A stretch of DNA of 64,000 nt. Origin: Infirmifilum lucidum (GTDB lineage Archaea > Thermoproteota > Thermoprotei > Thermofilales > Thermofilaceae). Made by a program: the position numbers and the translations under genes. The stretch's first letter is position 1. The number at the start of each line of letters is the position of its first letter. This document shows, one piece after another, positions 1-64,000 of this stretch. Below the pieces are notes generated by a model, which saw nothing but the letters and a program-made list of their open reading frames with translations, did not search any database and was not told the origin of the DNA. Location of the stretch: positions 124,001 through 188,000 of the forward strand of contig NZ_CP062310.1 of assembly GCF_014876775.1 (NCBI RefSeq). Reading direction: 5' to 3'.

Positions 1-540
1 GTGAGTATCGATGAAGCCTGCAACCTTGTGGGCTATTCCCCTGAAGTCTGTTAGAGCATAAGACTGCCTTAGTTCGGCAATGAACATTTTCAGCTCACTG
101 TCGACAGGCTGGAGAAAGAGGGGGATAAGAACAATCGACAGAAGGAAGAAAATAACAAAAACCAGGCTGAGGTCTTTAATCAGCGTTGTTTTAAATGCCT
201 TGAATACCACTTGTAGTATAAGACCTGCTGTTTGCCTCCCGCCAAACCTAAACTCAGAAAGATTCAGTCTGGTAAGATGCGCAGCTGTGAGTAGAGCTGC
301 GAGTAGAATGGGGTATAATTGCCGAAGGATCTCTAATTGGGGGTAGGAAAACCACCACGGGTTTAGCTTAGCGGCGAAATACACAAGTAGCTCTAGAGGC
401 CACTTCGGGAAAAATATAAAAATGAGATAACAAATGAAATAGTAAAGGAGAAATATAAAAATGAGAAATAAAAGAATGAGACAGTAAAGTGAGAGGTGGA
501 GTAAGAGTTGTGTAACATATCTTCTATCAAGACGCCACAT
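1..540 (-). CDS. Polytopic membrane protein, truncated by the left edge
   Basis: A minus-strand frame is open from an ATG at 540 to the window edge (180 residues seen; the C-terminus lies outside). Residues about 14-47 form one long hydrophobic stretch rich in L, I, F and Y. Further hydrophobic segments lie near 68-90 and 125-148, so it is a multi-pass membrane protein. I do not recognise the family. It diverges from the gene at 652, with about 110 bp of AT-rich sequence between them. A 16-bp direct repeat (412-427 and 451-466) doubles an LIFIF motif in the first membrane segment. Composition is much AT-richer than most of the window, as in the rest of this island, which suggests transfer. 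Confidence 0.65.
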   Translation of the reverse strand, partial: MWRLDRRYVTQLLLHLSLYCLILLFLIFIFLLYYFICYLIFIFFPKWPLELLVYFAAKLNPWWFSYPQLEILRQLYPILLAALLTAAHLTRLNLSEFRFGGRQTAGLILQVVFKAFKTTLIKDLSLVFVIFFLLSIVLIPLFLQPVDSELKMFIAELRQSYALTDFRGIAHKVAGFIDTH

Positions 541-651
541 ATTACTAGCAATATTTTCTAATGTCTTTTTAAATTTTACTAGTTATTATAAGGCTTATCA
601 TGGAAAAATTAACAATATTTTCTTATTTTTCAGTTTATATCACGAAGCAGA
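541..651. promoter_or_regulatory. AT-rich divergent promoter region
   Basis: This 111-bp gap between two divergent starts (540 on minus, 652 on plus) is very AT-rich. It has TATA-like stretches near 570-592 and 632-638, so both genes are probably transcribed from it. No palindromic operator was seen. Confidence 0.4.
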
Positions 652-1131
652 ATGGAGAAGCACACCCATGTGTGTAAATGTATACACGACGAGTACATAA
701 GCTACGCTGAGAAACTGCTGAACCAAGCGAGAGGCGAGCTAGAAGCCGTAGAAATCCTACTGAGCTCCAGCGAGCAGGTAGACACGAGAGTCACCCTACG
801 CCTACTAGCAGAGGCCATCGAGAAGGAACTAAAGTCCTACTACCTCCTCTACTTCCCACAAGTACGCAGCGCCATTAATCGGGTGCTAAGCCGAGCCGAA
901 CACGGCGAGACACCCTGCCCCAAGAGCCCCGAAGAGATAAAGAGAGTTCTGCGGGAGCTCGGCCATAAACCGGCGAGAGAAATACTCATAGAACTCCTCG
1001 ATGTCGAGTGGGAAAAATCAAACCTGAAGAGCCTAACACGCAAAGGCTTAGAGGACGTAACTATGAAACTGGAGAAACTTTCTTCTTATGATCCACGATT
1101 CAGGCCCTGTGTTAAAGTATATTGGAAATAG
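652..1131 (+). CDS. Small helical protein, possibly AbiV/HEPN-like
   Basis: A 159-residue, largely alpha-helical protein with no membrane segment. The N-terminus has a CKC-type cysteine/histidine cluster (residues 8-12). The pattern of an N-terminal helical pair, a central AEAIEKELKSYYLLY helix and a later GHK motif (about residue 104) is reminiscent of AbiV-type HEPN proteins, which are RNase-like or abortive-infection factors. That link rests on pattern only; I could not test it. It overlaps the next reading frame and lies upstream of a PglX-like/BrxL-like pair, so a defence role is plausible. It is AT-richer than the window average. Confidence 0.6.
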   Translation: MEKHTHVCKCIHDEYISYAEKLLNQARGELEAVEILLSSSEQVDTRVTLRLLAEAIEKELKSYYLLYFPQVRSAINRVLSRAEHGETPCPKSPEEIKRVLRELGHKPAREILIELLDVEWEKSNLKSLTRKGLEDVTMKLEKLSSYDPRFRPCVKVYWK

Positions 1132-1139
1132 TTACTAGT

Positions 1140-1754
1140 ATGCTCTACGAGCACCTTCCACGTAGCTTTGACGAGTATACGGCTATCCTACGTGACTCCG
1201 TGATTTCTTCTCCTGAAGATAGGAAGAAGATGATAGATGTGCTGAATAGAGGGGCCGATGAGATTATCCCCAAGCTCGACATAGACGACATGCTGTCTTC
1301 GACGCTCCAGTGGTTTACTCAAATTAGCAGGGAAGTTGAGTCCATCAAACAATCATTAGCAAAGAACATGGAAGATATTTCCGCTAACCTTAAGGAATGC
1401 ATGAAGGTGGCGAGAAAACAAGTAGGATTCGCTCTCGACGAAGAAGGTATAAAGACTAAGACTCTAGTTAGCGCCGCTATTAACACAGGTAGTACCCATG
1501 TACTCTGCGCGAACCTCATACCAGTCGCCCTCATCGTTGAAGTCTACTACATGGCCACAAGGTACCCGGATGAAGGAGAGATCCCCGAGAAGCTCCTCAA
1601 GCGCGACACGCAGGGAGAAATTCTCAAAGCCGCTAGGAAAACACTGGAAGCCCTCGAAGAAGGCACTAAAAGCCTGGGGACTCTGAAGAGCCTCTCGGAG
1701 AGAAACACGGGCATAAAGCAGGCAGTCGAGTCCCTAGGAATTCACTTCTGCTAA
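1140..1754 (+). CDS. Helical hypothetical protein in defence-type island
   Basis: An all-helical soluble protein of about 204 residues. The frame also opens at a TTG (1122) overlapping the preceding gene, but ATG 1140 is preferred. The middle has a coiled-coil-like stretch (residues about 60-95), followed by a short hydrophobic patch around 125-145 and a lysine/glutamate-rich C-terminal helix. The family is not recognised. Tight coupling with the gene at 652 suggests they act together. A 247-bp gap separates it from the restriction-type gene, so the two small genes may be a separate transcription unit. Confidence 0.6.
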   Translation: MLYEHLPRSFDEYTAILRDSVISSPEDRKKMIDVLNRGADEIIPKLDIDDMLSSTLQWFTQISREVESIKQSLAKNMEDISANLKECMKVARKQVGFALDEEGIKTKTLVSAAINTGSTHVLCANLIPVALIVEVYYMATRYPDEGEIPEKLLKRDTQGEILKAARKTLEALEEGTKSLGTLKSLSERNTGIKQAVESLGIHFC

Positions 1755-1972
1755 GAACCGAAGTCGCTAACCAGACCCGACTTTCTTATGTGCTTCGTAA
1801 GTGAGCACCACGGCAAGTACTGATAAGCCTGCTCCGTCAAGGTGTCCATTGAGCCCGAAAAGAGACTCTAGTTGTCTATCTCTACAGGGGCCAAATAGCT
1901 ACTCAAGCTTGTTGTGCGAGAATATCTCCGAGAATGTGCACCATGGGACTCCTTTCGCAGTCTCTTTATGTG

Positions 1973-1986
1973 AAAAATTTATAGCT
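1973..1986 (+). promoter_or_regulatory. TATA-like element before the PglX-like gene
   Basis: An AT-rich segment with TTTATA at about 1979-1984, 18-32 bp before the ATGs at 2002 and 2011. It supports a start there rather than at the upstream GTG (1801). The 67 residues encoded between 1801 and 2001 are serine/cysteine-rich and do not look like protein from a thermophile. Confidence 0.4.
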
Positions 1987-2001
1987 AAAAATATTAAAAA
2001 G

Positions 2002-5000
2002 ATGTTGACTATGTCGTTTAAAGGCATAGACATTGATAACATTATCCACTGTATTCGAGATTCCGTGCACAGTGCACACACCGAGGAGGACTTAAGGGTT
2101 CGTGTGTCGGCCTGTATCGAGGAAAAGATAATAAAGCCTCTCGGGATCACGACCTACGGGAAATACGAGTACACTCTCGTCTCGGGCGTCCGCCCTGACG
2201 CTCTCTACGGGCACGTCATAGTGGAGTACAAGGCGCCGGGAAAGCTTTCAAGAGAGGGAGATATAGCCAGAGCCAAGGAGCAGGTAATCAATTACATAAT
2301 GAAGGAGGCCCGCTCCAAGGAAGAGTGGGGCAGGTACTTGGGGATCATAATAAGCGATAGGATTGCTTTTGTGAGGTACGACAGGCCCAGGAACCAGTGG
2401 ATACTGCGCGGCCCATACGAGATCTCCAGGGAAACCCTAATCAAGGTCATCGAGGCCATCAGGGGCCTCTCAAGGAAGAGCCTGGACGCCGACCACCTGC
2501 TCGAGGACTTCGGCTCTAAAAGCCCCGTCGCGAGGCAGGTAGTCAGGGTGCTTTACAGAAAGCTCTCCGAGGCGCTCAACGACAAGAAACACGCGAAGGT
2601 AGAGGTTCTCTTCCAGGACTGGCTCAGGCTCTTTAGGCAAGCTACCGGCTACGACCCCGAGAAGCTCAAAGAGATAAAGGAGCTCGCAGAGCTCTACAGC
2701 CTGGCCGGGAAAGTCAACTATGACAGGTTGCTCTTCTCAGTGCACACCTACTTCGCTCTCATCATGAAGCTACTGGCGGCCGAGGTGGTGTACCTGTATG
2801 GCCGGGGGAAGTTCCTCAAGTCCTACGTAGCTGAGCTCGAAGACGCCTACATGCAGGGTGGCTCGGAGGCATTACGGAATATGATGACAGAGCTCGAGGG
2901 GGGAGGCCTCTTCAGGAAACTCCTGGGGATAACGAACTTCCTGGAGGGGGACTACTTCGCGTGGTATCTTGAGGTTCTCGACGAGGAGCTCGCGGACGCC
3001 GTAGCGCTGGTCTTGAGGACACTGGAGAACTACGAGCCCGCGACGCCGCACCTGGAGCCAGAGTTCACCAGGGACTTGTTCAAGAGGCTCTACCAGAACC
3101 TCATACCGGGCGACCTACGCCACCACCTAGGCGAGTACTACACACCCGACTGGCTCGCCGAGCTTGTCCTAGATGAGGTGGGGCTTACCGACGAAAAGCT
3201 GGAGGAGATGGGAAGAGACGACCCCCTGAAGCCGCTAGGCATCAGGGTCTTGGATCCTGCCTGCGGTTCTGGGACTTTCTTGATCGCCTATCTGAAAAGG
3301 CTGAGAATGTACGCCGAGAAACACTTCCTTCTCGACGTGCTTGCCGAGTATGCTTTGAAGAACGTCGTGGGCTACGACCTGAACCCCCTGGCTGTCCTCA
3401 CTGCGAGGGCGAACTACCTGCTAGCAATAGGTGACCTACTCGCACACGTTAAAGGAGAGCACGAGCTACCAGTTTACTTAGCTGACTCCATAATGGTTGA
3501 GGCCAGGAGCACGCTCGTCGGACAGGTTTACGTGCTGAGGACAGCGGCCGGCCACTTCGAGATCCCAGTTGAAGTAGTCGAGGGAAATCTACTAAACGAG
3601 ATTCTAGGCATAATCGAGGAAACAGTTCCGCTCAAGTACAGCGAGGAGGAGTTCGCCTCGAGGCTCAGGAGGAAGCTCGGCAAAGACAGCAACATAGTTT
3701 CCGCTCTAAAGGATCTCTACAGGACGTTTAGGAAACTGGAGGAGGAGGGCAAGGATAGGGTGTGGGCCTCAATACTGAGGAACACTTTCGCGCCGCTGGT
3801 CAAGGGCAAGTTCGACTACGTTGTCGGGAACCCGCCATGGGTCAACTGGGAGAACCTGCCAGAAGAATACAGAAAAATAAGTGAATTCCTGTGGAAAAAA
3901 TATGGACTTTTAGGTAGAGGACGAGGACTTGGAAAAGTAAAAAGAGACCTAGCAATGCTCTTCCTAGCAAGATGCTTTGACCTCTACTTAAGAGATGGTG
4001 GTATCTTAGGATTTCTAATACCATTCACTGTTTTTAAGACACAGGCTGGTGCAGGTTTCAGAAGCTACATAGCGTCGTGGAAGATTAATATGATTCACGA
4101 TACGGTAACACTGTATCCATTTGAAGGCGCGGTGAACAGGGCATCAGCCATAGTGGTTGAAAAATCAAGGCCAACAACTCCGTCGAGAGAACTAAAGGTT
4201 AGACATGTAGTATGGATAAACAAGTATGGTGGGCCTATACCCACAAACATGCCTCTTGAGGAAGTCCTTAAAGTAACAAGGAGAGAAGAGATGGTTATGA
4301 TGCCGTTAGGTAAAACTCCAGACGCACCATGGATGCAGATTACGGAGAAAGCTAAAAGAGCTGTGGAAAAAGTCCTGAACTATCCGGCACCCAGGACTTA
4401 TGAGGCTCATGCAGGTGTCTATACGGCATTTAACCAAATATATTATGTAAAGGTGCTAGATAAGGATGGTTACTTAATAATAACTAATCCGCCAGAGCCT
4501 GGGCAGAAAAAGAGTGCTAAACAGGTTACAGTCAAAATAGAGCCCGACCTGGTTTACCCGCTCATTAGAGGGAGAGACGTGAAAAAGTGGAGGGTAAGTT
4601 ATAAAGATAGATATGCAATCGTTCCTCATGATCCGAAGACAGGCAAGCCGATACCTGAAGAAAATATTAAAATGAATTGTCCAAAAACATACGAATACTT
4701 TTACACATACAAAAGTGAGTTAGAAAATCGTTCTATACATAGGCTTTGGGGTAAAGACAACCCATTTTATAGTGTATATGATATTGGTGCTTATACATTT
4801 GCTCTATATAAGGTTGTTTGGAAAAGAATTGCTGGCGCAATAACTGGGAAAGCTACAGAGTTTGCTTGTGCCGTAGCGGGGCCTAAAAGTATCTTGGATG
4901 TTCCTAAGCCCGTTATACCTGACGATGGAACTATACTCATACCGTTGGATAATGCTGATGAAGCATACTATATAGCTGGAGTACTCAACTCGACTATCGC

Positions 5001-5640
5001 TAGAGCCATAATCGCATCATATACTTACGAGTTGAGACAGGAAACACATATTGTAGAGAACGTTAAAATACCAAAGTATGCTGGCGATGACGTTCAGAAA
5101 CGTATCGCTGAGCTGAGCAAAAAGGCCCATGAACTTGCTGAGGAGATTTACGGCAAGGGTAGAAACTATTTAACAAGTGAGTTGTCAAGAGTTGAGAGCG
5201 AGCTTGACAGGGCTGTTGCACAGCTCTACGGTATAACCGAGGAGGAGCTCGAGGAGATTAAGAGGGTTTACAACATTCTTAGAGGTGAGTTCTCTGAGGA
5301 AGAGAGTGAGGAAGAGGAGGAAGTTTTCGCTCGTCCAAGCGTTTATTTTGTTAAAACTGATGTGAGGCCGGGCGTGAGGGATTATATAACTGTCAGAGTG
5401 TCTACTGAAGGTCTTGGAAAGCTCAAGCTCTCTCTTAAGGCTCCGTGGGGTATGAAAGAGCTTGTGTTGCCTGATGGCGAGCATAAGATTGAGGTTCCGC
5501 CTCTCGAGAGGGGTAATTATAGTGTAGGGTATAGTTGGGTTTGTGGGGAGTATTCTGGTGAGGGCTCTGTCGATATTGTCGTTGGCGAGCTAAAGAGTCC
5601 TAAGAGGGGTTTTTCTCAGCAATTTTTGGGTGATATTTAA
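2002..5640 (+). CDS. PglX-like / type IIG-like nuclease-methyltransferase fusion
   Basis: About 1212 residues from ATG 2002 (the frame is open back to a GTG at 1801). Near residue 66 lies a PD-(D/E)XK-type nuclease motif, RPDALYGHVIVEYK, with D, E and K in the expected order. An N6-adenine methyltransferase core follows: motif I VLDPACGSGTF near 415 and catalytic NPPW near 609. The C-terminal half should hold the target-recognition domain, followed by an acidic linker (EEESEEEEEV) and a beta-rich, Ig-like tail of about 100 residues. The order fits type IIG/Eco57I enzymes and PglX. It would methylate host DNA and perhaps cut unmodified DNA. Its stop overlaps the BrxL-like start. Composition turns AT-rich from about 3850, just after NPPW. 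Confidence 0.85.
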   Translation: MLTMSFKGIDIDNIIHCIRDSVHSAHTEEDLRVRVSACIEEKIIKPLGITTYGKYEYTLVSGVRPDALYGHVIVEYKAPGKLSREGDIARAKEQVINYIMKEARSKEEWGRYLGIIISDRIAFVRYDRPRNQWILRGPYEISRETLIKVIEAIRGLSRKSLDADHLLEDFGSKSPVARQVVRVLYRKLSEALNDKKHAKVEVLFQDWLRLFRQATGYDPEKLKEIKELAELYSLAGKVNYDRLLFSVHTYFALIMKLLAAEVVYLYGRGKFLKSYVAELEDAYMQGGSEALRNMMTELEGGGLFRKLLGITNFLEGDYFAWYLEVLDEELADAVALVLRTLENYEPATPHLEPEFTRDLFKRLYQNLIPGDLRHHLGEYYTPDWLAELVLDEVGLTDEKLEEMGRDDPLKPLGIRVLDPACGSGTFLIAYLKRLRMYAEKHFLLDVLAEYALKNVVGYDLNPLAVLTARANYLLAIGDLLAHVKGEHELPVYLADSIMVEARSTLVGQVYVLRTAAGHFEIPVEVVEGNLLNEILGIIEETVPLKYSEEEFASRLRRKLGKDSNIVSALKDLYRTFRKLEEEGKDRVWASILRNTFAPLVKGKFDYVVGNPPWVNWENLPEEYRKISEFLWKKYGLLGRGRGLGKVKRDLAMLFLARCFDLYLRDGGILGFLIPFTVFKTQAGAGFRSYIASWKINMIHDTVTLYPFEGAVNRASAIVVEKSRPTTPSRELKVRHVVWINKYGGPIPTNMPLEEVLKVTRREEMVMMPLGKTPDAPWMQITEKAKRAVEKVLNYPAPRTYEAHAGVYTAFNQIYYVKVLDKDGYLIITNPPEPGQKKSAKQVTVKIEPDLVYPLIRGRDVKKWRVSYKDRYAIVPHDPKTGKPIPEENIKMNCPKTYEYFYTYKSELENRSIHRLWGKDNPFYSVYDIGAYTFALYKVVWKRIAGAITGKATEFACAVAGPKSILDVPKPVIPDDGTILIPLDNADEAYYIAGVLNSTIARAIIASYTYELRQETHIVENVKIPKYAGDDVQKRIAELSKKAHELAEEIYGKGRNYLTSELSRVESELDRAVAQLYGITEEELEEIKRVYNILRGEFSEEESEEEEEVFARPSVYFVKTDVRPGVRDYITVRVSTEGLGKLKLSLKAPWGMKELVLPDGEHKIEVPPLERGNYSVGYSWVCGEYSGEGSVDIVVGELKSPKRGFSQQFLGDI

Positions 5641-7073
5641 TGTCTTCGGATCTTTTTGCGAAGATTAGGAGGTACTTTGGTGACTATGCTACGGATAAAA
5701 ATATAGCTAGTGTTGTAGAGTTGTCGAAGCTCCCGAGGTTTGTGGCTGAATATCTTGCTACGTACTTTTCTCATAAATATCCTGGTGATTGGGAAAGGAG
5801 GTTGCGGGAGTTCGTAAGTGAGTATTATTATGATGTTGGCGAGAAGGAGTTGTTAAAGTCGAGGTTGGTCGAGGATAAGGTCGTTAGGATACTTGATGAG
5901 TTGAGGGTGTGGGTGGAGCTTGGGAGTGGTGAGTATAGAGGGATTATAAGGGCTTTAGACGTCAGCGACGCTGTAGTTCCTAGGGAGATAGCGAATGCGT
6001 ATCCAATAACTATGGTTACCGGTGCTTGGGGCCTTTTAACATTGGTTTATGACCCTTCAAAGATCCCAAGGAACAGGAGGGGGGAGGCTTTGGCATCGCC
6101 GATTATCGTATCCGAGTTTAAGCCTCTTCAGACAGCTTCAGCAGATTTAAATGTTCTCAGGGAGGCTAGGCAATACTTTACTTTTGAAGAGTGGGTTGAT
6201 GTGCTCGTGAATACTTTAGGGCTTAACCATGAGATCTACAGTCTCAGACAGAAGTTGTTGATATTGTCGAGGCTTATTCCGCTGGTGGAGGAGAATGTGA
6301 ACCTTATGGAGTTCGGTCCCAGAGCTACAGGGAAAACATATACTTACAGGAATGTGAGCGCGTATACGAGGATAATAGCTGGTGGTCTAATATCTCCGGC
6401 AGCGCTCATATACAACTTGAGGACAGGCATGCCCGGTGAGATAGCCGTCAGGGATTGTGTTGTTTTTGATGAGATAAGCAGGGTGAGGTTTCAAAATCCT
6501 GATGAAATGATGGCTAAGCTTAAGGATTACATGGAGAGCAGTCAGTTTGAGAGGGGGAGGCAGAAGGGATCTTCGGGTTGTTCATTAGTGTTCATGGGTA
6601 ATGTCGAGGTGGAGAAGAGGCCTGAAGGATACGTGCCTGTAGAAGACCTAACCTATGAACTACCAAAATTTATGAGGGAATCGGCATTCATAGATAGGAT
6701 TCATGGAGTACTGCCGGGATGGGAAATTCCAAAAATAGGTCGCTCGAAAGCCTTCCTATCTAAAGGGTATGGTATAGCATCAGACTACTTTTCAGAAGCA
6801 ATGCATACTATGAGGAAAATAAGTTATGCCACAGAAATTGAGAAATACGTGGAATTGCAAGGAAGCATCACGGTGAGGGATGAAAAGTCCGTCAAGAAGA
6901 CCGTCAGCGCCTTACTAAAACTTCTCTTCCCAGATGAAGCCTTCGATAAGAAAGAATTAAAACAGGTGGTTGAGATAGCCGTCGAGATGAGGCAGAGAGT
7001 GAGAGATTGGTTGCACAAGCTGTCGCCGGAGGAGTTTCCACTAAATACCCTGTCATTCAGTATTAGGGGCTAA
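5640..7073 (+). CDS. brxL: BrxL-like AAA+ protein, short form without Lon-type protease domain
   Basis: A 477-residue protein coupled to the upstream methyltransferase by a TAATG overlap. Walker A is GPRATGKT (residues 226-233) and Walker B is CVVFDEIS (273-280). The segment RIHGVLPGWEIPKI (about 353-366), followed by SDYFSE, is the most BrxL-like part. BrxL proteins of BREX systems are DNA-binding hexameric ATPases related to Lon and MCM and are usually near 680 residues; here the C-terminal Lon-like protease domain is absent. It probably acts on DNA together with the methyltransferase in phage or plasmid exclusion. The BrxL assignment is from memory of family motifs. The ATPase call is firm. 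Confidence 0.75.
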   Translation: MSSDLFAKIRRYFGDYATDKNIASVVELSKLPRFVAEYLATYFSHKYPGDWERRLREFVSEYYYDVGEKELLKSRLVEDKVVRILDELRVWVELGSGEYRGIIRALDVSDAVVPREIANAYPITMVTGAWGLLTLVYDPSKIPRNRRGEALASPIIVSEFKPLQTASADLNVLREARQYFTFEEWVDVLVNTLGLNHEIYSLRQKLLILSRLIPLVEENVNLMEFGPRATGKTYTYRNVSAYTRIIAGGLISPAALIYNLRTGMPGEIAVRDCVVFDEISRVRFQNPDEMMAKLKDYMESSQFERGRQKGSSGCSLVFMGNVEVEKRPEGYVPVEDLTYELPKFMRESAFIDRIHGVLPGWEIPKIGRSKAFLSKGYGIASDYFSEAMHTMRKISYATEIEKYVELQGSITVRDEKSVKKTVSALLKLLFPDEAFDKKELKQVVEIAVEMRQRVRDWLHKLSPEEFPLNTLSFSIRG

Positions 7074-7087
7074 GCTTCCAAGAGACG

Positions 7088-7627
7088 CTATACTGCTAGG
7101 TATACTCTAATCCTTCCCGAGTGTATCTTCAGAACTGTGGTTTGGTGGCAATTTGATCTCTCCAGAACCCACGCTGGAGAATAGTTAAGGAGCTTTAAGA
7201 CCTCGTCTTCCACTACTCCATGGAGTAGCTTTTTCACGTCACTGGCTGTCAGAACCGATTTCTCGGAGCCTTTCTGGAAGTATTTTCTTTCGAGCTCGTC
7301 CTCGTAGATTGGCTCTTCTGCCTGGCACTCAAGTATTGTCCCGTTTTCCTCTAGGACAACGCTCCACGTGTTCTCCACGGCTCTTAACCTGAAGTATACG
7401 TATTTGCCGCGGGGCTTGCTCGCCAGGTTACACATGAGTGATAATTTCTCACTGGTTCTTATGCCGGTGTTGTAGTAGACGGCTACCGTCTTCAGGGTAT
7501 CGATCAAGTGAACCACTAGGGAGTATTGATACGAGTAGAAGGAGATGTTCTCGCCGACGAGTATAGCTGCAGGCACCTTCACTCTAAGTTCTCTCGGCTG
7601 TATACGCCCTATTTCGCTGGACTGCAC
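7088..7627 (-). CDS. Hypothetical protein, convergent with the BrxL-like gene
   Basis: A 179-residue soluble protein starting at a GTG (7627). The first 110 residues alternate short hydrophobic strands and look beta-rich. The C-terminal 60 residues look helical, ending in a basic strand. There is no signal peptide or recognisable motif. It is convergent with the BrxL-like gene (14-bp gap) and may mark the edge of the defence island. Family not recognised. Confidence 0.6.
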   Translation of the reverse strand: MQSSEIGRIQPRELRVKVPAAILVGENISFYSYQYSLVVHLIDTLKTVAVYYNTGIRTSEKLSLMCNLASKPRGKYVYFRLRAVENTWSVVLEENGTILECQAEEPIYEDELERKYFQKGSEKSVLTASDVKKLLHGVVEDEVLKLLNYSPAWVLERSNCHQTTVLKIHSGRIRVYLAV

Positions 7628-7749
7628 ATTACACAGGAGTACCTTGAATAAAAAGCCACTACATGGCTTGTAGCCTTATTCTCCATTTTTTACCTTCTGT
7701 ACTCAACAGTATCCTAGCTTCTCCGGTGTATACCCGGCTGTGGCAATAA

Positions 7750-8010
7750 CGGTGCCTGGAGGGACGGGGACTTGTCCTTTTAACGGATCCCGAGCCCAGG
7801 GAGGCTCCGGCCGAGGTTGAGGAGTCGGCTCTGCGTAGGTGGCTCTCGGGCTTCGGCTTCCTCACGGCGAGGCTGAGGGTGTCGGGCCACTACTCTCCAG
7901 TCGACGTGTGGGAGGTCGCCAAGTCCCTGAGGTCGAGGGGCGTCATCCCGGTTCACACGAGGGATCCTTTGACGCTTGCCGGCGTGTTCTCCGCAGTACT
8001 CCGGAGCTGA
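7750..8010 (+). pseudogene. 3' fragment of an RNase J-like (MBL/beta-CASP) nuclease
   Basis: An open frame runs from just after a TAA (7747-7749) to TGA 8008-8010 with no ATG or GTG start. Its product contains VSGHYSPVDVW and, further on, GVIPVHTRDP. The order SGH then IPxHT is typical of the C-terminal part of MBL-fold beta-CASP ribonucleases such as archaeal RNase J. Only about 80 residues remain and the metal-binding N-terminal half is absent, so this is a relic. Confidence 0.5.
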
Positions 8011-8068
8011 CTGGAAGGGGGCTGGAGCCGGGAGTGCTCGGCGGCGTCGGGGGAGAAAGTTTCTACTT

Positions 8069-9430
8069 TTATTGTTCTTTGGCTCTTAATAGCCCCGCGA
8101 GGCCGGCTGTGAAGCCGATGAATAGCATGGTGAGGCCGACTTCTATGGGCGCGAGCGCTGCTTCTTTGATCGCCCGCGACTTGTCGGCGACTGCGGCGGC
8201 CAGTTCCGGCGGGATCCCCTTCCTGGCCCCGGCGAGCATGGGTGACAGCTCGTACACGAAGGCTCCCACTAGCGCGACTGCGGCGCCGGCCACGAAGAGC
8301 CATATCAGCCTTCTCGGGAGGCCTCGGAGGGCGTCCGCGTAAAGCAGGAAGGTCGTGTACGCGAAGATTAGCGCCAGCATGTGCCAGTGCGCCACGTTGT
8401 ACGAGATCTCGTCTCTCAGGGGCCACACGACTCTCACCACGTCTCTCAACTGCGCCGCGACTAGGGGCCCCGTCGAAGTCACGAGGGCCACTGTCAGTAC
8501 TGGAGAGAGGAACAAGCCGAACTTCACTGAATCCCTCCACCCGCCTCCCGCCACCTGCTTGAGTAGGTAGAGCCAGAGGATGAAGAGCGACGCGTGGAGG
8601 GGGGCCACGCCGAAGTATATTACCTGGTGGGCGATAGGCCTCAGGGGCACTACTGCCAGGATGCCCGCGAGGGTTATCACCGAGCCGATGGTTGTGAACG
8701 CCAGGGCCCACCTGTACAGCCTGCCGCTAGCCCCCACCCACTTAAAGCCTATGAGCATGAGCGCCGCTCCCCAGAGCGCCACTGCGCCGTGGGCGTGGCC
8801 CGTAGCGACTAGTTGGAGCGGGGTGGCCACGGGCCCCAGATCCCTGTACTCGAGGGTGGAGTGGTGCTCCAGTAGCACGGGCCTGGCCCCCCTGTCGAAG
8901 CCGAAGTAGGAGGCATACACGCCGCCGAGCGTGATCGACAGCACGAGGCAGAGGCCTGTCGTGAAGAACGCGGCTTTCTCAAGGGTGTTGTCCCTCCAGC
9001 TGGTCTTGAGCGGGGACATGGCGTACAGCAACGCCACGGCGCCCGCGAACACCAGCGCCAGGCCGACTATCCACACTGTGTGGACGAGCGGCGACCTCCA
9101 GAAGTAGGCGAAGACTATTCCCGAGGGGATCGCGAGAGACCAGCCTGCAGTCACCAGCTCGGAGACTCCGGGCTTGTACGACTGATCCATGTCCACGTAC
9201 CTCAAAGCCAGGTAGGCCAGGGCTGACATGACCACAACGGCGGCCACGTGGTACGCCATTATCGCCCTTGCCTCGAAGTCCTCAAAGGTGGCCTTGGCCT
9301 GGCCCAGCGAGAGAATTGCCTTTTTAACTGGGAGGGACTCGGCTAGCGGGCCCGAGAGCGTCGCCAAGAAGGCGATGGCAAGGGAAGTGGCGACTAGTAG
9401 TGCCTTTTCAGCCCTCGTCATAGATAACAT
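8069..9430 (-). CDS. Multi-pass membrane protein with conserved-looking histidines
   Basis: A 453-residue protein with about ten hydrophobic helices. Histidines sit inside or at the ends of helices in suggestive pairs: YHVA (about 60), TGHAHG (about 213), HQVIYFG with PLHAS, and AHWHM (about 350). This pattern recalls haem- or metal-binding membrane oxidoreductases such as the haem-copper/NorB superfamily. The helix count and order do not match a normal subunit I, so I do not assign a function. It lies 5 bp downstream of a second membrane gene (9436-10005), in one operon beneath an HTH regulator. It may be a redox or gas-sensing membrane protein (inference). Confidence 0.75.
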   Translation of the reverse strand: MLSMTRAEKALLVATSLAIAFLATLSGPLAESLPVKKAILSLGQAKATFEDFEARAIMAYHVAAVVVMSALAYLALRYVDMDQSYKPGVSELVTAGWSLAIPSGIVFAYFWRSPLVHTVWIVGLALVFAGAVALLYAMSPLKTSWRDNTLEKAAFFTTGLCLVLSITLGGVYASYFGFDRGARPVLLEHHSTLEYRDLGPVATPLQLVATGHAHGAVALWGAALMLIGFKWVGASGRLYRWALAFTTIGSVITLAGILAVVPLRPIAHQVIYFGVAPLHASLFILWLYLLKQVAGGGWRDSVKFGLFLSPVLTVALVTSTGPLVAAQLRDVVRVVWPLRDEISYNVAHWHMLALIFAYTTFLLYADALRGLPRRLIWLFVAGAAVALVGAFVYELSPMLAGARKGIPPELAAAVADKSRAIKEAALAPIEVGLTMLFIGFTAGLAGLLRAKEQ

Positions 9431-9435
9431 ACCCT

Positions 9436-10005
9436 TTACTTCCTCCTCAGCAGGGCGCCGGCCCCCACGAAGACTATAGTTCCGAGGAGCACGTATGGCA
9501 GTATTGTCAATACTAAGTCGAGGGGTAGCAGGGGGCGCCCCGCGGCTATTGTGGCGAGGGCTACACCGCCGATGCCTATGAGCAACGCGCCTACTGAGAC
9601 GAGGGCAAAGTAGGGTGGTGCCGCCTTTCTAGCTACGGCGTATATAGGTAACACTAAGAGGATTAGGCCGGCCACCGAGTGGAACGCCACGACCGCCTGC
9701 CTAAACGTAGCGGCCACGATGACTCCGATGACCACGAAGATTAGGTACCACCTCCAGTACCTGGGGGTCACGGCGTGTACAGTCCCCAGTGACAGGATCA
9801 GCGGGGGCAGGGAGCCCAAGACCGGCACTACTGGAGAGCCGAGGGCCCCGTACCCGGCCACGGCCAGTACAAGCGATAGAGCCCCCAGCACGAGCAAGCC
9901 TAGACCAAAGCTCACGTCGTCCAGATCCTTCCTCGCAACCCCTCTAAACCCCAGGTAGCCGCCAAGCGCGAGACCTACTACTCCTGCAACCCAGAGGGCT
10001 GTCAC
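9436..10005 (-). CDS. Small multi-pass membrane protein, first gene of the operon
   Basis: 189 residues from a GTG start, with about six hydrophobic helices and short loops. I see no catalytic motif and do not recognise the family. Five bases separate it from the following 453-residue histidine-rich membrane protein, so the two probably form one complex or pathway. Its promoter region (10020-10080) carries two palindromes next to a TATA-like AAAAG stretch, and an HTH regulator lies just upstream in the same orientation. Confidence 0.7.
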   Translation of the reverse strand: MTALWVAGVVGLALGGYLGFRGVARKDLDDVSFGLGLLVLGALSLVLAVAGYGALGSPVVPVLGSLPPLILSLGTVHAVTPRYWRWYLIFVVIGVIVAATFRQAVVAFHSVAGLILLVLPIYAVARKAAPPYFALVSVGALLIGIGGVALATIAAGRPLLPLDLVLTILPYVLLGTIVFVGAGALLRRK

Positions 10006-10041
10006 GCCTTATTCACCGTCGATCCTCCATACTAACTTTTA

Positions 10042-10058
10042 GGTTAACGGCGTTAACC
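10042..10058. promoter_or_regulatory. 17-bp palindrome, candidate operator
   Basis: GGTTAACG, one base, CGTTAACC: a perfect 8-bp inverted repeat. It lies 37 bp before the GTG at 10005 and directly upstream of a TATA-like element (about 10032-10037 on the minus strand). That is a typical site for an archaeal activator or repressor. Confidence 0.5.
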
Positions 10059-10064
10059 GGGGGC

Positions 10065-10080
10065 CTAGGCTGGAGCCTAG
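10065..10080. promoter_or_regulatory. Second short palindrome upstream of the membrane operon
   Basis: CTAGGC, four bases, GCCTAG: a perfect 6-bp inverted repeat 7 bp from the 17-bp palindrome. It may be a second operator half or chance in GC-rich sequence. Confidence 0.3.
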
Positions 10081-10131
10081 CGCCTTCCCCCTTAGCCCTG
10101 GCAGTAATACCCGAGTGCCCGTGTCCACTCC

Positions 10132-10170
10132 CCACGCTGGCATGGCTGGCCTCGGTGGGCGCCAGCGTGG
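10132..10170. terminator. 10-bp hairpin downstream of the HTH gene
   Basis: CCACGCTGGC (10132-10141) and GCCAGCGTGG (10161-10170) form a perfect 10-bp inverted repeat with a 19-base loop. It lies 17 bp beyond the stop of the HTH gene (10187) and before the membrane operon. It could slow or end transcription of the regulator or act as a structured leader. No T-run follows, so the terminator label is tentative. Confidence 0.3.
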
Positions 10171-10186
10171 CCGCAGTGCGGCGGGG

Positions 10187-10639
10187 CTAAATAAGGAGGG
10201 CCACTTTCCTCAGTGCCCTCTTAACTAGTTTATGTACTGCTACTTTGCTTACGCTGAGCTCCCGGGCCAGATCCCCTAGCTTTCTGCCCATGGCCACTTG
10301 GAGGAGGGCGTCCCTCTGTTTCTCGGTGAGTAGCAAGTCCTTGTGGGACACCTCCTCTACTCTCAGCACTTGCGTGTTCCTCAACAGTTTTCTTACAGCA
10401 CTGTTCTTCGCCACCACGAAGGTTACCAGCCCCCTGCTCACCTTAACGTTGTAGACGTATCCGCACGTAGACAGCCTGAAGAACAGGCACTCGTCACAAT
10501 ACAACGATACTTGCTCTACTCCCCTGGAGGTAGCCACCAGATGGACGACTCTCCCCCCTTGCAGGCGAAAGCCGAGGTGGGCGTAAGCGTCCGGGGGCAC
10601 TCTGGGACATGTGCGCGAAATAACCTTGAGGTACTTCAT
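10187..10639 (-). CDS. HTH transcriptional regulator (Bat/HTH_10-like)
   Basis: 150 residues from ATG 10639. The C-terminal third carries an HTH of the kind found in bacterio-opsin activator-like archaeal regulators: LTEKQRDALLQVA, then LGDLARELSVSKVAVHKLVK (about residues 103-145). The N-terminal half is a beta-rich sensor-like domain with three or four cysteines (CDEC, CGY), possibly metal- or redox-sensitive. It precedes the two membrane genes on the same strand and probably controls them through the palindromes at 10042-10080 (inference). A TATA-like stretch sits at about 10648-10658. Confidence 0.75.
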   Translation of the reverse strand: MKYLKVISRTCPRVPPDAYAHLGFRLQGGRVVHLVATSRGVEQVSLYCDECLFFRLSTCGYVYNVKVSRGLVTFVVAKNSAVRKLLRNTQVLRVEEVSHKDLLLTEKQRDALLQVAMGRKLGDLARELSVSKVAVHKLVKRALRKVALLI

Positions 10640-11100
10640 AGTATCAAAAATAGCATGTATTCCCAGTTATATGTTCACCTCTCACGTACAGCTGAGTATC
10701 AAGTGGGCGCGACCGCGTAGGCTCTGACGGGAATTTCCTCGACACTCCACTGGGCCGCCGCCACTAACAGCGCCGGCCCGACCACTTCGAGAGGCGTGAA
10801 GGTAGGTAGCTGGCAGCTCGTAGCTGCGAAGGCTGTATACAGGGATGGTGGCCTGAAGGCTCCAGCGCCGGGGGCTTCCCCTTTAAAAGAGTCGTGGGGG
10901 ACAGGCGTAGCTGTGGGTGGGCCCCGGGGGAAGTGCTTGGCCGTGCCCGAGTGGGCGGTGTTTTGGGTTGGGGTGGCAACAGAGTATAGCCTATCCTACT
11001 GCAACGAGAGCGGGCTCTTCGAGCGAAAAACGGGAGCAGGGCGCCTCGGACTGCCGGGGGTTCCCGGCGATGAAAGCTTATTAGTGGGGGGTCGTGTGTA
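10640..11100. other. 461-bp stretch without a convincing gene
   Basis: GC-rich sequence with open frames on both strands but no protein-like translation. Only the last 30 bp hold a TATA-like CTTATTAG (11077-11084), about 18-24 bp before the GTG at 11101. Nothing else was recognised. Confidence 0.4.
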
Positions 11101-11277
11101 GTGGCTGTGGTTAAAGAAGTAGGTGGGTTATGGGTCTGCGAGTACTGTGGCCTCAAGTACGAGAGTAGGGAACTTGCCGAAAGCTGCGAGGCCTGGTGTA
11201 GGCGGCACAGGAGCTGCAACCTGGAGATAGCTAAACACGCCGTTGGTAGGCCGCTGAGGAGGCTCGTCTGGAAGTAG
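11101..11277 (+). CDS. Small archaeal zinc-finger protein (58 aa)
   Basis: A compact protein from a GTG start. It contains WVCEYCGLKY, then SCEAWCRRHRSCN and a C-terminal EIAKHAVG. The CxxC pair plus downstream C and H residues suggest one zinc-binding site of a type common in small archaeal proteins. A TATA-like element about 20 bp upstream of GTG 11101 fits a leaderless transcript. It probably binds nucleic acid or another protein; the exact role is unknown. Confidence 0.7.
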   Translation: MAVVKEVGGLWVCEYCGLKYESRELAESCEAWCRRHRSCNLEIAKHAVGRPLRRLVWK

Positions 11278-11360
11278 CTTAACTTCAACGAGCGGCGCCC
11301 CGGTGCTAGGTGGCCTGAGTTCACGTTCCTGGGGCACGCACCGATCCACTCAGAGTAGGT

Positions 11361-11777
11361 CTATGCCCGCCAGTACTTCGGCGGGGCACTCCTCCTGGTC
11401 TTGTCTGGGGGCTCCCACCTGAACCTCCAGAGGCCGCGCTTAGGGTCTTCGAGCGCTATGCCCAGCTCGCTGATCAGCGCGTCGCTGATTAGGGGCTCGT
11501 CCGCGAGCTGTGAGATCACGATGTCTGTAACGACTTCTGGGGGTGTTGCGTCGGGCTCGGCTACTGTGACTCTCGCTACCCCTGGCAGGATCCAGACCCT
11601 TAGAGGGCCTCCCGCTGTCTCGAACACTGTCTCCTCTGCCCTCTCGGGCGGCCAGAGCCCCAGCCTCCTCGCTAGCTCGACTGGTACTAGTAGCTGTGGG
11701 GTCTCGGAGCTGTAGCCGCTATTGGCTAGGGCCGGTGTCTCCTCGGCCCTGTCCCCGACTCTCACCCTCACTCTCAC
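11361..11777 (-). CDS. Retropepsin-like fold protein with degenerate active site (copy 1)
   Basis: 138 residues from GTG 11777. It opens with a strand of alternating R and V, then ALANSGYSSETPQLLVP, which sits where clan AA aspartic proteases have a DTG-hydrophobic loop. Here the Asp is Asn (NSGY). The C-terminus is ALEDPKRGLWRF. It is paralogous to the product at 34850-35272 (shared RLGLWPP and GLWRF motifs), which has NTGF at the same place. Loss of the catalytic Asp suggests a binding rather than a protease role. It overlaps a small upstream ORF and sits behind a coiled-coil/TM gene. Confidence 0.65.
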   Translation of the reverse strand: MRVRVRVGDRAEETPALANSGYSSETPQLLVPVELARRLGLWPPERAEETVFETAGGPLRVWILPGVARVTVAEPDATPPEVVTDIVISQLADEPLISDALISELGIALEDPKRGLWRFRWEPPDKTRRSAPPKYWRA

Positions 11778-11922
11778 TCTTACGACCAGCCTCCCTCGCC
11801 CCGGCCCTTATGAGGCCTATCCTCGTCTTGTGGTCTCTTATTAGGCCGATGAACTGCTTCTCCATCCCGCTATAGTCTGGGCCGGCTCCTATAATTTCTT
11901 TCGCCTCCGGGGGCCTGTTCAC
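11719..11922 (-). CDS. Small ORF coupled between coiled-coil and retropepsin-like genes
   Basis: 67 residues. Its GTG overlaps the stop of the preceding coiled-coil gene (GTGA), and its 3' end overlaps the retropepsin-like gene by 59 bp. It contains RIGLIRAGAREAG, similar to the RIGYLRPL repeats of the small ORF that precedes the other retropepsin-like copy (34759-34878). The repeated arrangement supports a real, translation-coupled leader protein. The protein itself is unrecognised. Confidence 0.4.
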   Translation of the reverse strand: MNRPPEAKEIIGAGPDYSGMEKQFIGLIRDHKTRIGLIRAGAREAGRKSESEGESRGQGRGDTGPSQ

Positions 11923-12590
11923 TGCGCTAGTAGCTTTAGTGCCAGCGGTACTAGTATGGTTGATGCTAGTGTCACTATTATCGCTAGTAGGCTCGCCCTG
12001 AGTAGTGCCGAGAGGTCGCCGACTCTCCCGTTTAGGTCGTCTATCCTCTTGTTGATATCGCCGATACGGGCGTCGATGTAGCCTACTAGTTCCCTCTTCA
12101 AGTCCTGGAGATCCTGTTTAGTGGCGACCCCGCGTATAACGCCCTCTGACCTCCTCCCTGCCCTAAAGGGCGAGGGTTCCTTGGGCAGGGAGGTTCGGGG
12201 CTACACCCCGTCGGGTTCAGCCCCGGGCCGGGTCTCCGGCCCATTACCCCTATCCCCCACGGGACTCGGGGCTATGGATCCCGTGGTAGGCATAGTGAGC
12301 GGGATGGGGACGCCACACATATTCATTGGTGGTTGGCCTACCACGGTTGGCCCATGCTCGGAACTCACAGCGTGGGCCACACACCAATTCCCAAATCTCG
12401 TCATTAATTGATGATTACCTAGCACTTTTAAGCCTATCGCCGACATCCCCGCCCTGAAGGGCGAGGCTTTCAGTTGTAAGAGTACGAGTCTAGCCTCGGG
12501 GCCTGAGACTGTTGTCTCGGCGAGCTCGCGCCTGTATTTGGGCTCCTCTCTCAGCTGCCTGGGGGGCTCCTCGGCCACTAAGCGCCCCAC
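11919..12590 (-). pseudogene. Coiled-coil/TM protein gene split by an IS-like insertion
   Basis: The N-terminal part (12590-12474, from GTG) ends VSGPEARLVLLQ. The C-terminal part (12143-11919) resumes GVIRGVATKQDLQDLKREL, then a coiled coil and a final hydrophobic helix near residues 35-57 of that part. The paralogue at 13432-14118 reads VSDPEVRLVLLQGVIREAATKQDI without interruption, so exactly 330 bp (12144-12473) is extra here. An in-frame TAG inside the insert (12201-12203) stops the joined frame. The C-terminal part can still be read from an internal start at 12101, giving a 60-residue membrane-anchored coiled coil. Confidence 0.75.
12144..12473 (-). mobile_element. 330-bp IS200/IS605-type non-autonomous element (MITE-like)
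   Basis: Its limits come from alignment of the interrupted gene with its intact paralogue. Each end has a GCCCT(A/G)AAGGGC hairpin inside a similar, directly oriented context (about 12158-12177 and 12450-12470). Such hairpins are typical of IS200/IS605 ends and TnpB omega-RNA 3' regions. The core has further GC-rich inverted repeats (GGGCCGG/CCGGCCC-like, about 12225-12245) and no complete transposase. No target-site duplication is visible, as expected for that family. Confidence 0.6.
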
Positions 12591-12632
12591 GTAGTATCTA
12601 CTCTCGGAGCTTATAAAGTAGTCTGGGCGGCG

Positions 12633-13079
12633 CTACCTCGCGGGAGTGTAGGACTGTATGTGCGCTACTGCGTCGTCCCTGCCCCGTAGCGCGCCGAGTA
12701 GCTTCTCGTCGGCCGTGTAGGCTGTGGTTCCGAGCTTCCTGGCAAGGGCTACGTAGAGCGCGTCGTAGACTGTGACGTTGTTGTCGATGCTGTACCCCAG
12801 CGCCTCCAGGAGTAGCTCCGAGCCCACCTCCTCCAGCTCTATGCCGGCCTCGTAGAGCACGCGTAGGCCCCTCAGGGCCTGCTCCCTCGTCAGCACGCTC
12901 CTGGCGACGTACTTTCGGAGGGCGTTGGCGACTTCCACCATTAGGGTGCTGGGGGCGTGTACCGTTACCCTGCCGTAGAGGTGGTCGTCTCGCAGCATCC
13001 TCGCGTGCTTGGAGTAGTCCTCCTCTATGAACCACTTGAGCACAACGCTCGCGTCCGCCACTACCGGGCTAGCCCTCAT
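12633..13079 (-). CDS. vapC: VapC-type PIN-domain toxin
   Basis: 148 residues from ATG 13079. PIN-domain acidic residues are in place: ADASVVLKW (D9), VEVANAL (E near 49), VYDALYVALA (D near 105) and YTADEKLL. VapC toxins are Mg-dependent ribonucleases that cut tRNA or rRNA and are held by VapB. The start overlaps the antitoxin gene by 11 bp. The pair sits between two paralogous coiled-coil/TM genes, one broken. Confidence 0.85.
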   Translation of the reverse strand: MRASPVVADASVVLKWFIEEDYSKHARMLRDDHLYGRVTVHAPSTLMVEVANALRKYVARSVLTREQALRGLRVLYEAGIELEEVGSELLLEALGYSIDNNVTVYDALYVALARKLGTTAYTADEKLLGALRGRDDAVAHIQSYTPAR

Positions 13080-13299
13080 CTCTGCTCTCCCTCACGAGCT
13101 CCGCGGCCAGGTTCCCGCTTACGGGGCCTACCTCCCTCGAGAGGCCCTCCATCTCCTCGACCAGCCTCCTGGCCTTCTCCTGCCGCACGCGCATCTCCAG
13201 GTACTCCCTGATCTCCCTCGCGTAGTCAATGCCCAGGGCCTTCAGCTCCTCCTTCAGCCTCCTGGGTACGCGGACGCCTATAGTGACTGTGCCCATCAC
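13069..13299 (-). CDS. vapB: VapB-type antitoxin
   Basis: 76 residues with an N-terminal VTIGVRVPRRLKEELKALG segment, the ribbon-helix-helix-like start of many archaeal VapB proteins. A charged helical tail would wrap the toxin. It is translationally coupled to the PIN toxin at 12633-13079 and would autoregulate the pair. The first two codons are both Met; either may be used. Confidence 0.8.
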   Translation of the reverse strand: MMGTVTIGVRVPRRLKEELKALGIDYAREIREYLEMRVRQEKARRLVEEMEGLSREVGPVSGNLAAELVRESRDEG

Positions 13300-13431
13300 T
13301 GTTAACAGTATGTGCTATCATTTATTGTTTACTCCGCGTGCGAGCAGAAGCCTCTGCGGGTCACCGCACCTGGCGCTCCGCGGGCTTCTAGTGTCTGCCT
13401 GTGGCTTGTGCGGGTGTGCTGTGCCGCTGGC

Positions 13432-14118
13432 TTAGGGCCAGAGTGACAGTGTTTTTAGGAGGAGTGGCACTAGTATAGTTGTGATCAGTGTGGCGACTAT
13501 AGCTACGAGGCTTGCACTGACTAGGGTTGTGAGGCGGTCAACGCTCTTGTTGATGCCCTCTATGTGGGCGTCCATGTAGTGCATGAGGTCGCTCTTCAAG
13601 CTGTCTATTCTATTCTCTAGTTCAGCTCTAAGGCGCTGAAACTCTTGTCTCGTGGCAGCCTCTGATTCACTGATCTTAGCCTCTAGTTCAGCTCTAAGGC
13701 GCTGAAACTCTTGTCTCGTGGCAGCCTCTGATTCACTGATCTTAGCCTCTAGTTCAGCTCTAAGGCGCTGAAACTCTTGTCTCGTGGCAGCCTCTGATTC
13801 ACTGATCTTAGCCTCTAGTTCAGCTCTAAGGCGCTGAAACTCTTGTCTCGTGGCAGCCTCTGATTCACTGATCTTAGCCTCTAGTTCAGCTCTAAGGCGC
13901 TGAAACTCTTGTCTCGTGGCAGCCTCTGATTCACTGATCCTGGCTTCGAGGTCGGCTCTGAGCTCCTTTATGTCTTGCTTTGTGGCGGCCTCGCGTATGA
14001 CGCCCTGCAGGAGCACTAGCCTGACTTCTGGGTCTGATACAATAGCCCCTGCGAGCATCCTGAGGGCTTTGGGGTCTTCGACTATGGCTTTGACTACTTC
14101 TTCGGCCTGCATTGCCAC
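13432..14118 (-). CDS. Coiled-coil protein with 22-residue repeats and C-terminal membrane anchor
   Basis: 228 residues. Residues 1-50 form a conserved head (AEEVVKAIVEDPKALRML, then PEVRLVLLQGVI). Residues about 58-170 are five nearly identical 22-residue repeats (AKISESEAATRQEFQRLRAE), that is, two hendecads each and a long right-handed coiled coil. The last 30 residues are a hydrophobic helix (LVAIVATLITTILVPLLL) that should anchor the protein in the membrane. It is paralogous to the gene split by an insertion at 11919-12590. It could be a spacer, sensor or bundle-forming protein; function unknown. Confidence 0.75.
   Translation of the reverse strand: MAMQAEEVVKAIVEDPKALRMLAGAIVSDPEVRLVLLQGVIREAATKQDIKELRADLEARISESEAATRQEFQRLRAELEAKISESEAATRQEFQRLRAELEAKISESEAATRQEFQRLRAELEAKISESEAATRQEFQRLRAELEAKISESEAATRQEFQRLRAELENRIDSLKSDLMHYMDAHIEGINKSVDRLTTLVSASLVAIVATLITTILVPLLLKTLSLWP
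13615..13944. repeat. Five tandem 66-bp repeats inside a coding region
   Basis: Units start at 13615, 13681, 13747, 13813 and 13879. The first four are identical by eye and the fifth differs in the last few bases. Such identity at synonymous sites means recent expansion or homogenisation by slippage or recombination. Each unit adds exactly 22 residues, so copy changes keep the frame. Confidence 0.95.
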
Positions 14119-14188
14119 GATATAGTAGCTAGAGTTGTTTATAAACCTGCTAGCCAGCGGGTGCTGTGGGGGTGAGGCGGCTGGCGGG

Positions 14189-14722
14189 CTACTCGACGCC
14201 TAGCGCCTGCCCTCTGTTGGCTTTGCGGAGCCCCAGTGCCTCTAGGAGCTCGGGGTCTGGCTCTGCAGGCTCTACGAGGAGTTGCTTCCTGTCAAAGTAG
14301 ATGTTGAGCGGCGGTGGCTCGCCGTAGTGCTCGGCGTAGGTTCTGAGCACGGCCCACCCGTGCCGCCACGCCGTCAGCGTGTCGGGGTACGCCTTGAAAG
14401 TGATGTACAGCTCCTCGTCCCTGATCTTGTCCAGGAGGCCGAAGTACTCTGCGACTACTACCAGGGCGTGCCTGTTTGCCCGCGGCTTCCCACCACTCCT
14501 GGCCGCCTTGAGGTGTCTCAGGAGATCTGAGACAACCCTCCTCCTGAGGTTCTCCGTAGCCTCTACGTAGAGTACACCCCTGTAATCCACCCCCAGCATC
14601 CTGGGTATCGGGACTGGCCTGCCCCCTCTGAACCACAGAACCGCGTAGACGCAGGGGTCGCGTGGGAGGGTGGGGGTGTCAGGCGCGATGTCGGCGAGCC
14701 TGTATATGAGCATGTAGCCCAA
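14189..14722 (-). CDS. Putative GIY-YIG-like nuclease-fold protein
   Basis: 177 residues. The order VYAVLWFR (about 26), GVLYVEATENLRRRV (about 49-63) and a late AEHYGEPPPLN (about 129) mirrors GIY, YIG, the catalytic Arg, and the Glu/Asn of GIY-YIG domains, with substitutions in each motif. It may be a divergent nuclease or an inactive relative. Upstream is an AT-rich promoter-like stretch (about 14738-14752). The neighbours are small accessory genes, so a role in defence or mobile DNA is possible but unproven. Confidence 0.5.
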   Translation of the reverse strand: MGYMLIYRLADIAPDTPTLPRDPCVYAVLWFRGGRPVPIPRMLGVDYRGVLYVEATENLRRRVVSDLLRHLKAARSGGKPRANRHALVVVAEYFGLLDKIRDEELYITFKAYPDTLTAWRHGWAVLRTYAEHYGEPPPLNIYFDRKQLLVEPAEPDPELLEALGLRKANRGQALGVE

Positions 14723-14931
14723 TAGGAGAACACTCCGGGCCTAAAATACTATTGCCCCAGCTACGGCACTCACAGTAGCCCGTAGTAGTACAGAGGAGGA
14801 GACTGCGCCGGCGCCTTCCCGCGCTCGCGCCTACTCCTGTCCCCCGTGCACTGCCCCGGCTATCCCACGCGGAAGTACCACGACACCCGCTAAAAGGCCT
14901 TCACGCCGGGGGTGGCCCGGGGGAGCCCAGC

Positions 14932-15369
14932 CTAAGCGCCTGTGCACGGCTCGATGCCTAGCACCTTGCAAGTCTCGATGGCCCTGTCCTCGAAGTGCGG
15001 GCTCGCGATCACCAGCTTGTACGGCTTGCGTCCAGTCACCCTCTCGTAGAGCTCAGCCTTCCTCTTGAACGCCGCCACGTCGCCCCGCCTCGCGTGGGGT
15101 AGAACCTCCACGAGCACTACCCCTGGGCCGCACGCCACGACGTAGACCTCGACGTGGAAGGGCACCGAGTACACGTAGCCCTCGCTGTCAAAGTACTCCC
15201 ACTTCTCAACCACCAACCCGTGCTCCTCTCTGAGCGCCCTCCTTATCTCCTCGCGGAACTCCTCCTCGCTGATCAACCCGTACATCGCGCACAGCGCGTC
15301 CACCATCCTCGATAGCTTCCCCACCTCCTCCCTCAGGGCTCGAACCACCCTCTCAATGTCCGGCTCCAT
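14932..15369 (-). CDS. Coiled-coil plus PD-(D/E)XK-like protein (DUF3782-type)
   Basis: 145 residues. A helical N-terminus (REEVGKLSRMVDALCAMYGL) leads into a nuclease-like beta core: FHVEVYVVACGPGVVLVEVLP, then a long helix and YKLVIASPHFEDRAIETC. This layout matches the archaeal DUF3782 proteins, whose core belongs to the PD-(D/E)XK fold. The usual E-x-K is VEV here, so activity is doubtful. The longer relative in this window (43551-44249) keeps VAEVKS. Confidence 0.6.
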   Translation of the reverse strand: MEPDIERVVRALREEVGKLSRMVDALCAMYGLISEEEFREEIRRALREEHGLVVEKWEYFDSEGYVYSVPFHVEVYVVACGPGVVLVEVLPHARRGDVAAFKRKAELYERVTGRKPYKLVIASPHFEDRAIETCKVLGIEPCTGA

Positions 15370-15456
15370 CGCGCCAGCACCGCGTTTCCCCTTCGGCGGC
15401 GCCGCCGCGCCGTATAAGACTTTAGGCCCCGGGCACGCGGGGGCACGCCAGCATAC

Positions 15457-15636
15457 CTAGACAGTTACGCTCCTGAGGAACTCCCTGGCGTCCTCGAGCC
15501 TCTCGAAGACGCGCCTCGTGTAGAGGTTCTTCTCCACGCTGAACCTCGAGCCGCAGCGCGGGCACTGCGTGGTCTTCGTCCCGGCTCTCGCAATCTTGAG
15601 CTGGCCGCACCTCGGGCAGGAGACGACAACGTACAT
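15457..15636 (-). CDS. DUF1922-like zinc-ribbon protein (59 aa)
   Basis: Starts at ATG 15636. Two CPRCG knuckles (residues about 7-11 and 23-27) define a zinc ribbon: SCPRCGQLK and QCPRCGSRF. A basic helix follows (YTRRVFERLEDAREFL). Proteins of this size and pattern are widespread in Thermoproteota and are annotated DUF1922. A nucleic-acid-binding role is likely (inference). Confidence 0.8.
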   Translation of the reverse strand: MYVVVSCPRCGQLKIARAGTKTTQCPRCGSRFSVEKNLYTRRVFERLEDAREFLRSVTV

Positions 15637-15780
15637 GGCTACAGCTCCCTAGGAACGGGGAAGCATAAAACCGTTTCGCGCAGGGCTACCTGTGGTTCCC
15701 AGCGTCCTCCCAAGCCTGGAGGGTTCCCTCGGGGCATCGCCCGTCCTCCCGCTCTGAGCCCGGCGCTAAGCCCTTCTGGC

Positions 15781-16099
15781 TCACGGGGCTATAGACCCCA
15801 GTACTACTTGTTTCTTCGCCCCGGTAGCGCCTGGGACGCTTGTGGGTGTGGAGTTTAGCGCCTCGTGGGCCAGTACCGCCATGCCTAGCGCCTCCTTGAA
15901 CTTAGAGTCGGTATTCCTCGCTCATGGCGAGCCTCAGCCCCCTTGACTTGAGCTCCTTCTCGAGCCACTTTACAAGGGTTTTGTTCCTGGCGCCTCCACC
16001 GCTGAGAATCACGACGCTGGCGTCAACTCTCGGGAGAATGAGCATGTCGTAGTTCGCTATCCCGCCGATGTTCTGCACGAGCCTGCCTTCGCGTGACAT
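15781..16099 (-). pseudogene. anmK: Remnant of anhydro-N-acetylmuramic acid kinase
   Basis: The reading frame from ATG 16099 gives VQNIGGIAN and, soon after, ILSGGGARNKTLVKWL, both hallmark segments of AnmK (sugar kinase/ASKHA fold). The stretch normally between them is missing. A stop follows EEYRL, but after a one-base shift the frame continues as DSKFKEALGMAVLAHEAL, then VPGATGAKKQVVLGSIAP, the AnmK C-terminus. The N-terminal half is absent, so the gene is dead. AnmK phosphorylates anhydro-MurNAc from peptidoglycan. The broken GH20 gene beside it fits an old amino-sugar salvage locus. Confidence 0.75.
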
Positions 16100-16215
16100 C
16101 GCTGCAGGGGGCCACGGAGAGCTACAAGCTCTACAGTTTCGCGGTAAAAGTCCAGGTACAGTTGGTGTCCTTTGAATGTCTAGTCGCCTTCAAGGCTTTT
16201 TCCACGGCCTAGCGC

Positions 16216-16641
16216 CTACGTCTCGTCTCCACCTATGAGAATGTACTTCGAGGGGGAAAGGTCGGCGGCTTCCGCCGGAAGTTCTAGAGCGAGGCGCCGA
16301 GTATCTGGATCCGAGAGGTTAATGCACCCCTCCCGAGGTGACCACCACTCACTGTACTTCCTGTAGTTAGGCAGACTTAGTATGTTCTCCATGTGGCCTA
16401 CGAGCTCGAGAGACGGGAAAACTTCTATGCCGAGCGACCGGCCATACTCAATTATCCGTGAGAGCTCACTTAAGGTCAGCCTCCCCCGGGTGGCTCCTAT
16501 GTCTGGATGACGTGGCCACGGGAAAAGATCCTCGAAGTAAATGCCGAAGTGATTGTACTTCAGTAAGAACAGGTAGCGCAGAACCTCTTTAAATGTCTCG
16601 AGGTTTGGCACACCAAGGAGAGACAGCGCGCGATTTGGCAT
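16216..16641 (-). pseudogene. GH20-type beta-N-acetylhexosaminidase, N-terminal half (inverted)
   Basis: 142 codons whose product reads LLKYNHFGIYFEDLFPW, then ELVGHMENILSLPNYRKY and ends at YILIGGDET. The GGDE at the end is the catalytic Asp-Glu pair of a GH20-like hexosaminidase, and a stop follows at once. The rest of the barrel is on the opposite strand from 16675. The usual N-terminal RGFHLD-type segment is also missing. Confidence 0.7.
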
Positions 16642-16674
16642 AGTGTATCGCAGGCTGAGTTTCTGAAGAAGGCA

Positions 16675-17184
16675 GTGATAGTGAACTGGTACTACTACCC
16701 CCGACCAGCGAGCTACTATACGTCGCTAATAGAGTACTTCAAGAGTAGAGGCTACACTCAGATAGTCGCTCCTGGTCTCTGGAACTGGAACAGGTACTAC
16801 CCGAACTTCGAGAGAGTCCTGGAAAATGTAAGTAACTTCCTAGAAGCCGTGAAGAAAGCAGGAGTCCACGGGTTTATGGTGACAGCTTGGGGTGACAACG
16901 GTGAGGAATGCTTCTTTAGGCTTCTATACCCTCTTCTAGTCGCCTCGATGGAGTACGCTGAAGGCGATGGGAAGTGGGAGTTTTCATGGATGGCTCTCAC
17001 GGGAGAGAGCGAGAGAGTGCTGAACTGCAGAAAGAAGCTGGGGGTGGGAGTTATAGCGGACAACCTTAAGGGATTCCTACTCGGCTTTACAGAGAGACAT
17101 TTAATTGGTGACGAGTGGATAGCTCTAGACAGCTTCTATGCAAGTGCATCTGAAGAGCTGAAGCAGAGTTTTAGGAAGGCTTGA
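16675..17184 (+). pseudogene. GH20-type hexosaminidase, C-terminal half
   Basis: The translation gives VNWYYYPRPASYY, APGLWNWNRYYPNFE, then FMVTAWGDNGEECF, which matches the second half of the same glycoside hydrolase family as the minus-strand piece at 16216-16641. The frame is open upstream to about 16645 without a proper start. The halves are back to back, so an inversion split the gene and roughly 100 central residues are lost. The C-terminal frame itself is intact to its stop. Confidence 0.7.
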
Positions 17185-17405
17185 TCCACGTATTGTTGTG
17201 CCAAATATACATGGCAGGTGGAGCCTGTATAAGGTCGTAGTATATGCCGAGGGTTATAGCGCCAACCACGAATGTGTTAAAGTGGCCCTAGGGAACCCTC
17301 GTATGGAAATGCTCCAGAGAAGAAGTTCTTGTACTTTGGCTGTGAGTAAGTCGTGTAGAAGAGTGCTAGGAGCACTACTCCTAGAGCGAGAGTCCTGTTT
17401 TTCAT
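17171..17405 (-). pseudogene. Small membrane protein gene with a frameshift
   Basis: ATG 17405 opens MKNRTLALGVVLLALFYTTY (signal or anchor) and runs to a TAA at 17277-17279. After a one-base shift the frame continues TFVVGAITLGIYYDLIQAPP and ends with TWIKPS at 17171. Both parts look like real protein, so one indel is the simplest reading. Its 3' end overlaps the convergent GH20 fragment by 14 bp. Family not recognised. Confidence 0.45.
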
Positions 17406-17504
17406 CCTCTCATTAGTAGAATCATAGTTGGTCTCATTATTTATTATAATCTATTCACGCTAGATACTTGAAGGGTTTTTAGTATAACTATTCCCTAGGG
17501 CGAA

Positions 17505-17518
17505 AATAATATATTATT
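17505..17518 (+). promoter_or_regulatory. TATA box for the EamA-type transporter gene
   Basis: AATAATATATTATT, centred about 27 bp before ATG 17539 in an AT-rich stretch. The spacing implies a leaderless mRNA. Confidence 0.6.
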
Positions 17519-17538
17519 TTTCGAGTTGTGCAAAAAAT

Positions 17539-18381
17539 ATGCTTTGGAGCCTCTTCGCGCTGGCTGCTGCGCTGCTCTTCGCGCTAGCGGGTGTCTTGTA
17601 CAGGAAGGGCGTATCGGGGTCTAGTATTAGCCCCCTGCTCGCCAGCGGCCTTAGGGCGGGCCCGGCCTTCATGGTGATGTTGCTGGCCTTCCTGGCTACA
17701 GGTGGGAGCCTCGACAGGCCGCTCGAGTTCTATGCGATCGCTACGGCCTCGGCGCTTTCAGCCTTCTTCGTGGGCGACTCTCTCTTCATATACGGCCTCT
17801 CGCAGGCGCCTGTCGGGGTCGTGTACCCAGTCGCATACACGTACCCCCTGTTCGTCGCGTTGTTCAGCTTCCTGTTCACCGGGAAAGCCCCGCGTCCCGC
17901 CTCGCTCGTAGCAGCTGCCCTCATGGCGGCCGGCACGTGGGCTGTCTACGGCAACGGCGGGGGCTTCGCGGTTAGAGGGCTCCTGGCCGGCGTGGGGGCT
18001 GGCGCCGGCTGGGGGCTTGGGATAACGCTGGCGTCCCTCGCCCTCAAGTACGCTTCACCCGTAGAACTGAACCTGTACAGGACTGGGTTCCTGCTGGCGG
18101 CAACAGCCCCTGTGCTGGCGAAGCAGGGGGCTAGGCTCGGGGAAGCCAGGCTTGGGTGGCTGTTGCTCGGGGGGCTGCTCGGGATAGGCCTCGGGCCCCT
18201 GGCCCTGTTCACCTCCATCAAGATGTCTGACGCTGTGGGCCCGGCTGTGGTCTCCTCCGGGGCCCCCGTGTTCGCAGTACTGCTGGCGGCCCCCTTGCTG
18301 GGCGAGAGGGTAGAGCCGAGGTACATGCTCGGGGCAGTGCTGGCGACGGTGGCGACGGCTGTAGCGTCTGCCTGGGGCTAG
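17539..18381 (+). CDS. EamA/DMT-family transporter
   Basis: 280 residues with ten predicted hydrophobic helices in two homologous halves, as in EamA/DMT exporters of amino acids, nucleotides or sugars. Features include an N-terminal ALLFALAGVLYRKG, a first-half VVYPVAYTYPLF and a second-half GPAVVSSGAPVFAVLLAAPLLGERVEP, the usual positions of the EamA signature (here the second copy ends in LGERVEP). The substrate cannot be read from sequence. The gene ends 4 bp inside the convergent gene 18378-19382. Confidence 0.85.
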   Translation: MLWSLFALAAALLFALAGVLYRKGVSGSSISPLLASGLRAGPAFMVMLLAFLATGGSLDRPLEFYAIATASALSAFFVGDSLFIYGLSQAPVGVVYPVAYTYPLFVALFSFLFTGKAPRPASLVAAALMAAGTWAVYGNGGGFAVRGLLAGVGAGAGWGLGITLASLALKYASPVELNLYRTGFLLAATAPVLAKQGARLGEARLGWLLLGGLLGIGLGPLALFTSIKMSDAVGPAVVSSGAPVFAVLLAAPLLGERVEPRYMLGAVLATVATAVASAWG

Positions 18382-19382
18382 GCGTGGCTCGGAACTCTTA
18401 CTCTCTCCTCAACCCAGACCCACGTCTTCTCGTCGTCGCTCAGGAACTTCCAGAGTAGGGGCGTGCCTAGCTCTACCGAGGCCTTGGCGAACATGAGGCC
18501 TCTCGTGGCCTCGGCCCTCCACTCGTGTAGCAACTCGTATACAGAGGGGAGGAAGCTGCCGTCGACCTGCCCCACGTAGAGGGCCCAGCGTCCCGCGATG
18601 TAGGAGGAGCCCCACGCCGGCAGGAGGGCCAGGGTCTTCGCCACTCTAGGTGCGTCCTTGCCCTCCAGCTCTAGGGCTATTACTGGAGTCTTGCCGGGGT
18701 CGCAGTACTCGTGGTAGGTCGTGTAGAGCCAGCCCGGGAGGAAGTGGACGCGGTAGTGGTAGCTTATGACAGTCTGCGACGGGATGCCGGCCCAGTGTAG
18801 GTGCTGGAGCTTCTCCAGTATAGTTTTAGGCCTGGGGTAGGGGCCTAGCATCATCTTCCCGGTTAGGTAGACGAGGTCGTAGAAGTCGGGCATTTTGAGG
18901 GGCTCCGGCTTCTCGAACTTCGGCATGATAGAGTCTACGATACCGGGTAGCTTTGCAACCTTCTCGGGCCTGAGGCCCTGTAGCTCCTCTAGGGGGAGCC
19001 AGTGCTGCACCTCCTGCGCTATGAAAGCCTTCCCCTCTCCCAGGGCCTCGTGGAGGTCGTCTACGAACCTATCCGCGAGCACTCGCGGCACGAGGCCTAC
19101 GACTAGCGCATGCTCCCCGGAGGGGGAGCTGAGAACATGCAGCGAGAGGGAGCCGTGCGGGAGCGAGCCCGGCCACCTGGCCCTCTCCGCTATGAAAACC
19201 ACTCTAGCTAGGCCGTAGTAGGCGTCGTCGGGCACTATGAAGAACCTGCCCCTGCGGGACCTAGACTGGTAGAACTTGATAGCAGTCGTAGCGGCTACCC
19301 CCGCGATCCTGGCGAGCTCCCGTAGGCTCCTGGCTCTGGGCACTGCGTATAGGAGGGGTCTCTCGTCCACTATAACTGGCAT
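18378..19382 (-). CDS. Putative winged-helix protein of unknown function
   Basis: 334 residues. Residues about 15-50 (ARSLRELARIAGVAATTAIKF) look like an HTH of the AsnC/MarR kind and are followed by a basic wing (SRSRRGRFFIV). The remainder is a mixed alpha/beta region without recognisable motif and with many aromatics (HYRVHFLPGWLYTTYHEY). It may be an archaeal transcription factor with a ligand-binding C-terminus. It sits tail to tail with the transporter gene; the link is unknown. Confidence 0.65.
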   Translation of the reverse strand: MPVIVDERPLLYAVPRARSLRELARIAGVAATTAIKFYQSRSRRGRFFIVPDDAYYGLARVVFIAERARWPGSLPHGSLSLHVLSSPSGEHALVVGLVPRVLADRFVDDLHEALGEGKAFIAQEVQHWLPLEELQGLRPEKVAKLPGIVDSIMPKFEKPEPLKMPDFYDLVYLTGKMMLGPYPRPKTILEKLQHLHWAGIPSQTVISYHYRVHFLPGWLYTTYHEYCDPGKTPVIALELEGKDAPRVAKTLALLPAWGSSYIAGRWALYVGQVDGSFLPSVYELLHEWRAEATRGLMFAKASVELGTPLLWKFLSDDEKTWVWVEERVRVPSHA

Positions 19383-19438
19383 CGGGTAATAACCCGGCAG
19401 GAGAGTTTAAAGCTTAGGCGTGAGCCCAGCCCCGCCGC

Positions 19439-19936
19439 CTACGCCGTGGAAATGCATAGTTTGTACCACCCTTCGCGGTCAGTACTCTCTATGTAGGCTA
19501 CCATCCGGGTGCCATGGGCTTTCTCAAGCCTTCTGACGTAGAGGTAGTGGATGGAGTCGGCGAAGCCCTTCGCCGTTAGGGCACCCATTACGAGGCCCAG
19601 TGCAACCACTGGGGGTAGGACTACAAAGAGCGCTAGCGCGGCGTAGACTACTGCGAGGCCTCTCAGGAACTCCTGGAGGCCCCCACGGCGGAGCTCCTCA
19701 TACTCGCCCTTGGAGAATATGATGGCCAGTGCCTTCTCTGTCTTCAGGATTTTCCATACGGTGAGGGTAGTAAAGAGGGCCAGGAAGGATGTTATAAAGG
19801 CTCCGCTGAACTCTAGCACGTGGCTCGGCGACCGGGATGCTAGGAATATTGTTGTGAGCGTGGTGCCCGCTGATAGGGAGGCCTCGAGCACTACAGCTCT
19901 GCGGCTTGAGGGGTACTCGAGTTGTACTCGTGACAC
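19439..19936 (-). CDS. Hypothetical membrane protein
   Basis: 165 residues with four hydrophobic helices (about residues 20-36, 43-62, 93-110 and 110-125) and a basic segment before a short C-terminal soluble part. The family is not recognised. It lies on the same strand as two further small membrane-associated genes upstream (19960-20660), probably an operon of cell-surface proteins. Confidence 0.6.
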   Translation of the reverse strand: MSRVQLEYPSSRRAVVLEASLSAGTTLTTIFLASRSPSHVLEFSGAFITSFLALFTTLTVWKILKTEKALAIIFSKGEYEELRRGGLQEFLRGLAVVYAALALFVVLPPVVALGLVMGALTAKGFADSIHYLYVRRLEKAHGTRMVAYIESTDREGWYKLCISTA

Positions 19937-19959
19937 CCCTGTCCACCACTCAGCGCGGT

Positions 19960-20334
19960 TTAGGGCTTCAGGGTAAAAGTTATTGGTACTATCCCAAACT
20001 TGCTCAATACTCCAACCTCTACGCGGAAGTAGCAGGCCCGCGTCTTCAGGCAGTTCGGGTCAGCGCTCAGGGGCAGGTCGAGGCGCGTGGAGAGCGAGTA
20101 GTCGTCGGAGATCGTTAGGGCTTGGGGGTAGCTGAAAGTGACTTCGCGTATAAGCGAGGGGCCCTGGTAGAGGGCTACAGTTATGTAGCTTACCCTAAGG
20201 GCGCCTCGCTCAAGGCAGGACAACTTGAAGCTGGCGCTAACGTAGGGCCTCTCGCCAACCCCCTGAGTCCAGTTGTCTAGCACCACTTCCAGCGTCTTTA
20301 CTGCTCGAACCTCGCGGTACCAGCTGGTATACAC
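19960..20334 (-). CDS. Hypothetical exported protein, start uncertain
   Basis: 124 residues from GTG 20334, beta-rich (SASFKLSCLERGALRVSYITVALY), with two cysteines in NCLKTRACYF. In the same frame, upstream of the GTG, lies a good membrane segment (VALLLEAIAAALSLSYVYG, about 20341-20397), but no ATG, GTG or TTG precedes it before a stop. Either translation starts at GTG, or an indel has separated it from the upstream membrane gene (20376-20660), or a rare start is used. Confidence 0.55.
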   Translation of the reverse strand: MYTSWYREVRAVKTLEVVLDNWTQGVGERPYVSASFKLSCLERGALRVSYITVALYQGPSLIREVTFSYPQALTISDDYSLSTRLDLPLSADPNCLKTRACYFRVEVGVLSKFGIVPITFTLKP

Positions 20335-20375
20335 GCCGTAGACGTAGGAGAGTGACAGGGCTGCGGCTATGGCCT

Positions 20376-20660
20376 CTAGGAGGAGCGCAACCGACTTCTT
20401 CTCCGTAGAGTTTCACCCTGGTATACCCCGATGACTAGGAATATGAGGTTTAGGGGGATAACTACGACGAGGCTGGCGAATGCCAAGTTCTTCTCAACGA
20501 CTAGGGCGGCGAGATCCCCTGAGAATGTTCCCAGGAAGATGTCTAGAGATGTCCTAATCAGCTGTACTGTTGCCAGCGCGGCAAGGAAGTATGATGCCAG
20601 AAAGAGGGCAATGGCACCCGTTATGCGGCCAGTAGTGTACCCGATTATGTACGACGCCAT
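20376..20660 (-). CDS. Small membrane protein
   Basis: 94 residues with two or three hydrophobic helices: GAIALFLASYFLAALATVQL and FASLVVVIPLNLIFLVIG. It ends with a basic RRRSRLRSS tail that overlaps, in another frame, the membrane segment of the next gene. No recognised family. Head gene of the 19439-20660 set. Confidence 0.6.
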   Translation of the reverse strand: MASYIIGYTTGRITGAIALFLASYFLAALATVQLIRTSLDIFLGTFSGDLAALVVEKNLAFASLVVVIPLNLIFLVIGVYQGETLRRRSRLRSS

Positions 20661-20800
20661 GAAGGCCCCCCGCGCTGTCCGTTCGCCACGGAGAAGTGTA
20701 GGAGGGGGGAGCCGGCTCTAGTAGAAGTAGAGCCGGGGCACAAAGTAGCATGCCACCTGTACCGCGCCTGACACGCGGGCTTGCTACCCAATGAAAAGAA

Positions 20801-20808
20801 TTTAAAAT
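20801..20808 (+). promoter_or_regulatory. TATA box for the S9 peptidase gene
   Basis: TTTAAAAT lies 22-29 bp before the GTG at 20830. It supports a leaderless GTG start. Confidence 0.55.
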
Positions 20809-20829
20809 ACAGAGTGTATTGAGTTAGAC

Positions 20830-22596
20830 GTGTCAGAGCAGTCGCGGATAACCCGTGTAGTTGAAGTTATTGCCTCCCGCCCGTACTTCTACCTGCTCGG
20901 GCCGGCTCTCGGCAGGCTCGTCTTCTACAGCAACCTCGATGGGGTTCCGGGTATCTGGGTGCTAGACCCCAAGACCTACGAGAGAGTCAAGCTGACGCGT
21001 GAGGCGATTCACAGCTTTGCCTTCACGAGGGCAGAGAGCAGGGAAGTCGTGTTCACTCGTGATGTATCTAAGGGCAGGGAGTTGCAGAAGCCCTATGTAG
21101 CCTTTGTTGACAAGCCCGAGGAAAGGGTGATAGCTGACGTCCCACCAGCCCGTGTGCTCGGGATCTCCTTCTATGGGAGCAGAGTCGTGTACATAGGCGC
21201 CACCGCGGAGAGCGTCGACCTGTACATGCTAGACTTCAGCGGGGGCTGGGAGAAGCTGACGACCTTCACGGCAGTGGCCTTCCTGACGGACTTCAACGGG
21301 CGCTACGCTGTAGGGCACGGGATACTCTCGGGCGACCCCCGGGCCTACGAGCTGTTCATATTCGACGTCGAGAGCGGCAGGCTCGCAACTTACACCCCCA
21401 GGCGCGGGTCAGTAAACCTGAACCCTGTCTTGAGGGGCGAGCAAGTGCTATTCGAGAGCGACTTCGAGGGCAGGAAGAGGCTCTACGTCTACGACATCGG
21501 CAGCGGCGAGCTGAGGCCTGTTGCCTTCACCCACCGCGACTACGACGGCTACCGGCCGGTCGAGCACGTCCGCTTCGGGTGGCTGGGCGACGGGAGGGTG
21601 TGGGCTATTGGGAAACGCGACGGCAGGACAAGCCTCTTTGTTGACGGGCGTAGAGTGAACACGCCGAGGGGCGTCACGACGAGCTTCGCGGAGGTAGACG
21701 GGAGGTTCTTCGTCACAGCCTCGTCTCTCACTAGGCCTCCCCAGATATTCGAGGTAGATCCTAGTACAGGCGCCATCCGCGTTGTAGTCCGCAACGCTCT
21801 GCCACGGGGCCTACAGCGCGCATTCAGGAGGAGCTACTTCGTGAGGTACACGTCATTCGACGGGAGGAGGATCCCGGCCTTCGTCGTCGAGAGCGCTGGG
21901 AACAGCATCCCAGGCCCTACAGTCGTGTACGTACACGGGGGCCCCTGGAGCGAAGTCATGGACTCGTGGGATCCCTTCATCGCGTCCCTCGTCGTAGCCG
22001 GCTACCACGTGGTTGCCCCGAACTTCAGGGGGTCTACGGGCTACGGGGAGGCCTTCCGAGCCCTAGACATCGGTGACCCGGGCGGCGGGGACTTGGAGGA
22101 CATTGTCCACGCCGGGAAGTGGGCCGTACAGAGGGGGCTGGCTAGCGCTCTGGCGGTCATGGGTTACAGCTACGGCGGCTTCTCCACGTTCCTGGCGCTC
22201 GGCAAGCACCCGGAGGTGTGGAAGGCTGGCGTGGCTGGAGCGGGGGTTGTCGACTGGGAGGAGATGTACCAGTTGAGCGACGCATACTTCAGGAAGTTCA
22301 TAGACACGTTGTTCGCCGGCAGGAGGGATCTGTGGCGCGAGAGGTCTCCCATAACCTACGTGGACAGGGTCTCGGCGCCTCTCTGCATCATACACCCTGC
22401 TAACGACACGAGGACGCCGCTCAAGCCTGTTCTCAGGTACATGCAGCGCCTAGCGGAGAAGGGGGCCGTCTTCGAGGCCCACATCCTGCCGGACACAGGC
22501 CATTTCGTGGCGCGAGTCCAGGACAGAGTAGCGGTCATAGCCCCCGCGTTGCAGTTCCTGAGGAGATACTTCCCAGTAACTCCGGGGCAACAGTAG
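20830..22596 (+). CDS. S9C-type acylaminoacyl peptidase
   Basis: 588 residues from GTG. The N-terminal 330 residues form a beta-propeller-like region (blades such as ELFIFDVESGRLATYTP). The C-terminal part is an alpha/beta hydrolase: oxyanion loop VYVHGGPW, then GSTGYGEAF, nucleophile GYSYGGFS, acid HPANDTRTPL and catalytic His in DTGHF. The order and length match acylaminoacyl peptidases/oligopeptidases of family S9, cytosolic enzymes that release N-terminal residues from peptides. Together with the S9A enzyme at 35927 it points to a peptide-degrading lifestyle. Confidence 0.9.
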   Translation: MSEQSRITRVVEVIASRPYFYLLGPALGRLVFYSNLDGVPGIWVLDPKTYERVKLTREAIHSFAFTRAESREVVFTRDVSKGRELQKPYVAFVDKPEERVIADVPPARVLGISFYGSRVVYIGATAESVDLYMLDFSGGWEKLTTFTAVAFLTDFNGRYAVGHGILSGDPRAYELFIFDVESGRLATYTPRRGSVNLNPVLRGEQVLFESDFEGRKRLYVYDIGSGELRPVAFTHRDYDGYRPVEHVRFGWLGDGRVWAIGKRDGRTSLFVDGRRVNTPRGVTTSFAEVDGRFFVTASSLTRPPQIFEVDPSTGAIRVVVRNALPRGLQRAFRRSYFVRYTSFDGRRIPAFVVESAGNSIPGPTVVYVHGGPWSEVMDSWDPFIASLVVAGYHVVAPNFRGSTGYGEAFRALDIGDPGGGDLEDIVHAGKWAVQRGLASALAVMGYSYGGFSTFLALGKHPEVWKAGVAGAGVVDWEEMYQLSDAYFRKFIDTLFAGRRDLWRERSPITYVDRVSAPLCIIHPANDTRTPLKPVLRYMQRLAEKGAVFEAHILPDTGHFVARVQDRVAVIAPALQFLRRYFPVTPGQQ

Positions 22597-22620
22597 GAGC
22601 CCCCGCTACGTGTTTGAGTG

Positions 22621-24015
22621 CTAGTGTAGTCTCCTCTTTGTGGGCCTGTACTTCTCGAAGAGGGCTTCCACGTCCCTGAGCGAGTACAGTAACACGTCGC
22701 TGTCCCCAGTGAACTTGAAGCCTGACCTCGAGTACAGCACGTAGACTTCTCTACGCGTGCCCTTGTGCCAGGGGAACTCTTCTGCCTTCCTAGAGAGCTC
22801 GTAGAGCACTCTCCTGTCTAGAGGCTGGGACGACCACTTGACTTCCGCGAAGTAGGCTGTCCTAGTCTTCTCGTCGACAGCAACGAAGTCTATCTCGGTG
22901 TCCCCCCTCCACCACTCCCCTACCTTGTTGAAGCTCACGACCCCCTCCCTCGCCAGGAGCGCGAAGTGCTCAATGGCTATACTCTCGAAGGCCCGTGAAG
23001 TGTACTCGTCCAGGCTCCTGTTAATATTCTCCAGTAGTTTCTCCTGTAGCCCGATCTCGAGGAGGTGGTAGTTCGGGAAGACAAACCTGAACCAGAAGTT
23101 AAGGAAGTTGTCCTTCAGGTAGTACCTCGCCCTCCCCCTCTTCTCCTCCAGTAGGGGGTACCTCCTCTCCACGACGTCCAGATCCCGCTCCAGCACTCTA
23201 ACGTACTTGGCGACTTCACTGTGCCCCACGCCAGCCCTGTCCGCTATCTCGCCGAGCCTAGTAGCACCACCGGCGATAGCCTCGAGCACGCCCATGTACC
23301 TCGAGGGCTCTCGGAGCTCCATCGAGAGGAGGGTGAGCGGCTCCTCTCTCAGGGGGGCGCCAGGCGAGAGTACGAGCTTCCTAACGTTCTCTTGGAGGGC
23401 CACGTTGCCGTCTAGTAGCGCCAGGTACCCTGGAGTCCCGCCGAAGACGGCGTAGGCCCTGACTTTGTCCTCCTCGGAGTAGTCTTCCACGAATAGCCTC
23501 GCAGCCCTGTAGCCGAGTTGCCCGACTTTAAGCACTCTCGAGGCCCTGCCGTAGAGGGGTGACTCGTGGGACAGGCCTATGCGCTCCATCATGCCGACTG
23601 CAGAGCCGGAGAGCACTATCTTCAGCTTCGAGCGGGCCTTCACACGATCCCAGAACGCCTGGAGCTTCGCCACGGCCCCAGTGTCGTGCAGCCTCTGGAA
23701 CTCGTCGATCACCACGACGCCGACTCCCGAGGCCTCGAACAGCCCGTAGAGGTCGTCGAAGTCCCTCACGAGGGGCTTGTAGGGCAGCTCGACTTGGCTC
23801 GTAAACTGCCTCGCCAGGTCGTTTAGGGCCAGTGCGGGATCCGTGTAGTTCACGACAAGGTAGACTCCTCCAGCTTCCCTCAGGAGCTGCATCAACATGT
23901 ACGTCTTGCCGACCCTGCGCCTACCGTACACTACTACTAGTTCGGGCCTCCCGCTCCTCAGGGCGTCTTCTAGGACTCCAAGCTCTTCCTCTCTGTCGAT
24001 GAAATACATACTCAT
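22621..24015 (-). CDS. Archaeal ATPase with DUF234 C-terminal domain
   Basis: 464 residues. Walker A is YGRRRVGKTYML (about 30-41) and Walker B VVVIDEFQRL (about 99-108), with a sensor-like VLSGSAVG. A winged-helix region (about 250-300) follows, then DUF234 with IDFVAVDEKTRTAYFAEVKWS, a PD-(D/E)XK-like D-ExK triad. These STAND/AAA-like archaeal ATPases are very common in Thermoproteota and of unclear function, perhaps linked to mobile DNA or regulation. An AT-rich stretch with a repeated CTCAGACTC motif precedes the start. Confidence 0.85.
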   Translation of the reverse strand: MSMYFIDREEELGVLEDALRSGRPELVVVYGRRRVGKTYMLMQLLREAGGVYLVVNYTDPALALNDLARQFTSQVELPYKPLVRDFDDLYGLFEASGVGVVVIDEFQRLHDTGAVAKLQAFWDRVKARSKLKIVLSGSAVGMMERIGLSHESPLYGRASRVLKVGQLGYRAARLFVEDYSEEDKVRAYAVFGGTPGYLALLDGNVALQENVRKLVLSPGAPLREEPLTLLSMELREPSRYMGVLEAIAGGATRLGEIADRAGVGHSEVAKYVRVLERDLDVVERRYPLLEEKRGRARYYLKDNFLNFWFRFVFPNYHLLEIGLQEKLLENINRSLDEYTSRAFESIAIEHFALLAREGVVSFNKVGEWWRGDTEIDFVAVDEKTRTAYFAEVKWSSQPLDRRVLYELSRKAEEFPWHKGTRREVYVLYSRSGFKFTGDSDVLLYSLRDVEALFEKYRPTKRRLH

Positions 24016-24090
24016 AAGTCTCAGACTCTAAAGTCTCAGACTCCAAATATAAATGCTACGGCGCCCAAGGAATAAATACGGGCACCGAGC

Positions 24091-24468
24091 ATGGTACACG
24101 TGCCTAGGCTGAAGTTTGTAGTCCACGAGCACGACGCCAGGCGCGCAGGCCTCCACTACGACTTGAGGCTCGAGATGGGCGGCGTGCTGAAGGACTGGGC
24201 CTTCAGGAAGCAGCCGCCACTCGAAATTGGGGTTAAGAGGTACGGCGTCCAGCAGGAGGATCACGACTTAATGTGGCTCGACTTCGAGGGCGAGATAAAG
24301 GAGGGGTACGGGGCCGGGACTATGAGGGTATGGGACAGGGGGGAGTACGAGATCCTAGAGTCCACCGGCGACAAGCTCGTCTTGAGGTTCTACGGCTCGA
24401 GGCTCAAGGGGACGTACGTGCTACTGAGGTTCAAGGAGGGCTGGCTCTTCTTCAAGACCCGGGCATAG
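24091..24468 (+). CDS. Stand-alone LigD-type 3'-phosphoesterase
   Basis: 125 residues. It carries VVHEHDARRAGLHYDLRLE (about 10-28), the His, Asp, His, Asp/Arg cluster of LigD phosphoesterase domains, then VQQEDHDLMWLDFEG and GYGAGTMRVWD. In bacteria this domain is fused to ligase D and trims 3'-phosphates and ribonucleotides during end joining. Free-standing versions occur in archaea. No ligase or Ku gene is nearby. A TATA-like AATAAATA (24071-24078) lies about 15-20 bp upstream. Confidence 0.85.
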   Translation: MVHVPRLKFVVHEHDARRAGLHYDLRLEMGGVLKDWAFRKQPPLEIGVKRYGVQQEDHDLMWLDFEGEIKEGYGAGTMRVWDRGEYEILESTGDKLVLRFYGSRLKGTYVLLRFKEGWLFFKTRA

Positions 24469-24477
24469 AGATTTTTA

Positions 24478-24604
24478 CCGCCAGGAGGGGAGTACATGCA
24501 GGTGATGAGGCAAAGCCCTCCGAGCGGTGAGGAGGCTGCGCCCAACTGAGCCCATGGGGAAGCAGTTTGAGAGCTCGGGCGTCTGCCCACTACATCGACA
24601 ATAG
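24478..24604 (+). pseudogene. C-terminal tail remnant of an IS200/IS605 TnpB
   Basis: Right after the phosphoesterase stop the sequence reads PPGGEYMQVMRQSPPSGEE, then AAPN. After a one-base shift it continues EPMGKQFESSGVCPLHRQ to a stop at 24602-24604. I recognise this tail from crenarchaeal TnpB/OrfB proteins (family memory, not searched). The catalytic domains are absent. The 3' end of such genes also encodes the omega RNA, so the downstream 100-200 bp may be element debris. Confidence 0.5.
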
Positions 24605-25025
24605 CCTTCACCCCAGCGTACGCAATCCCGGCTCCGCCACAGAAGAAGCCGTAAGCTAGACAGTCATTGCGAGGCCCAGGTAGGGCAAGAGCACGCCGTA
24701 AAAACGGAAGCCTTGACCCTCGGGGTGCCCGGAATAGGTAAATACTTACCTTGTAACTTTGAGGATAGGTGGAGCCGATTGCTAACGAGGGATAAGCCGG
24801 CAGCCAGGACACGCGGTAACTGGCGGCTCTGCCAGCGCAGCCTTTGTCGTGGAACCGTCAATGCACTTTTGGGGCACTACTCCGCCTTTCAACATCTATA
24901 GTAGACGGGGCCCGGCACGGGTTTTGGGTTAGCCATACCGGCTCTTAAGCAACGTGTCTAGGCGCGAAGGGGCCACCGTGAAGGTATCTAACCTGAAGAG
25001 GAGAGGCGTGGTTGGAGGCGAGTTC
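24605..25025. other. 421-bp stretch without an intact gene
   Basis: No convincing coding frame. The first part probably derives from the right end of the TnpB element. A GC-rich repeat pair (CCGGCAGCC, then GGCGGCTCTGCC; about 24796-24836) is the only structure seen. A 26-codon frame at 24978-25058 runs antisense into the end of bioY and is not credible. Confidence 0.35.
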
Positions 25026-25571
25026 TCATACATATGGGACTCCGCGTATGGAGGGTAGTGCTTTCCGGACTCTGAGTGCCACCCATACTGCTACGAGTAC
25101 TTTCGCGGAGTCGCCTGGCAGGAACGGGACTGCCCCCAGGAGTAAGGCTTTCTCGAGGCCTATCCCCGTGACGCGCATCAACTGGAGTACTCCCAGGGCG
25201 TAGATCGCGGCTGTGGCCAGGAGGGAGGCCACCAGGAAATTCTTGAAGCTGGGGGGTCTACGCTCCGCGACGAGCCCCGCTATGTACGCTCCAGCGACAA
25301 AGCCTAAGAGGTATCCCCCTGTCGGCCCGAAGATCACGCCCACGCCGCCTCTACCGCCGGCGAAGACCGGCAAGCCAGAGGTGCCGAGCAGGAGGTAGAC
25401 GAGCTGGGACAGAACCCCCCTCCTACTCCCGACTACGAGCCCGGAGAGGTACACGAATAGGGTCTGCAGCGTGACGGGTACGGGGCTGAAGGGCAGGGGG
25501 ATGGCCACGTAGGCTCCCACAGCCGTGAGGGCAGCGAAGAGGCTCACAAGTGCAACGTCCAGGGGGCCCAT
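25026..25571 (-). CDS. bioY: Biotin transporter S component BioY
   Basis: 181 residues with six helices. Typical BioY segments are present: VAIPLPFSPVPVTLQTLFVY (about 23-42), a loop GVIFGPTGGYLLGF and a C-terminal GAVPFLPGDSAKVLVA. BioY binds biotin in the membrane and works alone or with an energy-coupling EcfAT module, none of which is encoded here. It follows the uridine phosphorylase gene by 15 bp in the same direction, so both may be co-transcribed: salvage of vitamin and nucleoside. Confidence 0.95.
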   Translation of the reverse strand: MGPLDVALVSLFAALTAVGAYVAIPLPFSPVPVTLQTLFVYLSGLVVGSRRGVLSQLVYLLLGTSGLPVFAGGRGGVGVIFGPTGGYLLGFVAGAYIAGLVAERRPPSFKNFLVASLLATAAIYALGVLQLMRVTGIGLEKALLLGAVPFLPGDSAKVLVAVWVALRVRKALPSIRGVPYV

Positions 25572-25586
25572 GCAGGCCCACCGTAC

Positions 25587-26417
25587 TCAGATGATGAGTG
25601 ACGGGTGGAAGAACTTCTTCCCGCGTTTCTGCTTCGCCTGATCCCACTCGTAGAGTATCCTGCCCGCCTCGTTCGCGACTCTCACGGCTGTCTCGACTCC
25701 TGCCTCCGGGACAAACTCGTCTGTAACCCTGTTAGCTATGACTGCTAGTACGGCTCCAGCCCTCGCCCCGTAGACGCCCGAGATGGTGAATATCGTCGCG
25801 GCCTCCATCTCGAAGCTCAGGACGCCCGCGGCCTGCAAGTCTGCCATTATGCTAGGGGACCAACTCGGCTGGTAGCCCCTGAAGCCGGGCCTGGACTGCC
25901 CAGTGTAGAAGGTGTCTGTCGAGGCGACCACCCCGACGTGGTACCTCGCCCCCAGGCTCTCCGCGGCCTCTACTAGGGCGAGTACGACTTCGTAGTGCGC
26001 GAGGGCGGGGTACTCTACCCTGACGTACTCCCCGCTAGCCCCGTCGAGCCTGACAGCCCCAGTGGCTATTATGACGTCTCCAACTCTTATGTCCCGCTGG
26101 ATTGCCCCTGTAGTGCCCACTCTTATGAACGTGTGCGCGCCGACCCTGAGTAGCTCCTCCAGCGCTATTGAGGCCGCTGGCCCGCCGATCCCCGTCGACG
26201 TGGCGGAGATGGGGGCGCCCCTGTACCTCCCAGTATGTGTCGTGTACTCGCGGTGTCTAGCCACTTCGCGCCTCTCCTCCCAGAAACTGGAGATCACTGA
26301 GACTCGATCCGGGTCGCCAGGCATCAGGACGTATGGGGCGACGTCGCCGGGCCTGCACCTGATGTGGTACTGTAGTCCGCCGCCCAGGTCGGGGGCTCTA
26401 GCGGAGACACTGGCCAT
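25587..26417 (-). CDS. udp: Uridine phosphorylase
   Basis: 276 residues of the NP-I phosphorylase family. Motifs seen: VLMPGDPDRV near the N-terminus (phosphate loop), TGIGGPAASIALEEL, RVGTTGAIQ (phosphate binding) and FEMEAATIFTISG (nucleoside binding; the uridine-type EMEAATI). The enzyme splits uridine with phosphate to uracil and ribose-1-phosphate in pyrimidine salvage. Start ATG 26417. Confidence 0.92.
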   Translation of the reverse strand: MASVSARAPDLGGGLQYHIRCRPGDVAPYVLMPGDPDRVSVISSFWEERREVARHREYTTHTGRYRGAPISATSTGIGGPAASIALEELLRVGAHTFIRVGTTGAIQRDIRVGDVIIATGAVRLDGASGEYVRVEYPALAHYEVVLALVEAAESLGARYHVGVVASTDTFYTGQSRPGFRGYQPSWSPSIMADLQAAGVLSFEMEAATIFTISGVYGARAGAVLAVIANRVTDEFVPEAGVETAVRVANEAGRILYEWDQAKQKRGKKFFHPSLII

Positions 26418-26473
26418 ACTTGAGTGTTAGGGGAGGGTAAATAAAAATCCTAGCCTTCGTGGGTCGTCGAATG

Positions 26474-27250
26474 TTAGTCTTCTACAGTTGCCTTCTCGAA
26501 GGCTCTAGTCCCCACGAAGAGCAGAGTTGCCGTGAGGGCTAGCAGTAGAGCCGTGTCTAGTGCTGGGTTGAAGTACGACACTCCGGTAAGCCAGTACCTC
26601 ATGCCGTCTACAGCGTACGTCGCGGGGTTTAAGTAGGCTGCAGCTTTCATCCACTCCGGCATCGTGGATATAGGGTAGAAGATACCGCTCATGAAGAGGA
26701 GGGGCATTGTCACGAGGTTAACTACCATCTGGAAGCCCTCCATGCTCGAGATCTTGACGGACAGGGCTATCCCGAGAGAGGCGAAGCCCAGGGAGAGCAG
26801 TAGGCCGTAGAGGAACGCGGGTAACACGCCTCCAGGGTTAAGGCCCGGGGCTACGAGGAACAGTAGAGCGAGCACGATCATCGCCTGTATGTTCACTACC
26901 AGCGCGTCGCCGAGAGCGCGCCCGAGGATAACTTCCGAGCGCGAGGCTGGAGCCACTAGAGTCTCTTTCAGGAAGCCGAACTGCTTGTCCCATATCACGG
27001 AGACGCCGCTCATGAAAGAACCTGTCATGACCGTCATGGCGACCATGCCCGACGCCAAGTACGTGAGGTAGTCGAGGCCGCCGAATAAGGCCCTGGCCCC
27101 CGGGAAGCTGAAGGCCCTGCTCCACCCCATACCGAAGAACACTATCCAGATTAGAGGCTGGACTATAGTTATAACCAGCCTGGAGCGCGCGTTGACGAAC
27201 CTCTTAACCTGCCTGTATACCATCGGCACTACTCCTCTCACGCTCACCAC
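26474..27250 (-). CDS. ABC-2 type multidrug exporter permease
   Basis: 258 residues with six helices. An N-terminal cytosolic helix (PMVYRQVKRFVNARSRLV) is followed by LIWIVFFGMGWS, then a conserved KETLVAPASRSEVILGRALG loop and a late PLLFMSGIFYPISTMPEWM, all typical of DrrB-like ABC-2 permeases. It overlaps the ATPase gene upstream by 7 bp. With it and the PadR regulator it forms a three-gene efflux operon. Confidence 0.92.
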   Translation of the reverse strand: MVSVRGVVPMVYRQVKRFVNARSRLVITIVQPLIWIVFFGMGWSRAFSFPGARALFGGLDYLTYLASGMVAMTVMTGSFMSGVSVIWDKQFGFLKETLVAPASRSEVILGRALGDALVVNIQAMIVLALLFLVAPGLNPGGVLPAFLYGLLLSLGFASLGIALSVKISSMEGFQMVVNLVTMPLLFMSGIFYPISTMPEWMKAAAYLNPATYAVDGMRYWLTGVSYFNPALDTALLLALTATLLFVGTRAFEKATVED

Positions 27251-28230
27251 CTCCTGTGCGGGGGCCTAAAGCCACCCTCTTCAAGGGAGTCGCGCAGCTC
27301 GCGCCCAGTCAGGTTTATGAAGACCTCGTTCAGCGTCGGCCTCCTGTAGGTCACTTCTACTATTCTCAAGCCCATCACGTTGGCTAGCTCAAATATCCTG
27401 GGTAGAGCGGTGGACGCGCTCCTCACTGCAAGCTGGATAGTGTCTCTCCCCACAGGCTTACAGCTCTCGACGAAGTCGGCCTCTATGCACGGGGCAGGCG
27501 CCTGGTAGCCGTCGAGTTTAAGGTATATTACTTCGCCCCCCAGCTTCGACTTAAGCTCTTCTGGAGGCCCCTCAGCCTTTATCTTGCCGTGATCCATTAT
27601 GGCTATCCGCTCGCACAGCTGGTCAGCCTCGTCCATGTAGTGCGTGGTCAGGAGTATTGTCGTCCCGTGCTCCCTCTTAATAGCCATGATGTAGTCCCAT
27701 ATCTTCACCCTGGTCTGTGGGTCAAGGCCTATTGTGGGCTCGTCGAGGAAGAGTATCTCCGGCTCGTGGAGAAGCGAGCGGGCGATCTCGAGCCTCCTCC
27801 TCATGCCGCCCGAGAAGTACCTCACGAGCTTGTTGGCGTACTGTTTAAGCTCGACGAAGTCTAGTAGCTCGTAGATCCTCCTCTTGAGCTCCTCCCCGCT
27901 CAGTCCGTAGAGCCTCCCGTGTATGTACATGTTGTCGTACGCCGTGAGCTGGTTGTCGAGGCTTGGATCCTGGAAGACGATGCCTATGTGCTTCCTAACC
28001 TCGTGCGGCTGTTTCACCACGTCGAAGCCCGCCACCAGGGCCTTGCCGCTAGTGGGGCGCAGTAGAGTCGTCAGGATGTGGATCGTCGTGGTCTTGCCGG
28101 CGCCGTTGGGGCCTAGCAGGCCGTATATCTCGCCGCTCTTGACCCTGAAGCTCACGTGGTCTACAGCTGTGACGTCCTTGAACTTCTTAACGAGGTCTTC
28201 TACAACGATAGCCTCACCCACTCCCACCAC
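27244..28230 (-). CDS. ABC transporter ATPase, DrrA type
   Basis: 328 residues. Walker A GPNGAGKTT (about 39-47), signature FSGGMRRRLEIA, Walker B ILFLDEPTIGLDP and the switch His in LLTTHYMD are intact. The C-terminal extension (after about 225) with RRPTLNEVFINLTG is characteristic of daunorubicin-type exporter ATPases. It energises the permease at 26474-27250. Its start overlaps the PadR gene by 17 bp. Confidence 0.95.
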   Translation of the reverse strand: MVGVGEAIVVEDLVKKFKDVTAVDHVSFRVKSGEIYGLLGPNGAGKTTTIHILTTLLRPTSGKALVAGFDVVKQPHEVRKHIGIVFQDPSLDNQLTAYDNMYIHGRLYGLSGEELKRRIYELLDFVELKQYANKLVRYFSGGMRRRLEIARSLLHEPEILFLDEPTIGLDPQTRVKIWDYIMAIKREHGTTILLTTHYMDEADQLCERIAIMDHGKIKAEGPPEELKSKLGGEVIYLKLDGYQAPAPCIEADFVESCKPVGRDTIQLAVRSASTALPRIFELANVMGLRIVEVTYRRPTLNEVFINLTGRELRDSLEEGGFRPPHRRW

Positions 28231-28690
28231 CCCTTATTATCTCGAGAACCCTATACTCGAAGTCCAGAATAGCTTTCCTGAGCTCCTCGACCTGCCTGTC
28301 GCTCAGCCCACCCATACTCTCTATGATGTCTTCTACAACGCGGAAAACGCGCGAAAGGCCGGACTCGCTGAACCTCTTGAAAGACCTGGCGAGCCTCAGA
28401 GCGTCTTCAACCTGCCTGCGATGGCTCTCCAGGACAGCCCTGCCCCCCTCGCTTAGTCGGTAGACCTTCACTCGCCTACCGTCTCTCTCAACCTCCTCGA
28501 CCTCGACAAGCCCGTTGCGAACCAAGCTCTTGAGCACTGGGAAGAAAGCGCCGCTACTAGGCATGAAGCCCATGACCTCGCCGAGCCTCCTCATCACACC
28601 GTAAGCGTGGTTCGGCCCTTCGCTCAGCATGTGGAGGGTGAGTAGCTTCATGGCCCCCCGAAACCTAGCCTTGAGCCTGGATCTCTGCAT
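28214..28690 (-). CDS. PadR-family repressor
   Basis: 158 residues. The winged helix spans about 12-80 with HMLSEGPNHAYGVMRRLGEVMGF (split here around the recognition helix), then FFPVLKSLVRNGLVEVEE and a wing VERDGRRVKVYRLSEGG. The rest is the PadR C-terminal dimerisation coiled coil. PadR proteins repress multidrug pumps and release DNA on drug binding, which fits the coupled exporter genes. A palindrome lies directly upstream (28694-28723). Confidence 0.92.
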   Translation of the reverse strand: MQRSRLKARFRGAMKLLTLHMLSEGPNHAYGVMRRLGEVMGFMPSSGAFFPVLKSLVRNGLVEVEEVERDGRRVKVYRLSEGGRAVLESHRRQVEDALRLARSFKRFSESGLSRVFRVVEDIIESMGGLSDRQVEELRKAILDFEYRVLEIIRGGGSG

Positions 28691-28693
28691 ATA

Positions 28694-28723
28694 TGTCTAT
28701 AGACAGTCTATATACATGTCTAT
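28694..28723 (-). promoter_or_regulatory. PadR operator overlapping the promoter
   Basis: TGTCTATAGACA (28694-28705) is a perfect 12-bp palindrome. GTCTATA occurs twice, at 28695-28701 and 28706-28712, and a third, near-identical GTCTATT follows at 28718-28724. The whole fits ATGT-n-ACAT-type PadR sites and overlaps the TATA-like TCTATATA, 4-33 bp before the regulator ATG. Binding there would block the promoter of the three-gene efflux operon (autoregulation, inference). Confidence 0.65.
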
Positions 28724-28783
28724 TTAAGCTTTTCCATAGAGGGACGGGCGAACTTTTTTAGCAAGTTTCGAGGTGTTATGAGT

Positions 28784-28838
28784 GGGATGATGGAAGGTCT
28801 GGAGCCCTGAGGAGTGATGAAGAACACGGCCTGACTCT
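28784..28838 (+). ncRNA. Candidate C/D box sRNA
   Basis: In order: C box ATGATGG (28787-28793, one mismatch to RUGAUGA), 13 nt, D' CTGA (28807-28810), 3-4 nt, C' GTGATGA (28814-28820), 10 nt, D CTGA (28831-28834). Spacing of both guides and of D' to C' is right for archaeal 2'-O-methylation guide RNAs. The sequence lies in a non-coding gap between the PadR promoter and an MFS gene. The terminal stem is weak and targets were not searched. Confidence 0.55.
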
Positions 28839-28925
28839 CTTGAGGAACTATTTTAAGGCCTTGAAGTTTAGATCTATGGAAACTTTGTGCAAAAAGTTTA
28901 AGTCCTACTAGCGAGAAGAGCACTC

Positions 28926-30203
28926 GTGTCACAAGGGCAAGAGTTCAGCTACTTCAAAGTGTTTCTCCTGGGCTTCGGCTTCTTCGGCATAAGCATCATC
29001 TGGTCCATATACAACTCCTACGTCCCGATATTCCTGAAGCAGCTCGGGCTAGCCTCGTGGCTCGTAGGGTTCATAATGACGATAGACAACCTCTTCGCAG
29101 TCGTCCTACTACCGTACCTAGGCGTCTTAAGCGACGTCACGAGAACCAAGATCGGCAGGAGGAAGCCCTACATCCTCCTAGGCGCCCCGCCGGCGGCCCT
29201 GACTTTTGCCCTTATACCGCTCTTCAGGGGCGAGCTCCTCCCAATGATGGCTGTCATAGTAGCGATGAACCTCTCCATGGCCCTGTTCAGATCCCCCGTC
29301 ATAGCCTTCATGCCGGACATCACGCCGAGCGAGAAGAGGAGCCAGGCGAATGGAATCATAAACTTCATGGGCGGTGTGGGGTCTCTGCTGGCGTTCTTCG
29401 CCGGGTCTGTGCTGTACAGAATGAATCTGTCCTACCCGTTCATCGCCTCCGGGGCTGTCCTACTCCTCTCGAGCCTCCTGGTTGTACTGCTCGTAGACGA
29501 GCCGGAGGAGTTCAAAGTCAGGGAGAGGAGCGGGCCGAGCTTCTCGGAGGTGCTGAGGAAGACATTCAGGCAGAGCTTCAGCGAGCTTGCAGGCAACATC
29601 AGGCTAGCGGTTACAGACCCCGATAGGAGCCTGCTCTTCATGCTCTCATCGATCTTCCTCTGGTTCGTAGGCTACAATGCGATCGAGACCTTCTTCACGA
29701 GCTACGCTAAGTGGTACATGGGCATAGACGAGGCTACAGGCTCGTTCATCCTGGGCTTCGTGGCGCTCGGCTTCCTCATATTCTCCCTACCTGCGGGCTT
29801 CATAGGAGCCAGGCTCGGGAGGAGGAGGACGATGATGCTGGGGCTCCTGCTACTAGTCTCACTGCTGGCCGGCGTCCACGTAGCGGCTCACAGCCTTAGC
29901 GGGGGCTCGCTAGTAGCCCTCGTAGAGGCCTTGTTCTTCCTCGGCGGCTTCGCCTGGGCGCTCGTCAACGTCAACAGCCTCCCGACGGTCGTGGACATGA
30001 CTACGCGCGAGAGGCTCGGAGCATACACGGGGCTGTACTACTTCGCCTCCCAGAGCGCCGCGATAATAGCCCCTCCCATCGCAGGGCTCTTCATAGACAT
30101 GCTCGGGTACTCCACGCTCATGCCATACTCCATAGCATTCTTACTCCTGTCAGCCGCCACTCTCCAGTTTGTCAAAAAGGGAGAAGCTAGAAAAGGCTTC
30201 TAA
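28926..30203 (+). CDS. MFS transporter
   Basis: 425 residues from GTG 28926, with twelve helices in two halves. The loop 2-3 motif is YLGVLSDVTRTKIGRRKPYIL (split as GVLSDVT and IGRRKP), like the D-x3-G-RRK signature of sugar-type MFS carriers. The second half repeats GARLGRRRTMMLG. A charged cytosolic loop links the halves (about 205-230). The substrate is unknown. A TATA-like TTTAAG lies about 25 bp upstream, suggesting a leaderless transcript. Confidence 0.88.
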   Translation: MSQGQEFSYFKVFLLGFGFFGISIIWSIYNSYVPIFLKQLGLASWLVGFIMTIDNLFAVVLLPYLGVLSDVTRTKIGRRKPYILLGAPPAALTFALIPLFRGELLPMMAVIVAMNLSMALFRSPVIAFMPDITPSEKRSQANGIINFMGGVGSLLAFFAGSVLYRMNLSYPFIASGAVLLLSSLLVVLLVDEPEEFKVRERSGPSFSEVLRKTFRQSFSELAGNIRLAVTDPDRSLLFMLSSIFLWFVGYNAIETFFTSYAKWYMGIDEATGSFILGFVALGFLIFSLPAGFIGARLGRRRTMMLGLLLLVSLLAGVHVAAHSLSGGSLVALVEALFFLGGFAWALVNVNSLPTVVDMTTRERLGAYTGLYYFASQSAAIIAPPIAGLFIDMLGYSTLMPYSIAFLLLSAATLQFVKKGEARKGF

Positions 30204-30347
30204 AAACCTTTTTCTTTAAATGTTTCTAGGCGCCGCTCAGGCTACACGTGGAAGAGTACGCTCACAGGTTCCAGCCTGACGTGCCAGCTCTGGTGAAAGC
30301 GGCGTACTGAGCCCCCACGACCGCCAGCACGTGAAGATGGCTGTTCT

Positions 30348-30379
30348 CCGAGGGCTAGGGTTAGCAGTGAAGCCCTCGG
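30348..30379. repeat. 9-bp inverted repeat in a 241-bp gene-free stretch
   Basis: CCGAGGGCT (30348-30356) and AGCCCTCGG (30371-30379) with a 14-base loop, between the convergent MFS (ends 30203) and oxidase (ends 30445) genes. It could form a terminator-like hairpin for either strand. The rest of 30204-30444 holds no recognisable gene. Confidence 0.35.
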
Positions 30380-30444
30380 CAGGCTTGTTGAACTCTACGC
30401 GGAGTATATTCTGGGAACCTGGAGTAAAAACTAGTTAAAGAAAG

Positions 30445-31632
30445 CTACTCCTTTTTGAAGAAGACGACGTAAAGGAAGTATCCCGCCGCGGCGAACAGCA
30501 CTACAAGGGCTAGGATTGTTACGGAATAGAGTGCAGGGTCTAGCGCCAGGGGGCTGGTGTTCCTGAGGTCTAGTGACCTGCCAAGTATAGTTCTCCACGG
30601 CTCAGGCACACTGGACGCTACTAGCGGCAGGTTTGCGACGAAGTAGGGGTACTGGCTGAAAGCGTTAAGGTACTCGCCTGTGAGCACTGTTAGGGCTGCG
30701 AGGACAGCCGCCAGAATCGAGTACGTGTAGCCTCTCTTCGTCGCTGCCTCGCCTGGTCTGAGCACCATTAGCTCTAGGAGCAGGTAGGCCTGTAGCACTA
30801 CGAGAGCCATCTTAAGCAGGAAGAGCCAGGAGTAGTCCGAGAACCTCTGTACCCCCTGGATAGCCCAGCCGAGAGACGAGAATATGTTGTTAAACTTTAT
30901 CGGGGTGTTCGTCAGCGACACGGCATACCACGCGCCGAGTATAGCCATCGCGAAGAGGCCTACAGTGCCCCACTTCAAGCCGTCCAGGTAGAGGCTCTCC
31001 TCGGCTCCGGACAGCTCCCCGCTCCTCAGGCCCTTGAACGCGAACACGGCCGAGACGAAGAGCGCCCCCAGCGCGAGCGCCCCCACGACGCTCTTGAGGT
31101 ACAGGGGCAGGAACGTCGGGTTGGCCAGGGCCTGTAGCACGTTCAGCGACGGCTTCCCGTCGAATTCTAGTCCGATGGGGGTGTTCAGGAACGCGAACAC
31201 AGCCCTGAAGCCCAGGGGGATCAAGTATGCAGTAACGGTTAGCAGGACGCCCGTGTAGAAGTGCGTCCTGGAGTCGAACGCGTCCCAGCCGTACCAGTAG
31301 GCGACGATGGCGAAGAAGTGGAGGACTATTGCCACTATCGCGATCCCAAAGGGTACCATCGTTATGTTGCCCGCAACCCCCACGAACTCTGGGTAGAAGC
31401 TCAGCAGGAAGACTGTAAACGCCGTCCCCATGACTCCCGCTAGCGCGTACGTCGCCGCGTAGATCCTAAAAAGGCCCCTGCTAGCCTCCACGAGCTGGGA
31501 GTCTCCCGTGGACTCGGCCCGCCTCTTGAGGATGGGGACTAGGGTTGCAAGGGCAATACCCACGTTGACTGCTACAATGTGTATCCCGAAGACGAGTGCA
31601 AGGAAGAAAATAGAGATGCCCACAGCCCTCAC
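30445..31632 (-). CDS. bd-type quinol oxidase second subunit (CydA'- or CydB-like)
   Basis: 395 residues with about nine helices, overlapping the CydA stop by 4 bp. The first helix (FGIHIVAVNVGIALATLVPILK) has a His and Gly pattern like helix I of CydA rather than CydB. No quinol-binding GRKPW loop is present. This fits the archaeal bd enzymes in which a CydA paralogue (CydA') replaces CydB. I cannot exclude a divergent CydB. It should form the heterodimer with the 540-residue subunit in the cytoplasmic membrane. Confidence 0.75.
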   Translation of the reverse strand: MRAVGISIFFLALVFGIHIVAVNVGIALATLVPILKRRAESTGDSQLVEASRGLFRIYAATYALAGVMGTAFTVFLLSFYPEFVGVAGNITMVPFGIAIVAIVLHFFAIVAYWYGWDAFDSRTHFYTGVLLTVTAYLIPLGFRAVFAFLNTPIGLEFDGKPSLNVLQALANPTFLPLYLKSVVGALALGALFVSAVFAFKGLRSGELSGAEESLYLDGLKWGTVGLFAMAILGAWYAVSLTNTPIKFNNIFSSLGWAIQGVQRFSDYSWLFLLKMALVVLQAYLLLELMVLRPGEAATKRGYTYSILAAVLAALTVLTGEYLNAFSQYPYFVANLPLVASSVPEPWRTILGRSLDLRNTSPLALDPALYSVTILALVVLFAAAGYFLYVVFFKKE

Positions 31633-33251
31633 CCTTTAACCGACGGCTCGTACAGGACTTTCCAGGACGCGTACACCAGCCCTGCCAGCGCGCCCAGGAA
31701 CAGCAAGGCCACGATGACGTAGGCTAGGGGGTCTGCGGGGTTCGCCGTGTGGGCTACGTCGACGGTCATGACGCCGTACACGGTCCACGGCTTCCTGCCT
31801 ATCTCGCGTACAGCCCAGCCGAGGAAGCTGACGAGCTGCGCTAGAACAGGGGACAGAGCCCCGAGCCACAGTAGATAGCCTGGGAGGTTCGCCCTCCTGT
31901 ACAGGAGGAGTACCAGTAGCAGTGCGTACAAGCCCAAGAGCACGGACAGCCCTACCTTGGCGTAGTAGAGGTAGTGCACCACGAGCGGCGGCCTGCAGTC
32001 CGTGACGCGCGGCGCTCCGAGGAGAGTGCAGTAGTCAACGGGTATGCCGTCGTAGCCCGGTAGCCTGGCGTCGAAGCTCCCGTAGGCTATGAAGGCCATG
32101 AGCTTCTCCAGGCCTAGGAGCCTGGATATGCTGAGTATGGAGGAGCTAGTTCCCTCCATGGCGGCGAGCTTCTCGGGGTTGTACTTCGCTATCTCCTCGC
32201 CCATGACGTGGCCGAAGACTGCTCCCTGGAGGAAGACTGTCAGGAGCGAGGCGATAGCTCCAAACTTCAAGCCTAGCAGGTAGTACTCCCTACTCTTCTC
32301 GTCCCTAGACCTGAGCAGGAGTAGCGAGTACGCGCCCAGGACTGTGAAGGCCGTTACCGTGAGGCCTGCGCCGATAGAGTGGAGTAGGGTGCCGGGGTAG
32401 ACTGGCGACTGGAAAGTCACGGTAGTGTAGCCCACTGTCTGGACTGTCAGGAGTAGGATCCTGTCCACGACGTCCTTTACGAGGAGGTCTCCCACAGCGC
32501 CCACAGCCTCGGGCTTGACGACGAGCTTCAAGACGCTGTCTCTGACTCTAACGCCTCCCCAGGCTTCAGCCGCCAGCCTTGCCACGATCCTCGACGGCAT
32601 CTTCACAGCCACGCCCTGCCCGGTGTCGCCCACGACTTCCATGCCGAGAGACTGCAGCTTGCCCACGTCGAGCACGCCCACTATCTCCCTCGGGACGACG
32701 AGGAGCACCTTGGGGTAGCCCTGGTCGTACTTCCACCCCGAGAACGGGTCGTATGCCGGCACGATGCCGGTTGGCGCAACCATATAGCTGTTGACGCTGG
32801 TGATCATAGCCCCGCTGAACCACGCGCCGAACATTGCCAGGAAGGCGACCGCTATCTTCGCGTTGGTTGAGAGCTTACCCCACCCGAAGACCAGGAGGTA
32901 TATGAAGACTATCTCTGTCAGGAAGGCGAATATCTCGAGGTACAGGGGGAAGAAGAGGTACCTGCCGGCGGCCTCCAGCACGTTAGGCCATACAACTACT
33001 AGCCCAAACTCGCTGGCAGTCCCCGACGCTGCCCCCACTGCGAAGACTAAGCCTAGAGCCTTGGTCATCGTCCTAGCCATGCGCTCCCACCTCGAGTCCC
33101 CGCTCTTCTTGTAGGCTAGCAGTGCAACTGCGATTAGCAGGGGCAAGCCCAGGACGTATTGCAGTATCAGCCAGTGGATCTCTATGCCGATGGTGCTTAG
33201 AACCCTGTCGGGCGCCGCAGGGTAGCTAAGCCACTGCTCTAGAAGGTTCAT
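31629..33251 (-). CDS. cydA: bd-type quinol oxidase subunit I
   Basis: 540 residues with about nine helices. Conserved features: His in GIEIHWLILQYVLG (about 26, haem ligand position), SGTASEFGLVVVWPN (about 76-90), IFAFLTEIVFIYLLVFGW and, late, GWAVREIGRKPWTVYG, equal to the CydA GRQPW motif with Q changed to K. The Q-loop region between (about 165-260) is long and polar. The enzyme oxidises quinol and reduces O2, so this organism can at least detoxify oxygen. The start is ATG 33251. Confidence 0.88.
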   Translation of the reverse strand: MNLLEQWLSYPAAPDRVLSTIGIEIHWLILQYVLGLPLLIAVALLAYKKSGDSRWERMARTMTKALGLVFAVGAASGTASEFGLVVVWPNVLEAAGRYLFFPLYLEIFAFLTEIVFIYLLVFGWGKLSTNAKIAVAFLAMFGAWFSGAMITSVNSYMVAPTGIVPAYDPFSGWKYDQGYPKVLLVVPREIVGVLDVGKLQSLGMEVVGDTGQGVAVKMPSRIVARLAAEAWGGVRVRDSVLKLVVKPEAVGAVGDLLVKDVVDRILLLTVQTVGYTTVTFQSPVYPGTLLHSIGAGLTVTAFTVLGAYSLLLLRSRDEKSREYYLLGLKFGAIASLLTVFLQGAVFGHVMGEEIAKYNPEKLAAMEGTSSSILSISRLLGLEKLMAFIAYGSFDARLPGYDGIPVDYCTLLGAPRVTDCRPPLVVHYLYYAKVGLSVLLGLYALLLVLLLYRRANLPGYLLWLGALSPVLAQLVSFLGWAVREIGRKPWTVYGVMTVDVAHTANPADPLAYVIVALLFLGALAGLVYASWKVLYEPSVKG

Positions 33252-33521
33252 ACCACTTCTGCCACTTTAAATAAACTTGTTAGCAAGATAAATATTTCTT
33301 TTCAGAATTCCAACCCTTATTGGGAAGAAAAACAACCTGATGTTTTAACAACGCCGCACTGCGCCCGCCGGATACTGGGATTAGGGGCTAGGCCTGGGTG
33401 ATCCGTAGAAGCCTCTAAACCCGGCACACGAGCCCCAGGTTTACGGACAAAACTCGACACCTATAGCGCACACCCAGCCCCCAGCACTCTCAGCTCCAGG
33501 GGAAGCCTGGCCCGCAGGCCC
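33252..33521. other. 270-bp gap with promoter of the oxidase operon
   Basis: AT-rich 33252-33300 holds two TATA-like elements for the minus strand (about 33263-33273 and 33283-33294). The remainder is GC-rich and contains nothing I recognise. Confidence 0.4.
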
Positions 33522-34574
33522 CTACGGGGTAGCCGTGAGGGGCTTCTTGCCGGTGTCAGTGACTATTACCAGGGCTACGGTTAGAGTTGAGTCCCACGCG
33601 GACTCCCAGGCTAGGTGGAGGCTGACGTTGTAGACCCCGGGCCTCACGACTATAGGGGCGTCGTAGCCCGGTATTACGGCCAGTACCCTGTAGCACGGTA
33701 GGCCGTGTGAGACTGCGCAGGGCATGTGAACTACGTATCTCTCAGGCCCGTAGAGGTAGACTGTCCCGCTGAGAGTGTACGCCACGTCTGGGCTCGCAGA
33801 CGCGAAGAGCTCGAAGACGGCTTCTGTGGGCCTCGAGAAGTTGACTACTCCGAGGCTGAGCCTCGCAGAGCCGTTACCCTGGGTCATGTGTAGCCTCGCC
33901 ACGAAGCAACTACTGTTACCGTCCCGCGGGACTGGCCAAGGCATGCCTGGGGGCTCCGGCAACCTGTCTGTTCCCGCACCCGCCCCGCACGGCAGGACAG
34001 CTGGGGGGCTACCCGGGCTGGTTGTCTCGTTGCCCGGTGCTTCGGGCTGGCCTTGAGTGGGCAGTGGCTTACCAGTTTCGTTCACGGCCACAATGACTAG
34101 CGTTAGAGTCGCGTCCCCGCTGGACTCCCAGGCGACGTCCAGGCTAGCATTGTAGGTTCCGGGCATGACGAGGACTGGCTGGTCGTAGCCCGGTATCACG
34201 ACCTGGACTCTGTAGCACGGAAAACCGTGCGCCGCCATACACGGCATGAGTACCGAGTACTTCTTCTGCCCCTCGAGGAGCAAGGCCCCGCTGAGCCTAA
34301 ACGCCACGTCCGGATCAGCCTTCACGAGCACCCTGAAGGCCACTTCCGTGGGCCTCGAGAAGCTGACAGGCCCAAGCCTGACCGTTGTTGAGCCATTGCC
34401 CCGCGTCACGTGTATCTTCACCTCGAATAGACCCCCAGCGCTCTCCTGCACAGAGGGGCTTGCAGCGCCCGTCCTGGGCGCCTCCACTGTTGCGAGCTGT
34501 AGGGCTGTATACAGGGTGGCCAGCGCCGCTAGCAACGCCAGCGCGGCAACCACAATAGTCCTGGCCGTCATCAA
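33522..34574 (-). CDS. Membrane-anchored surface protein with duplicated beta domain
   Basis: 350 residues. Residues 7-27 are a signal or anchor helix (VVAALALLAALATLYTALQL). Two homologous domains follow, about 50-175 and 215-345, each with GNGS then FSRPTE, a CYRV-VIPGYD segment and a final AWES. They share an HGxPCYR pair that would give one disulfide per domain. A proline/threonine/glycine linker (about 178-212) separates them. Probably an extracellular beta-sandwich protein; binding partner unknown. Confidence 0.75.
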   Translation of the reverse strand: MMTARTIVVAALALLAALATLYTALQLATVEAPRTGAASPSVQESAGGLFEVKIHVTRGNGSTTVRLGPVSFSRPTEVAFRVLVKADPDVAFRLSGALLLEGQKKYSVLMPCMAAHGFPCYRVQVVIPGYDQPVLVMPGTYNASLDVAWESSGDATLTLVIVAVNETGKPLPTQGQPEAPGNETTSPGSPPAVLPCGAGAGTDRLPEPPGMPWPVPRDGNSSCFVARLHMTQGNGSARLSLGVVNFSRPTEAVFELFASASPDVAYTLSGTVYLYGPERYVVHMPCAVSHGLPCYRVLAVIPGYDAPIVVRPGVYNVSLHLAWESAWDSTLTVALVIVTDTGKKPLTATP

Positions 34575-34758
34575 GTACTCGTACCGAGTAAAGCCTTATT
34601 CCTGACGCACTCCCGCTACGTACCGAGACTACGTGGCACCAAGGCGCAAAGCCGGGCAAAACCTAGACACCGCCGAATATTTTCTCCGCTGTTTCGGGCT
34701 ATGCCCCCTCCGCGCAGGCGGCAGGCTTAAATGCCTGGAGGCCGGATACTACGCAGGG

Positions 34759-34878
34759 ATGGCTGGGGAGAGGAGGATAGGCTACCTCAGGCCCCTGAGG
34801 CCTTCGGGCAGGATAGGCTACCTCAGGCCCCTAAAGCCGAGTGGTAAGGATGGCCGTGAGGGTCAGAGTCAGGGTTGA
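34759..34878 (+). CDS. Small repeat-containing ORF before the retropepsin-like gene
   Basis: 39 residues from ATG 34759. It consists mainly of two tandem 12-residue units RIGYLRPL(R/K)PSG. A TATA-like CTTAAAT lies 22-28 bp upstream. It overlaps the start of the retropepsin-like gene by 29 bp, as the RIGLIR ORF does at the other copy (11719-11922). It may be a coupled leader peptide rather than a structural protein. Confidence 0.4.
   Translation: MAGERRIGYLRPLRPSGRIGYLRPLKPSGKDGREGQSQG
34774..34845 (+). repeat. Two 36-bp tandem repeats
   Basis: Units start at 34774 and 34810. The first 23 bp are identical and the ends differ. They encode the RIGYLRPL units of the small ORF. Confidence 0.85.
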
Positions 34879-35272
34879 GAGCGGGGGCAGGGAGCTCGTC
34901 ACGACAGCCCTGCTGAACACGGGCTTCGAGAGCGACGACGCCGAAATCCTGCTGCCGCTGAGGGCCGCCGAGAGGCTAGGGCTTTGGCCGCCGCCCAGCG
35001 ACGCGAGGACGGAGACATACGTCTCGGCCTCCGGCTACATGAGGGTCGTGAAGATACCCAGAGCTGGCACGGTCACCGTCCTCGCGGGGGACAGATCCTC
35101 GGAGAGCGTGGTTGCGGACTTCCTAGTCTCGGAGGTCACCGACGAGGTTCTACTGAACGACAAGCTCATAGGGAGGCTCAAGATAGTGATCGAGGAGCCA
35201 GGAGAGGGGCTGTGGAGGTTCAGGGACGAGGACAGGCCCAGGGCGAGCGAGAGGCCTGAGAGGTGGCTCTGA
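34850..35272 (+). CDS. Retropepsin-like fold protein with degenerate active site (copy 2)
   Basis: 140 residues from ATG 34850 (a GTG at 34841 is possible). It starts with a R/V-alternating strand, then ALLNTGFESDDAEILLPL, where NTG replaces the DTG of clan AA aspartic proteases. RLGLWPP and GLWRF are shared with copy 1 at 11361-11777. The second lobe typical of pepsins is absent, so it would act as a dimer as retropepsins do. Catalysis is unlikely with Asn in place of Asp. Confidence 0.65.
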   Translation: MAVRVRVRVESGGRELVTTALLNTGFESDDAEILLPLRAAERLGLWPPPSDARTETYVSASGYMRVVKIPRAGTVTVLAGDRSSESVVADFLVSEVTDEVLLNDKLIGRLKIVIEEPGEGLWRFRDEDRPRASERPERWL

Positions 35273-35575
35273 GGACAGTGACCCCACTCTACTCTTCAAG
35301 CACGGCTAAAAGGCTACTGTCCCCATGCCTGCACACGCAGAGTGTGACCATGCTCCTCGCCTAGTCGGGTTCGGCCCGAGGCCCACGGGAAGCCGGGCAG
35401 TGTCGGCGGGCTAGGGCAGGAATACCACGGGACAGGGCTGGCGGGCAACCCGCATGCCTTTGCGGAAAACGTTGTCTCCTGGCAGAGTAGGGGGCCGAGC
35501 AACTGGGCCACATCCCGGAGCTTCAAACCTTAAGATATAAGTTGGCGTTTTCACTAGAGGTGTGAGGTGGGTAGA
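35273..35575. other. 303-bp stretch without a gene
   Basis: GC-rich, with short inverted repeats (e.g. GGGTTCGGCCCGAGGCCC around 35367). No protein-like frame and no tRNA fold. The last 50 bp contain AAGATATAAG (35532-35541), a possible TATA box for the AbrB-like remnant. Confidence 0.35.
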
Positions 35576-35833
35576 TTGAGGATTAGAAGGCGTGTCGGGC
35601 CTGGGGGCCGGGTTATGATACCGAAGGCCGTGAGGGAGAGCCTGGGCATTAAGGAGGGGGACGCCGTAGTCATGGAGGCGAGAGACGGGAAATCGTCATA
35701 ACAAGGGAGAGACCCCGGACAAGCAGTAGAAGAGTTCTGCTCAGTCACAAAGGAGAAACACGGGGAAAGAGCTGATTTCGAGAGGCTTGTGGAGAGCGAG
35801 CTCGAAGAGAGGCACCTGGAGCACTGGAAGTAA
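35576..35833 (+). pseudogene. AbrB/SpoVT-type antitoxin, disrupted
   Basis: The TTG-led frame gives RVGPGGRVMIPKAVRESLGI, then KEGDAVVMEARDG, a classic AbrB swapped-hairpin domain, and hits a TAA (about 35699-35701). Shifting frame restores EIVITRERP, and a second shift back gives GQAVEEFCSVTKEKHGERAD and a helical tail ending EHWK. Two compensating one-base indels in G and C runs explain this. No toxin gene is adjacent, so this is an orphan, broken antitoxin. Confidence 0.65.
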
Positions 35834-35895
35834 CTAAGTAGTGGGTGCTATCCATTCAGCCACCTTCAAGCCGTACTGGTGTTCCAAAAACGCAA

Positions 35896-35904
35896 TTTTT
35901 ATTT
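35896..35904 (+). promoter_or_regulatory. TATA box for the prolyl oligopeptidase gene
   Basis: TTTTTATTT, 23-31 bp before the GTG at 35927, in a GC-rich setting. It supports a leaderless GTG start. Confidence 0.55.
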
Positions 35905-35926
35905 GCCGGCGGGCTCCTAGGCTTAC

Positions 35927-37798
35927 GTGTCGAGCGGCTACGAGTGGCTCGAAGACCTTGACGACCCGCGCGTTAGGGCGTTCATAGAGGAGCAGAACAG
36001 GAGGTTCAGGGAGTACGTCGGGGACGAGGCGGACAGGCTGTACCCCAAGCTACTCGAGCTCTACAGCATGCCCTTCACCGTGGACGCCTCAATCTACAGC
36101 GGGGGCTTCTACACGCTCACGCGCGAGAAGGGCACTTTCACTGTGAAGAGGTACGAGTACGGGGAGACGGTGGCCGAGACAGTCCTGGAGGCCAGACAAT
36201 TAGGGGATGACGTGGTGCTCACGTCCATCTCCGCTACTCCGGACGGCAGGCTACTGGCAGTGCTCTACAGCAGGGCTGGCTCAGACTACACGCACACCCT
36301 GATCCTGGACGCCGAGAGCGGCGAGAGGCTCAGGGGGCCCGAGGGCTACGTCTCCCCGCCCGTGTGGCTGGGGCAGGGGAGGTTCCTCTACGTGAGGACT
36401 TACAGGTCTGGCAGGGCGCCCGACGGCGTGGAGGCGCCGACCAGCAGGGTCTTCCTCGCGGAGCTGGGCGGCGGCGAGGAGATGGTGTTCGGCGGGGGCC
36501 TCGGGACGAACTGGATAGTCTCCCTGAGCCCCGACTACGAGCACGGCGCCGTCTACGCCGTGGCGATGCACGGGTGGACGAAGTCCAGGGTCTACGAGTA
36601 CAGGGGCTCCGGGTGGAGCCTCCTCTACGACCCCGGGGACTCGAGGGCCTACCCCGTCGGCAGGGGGGAGGGGGGCGTGTACCTGCTCAGCTACGAGAAC
36701 GGCCTGGGCCAGATCCTGAGGCTCGGCGAGTCCCCGGAGGTGGTGGTGGGGGCCGAGAAGCACCCCATCGGGGACGCCGTAGTGCACCGCAGAGGGATCC
36801 TCGCCGTCAGGCTGGTCGACGGCGCGGACAGGCTGGAGGCCTACAGCCTGGACGGCGCGAGGGAGGGTGAGGTGGTGCTCGAGGAGAAGCCCGGGAGCCT
36901 GACAGTCCTGTCCAGGGGGTGGGGGAGGGCGCTGGTGAGGTACGAGTCCTTCGACACTCCGAGCAAGCTCTACCTCCTCGAGGGCCGTAGCGCCAGGCTC
37001 GTGGAGGGGTCTAGCCTGCCCCTAGACCTCGAGGTAAGGGACATGTGGGTGGCCTCGCGGGACGGCACGAGTATCCACGGCTTCGAAGTCAGGAGCAGGA
37101 GGGCCAGGGACGCCAGGGTGGCAGTCGTGTACGGATACGGGGGCTTCGCGCTGCCAATCAAGCCGAGGTTCTACCCGGAGGCAGTCGTACTGCTGGAAGA
37201 GGGCGCCACCTTCGTCTCGACGAACCTCAGGGGCGGGGGCGAGTACGGGGAGGAGTGGCACAGGGCCGGGATGAGGGAGAACAAGGCCAGAGTGTTCGAG
37301 GACTTCGAGGCTTTCCTAGAGTACTACAAGTCCAGGGGCTACTTCACGGTGGCCACGGGGAGGAGCAACGGGGGCCTGCTGGTGGCGGCGGCCGTGGCGA
37401 GGAGGCCTGACCTCGTGGACGTCGCGCTCGTCGGCTACCCCCTCACGGACATGCTGCGCTTCCACAAGCTCTACCTCGGGAGGCTCTGGATCACGGAGTA
37501 CGGCGACCCGGAGAAACCGGAGGACAGGAGGATCCTCGAGTCCTACTCGCCGCTCCACAACCTTAAGCCCGAGGCGAGGCGCGTCACAGTTCTGGCATAC
37601 ACGGGCATGGCGGACGACAGAGTCCACCCCTCCCACGCCCTCAAGTTCGTAGCCAGGCTACTCGACCTCGGCGCGGAAGCATACCTCAGGGTAGAGGAGG
37701 GCAGCGGGCACCTCGGCGCGGTGCCCCAGACTAGGGCCAGGGAGGCCGCTGAGGTACTAGCACTAGTAGAGAAGAAGATAAGAGAAAAAGTATTTTAG
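35927..37798 (+). CDS. Prolyl oligopeptidase (S9A)
   Basis: 623 residues. The N-terminus YEWLEDLDDPRVRAFIEEQN is typical of prolyl oligopeptidases. A seven-bladed propeller-like region (about 70-370) follows, then the hydrolase: VYGYGGFALP, NLRGGGEYGEEWH, nucleophile GRSNGGLL, acid GMADDRVHP and His EGSGHLG. It cleaves short peptides after proline in the cytosol. It is about 80 residues shorter than mammalian enzymes, as usual for prokaryotic forms. The convergent pilin gene overlaps its last 4 bp. Confidence 0.92.
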   Translation: MSSGYEWLEDLDDPRVRAFIEEQNRRFREYVGDEADRLYPKLLELYSMPFTVDASIYSGGFYTLTREKGTFTVKRYEYGETVAETVLEARQLGDDVVLTSISATPDGRLLAVLYSRAGSDYTHTLILDAESGERLRGPEGYVSPPVWLGQGRFLYVRTYRSGRAPDGVEAPTSRVFLAELGGGEEMVFGGGLGTNWIVSLSPDYEHGAVYAVAMHGWTKSRVYEYRGSGWSLLYDPGDSRAYPVGRGEGGVYLLSYENGLGQILRLGESPEVVVGAEKHPIGDAVVHRRGILAVRLVDGADRLEAYSLDGAREGEVVLEEKPGSLTVLSRGWGRALVRYESFDTPSKLYLLEGRSARLVEGSSLPLDLEVRDMWVASRDGTSIHGFEVRSRRARDARVAVVYGYGGFALPIKPRFYPEAVVLLEEGATFVSTNLRGGGEYGEEWHRAGMRENKARVFEDFEAFLEYYKSRGYFTVATGRSNGGLLVAAAVARRPDLVDVALVGYPLTDMLRFHKLYLGRLWITEYGDPEKPEDRRILESYSPLHNLKPEARRVTVLAYTGMADDRVHPSHALKFVARLLDLGAEAYLRVEEGSGHLGAVPQTRAREAAEVLALVEKKIREKVF

Positions 37799-38298
37799 GG
37801 CAGGACTACGAGCTTCGGGTAATCCTTGCCGCCAGACGTGTGGAGCTTGACCTCCACGCTACCACCAGGATTAAGCGTTGTCGGCCCGCATGTTCCACCT
37901 TTTGTAATTGTCAGAGTAATCGTCCTGGACTCACCCGGATTGAACGGAATAGCTCCTGCTCCTGCTGGTGGATCTACATCTACACCAAATAGAGCAGGAC
38001 ACCCTACAATAATTATACCACCGATGTCCCACGCCAGGTAGCCGTTAATGTATATATGCGTTATGCTCGTCGGGCTTGTACCCCTGTTAGTGACCGTTAC
38101 GCTTACCTCCCAGCCTGGGAATCCTCCTGGGAGGATTGTTGGAACTGCGTTTATGGCGTCTATTGTGAGTTGCTCGAAGCCCGTGAAGAGGCCTATTATG
38201 CCTGTCATCCAGAAGGCTACTGCTATTGCGACCGCTATGGTGACCGCGACGATTATGACAGTGGCTATGACCGGGCTTATCGCCTGTCTCTTCGCCAT
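37795..38298 (-). CDS. Archaeal type IV pilin-like protein
   Basis: 167 residues from ATG 38298. The N-terminus has the class III signal KRQAISPVIATVIIVAVTIA: a short basic leader followed by a 25-residue hydrophobic helix, the substrate of prepilin peptidase and the assembly core of archaeal pili. The mature part is beta-rich (VSVTVTNRGTSPTSITHIYI, then ESRTITLTITKG) with two cysteines. It is probably a surface filament subunit or a pilin-like surface protein. No pilus assembly ATPase is in the window. Confidence 0.88.
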   Translation of the reverse strand: MAKRQAISPVIATVIIVAVTIAVAIAVAFWMTGIIGLFTGFEQLTIDAINAVPTILPGGFPGWEVSVTVTNRGTSPTSITHIYINGYLAWDIGGIIIVGCPALFGVDVDPPAGAGAIPFNPGESRTITLTITKGGTCGPTTLNPGGSVEVKLHTSGGKDYPKLVVLP

Positions 38299-38320
38299 AC
38301 AACGTTATAGCTGGGGACAC

Positions 38321-38335
38321 GTTTATATACTTTTC
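38321..38335 (-). promoter_or_regulatory. TATA box and BRE of the pilin gene
   Basis: On the minus strand GGGAAAAGTATATAAAC: a purine-rich BRE-like AAAAG followed by a consensus TATA box centred about 27 bp before ATG 38298. A strong, leaderless-type promoter, fitting an abundant surface protein. Confidence 0.75.
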
Positions 38336-38704
38336 CCCCTGTTTTGTCTTTGGTTCCAGATTTGTTTATTTTGGTGCTGTTTCTAAACAGATACTACCAT
38401 TTTTTAGCGACTACACGCCACTATACAGTCTATGTAGTGTTCCGGAGTGAAGAATAACCTTGCGGAGCCTCTCGGTGCGTGGGGCGCCGCGGCGCTGGAG
38501 GGCTCCGGGGCGCTGGCCTCCAGGCTTGCGCGGGCGCGGCACTGCGTACGCGAGCTCGCGGTAGCTTGCCTCGTGGGGGGCGTGGCGTGCGTAGAGGGGT
38601 TCTCGAGTAGCTGAAGACGCCGTGTTCTCCGTCGCCCTGCGCTCTACTTCCTGTTCCACGTTTGAAGTGGTGGCACGGTGGGTGTCGCCGTGCTGGCTCT
38701 CTGG

Positions 38705-39382
38705 CTAGGGCGCGAGGTAGACTATGACTAGCGGTAGCACGACTGAGGTGTAGACGCCGTTCAGGGCCATTGCGAGGCCGCTTACGGCCCCCTCGAGCTC
38801 GTCTTCTAGGACTACCCTGGCTGTCCCTAGGCCGTGGGAGGAGACGCCCATTGCTAGGCCTCTCGCCACCTTGCTCTTTACCCCGGCCTTGTCCAGTAGC
38901 TCTACTCCGGCGGCGTTCCCCATTATGCCTGTGAGTATGACTAGGACTGCTGTCAGGGGTGGTAGCCCGCCTATCTTCTCGCTGACCCCCACGGCTATTG
39001 CTGTCGTCACGCTCTTGGGGGCTGTGCTCAGGACGACTTCTCTGGGCGAGCCGGAGAGCCGTAGGGGGAGCACGGCTGTCACGATGGCCACCATGCCCCC
39101 GACTGCTATGCCGGCTAGTATCTGCTTGGAGTACCTCGCTACCACCGCCCTCTGCTTGTAGAGGGGTACTGCCAGGCTCACGACTGCGGGGCCGAGTAGG
39201 TAGCTTATCAGCCCGGCGCTCTCCATGTAGCTGGAGTAGCTGGCCCCCGTGGCGTGTAGGAGGAGGCATATAGTGAGTATTGAGAGCAGGACTGGGTTGA
39301 GGTAGAACGCTCTCCTGCGCTCGTACAGCTTCGTGTACGCGTAGTACGTTGCCAGCGTCAAGAAGGCGCCTAGAGCCGTCAA
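38705..39382 (-). CDS. lrgB: LrgB-family membrane protein
   Basis: 225 residues with seven or more helices. The LrgB block TAPKSVTTAIAVGVSEKIGG and, later, ILTGIMGNAAG then GMAMGVSSHGLGT-type sequence (here LAMGVSSHGLGTARV) are well conserved. LrgB works with LrgA/CidA-type holin-like partners; plant and bacterial homologues move glycolate, pyruvate or modulate autolysis. The gene starts 4 bp inside the LrgA gene. Confidence 0.92.
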   Translation of the reverse strand: MTALGAFLTLATYYAYTKLYERRRAFYLNPVLLSILTICLLLHATGASYSSYMESAGLISYLLGPAVVSLAVPLYKQRAVVARYSKQILAGIAVGGMVAIVTAVLPLRLSGSPREVVLSTAPKSVTTAIAVGVSEKIGGLPPLTAVLVILTGIMGNAAGVELLDKAGVKSKVARGLAMGVSSHGLGTARVVLEDELEGAVSGLAMALNGVYTSVVLPLVIVYLAP

Positions 39383-39729
39383 GGCCCTTCACCGCCGAGC
39401 GCCTCGACCAGCTTGCCGGTCAGTAGTAGCGTCGCGAGGAAGCTCGCCACGAGCGCGAGCGCTAGGGGTACTAGTTGCGACTGGACTAGACCCCAGTAGA
39501 GCATTATCCCCACGCCCGGCGGGATGAACATTACACTCATGTTCCTCACCAGGAACTCTGCCTCCCTCTCCACGTCTTCAAGCCTCACGAGCCCTACCAG
39601 GAGGGCTAGCGTGAGGTATACCATGCCTAGGACGCTACCTGGCACCGGCAGTGCGAGGATGTTGCTCGTCAACTCGCCCAGGAGGAGGAAGCCGAATATT
39701 ATCGCCAGCCCCTTGTACACCCCCACCAC
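39379..39729 (-). CDS. lrgA: LrgA/CidA-family holin-like protein
   Basis: 116 residues with four helices. GELTSNILALPVPGSVLGMVYL (split as GELTSNILALPVPG and SVLGMVYL) and VRNMSVMFIPPGVGIM are signature segments of the LrgA/CidA family. Together with LrgB it forms a two-part membrane system. In an archaeon without murein a metabolite (organic acid) transport role is more likely than autolysis control (inference). Confidence 0.92.
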   Translation of the reverse strand: MVGVYKGLAIIFGFLLLGELTSNILALPVPGSVLGMVYLTLALLVGLVRLEDVEREAEFLVRNMSVMFIPPGVGIMLYWGLVQSQLVPLALALVASFLATLLLTGKLVEALGGEGP

Positions 39730-39852
39730 CCTGCCGTAGAGGGCGAGGCCATCAGCCGTAAACAGGCTTCGGTGAGAGTTAAAGTTGGCGGAATAAAGAG
39801 CGAGATAATCGAGGCGGCCTGCCGCCAGCCGGCTCCCACGGACGGCGCAGGG

Positions 39853-40575
39853 CTAGGGTAGTAGTGCGGGGTTGAGGTAGACTACCGGCACTATGCTCAG
39901 CGCCGGGCACGCCTCTGCCCTCAGTTTTCCCAGGAGGGACTCCCTGTACGCCAGCGCGAGGTTGTCCACGTATAGCAGGAAGAGCTCGCCCTCCTCGCAG
40001 GCTATGCGCCAGTACCTCTTCTTGTCCCTGGATATCCTGGACCTCCTCTTCCTCAGGACTGCCTCCACGTCCGCCTCGCCCGTGCGGGAGGCTATGGCCT
40101 CCTCCACGCTCTCCTCGTAGAAGTCCAGTACAGTGTAGTCGGCTACCCTCAGGTGCAGCTTCCAGGAGTTCAAGTCCATCTTCCTGCACGCATAGACGCT
40201 GTCCTCTGCCAGCCCCCGGAGTTCCCCGAGGAACTTCTCGCCAGCGAGTATGCCGGGGGATATGTACGTGGAGGCGAACACGAGGAGCTCTGCCACGGCC
40301 CTGCTGACGCCGAGGGCCTCCTGGAAGGCGCCAACGGCCTCTGCTACCGCGTCCACTGGGGCGTAGAGCTCGCGGAAGGGGTTCCCTCCCAGCCTGCCCC
40401 TGAGCCTGTCCTTAAAGTTCTCGAGAACCCACGGGACTACCCCGAGGTCGCGGTACCTGAAGCGCTTCGTGAGCCAGCCCACCTCCTCGCCGACGCGCTC
40501 CTCGGAGAAGTCCGCCAGGACGACGCCCCTCAAGTTCTTCACTATGGCCGCGTACTTGGCAAAAGACGTTGCCAC
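39853..40575 (-). CDS. Hypothetical helical protein
   Basis: 240 residues, mostly alpha-helical, without membrane segments, signal or known motif. A basic stretch RKRRSRISRDKKRYW (about 188-202) could bind nucleic acid. Two tyrosine/cysteine pairs lie near 130-150. It is divergent from the DUF4143 ATPase gene (40700) with a 124-bp gap. Not recognised. Confidence 0.55.
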   Translation of the reverse strand: MATSFAKYAAIVKNLRGVVLADFSEERVGEEVGWLTKRFRYRDLGVVPWVLENFKDRLRGRLGGNPFRELYAPVDAVAEAVGAFQEALGVSRAVAELLVFASTYISPGILAGEKFLGELRGLAEDSVYACRKMDLNSWKLHLRVADYTVLDFYEESVEEAIASRTGEADVEAVLRKRRSRISRDKKRYWRIACEEGELFLLYVDNLALAYRESLLGKLRAEACPALSIVPVVYLNPALLP

Positions 40576-40644
40576 GTCTGGGCTAGGGTAGCCACTGCTA
40601 TAAGTTTAGCCCTTGAAGGGCCTCGTGCTGGCGGCCGGCAGTCC

Positions 40645-40697
40645 TTGGAATTCTGGATTCCAAGAGTTTATATACTTCTTGGAATCTGAAATTCCAG
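40645..40697 (+). promoter_or_regulatory. Twin 19-bp palindromes flanking a TATA box
   Basis: TTGGAAT-n5-ATTCCAA (40645-40663) and TTGGAAT-n5-ATTCCAG (40679-40697) flank a 15-bp spacer that contains the TATA box TTTATATA (about 40667-40674). The centres are 34 bp apart. ATG 40700 follows 2 bp after the second copy and about 26 bp after the TATA box. A repressor bound to both sites would block TBP and the start site. Confidence 0.75.
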
Positions 40698-40699
40698 GA

Positions 40700-42016
40700 A
40701 TGGAGGAGTACAATCCTTGGTGGAGGGGTGTTGGGGGGCTCCGCGAAGACTACGACCTCCAGAAGTGGGGGGAGAGCCCTGTCAGGTGGACGCCTAGGCT
40801 GCTGTGGGACGTACTGGGGGAGTTGAGGCCGTTTTCCCTGCACTTCATCTTCGGGCCGAGGCAGGTTGGCAAGACTACGCTACTAAAGCTCCTCGTTAAG
40901 GCGTTAGTCGAGGGGGGACGGGGTCCGAGGAGTATTTTCTACTACAGCTGTGACATGCTCAGCGACTACAGGGAGCTAGAGGAGGTTGTTAGAGGGTACT
41001 TGAAGCTCAAGAGTAGCTGGGGTATTAGGAGCGCCCTCATACTCCTGGACGAGGTGACATACCCACGGGAGTGGTTTAGGGCTATTAAGAGTCTGGTTGA
41101 CCGTGGTCTACTCTCAAGTGACGTCGTCATCGCTACGGGATCGCTCTCAATGGTCGCCAGGAGGGAGTTAGAGGCGTTTCCAGGGAGGAGGGGGTACGGG
41201 CGCGACTTCCTGATGGCCCCGCTCAGCTTCCGCGACTTCGTGCGTGTAGCCAGGAGCGATGTACCAGTGGACTCCGGGCCAGACAAGCTTCTGGGCTGGC
41301 TGGGGGTTCTAGGTGAGCTCCTCGAGAAGTACCTCGACTGTGGCGGTTTCCCGAGGAGCGTTGTCTCGTGCCTGTCCGAGGGCAGGGTCGACGCCTACTT
41401 CGAGAGAGACCTCCTGAATTCCATAGTGTTTGACATTAGCAGGCTTAGACGCAGTGAGGTCTTCGCGAAGAGGGTTGCCCGCGCCATCATCGAGAAGGCG
41501 CCCAATGCCTTCAGCCTGAATAGTGTCGCGCGCGAGTACGAGCTCAGGTCGCACAAGGTAGTACTGTCCTACATCGACCTCTTCGAGAAACTATTCCTGG
41601 CGAGGAGCCTCCTCTACGTAGACGTCGCCAGGCTCGTCGAGGACGTAAAGAAGGAGAGGAAAGTCCACTTCGTGGACCCCCTTCTCTACAGGGTGATGTC
41701 CAAGTGGGCTAACGTCCAGCCACCAAGCAGAAGCGCACTGCTAGAGGCTACCGTCGCAGAGCACATAGCCCGCAGCTACAGGGCTGGGTACTGGAGGAAC
41801 CGGATAGAAGTCGACGTTGTTATCCCAGAGCTAGGCTTGGGCTTCGAAGTCAAGTCCAGGGCAGGGGGCTACCCGAAGAGGCTCGGGAAGATAGACGTGT
41901 ACACAGCCACTCTGCGGGGAGTCGGAGGGGGGAGTATACCTCTACCCCTCCTGCTCGTGTACTCCGACAGGCCAGGAGAACTAATTGGTTACATTAGCCA
42001 GGAAGGCGGGTTGTAA
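40700..42016 (+). CDS. AAA ATPase with DUF4143 C-terminal domain
   Basis: 438 residues from ATG 40700. The frame is open to 40613, but that segment is the promoter. Walker A is IFGPRQVGKTTLLKLL (about 50-65) and Walker B SALILLDEV (about 112-120), with sensor VVIATGSLS. DUF4143 follows with YLDCGGFPRSV, and near the end VDVVIPELGLGFEVKS, a PD-(D/E)XK-like triad. Such ATPases are abundant in archaea, of unclear role, often on mobile or plastic regions. Part of its own 3' region is copied at 43096-43182. Confidence 0.88.
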   Translation: MEEYNPWWRGVGGLREDYDLQKWGESPVRWTPRLLWDVLGELRPFSLHFIFGPRQVGKTTLLKLLVKALVEGGRGPRSIFYYSCDMLSDYRELEEVVRGYLKLKSSWGIRSALILLDEVTYPREWFRAIKSLVDRGLLSSDVVIATGSLSMVARRELEAFPGRRGYGRDFLMAPLSFRDFVRVARSDVPVDSGPDKLLGWLGVLGELLEKYLDCGGFPRSVVSCLSEGRVDAYFERDLLNSIVFDISRLRRSEVFAKRVARAIIEKAPNAFSLNSVAREYELRSHKVVLSYIDLFEKLFLARSLLYVDVARLVEDVKKERKVHFVDPLLYRVMSKWANVQPPSRSALLEATVAEHIARSYRAGYWRNRIEVDVVIPELGLGFEVKSRAGGYPKRLGKIDVYTATLRGVGGGSIPLPLLLVYSDRPGELIGYISQEGGL

Positions 42017-42096
42017 CACTGCTCCAGGGACAAGGCTTCAAGGGTAGCCTTCAACCCATAGTTACTGTGGGAGTGGGAAAAAGAAAAAAGAACCTT

Positions 42097-43038
42097 TTAA
42101 CAGCTGCAGAATAGGCTGTAAGAGGCAGAGTGGTGGCCATCACAGTTTAGGACTTGCCCCGACACGTCGAACAGGAACTGGCTGAATTGTGTCCACTGAG
42201 TTGACGGGTACACGATGTTGGGGGGGATGATGGGTAAATAGCATATCATAAACTTCCCCTCTGCCCGCACGGTCGCAGCCCTCGTGCCGACGCCGTAGTT
42301 CCACGAGTTAAACGAGCATTTGTATACAAGGGGGTTGTGTTCCTCGTACGAGTAGTCATAGATAGCCGTGATCACGTTATTGGGTATATACTCGATCCAG
42401 GCACGTGCGTGTGTAGTCGCGAGGTCAAACACGCCAAGCCTAGTCGTATAGGTACAGTCAACGTAGGCCCTTGCAGCCTCGAGTGGCTGTACCTCTTGTG
42501 TGAGGGGCTCCTCCACGTAGCCCTTATAGGTGACGACCCTGCACCGCGAGAAGCCTATCATCTCCTCTACTCCCCTCTCAGTGGGTAGCTTCAGGCTGCG
42601 GACAGTCCCATTCAAGAGCTTCTCCTCAACCTTCCTGAACTTGAGGTCTACTAGCTTCCATGTTGACCCCCGGATTATGGCGAGCTTGGTTTGGTTGAGA
42701 CCTGCGCCTATGTACACTGCGTAGATTGTGCCTGTATGCTTGTCTCGAACTGCGTAGCTCAACCTGTAACCCTCGGACGGCGTGACGCCTAGGGGTGTGT
42801 CGGCAGGCAGGAGAACGTAGCGATCCTCATACTTGTACTCTCCAAGTATCTTTACGGTGAGGTTTACGTGGCCCTCGATGCGCGCTGCCATTTCAGATGC
42901 TCTCTGCAATGCGTCCCAGTACCCAGAGGCCGGGATAAGGATAGGAGGCCCTGCTACGAGCATTACCACTGCTGCAAGCGCCAGGACAATCAGAACTATT
43001 AACAGTATCTCCCTCCAGTACGGGGACATAAACACCAC
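42097..43038 (-). CDS. Membrane-anchored hypothetical protein
   Basis: 313 residues. Residues 8-38 are a strong hydrophobic anchor (EILLIVLIVLALAAVVMLVA). The rest is a soluble, probably external domain with many beta strands, several N-glycosylation-type NxT sites and eight or nine cysteines, the last ones in NCDGHH and LFCSC. The cysteines suggest disulfides. An AT-rich promoter (43040-43090) lies upstream. Family not recognised. Confidence 0.65.
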   Translation of the reverse strand: MVFMSPYWREILLIVLIVLALAAVVMLVAGPPILIPASGYWDALQRASEMAARIEGHVNLTVKILGEYKYEDRYVLLPADTPLGVTPSEGYRLSYAVRDKHTGTIYAVYIGAGLNQTKLAIIRGSTWKLVDLKFRKVEEKLLNGTVRSLKLPTERGVEEMIGFSRCRVVTYKGYVEEPLTQEVQPLEAARAYVDCTYTTRLGVFDLATTHARAWIEYIPNNVITAIYDYSYEEHNPLVYKCSFNSWNYGVGTRAATVRAEGKFMICYLPIIPPNIVYPSTQWTQFSQFLFDVSGQVLNCDGHHSASYSLFCSC

Positions 43039-43095
43039 CGCTTTATTACTTTAATTTTTTATTTTAAAATTTTTTATTTAAATTTTACGGATCTC

Positions 43096-43182
43096 ACAGG
43101 GCTGGGTACTGGAGGAACCGGATAGAAGTCGACGTTGTTATCCCAGAGCTAGGCTTGGGCTTCGAAGTCAAGTCCAGGGCAG
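43096..43182 (+). repeat. 87-bp exact copy of part of the DUF4143 ATPase gene
   Basis: Identical to 41778-41864 by direct reading, offset 1318 bp, same orientation. It starts within the codons for RAGYWRN and ends after EVKSRA, so it copies the nuclease-like motif block. It has no start codon and ends in unrelated sequence. The absence of differences means recent origin. Confidence 0.95.
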
Positions 43183-43550
43183 ATGGGCCTGCCGCCTAGC
43201 GATAGGCCATTGTTTTTTCCTATGAAACCAAATATATAGCTAAAATTGCTTGAGATACGGGTGATTGTGCCATGAGTGCTGGTGCAGAACTTTTTATTGA
43301 TGAATATACCAATGGCATCAGCGAATCTAGCAAAGGCTTCTCATACAAAAAAAGCATACCCTTAAAGTGGTTTTTCAGGTGTCACCTGGGGCTAGTTTAG
43401 ACGTTGCTCTAGACTATTCTCCGCTGTCCTTTCGGCTGAAGGAGGCGTTAGAACCCCAGTTCAGGGGTTTAGAGCGAAAGTGGCCCGTGAGGAGCTTGGT
43501 GGGGTTGCTACTTTGCTGCAGAAATGCCGGGCGGTTGTCCTCGGGGGTTG
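43183..43550. other. 368-bp stretch with a dubious short ORF
   Basis: AT-rich up to about 43380. An ATG at 43272 opens 42 codons (MSAGAELFIDEYTNG, then GFSYKKSIPL) to a TAG at 43398. It looks more like the start of a lost gene than noise but has no recognised match. The rest is GC-rich without a gene. Confidence 0.35.
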
Positions 43551-44249
43551 TTAGGTTTCTCTACCTAGTATTAGCGTTACTCCCAGCTCGCTTGCCCTCT
43601 TGGCTAGGTGTCTTGCCACCTCCTCTGGCGCTGTCTGAACTGCTAGTACCCTTAACTCGGCCTTCCTGCCGGTGAACTTCTCGGCGGCCTCCACGGCCTT
43701 CAGCAGCTGGGCTAGAGCCTCCTCAGCCTTCTCCAAGCTGGGCACGGAAGACTTCACCTCAGCCACGGCCAGGGGCTCCAGGCACAGCACGTCCACCTCC
43801 CTGAAACCGTCTACAGGCAGAGTGGCGTGTACTATGGGCTGGCAGGTGTAGCCCCGCGCCTCAAAGTACTCTGAAACCCACCGGGCCGTGTAGAACTCAA
43901 GCCCAACACCCAAAGCCTGTTGAAGTTCTCTAATAGCAGACTTAACCCAGTCCACGTCAGCCTTCAACGCCTCCTGTCCCTCCCTAAGCGACCTAACCTC
44001 CTCCCAGAGCTTCTTTTGGTCTTCTCTCAAAGCCTTCACTTCCTCCCATAGCTTATTCGTGTTCTCCCACAGTTTGTTCAGGTTCTCCCATATCTTGTTC
44101 AGGTTTTCCCACGTCTTGGCCTGCTCCTCCCCCAGGCTGTCCAGCCTCTTCAGCACCTCCAGTACGCCGAGGTACCCCGCCACCGCGTACCTAAACTCGA
44201 CGTCCTTCTCCAGCAACTCGAGCATCTTTTTCTTAAGCGAGCTACTCAT
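43551..44249 (-). CDS. Coiled-coil plus PD-(D/E)XK nuclease-like protein (DUF3782-type)
   Basis: 232 residues. Residues about 40-100 form a coiled coil built of WENLNK/WEEVKAL heptads. The C-terminal half is nuclease-like: GFREVDVLCLEPLAVAEVKSSV (D then E-x-K in order), then a helix and LRVLAVQTAPEEV. The family is widespread in Thermoproteota and its role is unknown. A shorter relative is at 14932-15369. It lies upstream of a VapBC pair on the other strand. Confidence 0.7.
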   Translation of the reverse strand: MSSSLKKKMLELLEKDVEFRYAVAGYLGVLEVLKRLDSLGEEQAKTWENLNKIWENLNKLWENTNKLWEEVKALREDQKKLWEEVRSLREGQEALKADVDWVKSAIRELQQALGVGLEFYTARWVSEYFEARGYTCQPIVHATLPVDGFREVDVLCLEPLAVAEVKSSVPSLEKAEEALAQLLKAVEAAEKFTGRKAELRVLAVQTAPEEVARHLAKRASELGVTLILGRET

Positions 44250-44579
44250 CGCACCCTCTTTACGAAAGTCGATATTTGGCTTATATAATAAGCTTCACGC
44301 TGACCCCCGAGAGCAGGGCTTTTGGTTGTAGACCCGCCCGAAGAGCGGGTTGTAGCTCGGGCACGCGAGGACTGCTCATGTGGGCCACCTGCCTTTTAAG
44401 TGTTGTCTAGAGCCGGCTTGGTCTACAGCGTACTCGATCGGTACTAGCGGGGATAAGGGGCTTTAGTGCTTCACCGGCAGTGTCCGCAACGGGGGCTCCT
44501 GCGGTGTATTCTGGTTTTTGTATACATATTTGCGTAAACTTTATCAGAACCTCTAGGCACGATATAGTGGGTGGTGTGG
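44250..44579. other. 330-bp gap with a GC hairpin and VapBC promoter
   Basis: ACCCGC-n7-GCGGGT (about 44321-44339) is a small hairpin in a GC-rich stretch that may be an IS end or terminator. TATA-like elements TTGTATACATATT and AAACTTTATC (about 44518-44545) precede the vapB gene. Confidence 0.4.
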
Positions 44580-44813
44580 ATGAGAGAGGCTCCGACAGAA
44601 GTTGTATCTGTTAGGGTGAGGAGGGAGTTGAAGGAGGAGGCTAGGGCTCTGGGGATAAACTTGAGGGAGGTTGTGGAGAGGGCTATTGAGGAGGAGGTTA
44701 GGCGTGTTAAGAGGGAGAAGTTTAGGAGGCTTCTGGGGGAGGCTCTTGAGGCAATGGATGTAAGCGTGGAGGAGTGGGTGAGGGCGGTGGAGGGGGACAG
44801 GGCTGAAAGGTGA
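44580..44813 (+). CDS. vapB: VapB-type antitoxin
   Basis: 77 residues from ATG 44580 (GTG 44571 also in frame). VVSVRVRRELKEEARALGIN is the ribbon-helix-helix-like head, followed by a charged helical tail. It lies 6 bp before the PIN toxin. Its head resembles that of the antitoxin at 13069-13299, so both pairs belong to the same VapB type. Confidence 0.8.
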   Translation: MREAPTEVVSVRVRRELKEEARALGINLREVVERAIEEEVRRVKREKFRRLLGEALEAMDVSVEEWVRAVEGDRAER

Positions 44814-44819
44814 GGCACA

Positions 44820-45230
44820 GTGTACCTGCTGGACTCGTCGGCGCTTTACCCCCTAGTTCTGGCCCTGGGGGAGGGTGTCCTCGACGTGGCTGGCAGAGTG
44901 TCTATCCTCACCTTGACCCCCTACGAAGTCGGAAATGCTGTGTGGAAGGAGTATAGGGCTGGCGGGATCAAGAGGCTGGAGCCCGTTGTAGAGCTTTTCA
45001 GCAGTATTCTCGGGGAGTTTAGGAGGGTAGACCCGCTGGAGTACTGGAGCAGCATACTCAGCCTGGCCGTCAGGGAGAATCTCTCGTTCTACGACGCCTC
45101 CTACCTGTACGTGTCGAGGGTGCTCGGCCTTGTGCTCGTATCGGAGGACAGCGACCTGAAGAAGTACCCCGACGTTATCAGCGTGCGCGAGTTTATCGAC
45201 AGGCTACGCGCACCAGACGAGGGTGGGTAG
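44820..45230 (+). CDS. vapC: VapC-type PIN-domain toxin
   Basis: 136 residues from GTG. Acidic PIN residues: LLDSSALYPL (D5), TPYEVGNAVW (E about 40), FYDASYLYVS (D about 94) and VSEDSDLKKY (D about 113). Probable RNase toxin neutralised by the upstream VapB. Second VapBC pair of this window. Confidence 0.85.
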   Translation: MYLLDSSALYPLVLALGEGVLDVAGRVSILTLTPYEVGNAVWKEYRAGGIKRLEPVVELFSSILGEFRRVDPLEYWSSILSLAVRENLSFYDASYLYVSRVLGLVLVSEDSDLKKYPDVISVREFIDRLRAPDEGG

Positions 45231-45307
45231 GCCCGCTAGAGCGCCGGCGGGCATTGGAATTACTGCTAGTCAAGCTAATAAGTGCGGTCTGGGAGTAATA
45301 GATTGCC

Positions 45308-46663
45308 ATGGCCCCGGAGGCTCTCGAGAGGATTAGGAGTTTTGTCCTGGAGAAGGCCTCCAGAACCAGGCTCCCAAGCGTCGTCCTCGCGGCTACTAGA
45401 GGCGGCGAGGCGTCGTTCATGAGCGTAGGCTTCAGGGACGCCGGCCGCGCGCTGCCGGCAGGCCCCGACACCCTCTACGGGGTCGGCTCGGTTACGAAGA
45501 GCTTCACGAGCCTGGCTCTGCTGAAGCTGGAGGAGCAGGGCCTATTGAGCCTTGAAGACCCCGTGGGCAAGTACGTCCCCCTGGACTTGAGGGTCAAGGG
45601 CGAGCCTGTGAGGCTCTGGCACTTGATGACCCACACGTCTGGCATACCGGCGCTAGCCTACGCGGAGGCGCTCATAAGGGGGCTCGAGGGGGAGGCCGAG
45701 GCGTGGCTACCAGTGGCCAGCCCCGAAGACGTCCTGGCCATTCTCTCGGGGGCGGGCGACTGGGCTGAAGCTAGGCCGGGGGAGCGCTTCTTCTACCTCA
45801 ACGAGGGCTACGTCCTGCTCGGCAGGGTTATAGAGAGAGTCTCGGGGAGGGCCTACAGGGACTACGTCGAGGAGGAAATCCTGAGGCCCCTCGGGATGGC
45901 GCGCTCGACGTTTAGGCGCGAGGTCGTCGAGTCAGACGGGGATGTCGCGAAGCCCTACCTGCTGGCGGGGGACGGGTTGGAAGAGGGGAGGTTCCCGTGG
46001 GGCGTCGAGGCGGACGGGGGGCTCTGGAGCTGTGCTAGAGACCTGGCACGCTACCTGGATTTCCTGATTAGGGGCGAGCCCCGTCTCGTCTCGCGCGAGA
46101 GGCTCGCAGAGGCCTTTAGGCCTAGGGTCAGGGCTCCCTGGAGCGTCTACGGCGACGAGTCGTACGGGTACGGCTGGATAATCACCGAGAGGTTCTACGG
46201 TGGGAGGCTCGTCAGCCACGGCGGCTCAGTGCTCGTCTACACGGCGTGGGTTGGCTTCCAGCCGGAGAAGGGGGTGGGGGTTGCGGTGCTCGCGAATGGC
46301 AGTGGGTACCCTCTGTCAAACCTCGGCATGTACGCGTTGGCAGTGCTGCTCGGCGAAGACCCCCTTGAGATTCCGAGCTTGAGGGTCGGCGAGCTCCTCG
46401 ACAGGCTTAGCGGCGACTATGCCGGGTTCCGCGGCTTCTTCAAGGCTAGGGTTAAGAGGCTGGGGTACGTGCTCCTGCTGGAGATGGGCGGGAAGTATAG
46501 CGCCGTAACTGTACCGCTCTTCTACGAGAAGAGCGAGGGCGGCAGGCACTACTTCTACACGGGGGCTGGCGGGATGAAGACGTATGCAGAGTTCCGCGAG
46601 GAGGGCGGTAGGGTAGTACTGCTGTACGAGAGGTACAAGTTCGTTAAACAGTACTCCCCGTGA
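45308..46663 (+). CDS. Beta-lactamase-family serine hydrolase (class C-like)
   Basis: 451 residues. The SxxK motif is GSVTKSFTS (about 62), the YxN motif is FYLNEGYVLLG (about 165) and a late HGG is in VSHGGSVLVY, matching class C beta-lactamase/penicillin-binding-like esterases. The C-terminal 100 residues form an extra beta domain. There is no signal peptide, so it is probably cytosolic and acts on peptides or esters, as in known archaeal relatives. An antibiotic target is unlikely. Confidence 0.88.
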   Translation: MAPEALERIRSFVLEKASRTRLPSVVLAATRGGEASFMSVGFRDAGRALPAGPDTLYGVGSVTKSFTSLALLKLEEQGLLSLEDPVGKYVPLDLRVKGEPVRLWHLMTHTSGIPALAYAEALIRGLEGEAEAWLPVASPEDVLAILSGAGDWAEARPGERFFYLNEGYVLLGRVIERVSGRAYRDYVEEEILRPLGMARSTFRREVVESDGDVAKPYLLAGDGLEEGRFPWGVEADGGLWSCARDLARYLDFLIRGEPRLVSRERLAEAFRPRVRAPWSVYGDESYGYGWIITERFYGGRLVSHGGSVLVYTAWVGFQPEKGVGVAVLANGSGYPLSNLGMYALAVLLGEDPLEIPSLRVGELLDRLSGDYAGFRGFFKARVKRLGYVLLLEMGGKYSAVTVPLFYEKSEGGRHYFYTGAGGMKTYAEFREEGGRVVLLYERYKFVKQYSP

Positions 46664-46713
46664 GCCCTAGAGCTCTGGCTCTGCGTTGAGCGGGCTCGTG
46701 GGGGTAGAGTGCC

Positions 46714-49398
46714 TCAGAGGCCTAGCCTCCGGAGAATGCAGTCAGCGGCAATCACGACTAGCGGTATGTAGGCGAGGCCCAGCAGATCCCGGAGCGTTAG
46801 CGGGTACGTCTCAAATATCCACTGGAGCGGCGGGATGTAGACTATCGCGAGGAGTATGGAGAGCTGGGCTAGGAGGCTGAGTGCAATCCATTTGTTCCGC
46901 AGGAGTGAGGCGTCTATTGGGAAGCCTTTCTTCTTCCTAGATACGAGGAGGTTGCCCATCTGGGCTAGCACTATCCCCGTGAAAGTCATTGTCACGCCCC
47001 TGAGGTAGACTGGGCTCGACGGGTCTAGAGTTGCCCCAAGAGCCCAGCCGCCCTCGTGCCAGGCCCTGATACAGTTGTAGAGGGCGAGGGTCGAGGCGAT
47101 AAGCCCTATTATGAACGACCTGAGGATGACTTTCCTGTCGAAGAGCCTCTCGCTCTTGCTCTTCGGGGGCTCGTCCATGACCCCCTCCTCCGGCGGCTCC
47201 CTGCTGAGGGCCACTGAGGGCAGGACGTCGATGCCCAGGTCTATTGCGAGCACCTGCGTCACCGTGAGTGGCAGTGGGATGTTGAAGGTGATGAAAGCCA
47301 GGAACGGTATTAGCTCTGCCCAGTTGTGGGCGAACACGTACGTTACGAACTTCTTTATGTTGTCGAATATCGCTCTACCTGCTTCGATACCCCTGACTAT
47401 AGACGCGAAGCTGTCGTCGAGGAGTATTATGTCTGCGACCTCCCTCGCCACGTCCGTGCCGGTAACACCCATAGCCACGCCTACGTCTGCCTCCTTGAGC
47501 GATGGGGCATCGTTCACCCCGTCACCTATCATTGCAACGACCTCCCCATTCTTCTTCAGCACCCTGAGGATTCTGAGCTTCTGCTCCGGCGTCACGCGCG
47601 AGAATATGACTTCCCCTTCCCTGAGCACCCTGGAGAGCTCCTCGTCGCTCATCTTTTCAAGGTCAACTCCCCGTATCACCCTCGCACTCTCCCCGACTAC
47701 CCCCACTTTCTTCGCTATCGCCTTGGCTGTTGGGCCGTAGTCGCCTGTCAGCACCACTATCTTTATCTTCCCCCTCTTCGCCTTCGCGACGAACTCCGGG
47801 ACTTCGGGCCTCGGCGGATCCATGATCCCGATGAGGCCGAGGAAGATCAACTCCGAGTCGCTCTCCGTGCCCTCGCCGAAGGCCACGCCTATCACCCTCA
47901 GACCGGCCTCCCCGAACTCGTGTATCTTCTCCTCGATCCTCGCGCGTATACCGTCACTCATGGGCTCCACGCTGCCGTCGACCATGATGTACGCGGAAGA
48001 GTTCAGCACGCCCCTCGGTGCGCCCTTGAGGAAGAGGTACTTCTTCCCACCCCTCGCGTAGACGCTGTACATCGTCTTCTTGACGGGGTCTAGGGGCTTC
48101 CTGTACTCAAGCCTGAACTCGTCGAGGAGCTTCTCCCTGTCAATGCCGTACTTCAGGGCTGCAACTATTATTGCCCCGTCCGTCGGGTCGCCTATGACGC
48201 GCCAGCCCCTCTCTCCCTCCCTTGGAGGCTGTAGGTAGGAGCTGGAGGAGAGCGAGGCGGCTACGAGCAGTTTCTCGAGAACGGGGTCTCTCGACTCTGC
48301 CCTCTGCCCGTTCAAGAGGAACTCTCCGAACGGCTCGTAGCCCTGGCCTGTCACCTCGTAGTCCCTGTCGTACACCCATACTCTCGACACCATCATTTCC
48401 CCCTTTGTAAGCGTGCCAGTCTTGTCGGTCGCGATGACTGTTACGCTCCCGAGGGCCTGGACTGTAGATAGCCTCTTGACGAGGACATTCCTCTTAACCA
48501 TGTCCAGTACTGCCAGGGCGAGGGCCATCGACACTGTTATCTGGAGGCCTTCGGGGACGAGGGAAGTCATCACACCTATCATGAAGAGCATGCTGTCGTA
48601 GATGCTCTGGTGTAGCCACACAAGGCTCAGGAGGAAGAACACGAACCCAACAGTCATTGCTATCGCGAAGGTGTGCCTTGCGAGGCTGGATATCTCGCGC
48701 TCGAGGGGGCTTTCCTCTTCTCCCACCTCCCCCGTTAGCTTAACGACCCCGCCAAACACCGTCCTGGGGCCTGTCGCGAAGACCACCGCTTTGCCTGACC
48801 CCCTCACTACGGTCGTGCCCGCGAGTACCACGTTGGGCATCTCAAAGTAGGAGGAGTACTCCTCCTCGAGGTTATCGGTGAATTTTGGCTGGGGCACGGA
48901 CTCCCCTGTGAGCGGTATGTTGCTCACCCAGAGGTCGTGGGCCTCTATCAGGACGGCGTCTGCCGGAACTTTGTCCCCCTCCTCGACTATGATTACGTCG
49001 CCCGGGACTATCTCGCTCGTGTGCACGAGGGCAGGCTTCCCGTCGCGCAGGACTTTCGCGTACGACGGCATCCACGCCCTTAGCTTCTCGAGCGCCTTCT
49101 CTGCCCTCCACTCCTGGAGGGTGTTCAGCGTGGCGTTGAAGGCCGTCAGGGCGAGTATCGCGAGGCCGAGCTGCGTAGAACCTATAGCCAGGGACAGGAC
49201 TGTCGCTATTATCAGTAGCAGGGATAGTGGGTCTGAGAGGTGCCTCAGAAACCTCCTCAGGTTCCTCCACTTCTTCCTCTCAGCTACTAGCGTATTCGGC
49301 CCGTACCTTGAGAGCCTCCTCCTAGCCTCCTCCCAGGATAGCCCGGCGGGGGAAGTGCCTAGTGTCTCGAAGAGTTGTTCTGGAAGCAGTGGCTTCAC
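46714..49398 (-). CDS. P-type cation-transporting ATPase (P2 class)
   Basis: 894 residues. Features in order: an N-terminal cation ATPase domain (SPAGLSWEEARRRLSRYGPN), actuator motif PLTGESVP, M4 motif SLVPEGLQ, phosphorylation site ATDKTGTLTKGE, and hinge MIGDGVNDAPSLKEAD. Ten helices are predicted. PEGL in M4 fits P2-type (Ca or Na/K-like) pumps rather than heavy-metal P1B types, and no CxC metal site is seen. The ion cannot be fixed from sequence alone. Confidence 0.93.
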   Translation of the reverse strand: MKPLLPEQLFETLGTSPAGLSWEEARRRLSRYGPNTLVAERKKWRNLRRFLRHLSDPLSLLLIIATVLSLAIGSTQLGLAILALTAFNATLNTLQEWRAEKALEKLRAWMPSYAKVLRDGKPALVHTSEIVPGDVIIVEEGDKVPADAVLIEAHDLWVSNIPLTGESVPQPKFTDNLEEEYSSYFEMPNVVLAGTTVVRGSGKAVVFATGPRTVFGGVVKLTGEVGEEESPLEREISSLARHTFAIAMTVGFVFFLLSLVWLHQSIYDSMLFMIGVMTSLVPEGLQITVSMALALAVLDMVKRNVLVKRLSTVQALGSVTVIATDKTGTLTKGEMMVSRVWVYDRDYEVTGQGYEPFGEFLLNGQRAESRDPVLEKLLVAASLSSSSYLQPPREGERGWRVIGDPTDGAIIVAALKYGIDREKLLDEFRLEYRKPLDPVKKTMYSVYARGGKKYLFLKGAPRGVLNSSAYIMVDGSVEPMSDGIRARIEEKIHEFGEAGLRVIGVAFGEGTESDSELIFLGLIGIMDPPRPEVPEFVAKAKRGKIKIVVLTGDYGPTAKAIAKKVGVVGESARVIRGVDLEKMSDEELSRVLREGEVIFSRVTPEQKLRILRVLKKNGEVVAMIGDGVNDAPSLKEADVGVAMGVTGTDVAREVADIILLDDSFASIVRGIEAGRAIFDNIKKFVTYVFAHNWAELIPFLAFITFNIPLPLTVTQVLAIDLGIDVLPSVALSREPPEEGVMDEPPKSKSERLFDRKVILRSFIIGLIASTLALYNCIRAWHEGGWALGATLDPSSPVYLRGVTMTFTGIVLAQMGNLLVSRKKKGFPIDASLLRNKWIALSLLAQLSILLAIVYIPPLQWIFETYPLTLRDLLGLAYIPLVVIAADCILRRLGL

Positions 49399-49531
49399 AC
49401 GTATTCACCGGAGTATACCCCGTAGCCATGTAAAGCGAGGATTCTTTAAGAATATTATTCTCGGAACTTGCACTTTCAGCAAATCTTGAATAAAAAATGT
49501 TCAGTGCCTGAGGCCCCTAATCCTAGGCCTG

Positions 49532-50884
49532 TCAAAAAACTACCTCGAATCTCTCGGCCTGCCAGACGACAAGTATGGATGCTATACACGCGAGTAACGA
49601 GAGTACGGCAAGTCCCGAGATTGGGATGCCCTCAAACCCCTTAATTACCGCTGAGGTCGAGACGGAGAACTTGTACGTCATGGGAGCGCCTCTCCTACAG
49701 GCGCCAGTCACTGGGTCGCACTGCAGGACGTCTGTTGTAAGCACGCCTAAGCCAGAGTCCAGTAGGCCGTAGTCGTCGAAACGTAGGTTGCCGCTAATGT
49801 TTATCCTGACGGGTATGCCCTGAACCCTACCAGTAGTGGAGAGCACCACATCTACACTCTTGCCCTTGTTGGCACTGCTGTATACGAGTCCTGCCGCTTT
49901 CAGCCTGTTGAACACTACGCGCACGCTGTCTGTCGAGATAGGGCTGTTATCGAGGCTCCCGCCGTTCAGCTGCACTATCACGCTCTCGTTAGCATAAACG
50001 CCGGTGCAACCAGTGGACGGGCTACACGTGTCCACGCTAAAGTCTAGGATCTTGTTCACACCGCCCGCTGTGGCCCCAGCGTACGCGGAGTACAGGGCGC
50101 CTAGAGCCGTGAGGCCTATTAGGAGAACCAGCACTGCTTTGGCGATAGTGCTGAGCCCCGGCTTAACGAATAACACGTCAAAGAAGAAGCGCCTCATGGA
50201 GGCGTAGACCCTGAGCAGGCCCAGCCTCTCGTAGCTCACGGATAGAGGTAGGAGCGCTATACCCCCTATGAAGCCGCCGGCGTGGGCGAAAACCGCGACG
50301 CCGAGGCTCGCGCCAAGGTAGCCCTGCAGTATCTGTGTCGCGAACCAGAAGATTATGTAGGCCGCGGCGCGCGTCGTGAAGCAGAGCGGTATGAAGAAGT
50401 AGAAGAAGCACATTGTGAGCCTAGTCCCGGGGAAGAGCAGGAGGTATGCCCCCAGGATGCCGCTTATAGCCCCGCTAGCGCCCAGAGCCGGGACAAAGGC
50501 GGAGGACGCGCCCTCTATTGGCAGGAAGGCCGTGTGGAACACTGTCGCGAATAGGCCGCTCATAAAGTACAGCCACAGGTAACGCTTGGAGCCTAGAGCC
50601 GCCTCGACCTGCCGCCCGAACGAGTAGAGATAGAGCATGTTGAAGAATATGTGGGCTAGGTTGGCGTGCAGGAACATGCTCGTGAACACCCTGTACAGCT
50701 GGCTGGGCTTCAGTATCAAAGCGGGGACGAAAGCCAGGGACTGAACCCACCTGTCTTCGACAGCCACAAAGCCGTTCCCCGCAGATGTCGCCAGGTAGAC
50801 GGCGACGTTCGTTGCTACGAGGGCTATCGTGGCAACAGGCCTGTGCCTCTCGAGCTCCTCGTAGTGTGGGTACGCGATACCCAT
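49532..50884 (-). CDS. Rhomboid-family intramembrane serine protease with extracytoplasmic domain
   Basis: 450 residues. The rhomboid core covers about 20-215: HANLAHIFFNMLYLYSFG with the conserved HxxxN, catalytic Ser in GASGAISGILG, and His in VFAHAGGFIGG. After a further helix (about 247-270) comes an external domain of about 150 residues with paired cysteines (DTCSPSTGCTG, and CDPVTGACRRG) and a final helix near 420-440. The added domain is unusual and may present substrates or sense redox state. Confidence 0.88.
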   Translation of the reverse strand: MGIAYPHYEELERHRPVATIALVATNVAVYLATSAGNGFVAVEDRWVQSLAFVPALILKPSQLYRVFTSMFLHANLAHIFFNMLYLYSFGRQVEAALGSKRYLWLYFMSGLFATVFHTAFLPIEGASSAFVPALGASGAISGILGAYLLLFPGTRLTMCFFYFFIPLCFTTRAAAYIIFWFATQILQGYLGASLGVAVFAHAGGFIGGIALLPLSVSYERLGLLRVYASMRRFFFDVLFVKPGLSTIAKAVLVLLIGLTALGALYSAYAGATAGGVNKILDFSVDTCSPSTGCTGVYANESVIVQLNGGSLDNSPISTDSVRVVFNRLKAAGLVYSSANKGKSVDVVLSTTGRVQGIPVRINISGNLRFDDYGLLDSGLGVLTTDVLQCDPVTGACRRGAPMTYKFSVSTSAVIKGFEGIPISGLAVLSLLACIASILVVWQAERFEVVF

Positions 50885-50922
50885 CGCGCTCGTAAACTAA
50901 GTCGTCGAGGCGCTATTATACT

Positions 50923-51594
50923 TTAGCGGCTGACTAGTTCTAAGAGCCTCCACAGCTCGGGCGCTCTAACCCCTTTGCGCTCTTCAAGCCACCTCAGGTA
51001 CGCCTCATCCAGGTTCCTGGACTTGACTATGTAGTTGAAGACGTAGTCGACGTACTCGAGTACGGCTTCGCGCGTCAGAGGCGAGGAGCCGAGGGCCTCG
51101 CTGGGAGGGTACGGCAGGCCCCACAGATCCCTGTTCTCGAAGCCCTCCATTGGAGCCGAGGAGACCACGACGTCGTAGGGGCCAGGCTCGAGCAAGGGCC
51201 TGCCTTCTACTACCTTTCTCCACTCCTCGAGGTTTATCTCTCCCCTGGCCCTCGCCTTGAAGGCTAGAACAGCCAAATCGCCGCCCCGCTTTGTGTACTC
51301 TGAAGCCCTCGACCCGTAGCACTTGACCTTAGCACCGATTACTGGCATTGCGCGCAGGAGGGGTTCTTCGACCCAAAGCCAGCTCCTGTAGAAGTCGCCG
51401 TAGAGGTTCCGGAGGGATAGCTTCAGCCTAGTCCAGTTAATGAGCCCTTTCGAGTAGAGGTTCAGCTGCTTCTCGAGCTCCGGGGGGTATGGGAGAGCTA
51501 TAACGACCTCGCCGCTTGCAAACTCCCTGCTTATCGTGCTCGCAAGCTTCACCCTGGCCAGTCGGAGCCTTGGAGCGAGAAGGGCTATAGGCAT
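50923..51594 (-). CDS. Hypothetical protein
   Basis: 223 residues, soluble, alpha/beta, with an internal EVVIALPYPPELEKQL strand-helix and a C-terminal helix-rich part (YVDYVFNYIVKSRNLDEAY). Proline-rich turns (ALPYPPE, GLPYPPSE) occur twice. I do not recognise the family. It shares its strand with the rhomboid gene downstream, 38 bp apart. Confidence 0.6.
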   Translation of the reverse strand: MPIALLAPRLRLARVKLASTISREFASGEVVIALPYPPELEKQLNLYSKGLINWTRLKLSLRNLYGDFYRSWLWVEEPLLRAMPVIGAKVKCYGSRASEYTKRGGDLAVLAFKARARGEINLEEWRKVVEGRPLLEPGPYDVVVSSAPMEGFENRDLWGLPYPPSEALGSSPLTREAVLEYVDYVFNYIVKSRNLDEAYLRWLEERKGVRAPELWRLLELVSR

Positions 51595-51678
51595 ACGCGA
51601 CTATACGTGTAAGTTCCTTCACTCACGCTTAAAATTTATCTCTACCTGAACACAGGACATAGGCTTAGAGGAAAGAAG

Positions 51679-52579
51679 ATGAAAATCGTGGAATTTGAGA
51701 GGATTATTTTGAGGACGTTAGAAGACTGCTGAACCTTTCTCTAAGCGAGGACGCGATCCCGGACAAGACGTTAAGAAGGATAACATTTGATGACCCAAAC
51801 TACGACGGCAAGTACGCGCTAGTAGCGGTTGAAGACGGAAAGCCCATTGGCTTCGTCCTGGGGGTGAGGAGGAGAAGAGAACCGAAGGAGCTCGTTGATG
51901 TGCAAAGGAACCTGGCCTGGGTCAAGGTCTTTGCGGTTAAGGAGGAATATCGAGGTAAGGGAGTTGCTACCGCATTATTTGATGAATTAGAGGAGAGGCT
52001 GAGGGAAGATGAAAGCGAAAGGGTGAGGGTTTCAGACTACTCCTGCGGCATCTATTCTGTAGAGTGGATTTGAAGTACCAGGACGGAGTCTCGTTCCTGC
52101 AGAGGAGAGGCTACCGGAAAGTGGGGGAAGCCGTAGACTACGAGATAGACCTGCTTGACTTTTATGTGCCGAGGAGAATCCTAGAGGCCGACACGGGGCC
52201 GGCTACCGTCAGAAGGGCTGGAAGAGAAGACGAAGACAGGGTATTAAGCTGGATAAGGTCTGAATTTTCAGTGTACTGGGAGTACGAGGCAAAAGCAGTA
52301 TTTGGTTACGAAAAGCCGAAAGTGTGGATAGCAGAGGATGACACAGGGCTCATAGGCTTCGCAGTTTATAGCGCACTTGAGCCGCACTGGTTTGGGCGTT
52401 TCGGCGAAGTCGAGGCAGAAGGGAATAGGTTTTATCCTCCTATTCAACAGCCTTAGGAGCATGAGAGAAGAGGGCCAGAGAATAGCCGTCATCCCCTGGA
52501 CTAGCCACCTGTTCTTCTACACTCAGGTTCCAGGGATAAAGGGGATAAGGCACTATGGATAATGGAGAAGAAATTATAG
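51679..52579 (+). pseudogene. GNAT acetyltransferase with several frameshifts
   Basis: ATG 51679 starts MKIVEF. After shifts near 51695, 52065, 52430 and 52556 a continuous GNAT-like protein can be read: DGKPIGFVLGVRRRR, VFAVKEEYRGKGVATALFDE (acetyl-CoA loop), SFLQRRGYRKVGEAVDYEID, then VWIAEDDTGLIGFAVYS, GFILLFNSLRSMREEGQR and FYTQVPGIKGIRHY. Two GNAT halves are visible. At least four indels are needed, so it is dead. It is AT-richer than its neighbours, which suggests acquisition before decay. Confidence 0.75.
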
Positions 52580-52622
52580 TCTCTTTTTGTCTCTTTCAAT
52601 GTACTGCCGGGAGTAATCCCCC

Positions 52623-53732
52623 TCAGTACTCGAGTAGTCTCTCTATCTTCTCGAGCGCCTTTAGGCCGGAACCCGTGAGGGGGGCCAGGACGCTCTCCCC
52701 CCTGTCCACCAGGCCCTCTTCGGCGAGCCGGCGGATCGCGGGGACAACCGTAGCACTCGTGGGCTCCACCAGGATGCCTTGCTTCGCGAGAGTCTTCAAG
52801 CCCTCGACAATACCTCTCTTGTCTACGACGACCAGCCCCCCGCCGCTCTCCCTAATGCTCTCGACGACCTCGCCCAGCCTCGGCGGGTTCGGAACCATGA
52901 TCCCATCTGCTACTGGTTCCGCTTCAATATTCTCGTAAGGCTTCCCGTGCAGCGCCTCGTAGAGGATGGGGTTCGAGGCTGACTGCACCGCGAACATCCT
53001 GGGCCTTGAGCCGGAGTAGCCGTACTCGTGGAGCCTCTTGAAGCCCAGGTATACCCCGAGGAAGAGCCCCCCGCTGCCGACAGGGGCTACGACTGCATCA
53101 GGAACACCGTTCTCCTCGTAGAATTCGTAGGCTATTGTCGCGTTGGCCTCGGGGAAGAAAGGGCTCCAGAGGTGGCTGGCGTAGAAAGCGTTGCCCAGCT
53201 CGCCTAAGGCCCGCCTGGTAGCCTCTCCCCGTCCCCCCTCGACCTCCACTAGCCTGGCACCATAGAGCCTTATCTGTAGTTTTTTCCCATGGGGGGCTGT
53301 GGCTGGAGTGTAGATCCTGCAGTTTATCCCCGCGGCAGAGGAGTAAGCCGATATAGACGCACCCGCATTCCCAGAGCTGTCCTCAACTAACTCGGCAACC
53401 CTCGAGGCCTTCAGGTTTGTTACCATCAGGCTTGAACCCCTATCCTTGAAGGAGCCCGTCGGGTTCAGGAACTCCAGCTTGAAGAAAACCCTTAGGCCGA
53501 GCATTTCGACTTTCAATGTTGGAGTCCCGCCCTCCCCCAGGGTGACCGGCTCGGCCCTATCTACCAGGGGCAGTGAGGCCCTGTACCTCCACATGCTCCT
53601 TAGGCCATGTACGGGCCTGAACTCGAAGGAGTCGCAGGATACCTGTAGCGGCGCCCCGCACTCGCACCTCCACATGAGGGAGCCAAGCCTGTACTCCCGC
53701 CCGCAGTCCGGGCACTTCAGGGTGCAGGGCAC
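52623..53732 (-). CDS. thrC: Threonine synthase-like PLP enzyme
   Basis: 369 residues. A rubredoxin-like zinc knuckle (KCPDCGREY and WRCECGAP, about 8-28) is followed by a fold-II PLP domain with FLNPTGSFKDRGSS, whose Lys (about 97) binds PLP, then SSGNAGASISAYS and VGSGGLFLGVYLG (phosphate loop). These match archaeal threonine synthases, the last step from O-phosphohomoserine to threonine. Other PLP enzymes of this fold (for example cysteate or diaminopropionate enzymes) cannot be fully excluded. No other thr gene is near. Confidence 0.82.
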   Translation of the reverse strand: MPCTLKCPDCGREYRLGSLMWRCECGAPLQVSCDSFEFRPVHGLRSMWRYRASLPLVDRAEPVTLGEGGTPTLKVEMLGLRVFFKLEFLNPTGSFKDRGSSLMVTNLKASRVAELVEDSSGNAGASISAYSSAAGINCRIYTPATAPHGKKLQIRLYGARLVEVEGGRGEATRRALGELGNAFYASHLWSPFFPEANATIAYEFYEENGVPDAVVAPVGSGGLFLGVYLGFKRLHEYGYSGSRPRMFAVQSASNPILYEALHGKPYENIEAEPVADGIMVPNPPRLGEVVESIRESGGGLVVVDKRGIVEGLKTLAKQGILVEPTSATVVPAIRRLAEEGLVDRGESVLAPLTGSGLKALEKIERLLEY

Positions 53733-53755
53733 GCTATATCATACTCACAAAATAG

Positions 53756-54232
53756 TTATAGTTGTTTTTGCTCGAGTAGAGCCTTCACGTCGCACAGATC
53801 CCGGACATCGCTTCCAACGTTGAGGACTCTTAGCCCCTGCAAGGCGTTCTTCACTCTCTCGCATATAGCTGTATTGTCGTCCACGAAAATAGCGTCCTCT
53901 GGGGCTAGCTCCAGAGACGCGAGTATCCGCTTGATCATCTCCTCCTTGAAGGGGTGTGGCTCTACAACGATCAAGTCGAAGTACTCCTTCAAGCCTAGGG
54001 CCTCGAGCGCGGCTAGGGCCTGCTCCGGGTTATTCCAGCTAGCGACGGCGAGCAACAAGCCCTTAGACTTCGCAAGCGCTAGTAGCTCCCTTGCACAGGG
54101 GTTCAGCCTTATCGTATTCCCGTGTGAGTCAGTGACCGCGTCTTCGGAGACCCTCCTGTAGGGAGGACTCGTACTCGAGATGTCGGGGTGGCTCCAGAGA
54201 GTCCTGTCCAGGTCGAGTATTAAGAGCTTCAT
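53756..54232 (-). CDS. HAD phosphatase, MDP-1-like
   Basis: 158 residues. HAD motif I is LILDLDRTLW (nucleophile D7, D9), motif II near AVASWNNPEQA, and motif III/IV is K in PFKEE and DAIFVDDNTAICE. The insert pattern and size fit magnesium-dependent phosphatase-1, a small cytosolic enzyme acting on sugar phosphates or damaged proteins. It precedes the PLP enzyme on the same strand with a 23-bp gap. Confidence 0.82.
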   Translation of the reverse strand: MKLLILDLDRTLWSHPDISSTSPPYRRVSEDAVTDSHGNTIRLNPCARELLALAKSKGLLLAVASWNNPEQALAALEALGLKEYFDLIVVEPHPFKEEMIKRILASLELAPEDAIFVDDNTAICERVKNALQGLRVLNVGSDVRDLCDVKALLEQKQL

Positions 54233-54277
54233 GAGGTGGACTCCCCTGTAGCTTAAATAAGCTTAGCGCTCTCCATG

Positions 54278-54332
54278 AAAACTCAGTGTGAAATGGACTC
54301 ATCACGCATCAGCTCGTCTCTTCCTCATCCCC
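54278..54332 (-). ncRNA. Candidate C/D box sRNA
   Basis: On the minus strand in order: C-like ATGAGGA (54328-54322, one mismatch), 9 nt, D' CTGA (54312-54309), 3 nt, C' GTGATGA (54305-54299), exactly 12 nt, D CTGA (54286-54283). C', D' and D are perfect and all spacings fit archaeal methylation guides. It lies in the 179-bp gap between two genes. Targets were not searched and the C box is imperfect. Confidence 0.6.
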
Positions 54333-54411
54333 CTATTCTCCTAACACTCAGGGCCTTATAAACTCCCACTCGCCGCGACGCCTCAGCGCTTAAACATGCT
54401 AGCCCGGGAGG

Positions 54412-54999
54412 CTAGGCCTCTGGCCTCAAGAGCTTGGCCATCACTATGTACCTCCTCCCCGAGAAAAAAGCCTCCCCTAACGGTCGGTAGCCTCTCCTAT
54501 AGTAAAGGAGTAGGGCTGGGTTCTCGGCGTCGACGTCCAGTACAATTCCCACCCCGCCAATCCTACCGCAGGCCTTCTCGGCAGCGCTCAGCGCGAGCGA
54601 GCCGTAGCCGCGCCTCCTAACGGCAGAGGCCAGGAACAGGAGGTGGCAGTAGTTCTCCAATCCACGCGTAGCCGCCCAGTACCTTAGAGACTGCCCGAGC
54701 CAGCCGGCAACCTCGAGTAGTCCTCTTGGCCCCAGGCTTCTCGCGAGCAGCCAGAGTGCACGCCTGGAGACGCGCGTCCAGCGGAAGGCGAAGCTTAAAA
54801 CGGCGACCGCTACAGTTACGCCCTTTTCCTGGACGCAGACGCTCAACAGCGCTCCTTCCCTGAGGAGCTCTCCGATAGCCTCGAAGAAGCTGAGGACGCG
54901 GCTCTTTTCGCGGAAGACTCTCGTGAAGAGGGGATCTCCCCTGAAAGCCCAGTAGAGCGTCTGCGGGGCTCGAGGGCAGCGGCGCGACAAACCCAGCAC
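54412..54999 (-). CDS. GNAT-family acetyltransferase
   Basis: 195 residues from GTG 54999. The same frame is open further, but those codons are antisense to the nitrilase gene. The acetyl-CoA motif is CHLLFLASAVRRRGYGSLAL (RRxGYG loop), followed by GIVLDVDAENPALLLYYRRG and a C-terminal GRRYIVMAKLL, a standard GNAT layout. The substrate is unknown. The promoter is shared with the divergent nitrilase gene. Confidence 0.78.
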   Translation of the reverse strand: MLGLSRRCPRAPQTLYWAFRGDPLFTRVFREKSRVLSFFEAIGELLREGALLSVCVQEKGVTVAVAVLSFAFRWTRVSRRALWLLARSLGPRGLLEVAGWLGQSLRYWAATRGLENYCHLLFLASAVRRRGYGSLALSAAEKACGRIGGVGIVLDVDAENPALLLYYRRGYRPLGEAFFSGRRYIVMAKLLRPEA

Positions 55000-55003
55000 A
55001 TGG

Positions 55004-55028
55004 TTTATACGTTTTAAGCTGTATAAAA
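55004..55028. promoter_or_regulatory. Divergent promoter with two TATA boxes
   Basis: TTTATACGTTTTAA (55004-55017) lies about 18-30 bp before GTG 55034 (plus). TATAAAAG (55022-55029; CTTTTATA on minus) lies about 23-30 bp before GTG 54999 (minus). The two core promoters interlock in under 30 bp, so one factor could control both genes, and both transcripts would be leaderless. Confidence 0.6.
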
Positions 55029-55033
55029 GTGGC

Positions 55034-55822
55034 GTGAGAGTCGCACTCCACCAGTTAACGGTTAGGGGGGACAAGTTAGAGAACCTCCGTAGAGTGTTGG
55101 CGGAGATCGATAGAGTTGATGCCGACCTGCACGTCTTCCCGGAGTACCTGATGGGGGTCGGCGAGAGGGGCGTTACGAGGGAATTTGTCCACGGGAACTC
55201 TGAGCCGCTCAGCGGCGACTTTGTGGGCAGTGTTGTCGACAAGAGCAGGGAGAGGGGTACTGCGGTTGTCTTCTCTGCCTTCCTGAGAGAGGGGGAGGGC
55301 GTCTACAACGCCGCTATCCTAGCCAATAGGGGGAGAGTGGAAGCCGTCTATAGAAAGATCCACCTCTTCGACGCCTTCGGCTACAGGGAGTCGAACATCT
55401 TCAAGCCAGGGGAGAGCCTAGCGGTAGCCAGGCTGGGCGAGTTCACAGTGGGTCTAGCCGTGTGCTTCGACTTGAGGTTCCCGGAGCTCTTCAGGGCCAT
55501 GGCGCTGAGGGGCGCCGACCTCTTCACCGTCCCGTCTGCGTGGTACAAGGGCCCCTACAAGGTCGAGCAGTGGCGGGCGCTCACAGCCGCCAGGGCCCAC
55601 GAGAATACTGCGTACCTCGTCGCTGTCGACCAGGCCGGCCAGTTTTTCGCGGGGCACAGTACTGTCGTGACACCTATTGGCCACAGGCTCGTCGAGCTGG
55701 GGGAGGCGGACAGGACAATCCAGGTAGACCTCGACTACGGTGAAGTCGAGGAGGCTAGGAGGGCTGTTCCCGTGTTGGAGTTATTGAAAAAAGAGCTATA
55801 CGCTGGGTGGTATGGGGCGTAG
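55034..55822 (+). CDS. Nitrilase-superfamily amidohydrolase (omega-amidase-like)
   Basis: 262 residues. The catalytic triad is in place: Glu in VFPEYLMG (E37), Lys in YRKIHLFD (about 107) and Cys in AVCFDLRFPELFRA (about 143), with a following PSAWYKGP substrate loop. The motif set resembles Nit2/omega-amidases that hydrolyse alpha-ketoglutaramate-type amides. The exact substrate is uncertain. Confidence 0.9.
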   Translation: MRVALHQLTVRGDKLENLRRVLAEIDRVDADLHVFPEYLMGVGERGVTREFVHGNSEPLSGDFVGSVVDKSRERGTAVVFSAFLREGEGVYNAAILANRGRVEAVYRKIHLFDAFGYRESNIFKPGESLAVARLGEFTVGLAVCFDLRFPELFRAMALRGADLFTVPSAWYKGPYKVEQWRALTAARAHENTAYLVAVDQAGQFFAGHSTVVTPIGHRLVELGEADRTIQVDLDYGEVEEARRAVPVLELLKKELYAGWYGA

Positions 55823-55840
55823 CGTCGTGATGCCCAAGCG

Positions 55841-56542
55841 TCAGAATAGCTTCTCAAGTACTCCGGGAACCTCCCAGAGGGAGCCTACAACCGCCACTCT
55901 CAGCTTCTTGTCGAGTATGGGGCTGTTGCGGCCCCAGTCTACCAGCACAGCCCCCATCCCCGCGTTCAGAGCGCCTGCGAGGTCTTCTTGTGGGCTGTCG
56001 CCCACGTGCACGGACTCCTCGGGCTCGGCGCCTACGGCCGCTAGCATCTCCCGGAATGGCTTCGCGTCGGGCTTGAGGGCCTTAACCTCGTCGGCGTAGA
56101 CCTGGACTTTAAAGTACTTTCCTAGGCCTGCCTTGTCGAGGAGCACGCGCGTCACGTAGCCCGGCCAGAATATCACGTTGCTCGTGACGGCTAGCGTGTA
56201 GCCTGCTTCTGACAGGGATTCGAGCGCCTGCATGGCCCCTTCTAGGGGCAGTTTCCCCGCATCTACAGTGTTCACAGCTCTAGCTACAGCCCAGTAGAGC
56301 TCGTACTTCGAGGTAAAGCCCAGGGAGTCGAGGAATATGCTAGTTGAACTGGCTATAATGTCGTCCTCGTCTACAACTCCCATCCTCCGGGCCCTCTTGA
56401 CGGCCGAGTAGGCCTTCTTGATGGAAGCGTAGACGTCCTCGGGGCTCCGCCCCACTGCCTCGGCGAGGGCTTCAGCTACAGCCCTGTAGAACACGTCTAT
56501 GCTGAGTAGCGTCGACCAGACGTCGAAGCTTACTGCTCTCAC
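55841..56542 (-). CDS. HAD-superfamily hydrolase (atypical motif I)
   Basis: 233 residues. Motif I is SFDVWSTLLS: the nucleophile Asp (D7) is present but the usual second Asp is Trp, a form seen in dehalogenase/phosphonatase-like members. Motif II is AVTSNVIFW, the Lys is in KALKPDAKPF, and motif IV is VHVGDSPQEDLAGALNAGM. It is likely a phosphatase or dehalogenase-fold enzyme of unknown substrate. Convergent with the nitrilase gene, 18 bp apart. Confidence 0.82.
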   Translation of the reverse strand: MRAVSFDVWSTLLSIDVFYRAVAEALAEAVGRSPEDVYASIKKAYSAVKRARRMGVVDEDDIIASSTSIFLDSLGFTSKYELYWAVARAVNTVDAGKLPLEGAMQALESLSEAGYTLAVTSNVIFWPGYVTRVLLDKAGLGKYFKVQVYADEVKALKPDAKPFREMLAAVGAEPEESVHVGDSPQEDLAGALNAGMGAVLVDWGRNSPILDKKLRVAVVGSLWEVPGVLEKLF

Positions 56543-56698
56543 GTTACAATAGGGAGTGTCTTCTGGGTAAATTGTTTTCGGCTCCTAGGCGTGGGAGCAC
56601 GCCCCTATGCGGAGTACACTCAGAGCCCCACGCGGGCGGTGGAGAAGAGTGCGACGGGGGACGACGGCCAGCCTGGGGGCAAGTAGAGGAAAGCGGTG

Positions 56699-57235
56699 CT
56701 AGGGCTTCGAGCCGACGACGAGAAAGTAGTCCTTGTACACCCTCAGGTCGTCAAGCCTGAAGAACCAGGGGAATAGCTGTTTAAAGGAGTCTAGGACTTT
56801 CTTGTGCTCTTCGGGCGGGTGGGGTGTAAGCCTCGAGCCTGGAGTCCAGTCGACAGCTATGAAAACACCGTTATCGGCCAGGACTTCCCGGCAGTTCTTG
56901 AGGAATACTCTAAGATCGGCTAGGTGGTGGAGAGTAGCAACGGTGGTTATTAGCTTGACTGAGCCTCTCCGGAGAGGCGGGTGGTGCGCGTCTGCACAGG
57001 CTAGATCCATAACCCCCCTCTCGTAGGCCTGGATGAAGAGGGTTTTTGCTTTCTGTAGTGCCAGAAGATCCAGGTCAAGCGTTACTACGTATGCACCCCT
57101 GCTTGAGGCTTCCACTAGAGCCCTTAGGTTCTCCCCGAAGCCTGTGCCCACGTCTACAGCTACAGGCGCCCCCAGCTCCCTGAGGTACCTGGTGTACAAG
57201 TCCCGTAGCTCATCTCTCAGCAGCCTCACAGGCAT
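56699..57235 (-). CDS. Class I SAM-dependent methyltransferase
   Basis: 178 residues. Motif I is VAVDVGTGFGENLRA (about 24-38), the acidic residue after beta-2 is TLDLDLLAL, motif II ADAHHPPL, motif III ITTVATLHHLADLRVFL, as in UbiE-like enzymes. The C-terminal part with VDWTPGS and FFRLDDLRVYKDYF follows. Substrate unknown. A 156-bp gap to the HAD gene holds nothing recognised. Confidence 0.82.
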   Translation of the reverse strand: MPVRLLRDELRDLYTRYLRELGAPVAVDVGTGFGENLRALVEASSRGAYVVTLDLDLLALQKAKTLFIQAYERGVMDLACADAHHPPLRRGSVKLITTVATLHHLADLRVFLKNCREVLADNGVFIAVDWTPGSRLTPHPPEEHKKVLDSFKQLFPWFFRLDDLRVYKDYFLVVGSKP

Positions 57236-57327
57236 TATTAGGTAAGCAACCAGAGGGGTAAAAAAGACTGTTTAAACGGGTAGAGAGCCGAAAAGCATTT
57301 TAGCGGGGGTAGAAGCAGGGAATTTTA

Positions 57328-58605
57328 ATGAGCTTCCCGGAGGTTCTACAAGTCGAGCCCACGAACACGTGCAACCTCTCGTGCATCATGTGCGTCAGGA
57401 GGACTTGGCGCCAGGCAGACTTCGGGTACATGAGCTGGAGCCTCTTCAAGAAGATAGTCGACGAGTCTACAGGCAGGATCAGGAGGCTCGCGCTGTACGG
57501 CTTCGGGGAACCCTTAAGCCACCCGCGCTTCGTGGACTTCGCGGCCTACGCGAGGACAGTACTGGGGGACGGGGTATTCATTCACTTCGTCACCAACGGA
57601 ACCCTGATGGACGGCAACACTGCTAGGCGAGTATTCGAGGCTGGAGTTGACCAGGTAGCGTTCAGCGTCGACGCGCCCGACATTAAACCCTTGAGCGAGA
57701 TAAGAGTCGGCGCTCAGCACTATAACGTCCTGGGGAACCTCAGGGAGACTGCGAGAGTCAAGAGAGACTACGGCGCAAGAGTCGGGGTAGCAGTAGTGCT
57801 GATGAAGAGGAACTATAGGATGTTGCCGGAAATCGTAGAGAGAGCGGGAGAGCTCGACCTGGACTTCGTCGTAGTCTCCCAGATGGTTCCGTACCACCCC
57901 GCCTTGGTGGGCGAGGCCGTCTACACCACAGCGAGCAGGGAGGCCGTAGAGTTTTTCAGGGAGGCTGGCGGCGAGCTCGATTCCCTCGCCAAGGAAGCCG
58001 TATACGACAGCCTACTAGCACACTACAAGTACGTCAGCTCCGGGAGGCAACGCCTCTACCTCCAGCTCGTCGAGAAGATAGCTTCAAGGGGCTACAGCGT
58101 CAACGCCGACATCGCCAGGGACGCCATCAAGCGCGAGAGCCTCCTCAAGGACGTGGAGGAGTACATCGAGAGAGCCAGAGAACACGCGAACAAGTACGGC
58201 ATTGAGGCTAGGCTCCCCAGCGTGTACGCCGACTCGCTCAAGCGCACATGCCCCTACGTAGACGAGAATGCAACGATGATACTGTGGGACGGGAGCGTAG
58301 CGCCATGCATGGATCTGGCTTACAACCACCCCCTTTACACCAACTTCCACGTCAAGAGCATTAAGGCCGTCCGCTTCGGCAACGTCACCCAGGAGAGCAT
58401 AGAGGATGTGTGGAACAAGCCCAGTTACGTGCAGTTCAGGAGGGTCAGGAGGAAACTGCCGTCCAGCGTCCCCTGGTGCGCGGACTGCCCATTTGCCACG
58501 AAGAAGTGCTGGTTTGTAGACGCCAACGAGTACGACTGTTACGGCAACGAGGTTGGCTGCAACGAGTGCATATACAGCGCAGGGCTAGCACACTGTATAC
58601 TCTAG
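57328..58605 (+). CDS. Radical SAM enzyme with SPASM-like C-terminal domain
   Basis: 425 residues. The cluster motif PTNTCNLSCIMC gives Cys15, Cys19 and Cys22 (CxxxCxxC). GFGEPLSHP is the GGE-like SAM motif. The C-terminus has SPASM-type cysteines: TCPYVDENATMILWDGSVAPC (residues about 309-329, split), CADCPFATKKCW and CNECIYSAGLAHC. Such enzymes modify peptides, proteins or cofactors. No obvious precursor peptide or partner was seen next to it. Start ATG, with an AT-rich promoter (57260-57327). Confidence 0.88.
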   Translation: MSFPEVLQVEPTNTCNLSCIMCVRRTWRQADFGYMSWSLFKKIVDESTGRIRRLALYGFGEPLSHPRFVDFAAYARTVLGDGVFIHFVTNGTLMDGNTARRVFEAGVDQVAFSVDAPDIKPLSEIRVGAQHYNVLGNLRETARVKRDYGARVGVAVVLMKRNYRMLPEIVERAGELDLDFVVVSQMVPYHPALVGEAVYTTASREAVEFFREAGGELDSLAKEAVYDSLLAHYKYVSSGRQRLYLQLVEKIASRGYSVNADIARDAIKRESLLKDVEEYIERAREHANKYGIEARLPSVYADSLKRTCPYVDENATMILWDGSVAPCMDLAYNHPLYTNFHVKSIKAVRFGNVTQESIEDVWNKPSYVQFRRVRRKLPSSVPWCADCPFATKKCWFVDANEYDCYGNEVGCNECIYSAGLAHCIL

Positions 58606-58991
58606 ACTTTCACGAGGCTCTGCTGCACTGTTATGACTCCGCTCACCCTCCTCAGCTTCGAGGCGAGACCCCTGATCTCCGCCCCCCTCCCGTGCACCGC
58701 GATGACCTCGACGCACTTCTCCTCTGTGAGGTGCACGTGTATGCTACCGCGTATCAAGCCCGTGTAGTCGTGCTGGGCGTCCACCACGCCGTACACTGTC
58801 TCGCCCCTAGAGTGGTCGTAGACTACTACGAGGCTCCCAGCGTACACTGCGTCGTCCTCGAGGGCCTGGCTATGCAGTAGCATGACCGCGTCCCCCACGA
58901 GCCTGGACCTGTTGCTTACCCCCGTCTTTACCTCAAGCTCCTCGAGGGCCTTGAAGACCTCATCCGGAAGGGTTACAGATATCCTCCTCAC
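58602..58991 (-). CDS. nikR: NikR-type nickel-responsive regulator
   Basis: 129 residues. The N-terminal ribbon-helix-helix is RRISVTLPDEVFKALEELE. The ACT-like C-terminal part has HDYTG, SIHVHLTEEKCVEVIAVHG (His-x-His and Cys at the high-affinity nickel site). It would bind nickel and repress a nickel uptake gene. No Ni transporter is in the window. The gene overlaps the radical SAM stop by 4 bp, convergent. Confidence 0.88.
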   Translation of the reverse strand: MRRISVTLPDEVFKALEELEVKTGVSNRSRLVGDAVMLLHSQALEDDAVYAGSLVVVYDHSRGETVYGVVDAQHDYTGLIRGSIHVHLTEEKCVEVIAVHGRGAEIRGLASKLRRVSGVITVQQSLVKV

Positions 58992-59033
58992 GGAGCCACA
59001 CCGGTAGGAGAGGCGGAGAGGTACGTAAAATAG

Positions 59034-59507
59034 CTATTGCTTCTTCGGTACGTCCACGACCTTGAAGCCCTGGGCAGAGATGTTTCTAAAGTCTAGGAGC
59101 AGTAGGTGCCTCTCGTCCCCGCCGCCGCACCAGTACTCGCCGCCGGCAACCTCGCTGTCCAGGACTACTGGGAGCTCTCTAGCGTGGCCTATTGGAGGCA
59201 CGCCTCCCGGGGTGTACCCAGTGTACTCGACGACTTCCTCGGCTCTCGCTAGCCTCAACTTCCTGTAGCCGAGCAGTTTCGCCAGTTTAGCCTGGTCGAC
59301 CCTCCTGTCTGACCTGACGACAACCAGGACAACGTCTCCAGTGTCGGACACGAACACTACTGTCTTGGCTATTCGCGTCTTGTCCACGCCCAGGCTCTTC
59401 GAGGCCATTTCCGACGTGGCGGCCTCGGGTACCTCGACAAGCCTGTAGGGAATCCCGCGGGACTTTAGAAACTCCTCGAGGTCTCTGGGCCCAAGCAATG
59501 GGTTCAC
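59034..59507 (-). CDS. YbaK/ProX-type aminoacyl-tRNA deacylase
   Basis: 157 residues. It shows the YbaK fold: SKSLGVDKTRIAKTVVFVSD, then VVVRSDRRVDQAKLAKLLG, EVVEYTGYTPGGVPPIGH (the G-xxP-G signature) and WCGGGDERHLLLL. These enzymes hydrolyse mischarged Ala- or Cys-tRNA(Pro). It overlaps the tyrosyl-tRNA synthetase stop by 4 bp, so both translation-quality genes are co-expressed. Confidence 0.9.
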   Translation of the reverse strand: MNPLLGPRDLEEFLKSRGIPYRLVEVPEAATSEMASKSLGVDKTRIAKTVVFVSDTGDVVLVVVRSDRRVDQAKLAKLLGYRKLRLARAEEVVEYTGYTPGGVPPIGHARELPVVLDSEVAGGEYWCGGGDERHLLLLDFRNISAQGFKVVDVPKKQ

Positions 59508-60688
59508 CGAGTGATCCTTATCTCCTTCAAGTCTTCAAGGTAGCTTCTACCAGGCCCCTCGGTGAAGTGCTTGCGCGCCGGCTCGAGGATTCTCACGAGC
59601 TCCTCGGCTACTGCTGCCTTGAGGTCTTGGGGGTGGACTCTCCTCTCCTTGAACTTCTCCTCGAGCTCCCGGTAGCTCGAGAAGGTCACCCGCTCGCCTG
59701 TCTTCCTGTTGACGACCTCGAACGGCTCCACGCGATCCCTGAAGACTATGTAGCGGGTTATCTCTAGCACGGGGTTTAGCTCGGCTTCGCCTGCCGGGCA
59801 GAAGGCCTGCATGACCTTCCTCCTAACCTCCTCCTCGCTGTCGTGGATGAATATGGCTGTCTCGGGCTTCGACTTGGACATCTTCACGTCGACCAGGATG
59901 TTCGAGAACTCCTCCTTGTTCCCCGCCTTCTTGGCCTCGACGAGCCTCCTCCAGGCTTCCTGGTCTAGGCCCAGCCCCGGGAGCAGGTGGTGGTGCAGGG
60001 CTACGGGCTTGTAGCCGAAGGCCTTCTCGCCTATATCCATGGCTATGACGTGGGCCTTCCTCTGATCCATGCCGCCGTGGGCTATGTTCACCCCCAGGGA
60101 GAAGATGTCCGCGACTTGCATCGGCACGTACAGCAACTGGGCGAAGCTGAGGGCCTCCGCCTCTCTTCTGCCGAGTACCGTTATAGACCGCCTAACCCTA
60201 GAGAGAGTAGTGTCCATCGAGACCTTCACGACGTTCGTGAAGTAGTCGATCCCGAGCTTCTCGTACACCTCGCTCCCCATCAGGAACTTCGTCCTGTCCG
60301 GATCCCCGCCTGCAATCTTTATCGACACCCTGAGGGCCTCCTTGAAGTAGCCTCCCGCCACCCGCCTTATGGTGGACAGGTCTCCCCCGAGCTTCCTGTT
60401 AATCCAGCTGTGGTAGTCAGCCAGGAAGACCTGCGTCTCGACGCCGGCCCTCTGGAGATCCGCTACCTTCTGCATCGATATGATGCCTGTCCCCAGGTGA
60501 ACCAGGCCCGAGATCTCGAAGCCAATGTAGTGCACGAGCCTCGCGCCGCTCTCGGCGAGGCCCCGCAGCCTCTCGGGGGTCAGGAGCTCCTCCGTGGGCT
60601 CTCGCGACGCCATCTCAACCAGGAAGTCGGCGTCCAATGTGGATCCCAGCTCAAAGACCAGATTAGGCTTATTTGGATTTTGATGCAT
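59504..60688 (-). CDS. tyrS: Tyrosyl-tRNA synthetase
   Basis: 394 residues from ATG 60688 (an upstream GTG extends the frame into the divergent gene and is less likely). Class I signatures: SGLVHLGTGII (HIGH-like) and DVKMSKSKPETAIFI (KMSKS). The tyrosine pocket is in VQVFLADYHSWINRKLGG and SLSFAQLLYVPMQ-like helices (here EALSFAQLLYVPMQ). Length and lack of an S4 domain fit archaeal TyrRS. It charges tRNA(Tyr). Confidence 0.93.
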   Translation of the reverse strand: MHQNPNKPNLVFELGSTLDADFLVEMASREPTEELLTPERLRGLAESGARLVHYIGFEISGLVHLGTGIISMQKVADLQRAGVETQVFLADYHSWINRKLGGDLSTIRRVAGGYFKEALRVSIKIAGGDPDRTKFLMGSEVYEKLGIDYFTNVVKVSMDTTLSRVRRSITVLGRREAEALSFAQLLYVPMQVADIFSLGVNIAHGGMDQRKAHVIAMDIGEKAFGYKPVALHHHLLPGLGLDQEAWRRLVEAKKAGNKEEFSNILVDVKMSKSKPETAIFIHDSEEEVRRKVMQAFCPAGEAELNPVLEITRYIVFRDRVEPFEVVNRKTGERVTFSSYRELEEKFKERRVHPQDLKAAVAEELVRILEPARKHFTEGPGRSYLEDLKEIRITR

Positions 60689-60718
60689 GACGAAGATTGT
60701 AGGCAGTGCGTGAGCCGT

Positions 60719-61522
60719 ATGGCTGAAGTCTACTTCGACGTCTTGCGGCACAAGCGGGAGACTGTTTCCATGTTTATGGCCATGTTCTTCCTTTGGTCGG
60801 CTCTAGCGGGGGAAGTGGGGGTTAGTGGCCTCGAGGCCACGGCGTGGTTACTCCTAGGCGTGGCTGCAGGCGTGCTGCTCCACGAGTCGATACATATAGC
60901 CACCCTCAGGGCCGTGGGCGTGAGGGAAGTCGAGATAAAGCCGTTCTACTCCAAGTGGGTGTTAGGGGTCTACGTGAAGTCCCACGGGCGGTTCAACTTC
61001 AAGGAGTTCGCCGCTGTAGCCCTAGCACCGCTCTTCACGCTGACACCACTCTCCCTGGTTGCAGCACGGCTCACAGCTGAGCCAGTGAGACTCGCGTTCA
61101 TCGGGGCCGGGCTCGTGAACACTGCCGGCGCGTCGGGCGACGTCCTGCTCACGGCAGTAGCGGCGTCCGTAGGGGGCTCAAGGATATTCGACAGGGGGAC
61201 AGCCGTCGAGATCCGGGGGTGTTGCATAAACCCGTACGTCCTGCTACCCATAGTATTCGTAGACTACCTCGTCTGGGCCCTCATCGGGGTCTCAATCCCG
61301 GCCTACTTCGCCTCGCTAGCCGCTTCGGGAAGCGGCGGCCTATACCTCGGCCCACTACCCCTAGTCCGCGTAGTCGTAGAGGCCACGGAGACAAGCCGCA
61401 CTATCCGCACTGTAGTCGAGCCGGCATTCTACAGGTTAGTCTACGGGTCGGCACTAGCCCTAGCCTCGGCCCTGACTGCCCTGAGGTGGAAGAAGCGAGT
61501 CCTGAACATGCTCTCGAAGTAA
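60719..61522 (+). CDS. DUF3267-type putative membrane zinc protease
   Basis: 267 residues from ATG 60719 (the open frame further upstream is antisense to tyrS). HESIHIA inside a hydrophobic segment (AAGVLLHESIHIATLRAVGV) is an HExxH zincin motif; further helices follow, and an NPYVLLPIVFVD segment that could give the third ligand. DUF3267 proteins are putative intramembrane or membrane-bound metallopeptidases. Start-to-start distance to tyrS is 30 bp. A CCI pair near residue 170 is conserved-looking. Confidence 0.78.
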   Translation: MAEVYFDVLRHKRETVSMFMAMFFLWSALAGEVGVSGLEATAWLLLGVAAGVLLHESIHIATLRAVGVREVEIKPFYSKWVLGVYVKSHGRFNFKEFAAVALAPLFTLTPLSLVAARLTAEPVRLAFIGAGLVNTAGASGDVLLTAVAASVGGSRIFDRGTAVEIRGCCINPYVLLPIVFVDYLVWALIGVSIPAYFASLAASGSGGLYLGPLPLVRVVVEATETSRTIRTVVEPAFYRLVYGSALALASALTALRWKKRVLNMLSK

Positions 61523-61610
61523 CAAGTTTACCTAGCCGAGCCCGCTAAAGCCGAGCTGTTTTAAGCCACTGTGACAGGCGTAGTTGTGTTAGTTTGATAT
61601 TCCAACCAAA

Positions 61611-61623
61611 TATTTTTAAATTT
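61611..61623 (+). promoter_or_regulatory. TATA box for the gene at 61641
   Basis: TATTTTTAAATTT, 18-30 bp before ATG 61641, in an AT-rich pocket. It supports a leaderless start. Confidence 0.55.
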
Positions 61624-61640
61624 AGACCCATACTAGGCGT

Positions 61641-62282
61641 ATGCCTGGAAGTGGTGCCGAGAAGAGAGCTACAGCTGGACTACCCTTAATAGGCGAGGAA
61701 GTCTACCTCAGGGCGCTCACAGGCTACCTCGTCGGCTCCGAGCTACTGTGCGGCGCCGGCCGTGTAGCCCTCGTCCCGCTCAACGACAGAATATGCCTCT
61801 CGCCCTCAGCCGCCATAGCTGCAGCCTACTGGTCTAAGAGCGGGCTGAAGGAAGGGGTTGTGGCAGTCTTCGAGTACAACCAGAGTAACCCGTCGGAGAC
61901 GGCTGACAGAGTACTAAAGTGGGGGCCAGACACCATCGCAATACTCTTTGGCGGCGAGAGCAGGCTAGGCGACGTGAACAGGTATGCCATAGACTTCCTC
62001 AGAGCCCTCAGGGACAGGGGCTTCAAGGGCCGGCTAGTAATACACGTGCGCACGTGGCTCGCGACGAAAGGCCTAGAAAACGTGCTGGCAGACCCAGAGC
62101 TCGCCAGGTACCTAGAGTCCTTGCCAGAGATAAGGGTCTTCACCGCAAACCTGGACGCGAAGAAGTTCTACTACAGCCGGGTAGCCGTCAGCGCTGGCAA
62201 AGCCTCGCTACAGACACTCGCCGAGTCCAACCTAAACAACGAGCACGTAAGCCTCCTCAGGAACTCGCTGCCCCCGCCCTAG
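61641..62282 (+). CDS. Hypothetical alpha/beta protein
   Basis: 213 residues, soluble, with alternating strands and helices (RVALVPLNDRICL, GVVAVFEYNQSNPSE, TIAILFGGESRLGD, GRLVIHVRTWL, EIRVFTANLDAKKF). This looks like a Rossmann-type or PLD-like fold, with no P-loop or catalytic triad I recognise. Isolated gene, convergent to the cysteine-tail membrane proteins. Confidence 0.6.
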   Translation: MPGSGAEKRATAGLPLIGEEVYLRALTGYLVGSELLCGAGRVALVPLNDRICLSPSAAIAAAYWSKSGLKEGVVAVFEYNQSNPSETADRVLKWGPDTIAILFGGESRLGDVNRYAIDFLRALRDRGFKGRLVIHVRTWLATKGLENVLADPELARYLESLPEIRVFTANLDAKKFYYSRVAVSAGKASLQTLAESNLNNEHVSLLRNSLPPP

Positions 62283-62332
62283 GCCACGAAACCTACAGCA
62301 GCGCAGGAAAGACGACAGAAAAATTTTCTTAT

Positions 62333-62797
62333 TTATGGTTTACACGCGTAGCACTCGCAACTACCCATGCTTACTGATAGAGGGCTAAGAGACACGCTAG
62401 GCCCACTCCAGCTCTTCACGCCGCACGAGCACGTAGCCTTGCAATTAAACCCTGTAGCCACAGCTCCTCCAATTGCCACCACACCCACAGCTACAACAGC
62501 GATAGCAAGGGCTATTAGCGGCGGTATTAGTAGTGCTCTCTTGTTGCCTCTTGTGTAGGATGTGTAGCCGTGCCAGAGGTAGAGCGGTGCTGTGGCCAGG
62601 GCTAGCGCGTAGAGCAGGGGTGTCGGGGTGATGGTTGTGGTGTAGCCCCTCTCCACGTCCAGGAGCAGTGTCACGCCGTAGAACACGTGGAGAGCGGCGA
62701 GCCCGAAGAAGGCTACCAGCAGGGTCAAGTACACCATCACGGCGGCGTAGGCGATAGACACGAGAACGGCTCCAGGCCTAACTACCCTGGCTGGCAT
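62333..62797 (-). CDS. Four-helix membrane protein with cysteine-rich tail (copy 1)
   Basis: 154 residues from ATG 62797. About four helices; the shared block LYLWHGYTSYTRGNKRALLI (about 75-94) is nearly identical in the neighbour at 62836-63321. The last 40 residues form a polar tail with six cysteines: CKATCSCG and the final CECYACKP. The tail could bind metal, hold a redox cofactor or be modified. It is the last gene of an operon led by an ABC ATPase. Family not recognised. Confidence 0.65.
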   Translation of the reverse strand: MPARVVRPGAVLVSIAYAAVMVYLTLLVAFFGLAALHVFYGVTLLLDVERGYTTTITPTPLLYALALATAPLYLWHGYTSYTRGNKRALLIPPLIALAIAVVAVGVVAIGGAVATGFNCKATCSCGVKSWSGPSVSLSPLSVSMGSCECYACKP

Positions 62798-62835
62798 GGC
62801 TACAGCCCATGTCACACGGGAGAAAGAGAAAAACT

Positions 62836-63321
62836 TTACGGCTTGCAGGGGTAGCACTCGCACTTGCAGGTACACGCTCCAACGCCGAGCGGGTTCAGAG
62901 ATATGCCTTGAAATTCGCGTTGGGCGGTCTTTACGGGACAGGGGCTACATTGCGCCTTACAGTCGCAGGTACAGCTAGCGTTTGCCGCAATCCACACTCC
63001 TCCAGCCGCGCCTACGAGTGCCAGCGCGGCGAGCAGGCCCAGTATTGCTGGCGGTATTAGTAGTGCCCTCTTGTTGCCTCTTGTGTAGGAGGTGTAGCCG
63101 TGCCAGAGGTAGAGCGGGGCTAGGCCCAGCACGGCGAGGGCTAGGAGTGGCGTGGGGGCGGCGTACGTCCACCCGCCCTCGACTACGCGCGTGATGAGCG
63201 GCTCCAGCCCGCCGCGCGTCAGCGACCACGCGGCCAAAGGGTAGTAAACGACCAAGAACGTGAAGAACTCCATCACAGCAGTGTACAGCAAGGCCACAGC
63301 CAAGGCCCTAGGCCTAGCCAT
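62836..63321 (-). CDS. Four-helix membrane protein with cysteine-rich tail (copy 2)
   Basis: 161 residues. Helices at about 6-28, 50-72, 93-115; the same central block LYLWHGYTSYTRGNKRALLI as copy 1. The tail has ten cysteines: SCTCDCKAQCSPC, then ACTCKCECYPCKP. It overlaps the ABC ATPase stop by 8 bp and lies 38 bp before copy 1. The end motif CECYxCKP is the same in both. It may be an ABC-associated membrane partner or a transported/processed product (inference). Confidence 0.65.
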   Translation of the reverse strand: MARPRALAVALLYTAVMEFFTFLVVYYPLAAWSLTRGGLEPLITRVVEGGWTYAAPTPLLALAVLGLAPLYLWHGYTSYTRGNKRALLIPPAILGLLAALALVGAAGGVWIAANASCTCDCKAQCSPCPVKTAQREFQGISLNPLGVGACTCKCECYPCKP

Positions 63322-63979
63322 CCCGAGCCCCCTCCTCTCCTAGTTTGGGCGCCACCCGGGTGTACTTGAGGGCGTCCAGGATTTTGAGCCTGCCCGGGAT
63401 CCTCTCCGAGAGAAGTCTCTCCAGCTCTCTCATCTTCGTTGACACAACGACAATCCTGCCCTGCTCCAGGAGCTCGGACACCAGCAGTGGGACAAGGGCC
63501 TCGACGCTGTAGTCGTCAAGGCCCACGAGCGGGTCGTCCAGTATTATGAGGTCGGCGGACTTAGAGGCCACGTACGCGCCCGCAAGCTGAACCCTACGCC
63601 TCTGGCCCTGAGAGAACTTCGACATCGGCGTGCCTCTCGGGACTCCAAACCTCGCCGGTAGCCCCGTGAAGTCCGCGTCAACGCCGTACACAGAGCCTAT
63701 GACCCGCAGGTACTCGACGGGCGTGAGGCTTAGGGGCAGGTTCACCCGCTCCTCCAGGAAGAATATCCTCCTCCTCTGCTTCCTGATGTCCGCGCCGAAC
63801 AGGGTCATGGAGCCGCTTAGGGGCTTGAGAACTGTGGCAATAGTCTTCAGCAGCGTGGTCTTGCCGACGCCGTTGGGCCCCGTCACCAGCAGGGCCTCGC
63901 CCCTCTGCAGGCTGAAGCTCACTGGCCCGATCACGGGGTTGCCGCTGTAGCCCGCGACGAGCGAGTCCACGCTAAGCAT
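63314..63979 (-). CDS. ABC transporter ATPase
   Basis: 221 residues from ATG 63979. A strong ribosome site GGGAGGTGG sits 6 bases upstream, which makes the GTG at 63988 less likely. Walker A is GPNGVGKTTLLK (about 34-45), signature KFSQGQRRRVQLAGAY, Walker B ADLIILDDPLVGLDD; the catalytic Glu after the Walker B Asp is replaced by Asp and the switch is VVVSTK without the usual His, so ATP hydrolysis may be slow or altered. The permease is not evident; it may be the Cys-tail proteins or lie beyond the right edge. Confidence 0.85.
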   Translation of the reverse strand: MLSVDSLVAGYSGNPVIGPVSFSLQRGEALLVTGPNGVGKTTLLKTIATVLKPLSGSMTLFGADIRKQRRRIFFLEERVNLPLSLTPVEYLRVIGSVYGVDADFTGLPARFGVPRGTPMSKFSQGQRRRVQLAGAYVASKSADLIILDDPLVGLDDYSVEALVPLLVSELLEQGRIVVVSTKMRELERLLSERIPGRLKILDALKYTRVAPKLGEEGARDG

Positions 63980-64000
63980 ACCGGCCACCTCCCGAAGTCC

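Follow-up and report, generated by a model that had tools for sequence, protein, structure and literature searches.

A Type IIG restriction enzyme with a C-terminal Ig-like domain is encoded beside brxL in Infirmifilum lucidum: a candidate two-component defence system

Among BREX types, BrxL has been reported only from Types 1 and 4, where its gene follows a larger one, pglZ, whose product ends in an Ig-like β-sandwich (PMC12839542). This domain closes Type 1 PglZ and its core is kept in Type 4, whereas Type 2 has a replacement and Type 3 lacks it; the authors of that work suggested that it senses invaders (PMC12839542). BrxL binds double-stranded DNA and is required for restriction by the Acinetobacter and E. 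coli BREX systems (PMC10164562, PMC12839542), and disruption of the ATPase site of the Acinetobacter protein, for which the Walker B substitution E280Q is a catalytic mutant, abolished restriction (PMC10164562). Other systems unite restriction and modification in a single polypeptide. Type IIG/IIL enzymes of the DrdV and MmeI type combine an N-terminal PD-(D/E)XK nuclease, a γ-type N6-adenine methylase and a specificity region, and Type ISP enzymes (LlaGI, LlaBIII) add an ATP motor, an SF2 helicase within the same chain. A survey of archaeal defence treats Type IIG enzymes as a 'module alone' (PMC12988326).

Here, we describe a gene pair from the archaeon Infirmifilum lucidum in which a Type IIG enzyme is encoded immediately before a short BrxL. 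Sequence comparisons suggest that this IIG-BrxL pair, which recurs in heat-loving archaea and some bacteria, is an undescribed two-part defence system. The first protein has the three-part chain of the Type IIG/IIL enzymes, which differ from it in having neither a C-terminal Ig-like domain and tail nor a coupled AAA+ gene. As in BREX Types 1 and 4, brxL follows a larger gene ending in an Ig-like β-sandwich, but the pair is without PglZ, BrxC and PglX, its upstream enzyme is a different one, its BrxLs fall on separate branches, and sequence homology between the Ig-like domains was not found; Type-4 BREX retains PglZ throughout, whereas the host genome has none. The pair has the same set of parts as Type ISP enzymes (nuclease, ATP motor, methylase and specificity region) and a Foldseek likeness to them in the methylase/specificity part, but its motor would be a separate MCM-like ring. 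A full-text literature search, outside which subscription journals and preprints fell, so that an earlier description is possible, returned no account of the pair.

BrxL also lies beside a DNA methylase and outside a recognised BREX operon at an Hma-like and a DISARM-like locus, which differ from the pair in their methylase families and in having extra genes. At the first (L161:6972-14726, genome G060), BrxL is preceded by an HmaB-like methylase and by a protein that matches HmaC weakly; among the genes listed none was recognised as an Hma helicase, for which BrxL may stand in. At the second (L157:6906-18186, Thermus thermophilus plasmid pTthSNM3-3b), BrxL lies among a DrmD-like helicase, an NYN protein and a DrmMI-like methylase, and the upstream protein, of 689 aa and with no Pfam or PADLOC match, ends in NPLLDELLA.

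The window, by which we mean the whole 64,000-nucleotide stretch analysed, comprises bases 124001-188000 of the 1.63-Mb I. lucidum genome (99.95% complete), the genome of an archaeon whose class also includes Pyrobaculum oguniense. The features of the pair are collected in Table 1. The stop and start codons of the two genes overlap by one base, as the initial annotation had observed, an arrangement consistent with translational coupling; in most homologous pairs the junction is likewise an overlap of 1-92 nt or a gap of a few nucleotides. An upstream GTG at 1801 offers an alternative start (frame 1801-5640, 1279 aa), possible but unlikely, because homologue alignments begin at about 2002. Two small proteins with no assigned function are encoded 5' of the pair (652-1754), the first with a sub-threshold HEPN match (E=0.054). 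An empty-site comparison within the host genus found no match in sister species for the DNA flanking the pair.

Table 1. Features of the IIG-brxL pair, in window coordinates
Feature	Position	Strand	Description or basis
Type IIG gene	2002..5640	+	1212 aa; PADLOC, Pfam, homologue starts, AF2 model
PD-(D/E)XK nuclease core, D66 ... E75-x-K77 (RPDALYGHVIVEYK)	2197..2232	+	on core strands of AF2 model
Methylase motif I, DPACGSG	3253..3273	+	alignment; Pfam N6_Mtase/MmeI_Mtase
Methylase motif IV, NPPW (N6-adenine)	3829..3840	+	sequence motif
Approximate target-recognition region	4309..5000	+	varies among homologues; weak TaqI_C PF12950, E=0.002, below cut-off
Acidic low-confidence linker (tether) before Ig-like domain	5293..5328	+	pLDDT <50 at model residues 1086-1097; Glu-rich in homologues
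Ig-like seven-stranded β-sandwich, proposed BrxL-docking domain	5338..5583	+	AF2 pLDDT ~84-94
Short basic/hydrophobic C-terminal tail (SPKRGFSQQFLGDI)	5584..5637	+	consensus differs by lineage
TAATG stop/start overlap, one base common to IIG gene and brxL	5638..5642	+	
brxL	5640..7073	+	short BrxL, 477 aa; TIGR02688, PF13337, PF20442
BrxL Walker A, GPRATGKT	6315..6338	+	alignment
BrxL Walker B, D277 E278 (FDE)	6468..6473	+	invariant

The first protein matched the PADLOC profile REase_MTase_IIG PDLC03630 with 1193 bits, covering all 1100 model positions, passed Pfam Eco57I and also matched N6_Mtase and MmeI_Mtase. The PADLOC match reaches no further than residue 1162 in the numbering of the 1279-aa frame, and the Ig-like domain and tail lie outside it. 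The initial annotation had placed a nuclease motif and an N6-adenine methylase in this one protein, and both hold up in comparison: none of D66, E75 and K77 varies among the 11 pair-encoded homologues of alignment A1, nor among the 18 BrxL-linked IIG enzymes that include the region, and DPACGSG and NPPW are invariant among the pair-encoded homologues of the same alignment. The AF2 model of residues 13-1212 (mean pLDDT 86.7) has a confident nuclease-methylase-specificity body, and Foldseek searches with the whole protein returned CamA, M.BseCI, PglX, DrdV (~1180 columns) and Type ISP enzymes including LlaBIII. A Pfam search found no helicase domain in it. Carrying a nuclease, a methylase and a specificity region on a single chain, the protein is predicted to be a complete Type IIG restriction-modification enzyme. 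Its family is widespread in archaea and bacteria, mostly without BrxL; relatives occur alone, but the branch to which this enzyme belongs is linked to brxL. Seventeen relatives were found in IMG/VR viral contigs, at 25-37% identity. One BrxL-free relative (L080:9053-12265, genome G002) has VYE in place of EYK and thus no nuclease motif, and may be methylase-only.

The second protein scored 508 bits against the TIGR02688 equivalog (cut-off 329) and matched PF13337 and PF20442, in agreement with the earlier description of an AAA+ partner with BrxL motifs. It has the BrxL architecture of an N-terminal DNA-binding region and an MCM-like AAA+ ATPase, and across 16 homologues neither the Walker A (GPRxTGKT) nor the Walker B (FDE) motif varies, except for single substitutions at positions other than the catalytic K and E. 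Its alignment with the Acinetobacter BrxL structure 8EMC (679 residues) spans residues 13-463 of the latter, and the Lon-like C-terminal domain of the Type-1 form is absent from the 477-residue protein. This does not disqualify it as a BrxL, because Type-4 BREX BrxL is likewise short and without the Lon-like domain (PMC12839542). A second short BrxL occurs in all seven host-genus genomes sampled (L076:10421-11839, the host's own, at C1:1458451-1459791; L017-L021; L024). It follows the gene of a predicted membrane protein for which no family was recognised; the end of that membrane protein is near-invariant (NRIERLL or NLIDDLLP) while its remaining C-terminal region is divergent. This second BrxL may have a non-defence use.

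Among 349 genomes of the phylum, BrxL was found in 26 and some match to the IIG protein in 76, with about 17 full-length or contig-cut orthologues. Across many families, the IIG gene is directly followed by a brxL in the same orientation, and the neighbours of the two mostly differ. Scanning GTDB contigs added pairs from Caldarchaeum, Bathyarchaeota, Methanodesulfokora, Alkanophaga, a Methanophagales archaeon and Thermotogaceae, bringing the total, with duplicates counted once, to about 20 genomes of diverse archaea and Thermotogota. There are exceptions: genes intervene between the two at L090, L091, L098 and possibly L111, and the IIG frame is interrupted at L091, L105/L074 and L139. Protein distances for IIG and BrxL are correlated (Mantel r=0.86, p=1e-4, n=17), and on the strength of this co-variation and the conserved pairing we reject chance neighbourhood. 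Four pairs have a small zinc-ribbon protein (~75-81 aa), which could be a regulator, encoded directly or shortly 5' of the IIG gene (L063:5879-6112, L065:5649-5894, L067:6050-6274, L075:15517-15741). Several genomes also have, repeatedly and close to the pair, proteins that by eye look EVE/PUA-type (L063:5007-5900, L074:5691-6110 and other cluster cl2 loci).

The new feature of the pair-encoded enzymes is their extra C-terminus, an acidic tether, an Ig-like domain and a tail; Foldseek matches to the domain were PKD, complement/macroglobulin and other Ig-like folds. We aligned 54 IIG proteins and counted the residues past the shared core. The 18 encoded with brxL have 128-161 such residues and the 34 without brxL have 0-44. 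The two other rows are L075, with 131 extra residues and a contig that ends inside a brxL starting directly after the IIG gene, and L078, a broken pair left out of the count. Adding L075 to the 18, the extra domain is present in 19/19 BrxL-linked enzymes and in 0/34 others, eight of which have <3 kb of downstream sequence, making the absence of brxL less secure there, though they too are without the domain. The corresponding Fisher value (2e-14) ignores relatedness and is not to be leaned on. A tree of the core region, built with the extension removed, shows at least nine changes in the presence of brxL, six of which well-supported branches make unavoidable. The extension matches brxL in every case, and all six strictly independent pairs agree, domain with brxL (sign test p=0.03). 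Domain labels in this test were assigned by hand and are confirmed by the alignment-based extension lengths. Two cases of decay agree with this. In L078, brxL is broken and so is the IIG frame, immediately ahead of the domain. At L134:2046-3676, on an Omnitrophota contig, a domain-less IIG enzyme is followed by two other genes and then by only a C-terminal brxL remnant, an apparent joint decay of the pair.

The initial annotation read the locus as a minimal BREX whose built-in nuclease had replaced PglZ and BrxC, with a PglX/Type IIG-like fusion as its first component. Much of this stands: the pair is conserved, the BrxL is real, the nuclease is intact, and pglZ and brxC, said to be missing within 20 kb, are absent both just left of the window and from the whole genome. 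Family-by-family profile searches of the complete host genome gave no match to PF08665 for PglZ and none to NF033441 for BrxC, and the same searches do detect control genomes. The fusion label fails, since the enzyme scores 1193 bits as a IIG enzyme and only 51.5 bits against the best BREX PglX model (cut-off 400), far under every BREX PglX cut-off; its likeness to PglX is limited to the shared methylase core. PglZ was present in 3/20 BrxL-bearing genomes checked: in G271, from the same phylum, it lies directly upstream of that genome's own long BrxL, and in G050 and G043 the matches are weak and far from the IIG-brxL pair. In the BrxL tree, the pair's proteins fall on a small number of branches among the archaeal-type short BrxLs, separate from BREX BrxLs and from the second BrxL of the host genus. 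As the enzyme is IIG by profile, its family also occurs without BrxL and the BrxL branches are separate, a restriction enzyme recruiting BrxL fits better than a BREX system shedding parts.

We also compared the IIG C-terminus with that of PglZ. By hhalign, no homology was found between the IIG Ig-like domain and PglZ C-terminal domains, and widening the set to more PglZ proteins encoded next to short BrxLs yielded no more than a local match of 23 columns (42% probability); a claim of sequence homology is unsupported, and we limit ours to a similar fold and position, with the fold of PglZ as described in PMC12839542. We also tested a tail motif, [LIFM][DE]x[LMF][LFIVM] within the last 13 residues, which was written after seeing the data. 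It occurs in 7/16 BrxL-linked IIG enzymes and 0/37 others, against a background of 12/348, and also in five other non-PglZ upstream partners. In a forward test at further Bacillota and Thermotogota loci it occurred in 0/8 with a short BrxL and in 3/37 with a long one, which refutes it as a general BrxL-partner motif; the typeable upstream genes at those loci all encode PglZ. Its occurrence in non-PglZ partners is a post hoc observation on the sequences.

We favour, with a probability of about 0.6, the reading that the pair is a two-component, ATP-dependent restriction-modification or exclusion system in which the Ig-like domain docks BrxL. The IIG protein would recognise a DNA site, methylate adenine there as a mark of self, and cut unmethylated DNA through its PD-(D/E)XK domain. 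The tethered Ig-like domain and tail may recruit the short BrxL, as an MCM-like AAA+ ring, which the enzyme, positioned at an unmethylated site, would then load or license on that DNA. Driven by ATP, BrxL might block replication, or might move along the DNA and make cleavage more effective. The reading is favoured because the catalytic motifs are intact, the pairing is conserved, the two proteins co-evolve and domain and brxL co-occur strictly. Against it stand the many IIG relatives that persist without BrxL, the broken frames or intervening genes at L090, L091, L098, L111 and L139, the finding that Salmonella BREX can do without BrxL (PMC12839542), and the failure of the tail motif in its forward test on BREX PglZ proteins.

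We considered other readings of the pair. That it is two independent genes merely co-located in a defence island, as defence genes cluster and the IIG family is often solitary, is highly improbable: order and strand are constant, overlaps are short, flanks differ, r=0.86, and the domain tracks brxL perfectly in the sample. Descent from a BREX system stripped of PglZ, BrxC and its other components, in which the IIG enzyme would serve as PglX, could draw on BrxL being a BREX protein and on the methylase core common to PglX and IIG. We consider it very unlikely, since the enzyme is not PglX by profile, most pair-bearing genomes checked are without PglZ, the pair's BrxLs branch separately, standalone IIG relatives have the same nuclease, and no intermediate locus was seen in which this IIG enzyme accompanies pglZ and brxC.

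Two further readings are less improbable. BrxL might be a modification or safety partner, aiding methylation or restraining the IIG nuclease, for example during replication, rather than an effector; translational coupling and the co-occurring domain would suit any functional partnership, and the second BrxL-like gene of this genome (L076) sits in a non-defence-looking operon. This we regard as unlikely, given that in BREX systems in which this has been tested restriction depends on BrxL but methylation does not (PMC12707154), and that BrxL-free relatives retain nuclease and methylase motifs, so that BrxL is not required to tolerate the nuclease. Somewhat better, but still on the unlikely side, is the idea that the Ig-like domain has another role, binding DNA or an invader protein, and is lost with brxL as one evolutionary cassette. 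Ig folds are versatile, the Ig-like domain of PglZ has itself been proposed to sense invaders (PMC12839542), and a deletion across the gene junction could take domain and brxL together; about nine joint losses or gains across a stop codon are, however, most simply explained by direct dependence.

The two-component reading extends to a broader idea, which we put forward tentatively and consider doubtful as a whole: BrxL could be a portable AAA+ effector ring into which different DNA-recognition enzymes (PglZ for BREX Types 1 and 4, a Type IIG enzyme for the present pair) plug by way of a C-terminal Ig-like domain and tail. The link between the PglZ and IIG domains is hypothetical, resting as it does on fold class, position and co-occurrence in place of homology. 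If the idea is true, the Ig-like end of PglZ would be a BrxL-coupling module and not an invader sensor, a testable role that is suggested also by the distribution of this domain among BREX types, which matches that of BrxL (PMC12839542). The pair would reduce the question of how BrxL is recruited and functions from six BREX proteins to two, both heat-stable and one with a specific, removable domain. Finally, solo Type IIG enzymes can gain and lose an ATPase partner, and defence-finding tools that score IIG as a 'module alone' would miss it.

Follow-up and report, generated by a model that had tools for sequence, protein, structure and literature searches.

The GH20 family of hexosaminidases is marked by an adjacent Asp-Glu catalytic pair, and the kinase AnmK converts anhydroMurNAc to MurNAc-6-phosphate, from which MurQ produces GlcNAc-6-phosphate. 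Intragenic invertons consist of an inverted piece inside a gene, with inverted repeats at both borders. In a published GH20 phylogeny Thermofilum is named once (PMC2492878). Among the titles and abstract openings retrieved for archaeal AnmK, NamZ, intragenic inversions, Thermofilum GH20 and Infirmifilum, no treatment of a relic of the type described below was found, and no paper on an archaeal intragenic inverton was found among the titles listed.

The DNA that was analysed, referred to here as the window, is a 64,000-nt stretch of the Infirmifilum lucidum genome (contig NZ_CP062310.1, positions 124,001 to 188,000). The genome is a single contig of 1,625,846 bases and is 99.95% complete. Within the window lies a locus that is very probably a non-functional relic of neighbouring AnmK and GH20 genes, derived from a divergent pair that was scrambled and then decayed. 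It is a case of ordinary pseudogenisation with an unusual anatomy, bearing nonsense codons and a frameshift and lacking stretches of both genes, and likely has no function. The features of the locus, in window coordinates, are as follows.

15784-17184, both strands: debris of an AnmK kinase gene and a GH20 hexosaminidase gene, pseudogene remains of approximately 1.3 kb
15726-15753, strand not given: possible MazG-like remnant (weak), a 28-nt match that is colinear with the flanking one and has 86% identity to L141 (82% to L143)
15784-15909, minus: AnmK C-terminal piece, model 339 to end, out of frame with the next piece
15944-16012, minus: AnmK piece, model 304-326, PSSM 34.5 bits, tblastn match to L042 residues 311-344
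16052-16090, minus: AnmK piece with the NIGGIAN motif, model 172-184, PSSM 28.4 bits
16089-16118, plus: AnmK piece of 10 residues with the RDIAAGG motif, model 146-155, PSSM 21.9 bits
16111-16614, minus: inverted GH20 piece, model 115-282, E 3.3e-74 in the own-genome profile search, two in-frame TAG codons
16612-17088, plus: GH20 piece, model 297-455, E 5.3e-61 in the own-genome profile search, frame open to 17184

When compared to the intact archaeal or thermophile GH20 branch (L003 and L010), the pieces in the window aligned over 168 and 159 model positions and the GGDE motif was kept. In contrast to the intact enzymes, there was no continuous frame over the catalytic domain; the window copy is split over two strands, contains two stops and lacks both ends, since no remnant of the 114 N-terminal and 93 C-terminal model positions was found above noise in the locus by tblastn or PSSM (the best matches, at E 0.034 and 0.040, came from the two Caldivirga-like proteins among ten queries). 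Similarly, the NIGGIAN, GGGxxNKTL, GATGA and RDIAAGG motifs of intact AnmK (PF03702; L041 and L042) were recognisable in the window pieces, whereas the full-length frame of approximately 370-400 aa was absent; the window copy is in four pieces, with a frameshift and with one piece on the other strand, and approximately 290 of the 394 model positions were unrecognised. Stops, a frameshift, deletions and a long branch are shared with prokaryotic pseudogenes in general, including failed horizontal transfers (PMC522871); in contrast to these pseudogenes, the relic has repeated strand switches within 1.3 kb. It resembles an intragenic inverton in having an inverted piece within a gene, but inverted repeats of at least 6 nt do not flank this piece and the gene ends are lost.

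A profile built from ten intact GH20 relatives was run on the organism's own genome, and the two GH20 pieces were the only matches at E≤10. They cover model positions 115-282 and 297-455 and do not overlap, 14 positions lying between them. The minus-strand ORF at 16216-16641 matched GH20 in Pfam (PF00728, E 1.8e-8). Since the plus-strand ORF at 16675-17184 had no Pfam match of its own, relatives were needed to show its GH20 identity; in tblastn both ORFs had their best match with L002 (E 1.7e-64 and 2.6e-54, respectively). An earlier note, made from the sequence alone, had assigned the N-half of a GH20 gene to the minus strand and the C-half to the plus strand. This assignment was confirmed, as both halves aligned to the same protein of approximately 555-570 aa in relatives, and conversely the GH20 proteins of relatives gave two alignment blocks in the window, one on each strand. 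Judged by these alignments to intact relatives, the halves belong to one GH20 gene and not to different families, and are consecutive parts of that gene on opposite strands.

GH20 was sought in 61 genomes, including that of I. lucidum; the plus-strand half was matched in 19 of these and the minus-strand half in 20. In all 18 relatives' loci used as queries, among which L008 and L018 reach a contig end and L019 is a distant relative, GH20 was a single open frame on one strand (418-649 aa, stop to stop), and the intact gene of the same-genus genome G004 encodes 565 aa. Intact versions of both genes survive in related species, and one intact homologue is in the same genus. The named records behind the nearest relatives were from Thermofilaceae and other Thermoprotei, and the nearest solved relatives by sequence were 2epk and GH20C 5a69. 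A 61-row tree gave the window GH20 an end branch of 0.84, compared to a median of 0.088, and grouped it at a support of 92 (95 being firm) with rows from Thermofilaceae and other Thermoprotei and with two from Bathyarchaeota; the long branch belonged to none of the firmly supported groups that contain at most half the rows. Across 94 columns conserved at ≥95%, it retained 80 (85%) and had changed 14, whereas the median retention of the other rows was 100%. Loss of constraint is thus indicated by comparison with relatives, with the reservation that the retention in L104 and L102, 87% in both, is close to that of the window, so that the column count alone is no proof of decay. The case for decay is carried by the stops, the strand switches and the missing ends. 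Against it counts the plus-strand C-piece, the frame of which is still open over 169 codons.

The AnmK remnant was detected with the PF03702 profile at 15784-15921 (profile positions 321-366, E 3.9e-7, 29.5 bits against a cut-off of 24), and this genome yielded no further AnmK match; the ORF at 15902-16099 alone scored 18.7 with the AnmK profile, below the cut-off. The C-terminal piece had 58% identity to L042 residues 359-396 in tblastn and scored 36.3 bits over 15814-15909 with a PSSM made from eight AnmK proteins. These results agree with the earlier description of an AnmK remnant, with a frameshift and an internal deletion, next to GH20. The remnant lies to the left, on the minus strand; model positions 172-184, 304-326 and 339 to the end were matched, while positions 185-303 were unrecognised and the 172-184 and 304-326 pieces are separated by a gap of only 39 nt.

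The plus-strand AnmK fragment at 16089-16118 was missed in the earlier note. Its score of 21.9 bits was reached in none of 1200 random 150-nt windows (maximum 20.0), and in a smaller set of 150 such windows the best score was 17.0. Due to its weak result in plain tblastn (E 0.16-0.22 only), the identification of this piece depends on its profile score together with its position between the minus-strand AnmK and minus-strand GH20 pieces, where it fits the gap. The fact that it is just 10 residues long counts against the explanation preferred here.

The N-half ORF ends with a TAG codon at 16216-16218, right after GGDET, and the catalytic Asp-Glu pair is thereby retained just before the stop. The observation that the N-half stops exactly after the GGDE pair was correct with respect to the end of the ORF but not as the site of a breakpoint. 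At codon 16216-16218, Trp was present in 98% of the aligned relatives, and homology to GH20 continued beyond the stop in the same frame for approximately 35 codons, past a second stop at 16180-16182, to position 16111. As the homology runs on in frame, the stop is point decay, a nonsense codon within the inverted piece whose position right after the catalytic pair is coincidental. The joins were accordingly misplaced by the earlier note, which put them at approximately 16215 and 16642 and predicted inverted repeats there; profile and tblastn homology both place them elsewhere, near 16110 and 16612, and no inverted repeat of at least 12 nt links 16215 with 16642. Furthermore, comparison of the sequences around the joins (16085-16130 and 16590-16640) revealed no inverted repeat of at least 6 nt, and four 5-nt matches. 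The plus-strand AnmK piece and the minus-strand GH20 piece have an 8-nt stretch in common (16111-16118).

From left to right the order of the pieces is the 3' part of AnmK (minus), AnmK 146-155 (plus), GH20 115-282 (minus) and GH20 297-455 (plus). An inversion followed by loss, as had been suggested, is supported by this arrangement, but a single inversion is insufficient because AnmK contains an inverted piece too. We infer that the simplest ancestor was a divergent AnmK/GH20 pair that was broken by at least two small inversions and by deletions; for the other intact starting orders that were tried, counting by hand, more inversions were required. In such an ancestor AnmK would have been on the minus strand and GH20 on the plus strand. 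One piece of each gene would then have changed orientation almost where it lay, through the repair of double-strand breaks by rejoining or through template switching, in either case with no long inverted repeats, both 5' ends lying between the two genes would have been deleted, and point decay would have come afterwards. Against this history, no genome with an intact divergent AnmK/GH20 pair was found, and there was no AnmK/GH20 adjacency in the archaeal loci examined. Among 62 GH20 loci (flanks of up to 10 kb, with many short contigs; 38 of the 60 counted had at least 2 kb on both sides), AnmK was nearby only in the bacterium L081, approximately 5.5 kb away on the same strand.

Several other explanations of the opposite strands were considered. 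The pieces could have been left by two head-to-head GH20 copies, of which deletions spared only the N-part in the first and the C-part in the second, with no inversion. Opposite strands would be accounted for in this way too, and some relatives have GH20 paralogues (matches fell on three contigs in G011 and on two in G030). The two adjacent copies are nevertheless improbable, because one piece ends in the protein nearly where the other begins (282 and 297) and they do not overlap, which would not be expected from two copies; moreover, no second GH20 copy was found in this genome and the plus-strand AnmK piece would be left unexplained. It is also very improbable that the arrangement is a chimera made during assembly or library preparation rather than in the cell. 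The arrangement is known from one assembly alone, but this assembly is the nearly complete single contig described above, GH20 has no matches elsewhere in it, and the stops and long-branch divergence in the pieces would be absent from a chimera of intact sequence. An inverton that reversibly switched the gene on and off would explain an inverted internal segment; given that inverted repeats of at least 6 nt were lacking between the joins, that the segment contains stops and that both gene ends were not found, this explanation is hardly credible.

Two further proposals were considered, neither of them likely. Instead of stepwise inversions, a single event of local shattering or of microhomology-driven template switching may have occurred in this hyperthermophilic archaeon. 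Pieces of the two divergent genes would then have been rejoined in their original order with the strands alternating (minus, plus, minus, plus) and with small losses, the shared 8-nt stretch lying at one of the joins; we regard this as a tentative suggestion. The locus may also have been acquired horizontally, perhaps already broken, and have never worked in this lineage, a doubtful proposal but one that is compatible with the preferred explanation. The G+C content was 49.7% in the plus-strand GH20 piece (16612-17184) and 40.6% at 17185-17536, compared to 57.6% in the window; in the AnmK part and the inverted GH20 piece it was near the window average (59.6% and 53.3%, respectively), and decay can also lower G+C, so that the pattern fits an insertion of foreign DNA in part only. 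The genomes G001, G005 and G006, which are of the same genus and have flanking genes in common with the window on one side or both, have a MazG-like gene beside the EamA gene and no GH20 or AnmK match, in keeping with acquisition. An 18-nt inverted repeat, GAGGGTTCCCTNGGGNCA, flanks the debris at 15719-15736 and 17283-17300 (16 of 18 positions matched); these are its only two mismatch-free matches in the genome, two others having 2 mismatches each. Such a pair was also present in 10 of 60 shuffles, which is within chance, and a mobile-element origin based on this repeat was rejected. Pfam named no transposase among the nine ORFs scanned (14189-19382), and the tree grouping described above, although below firm support, is with Thermofilaceae, other Thermoprotei and two Bathyarchaeota rows and not with a distant donor.

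The flanking genes, which encode a zinc-ribbon protein and an EamA transporter, keep their synteny in G001 and G006, and the disruption is therefore local. In both of these genomes a MazG-like gene lies between the two flanking genes (95% identical between them; the G001 protein matched PF12643), and in G005 the EamA gene is followed by a gene for a protein 61% identical to the MazG-like protein. At this position the window has approximately 1.9 kb containing the debris instead. No MazG-like gene was found elsewhere in this genome at E≤1, in a search run without a positive control. The EamA gene lies beside a regulator-like gene, the HTH match of which was below the cut-off (17539-19382); the two are also neighbours in G001, G005 and G006, and in G006 the regulator is split over two frames.

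If intact, the enzymes would have released amino sugars and phosphorylated them, with fragments of bacterial peptidoglycan as the most likely source. The previous suggestion of an ancestral use of cell-wall or chitin sugars is plausible, albeit indirect, and co-occurrence favours its bacterial cell-wall part over chitin. AnmK was present in 8 of the 61 genomes, this relic included, all eight of which also have GH20, and MurQ exceeded its cut-off in 11, of which nine have GH20, compared to a base rate for GH20 of 20 of 61 (relic included; G022 is a distant match). The association of GH20 with AnmK (one-sided Fisher test, p = 4e-5 by genome and 0.011 by genus) and with MurQ (p = 3e-4 and 0.007) was significant with kinship ignored, the counts being phylogenetically non-independent in that four of the eight AnmK genomes belong to one genus; AnmK with MurQ (3 of 8, p = 0.15) was not significant alone. 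Weaker MurQ matches occurred in 58 of the 61 genomes, many of them too short for MurQ, and G018 had a partial match of 167 bits. Taken with the biochemistry of AnmK and MurQ, these co-occurrences make salvage of bacterial peptidoglycan sugars the likelier past role, with chitin less likely. The debris may also represent an acquisition that was never put to use. As profile searches of this genome matched GH20 and AnmK nowhere else, and MurQ did not exceed its cut-off, the salvage function has probably been lost from it. As a locus the relic is a dead-gene remnant of little weight for the organism; it provides an archaeal example of alternating-strand scrambling.

Clusters with apparent bacterial peptidoglycan sugar salvage genes were observed in Thermofilales (L114:734-11508, L151:4940-9226, L152:4766-9017 and L154:6651-10279), and no literature on such clusters in archaea was found among the titles listed. 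L114, L151 and L152 encode MurQ and the exo-muramidase NamZ together with a beta-lactamase-fold hydrolase and a kinase resembling BadF/NagK, and L114 encodes AnmK as well; the best NCBIfam match of the L114 hydrolase was PBP4B, below its cut-off. In L154, MurQ and NamZ alone were confirmed by profile. L152 also has a domain of class I lysyl-tRNA synthetase (PF01921), which is mainly the archaeal type of this enzyme. The presence of AnmK, MurQ and NamZ-type genes in archaea of this order suggests that bacterial cell-wall sugars are a food source for some archaea.

To the left of the locus, the ORF at 13432-14118 contains a perfect tandem array (13615-13939) of 4.9 copies of a 66-nt repeat, AELEAKISESEAATRQEFQRLR, with a 100% match between copies, which suggests recent expansion.
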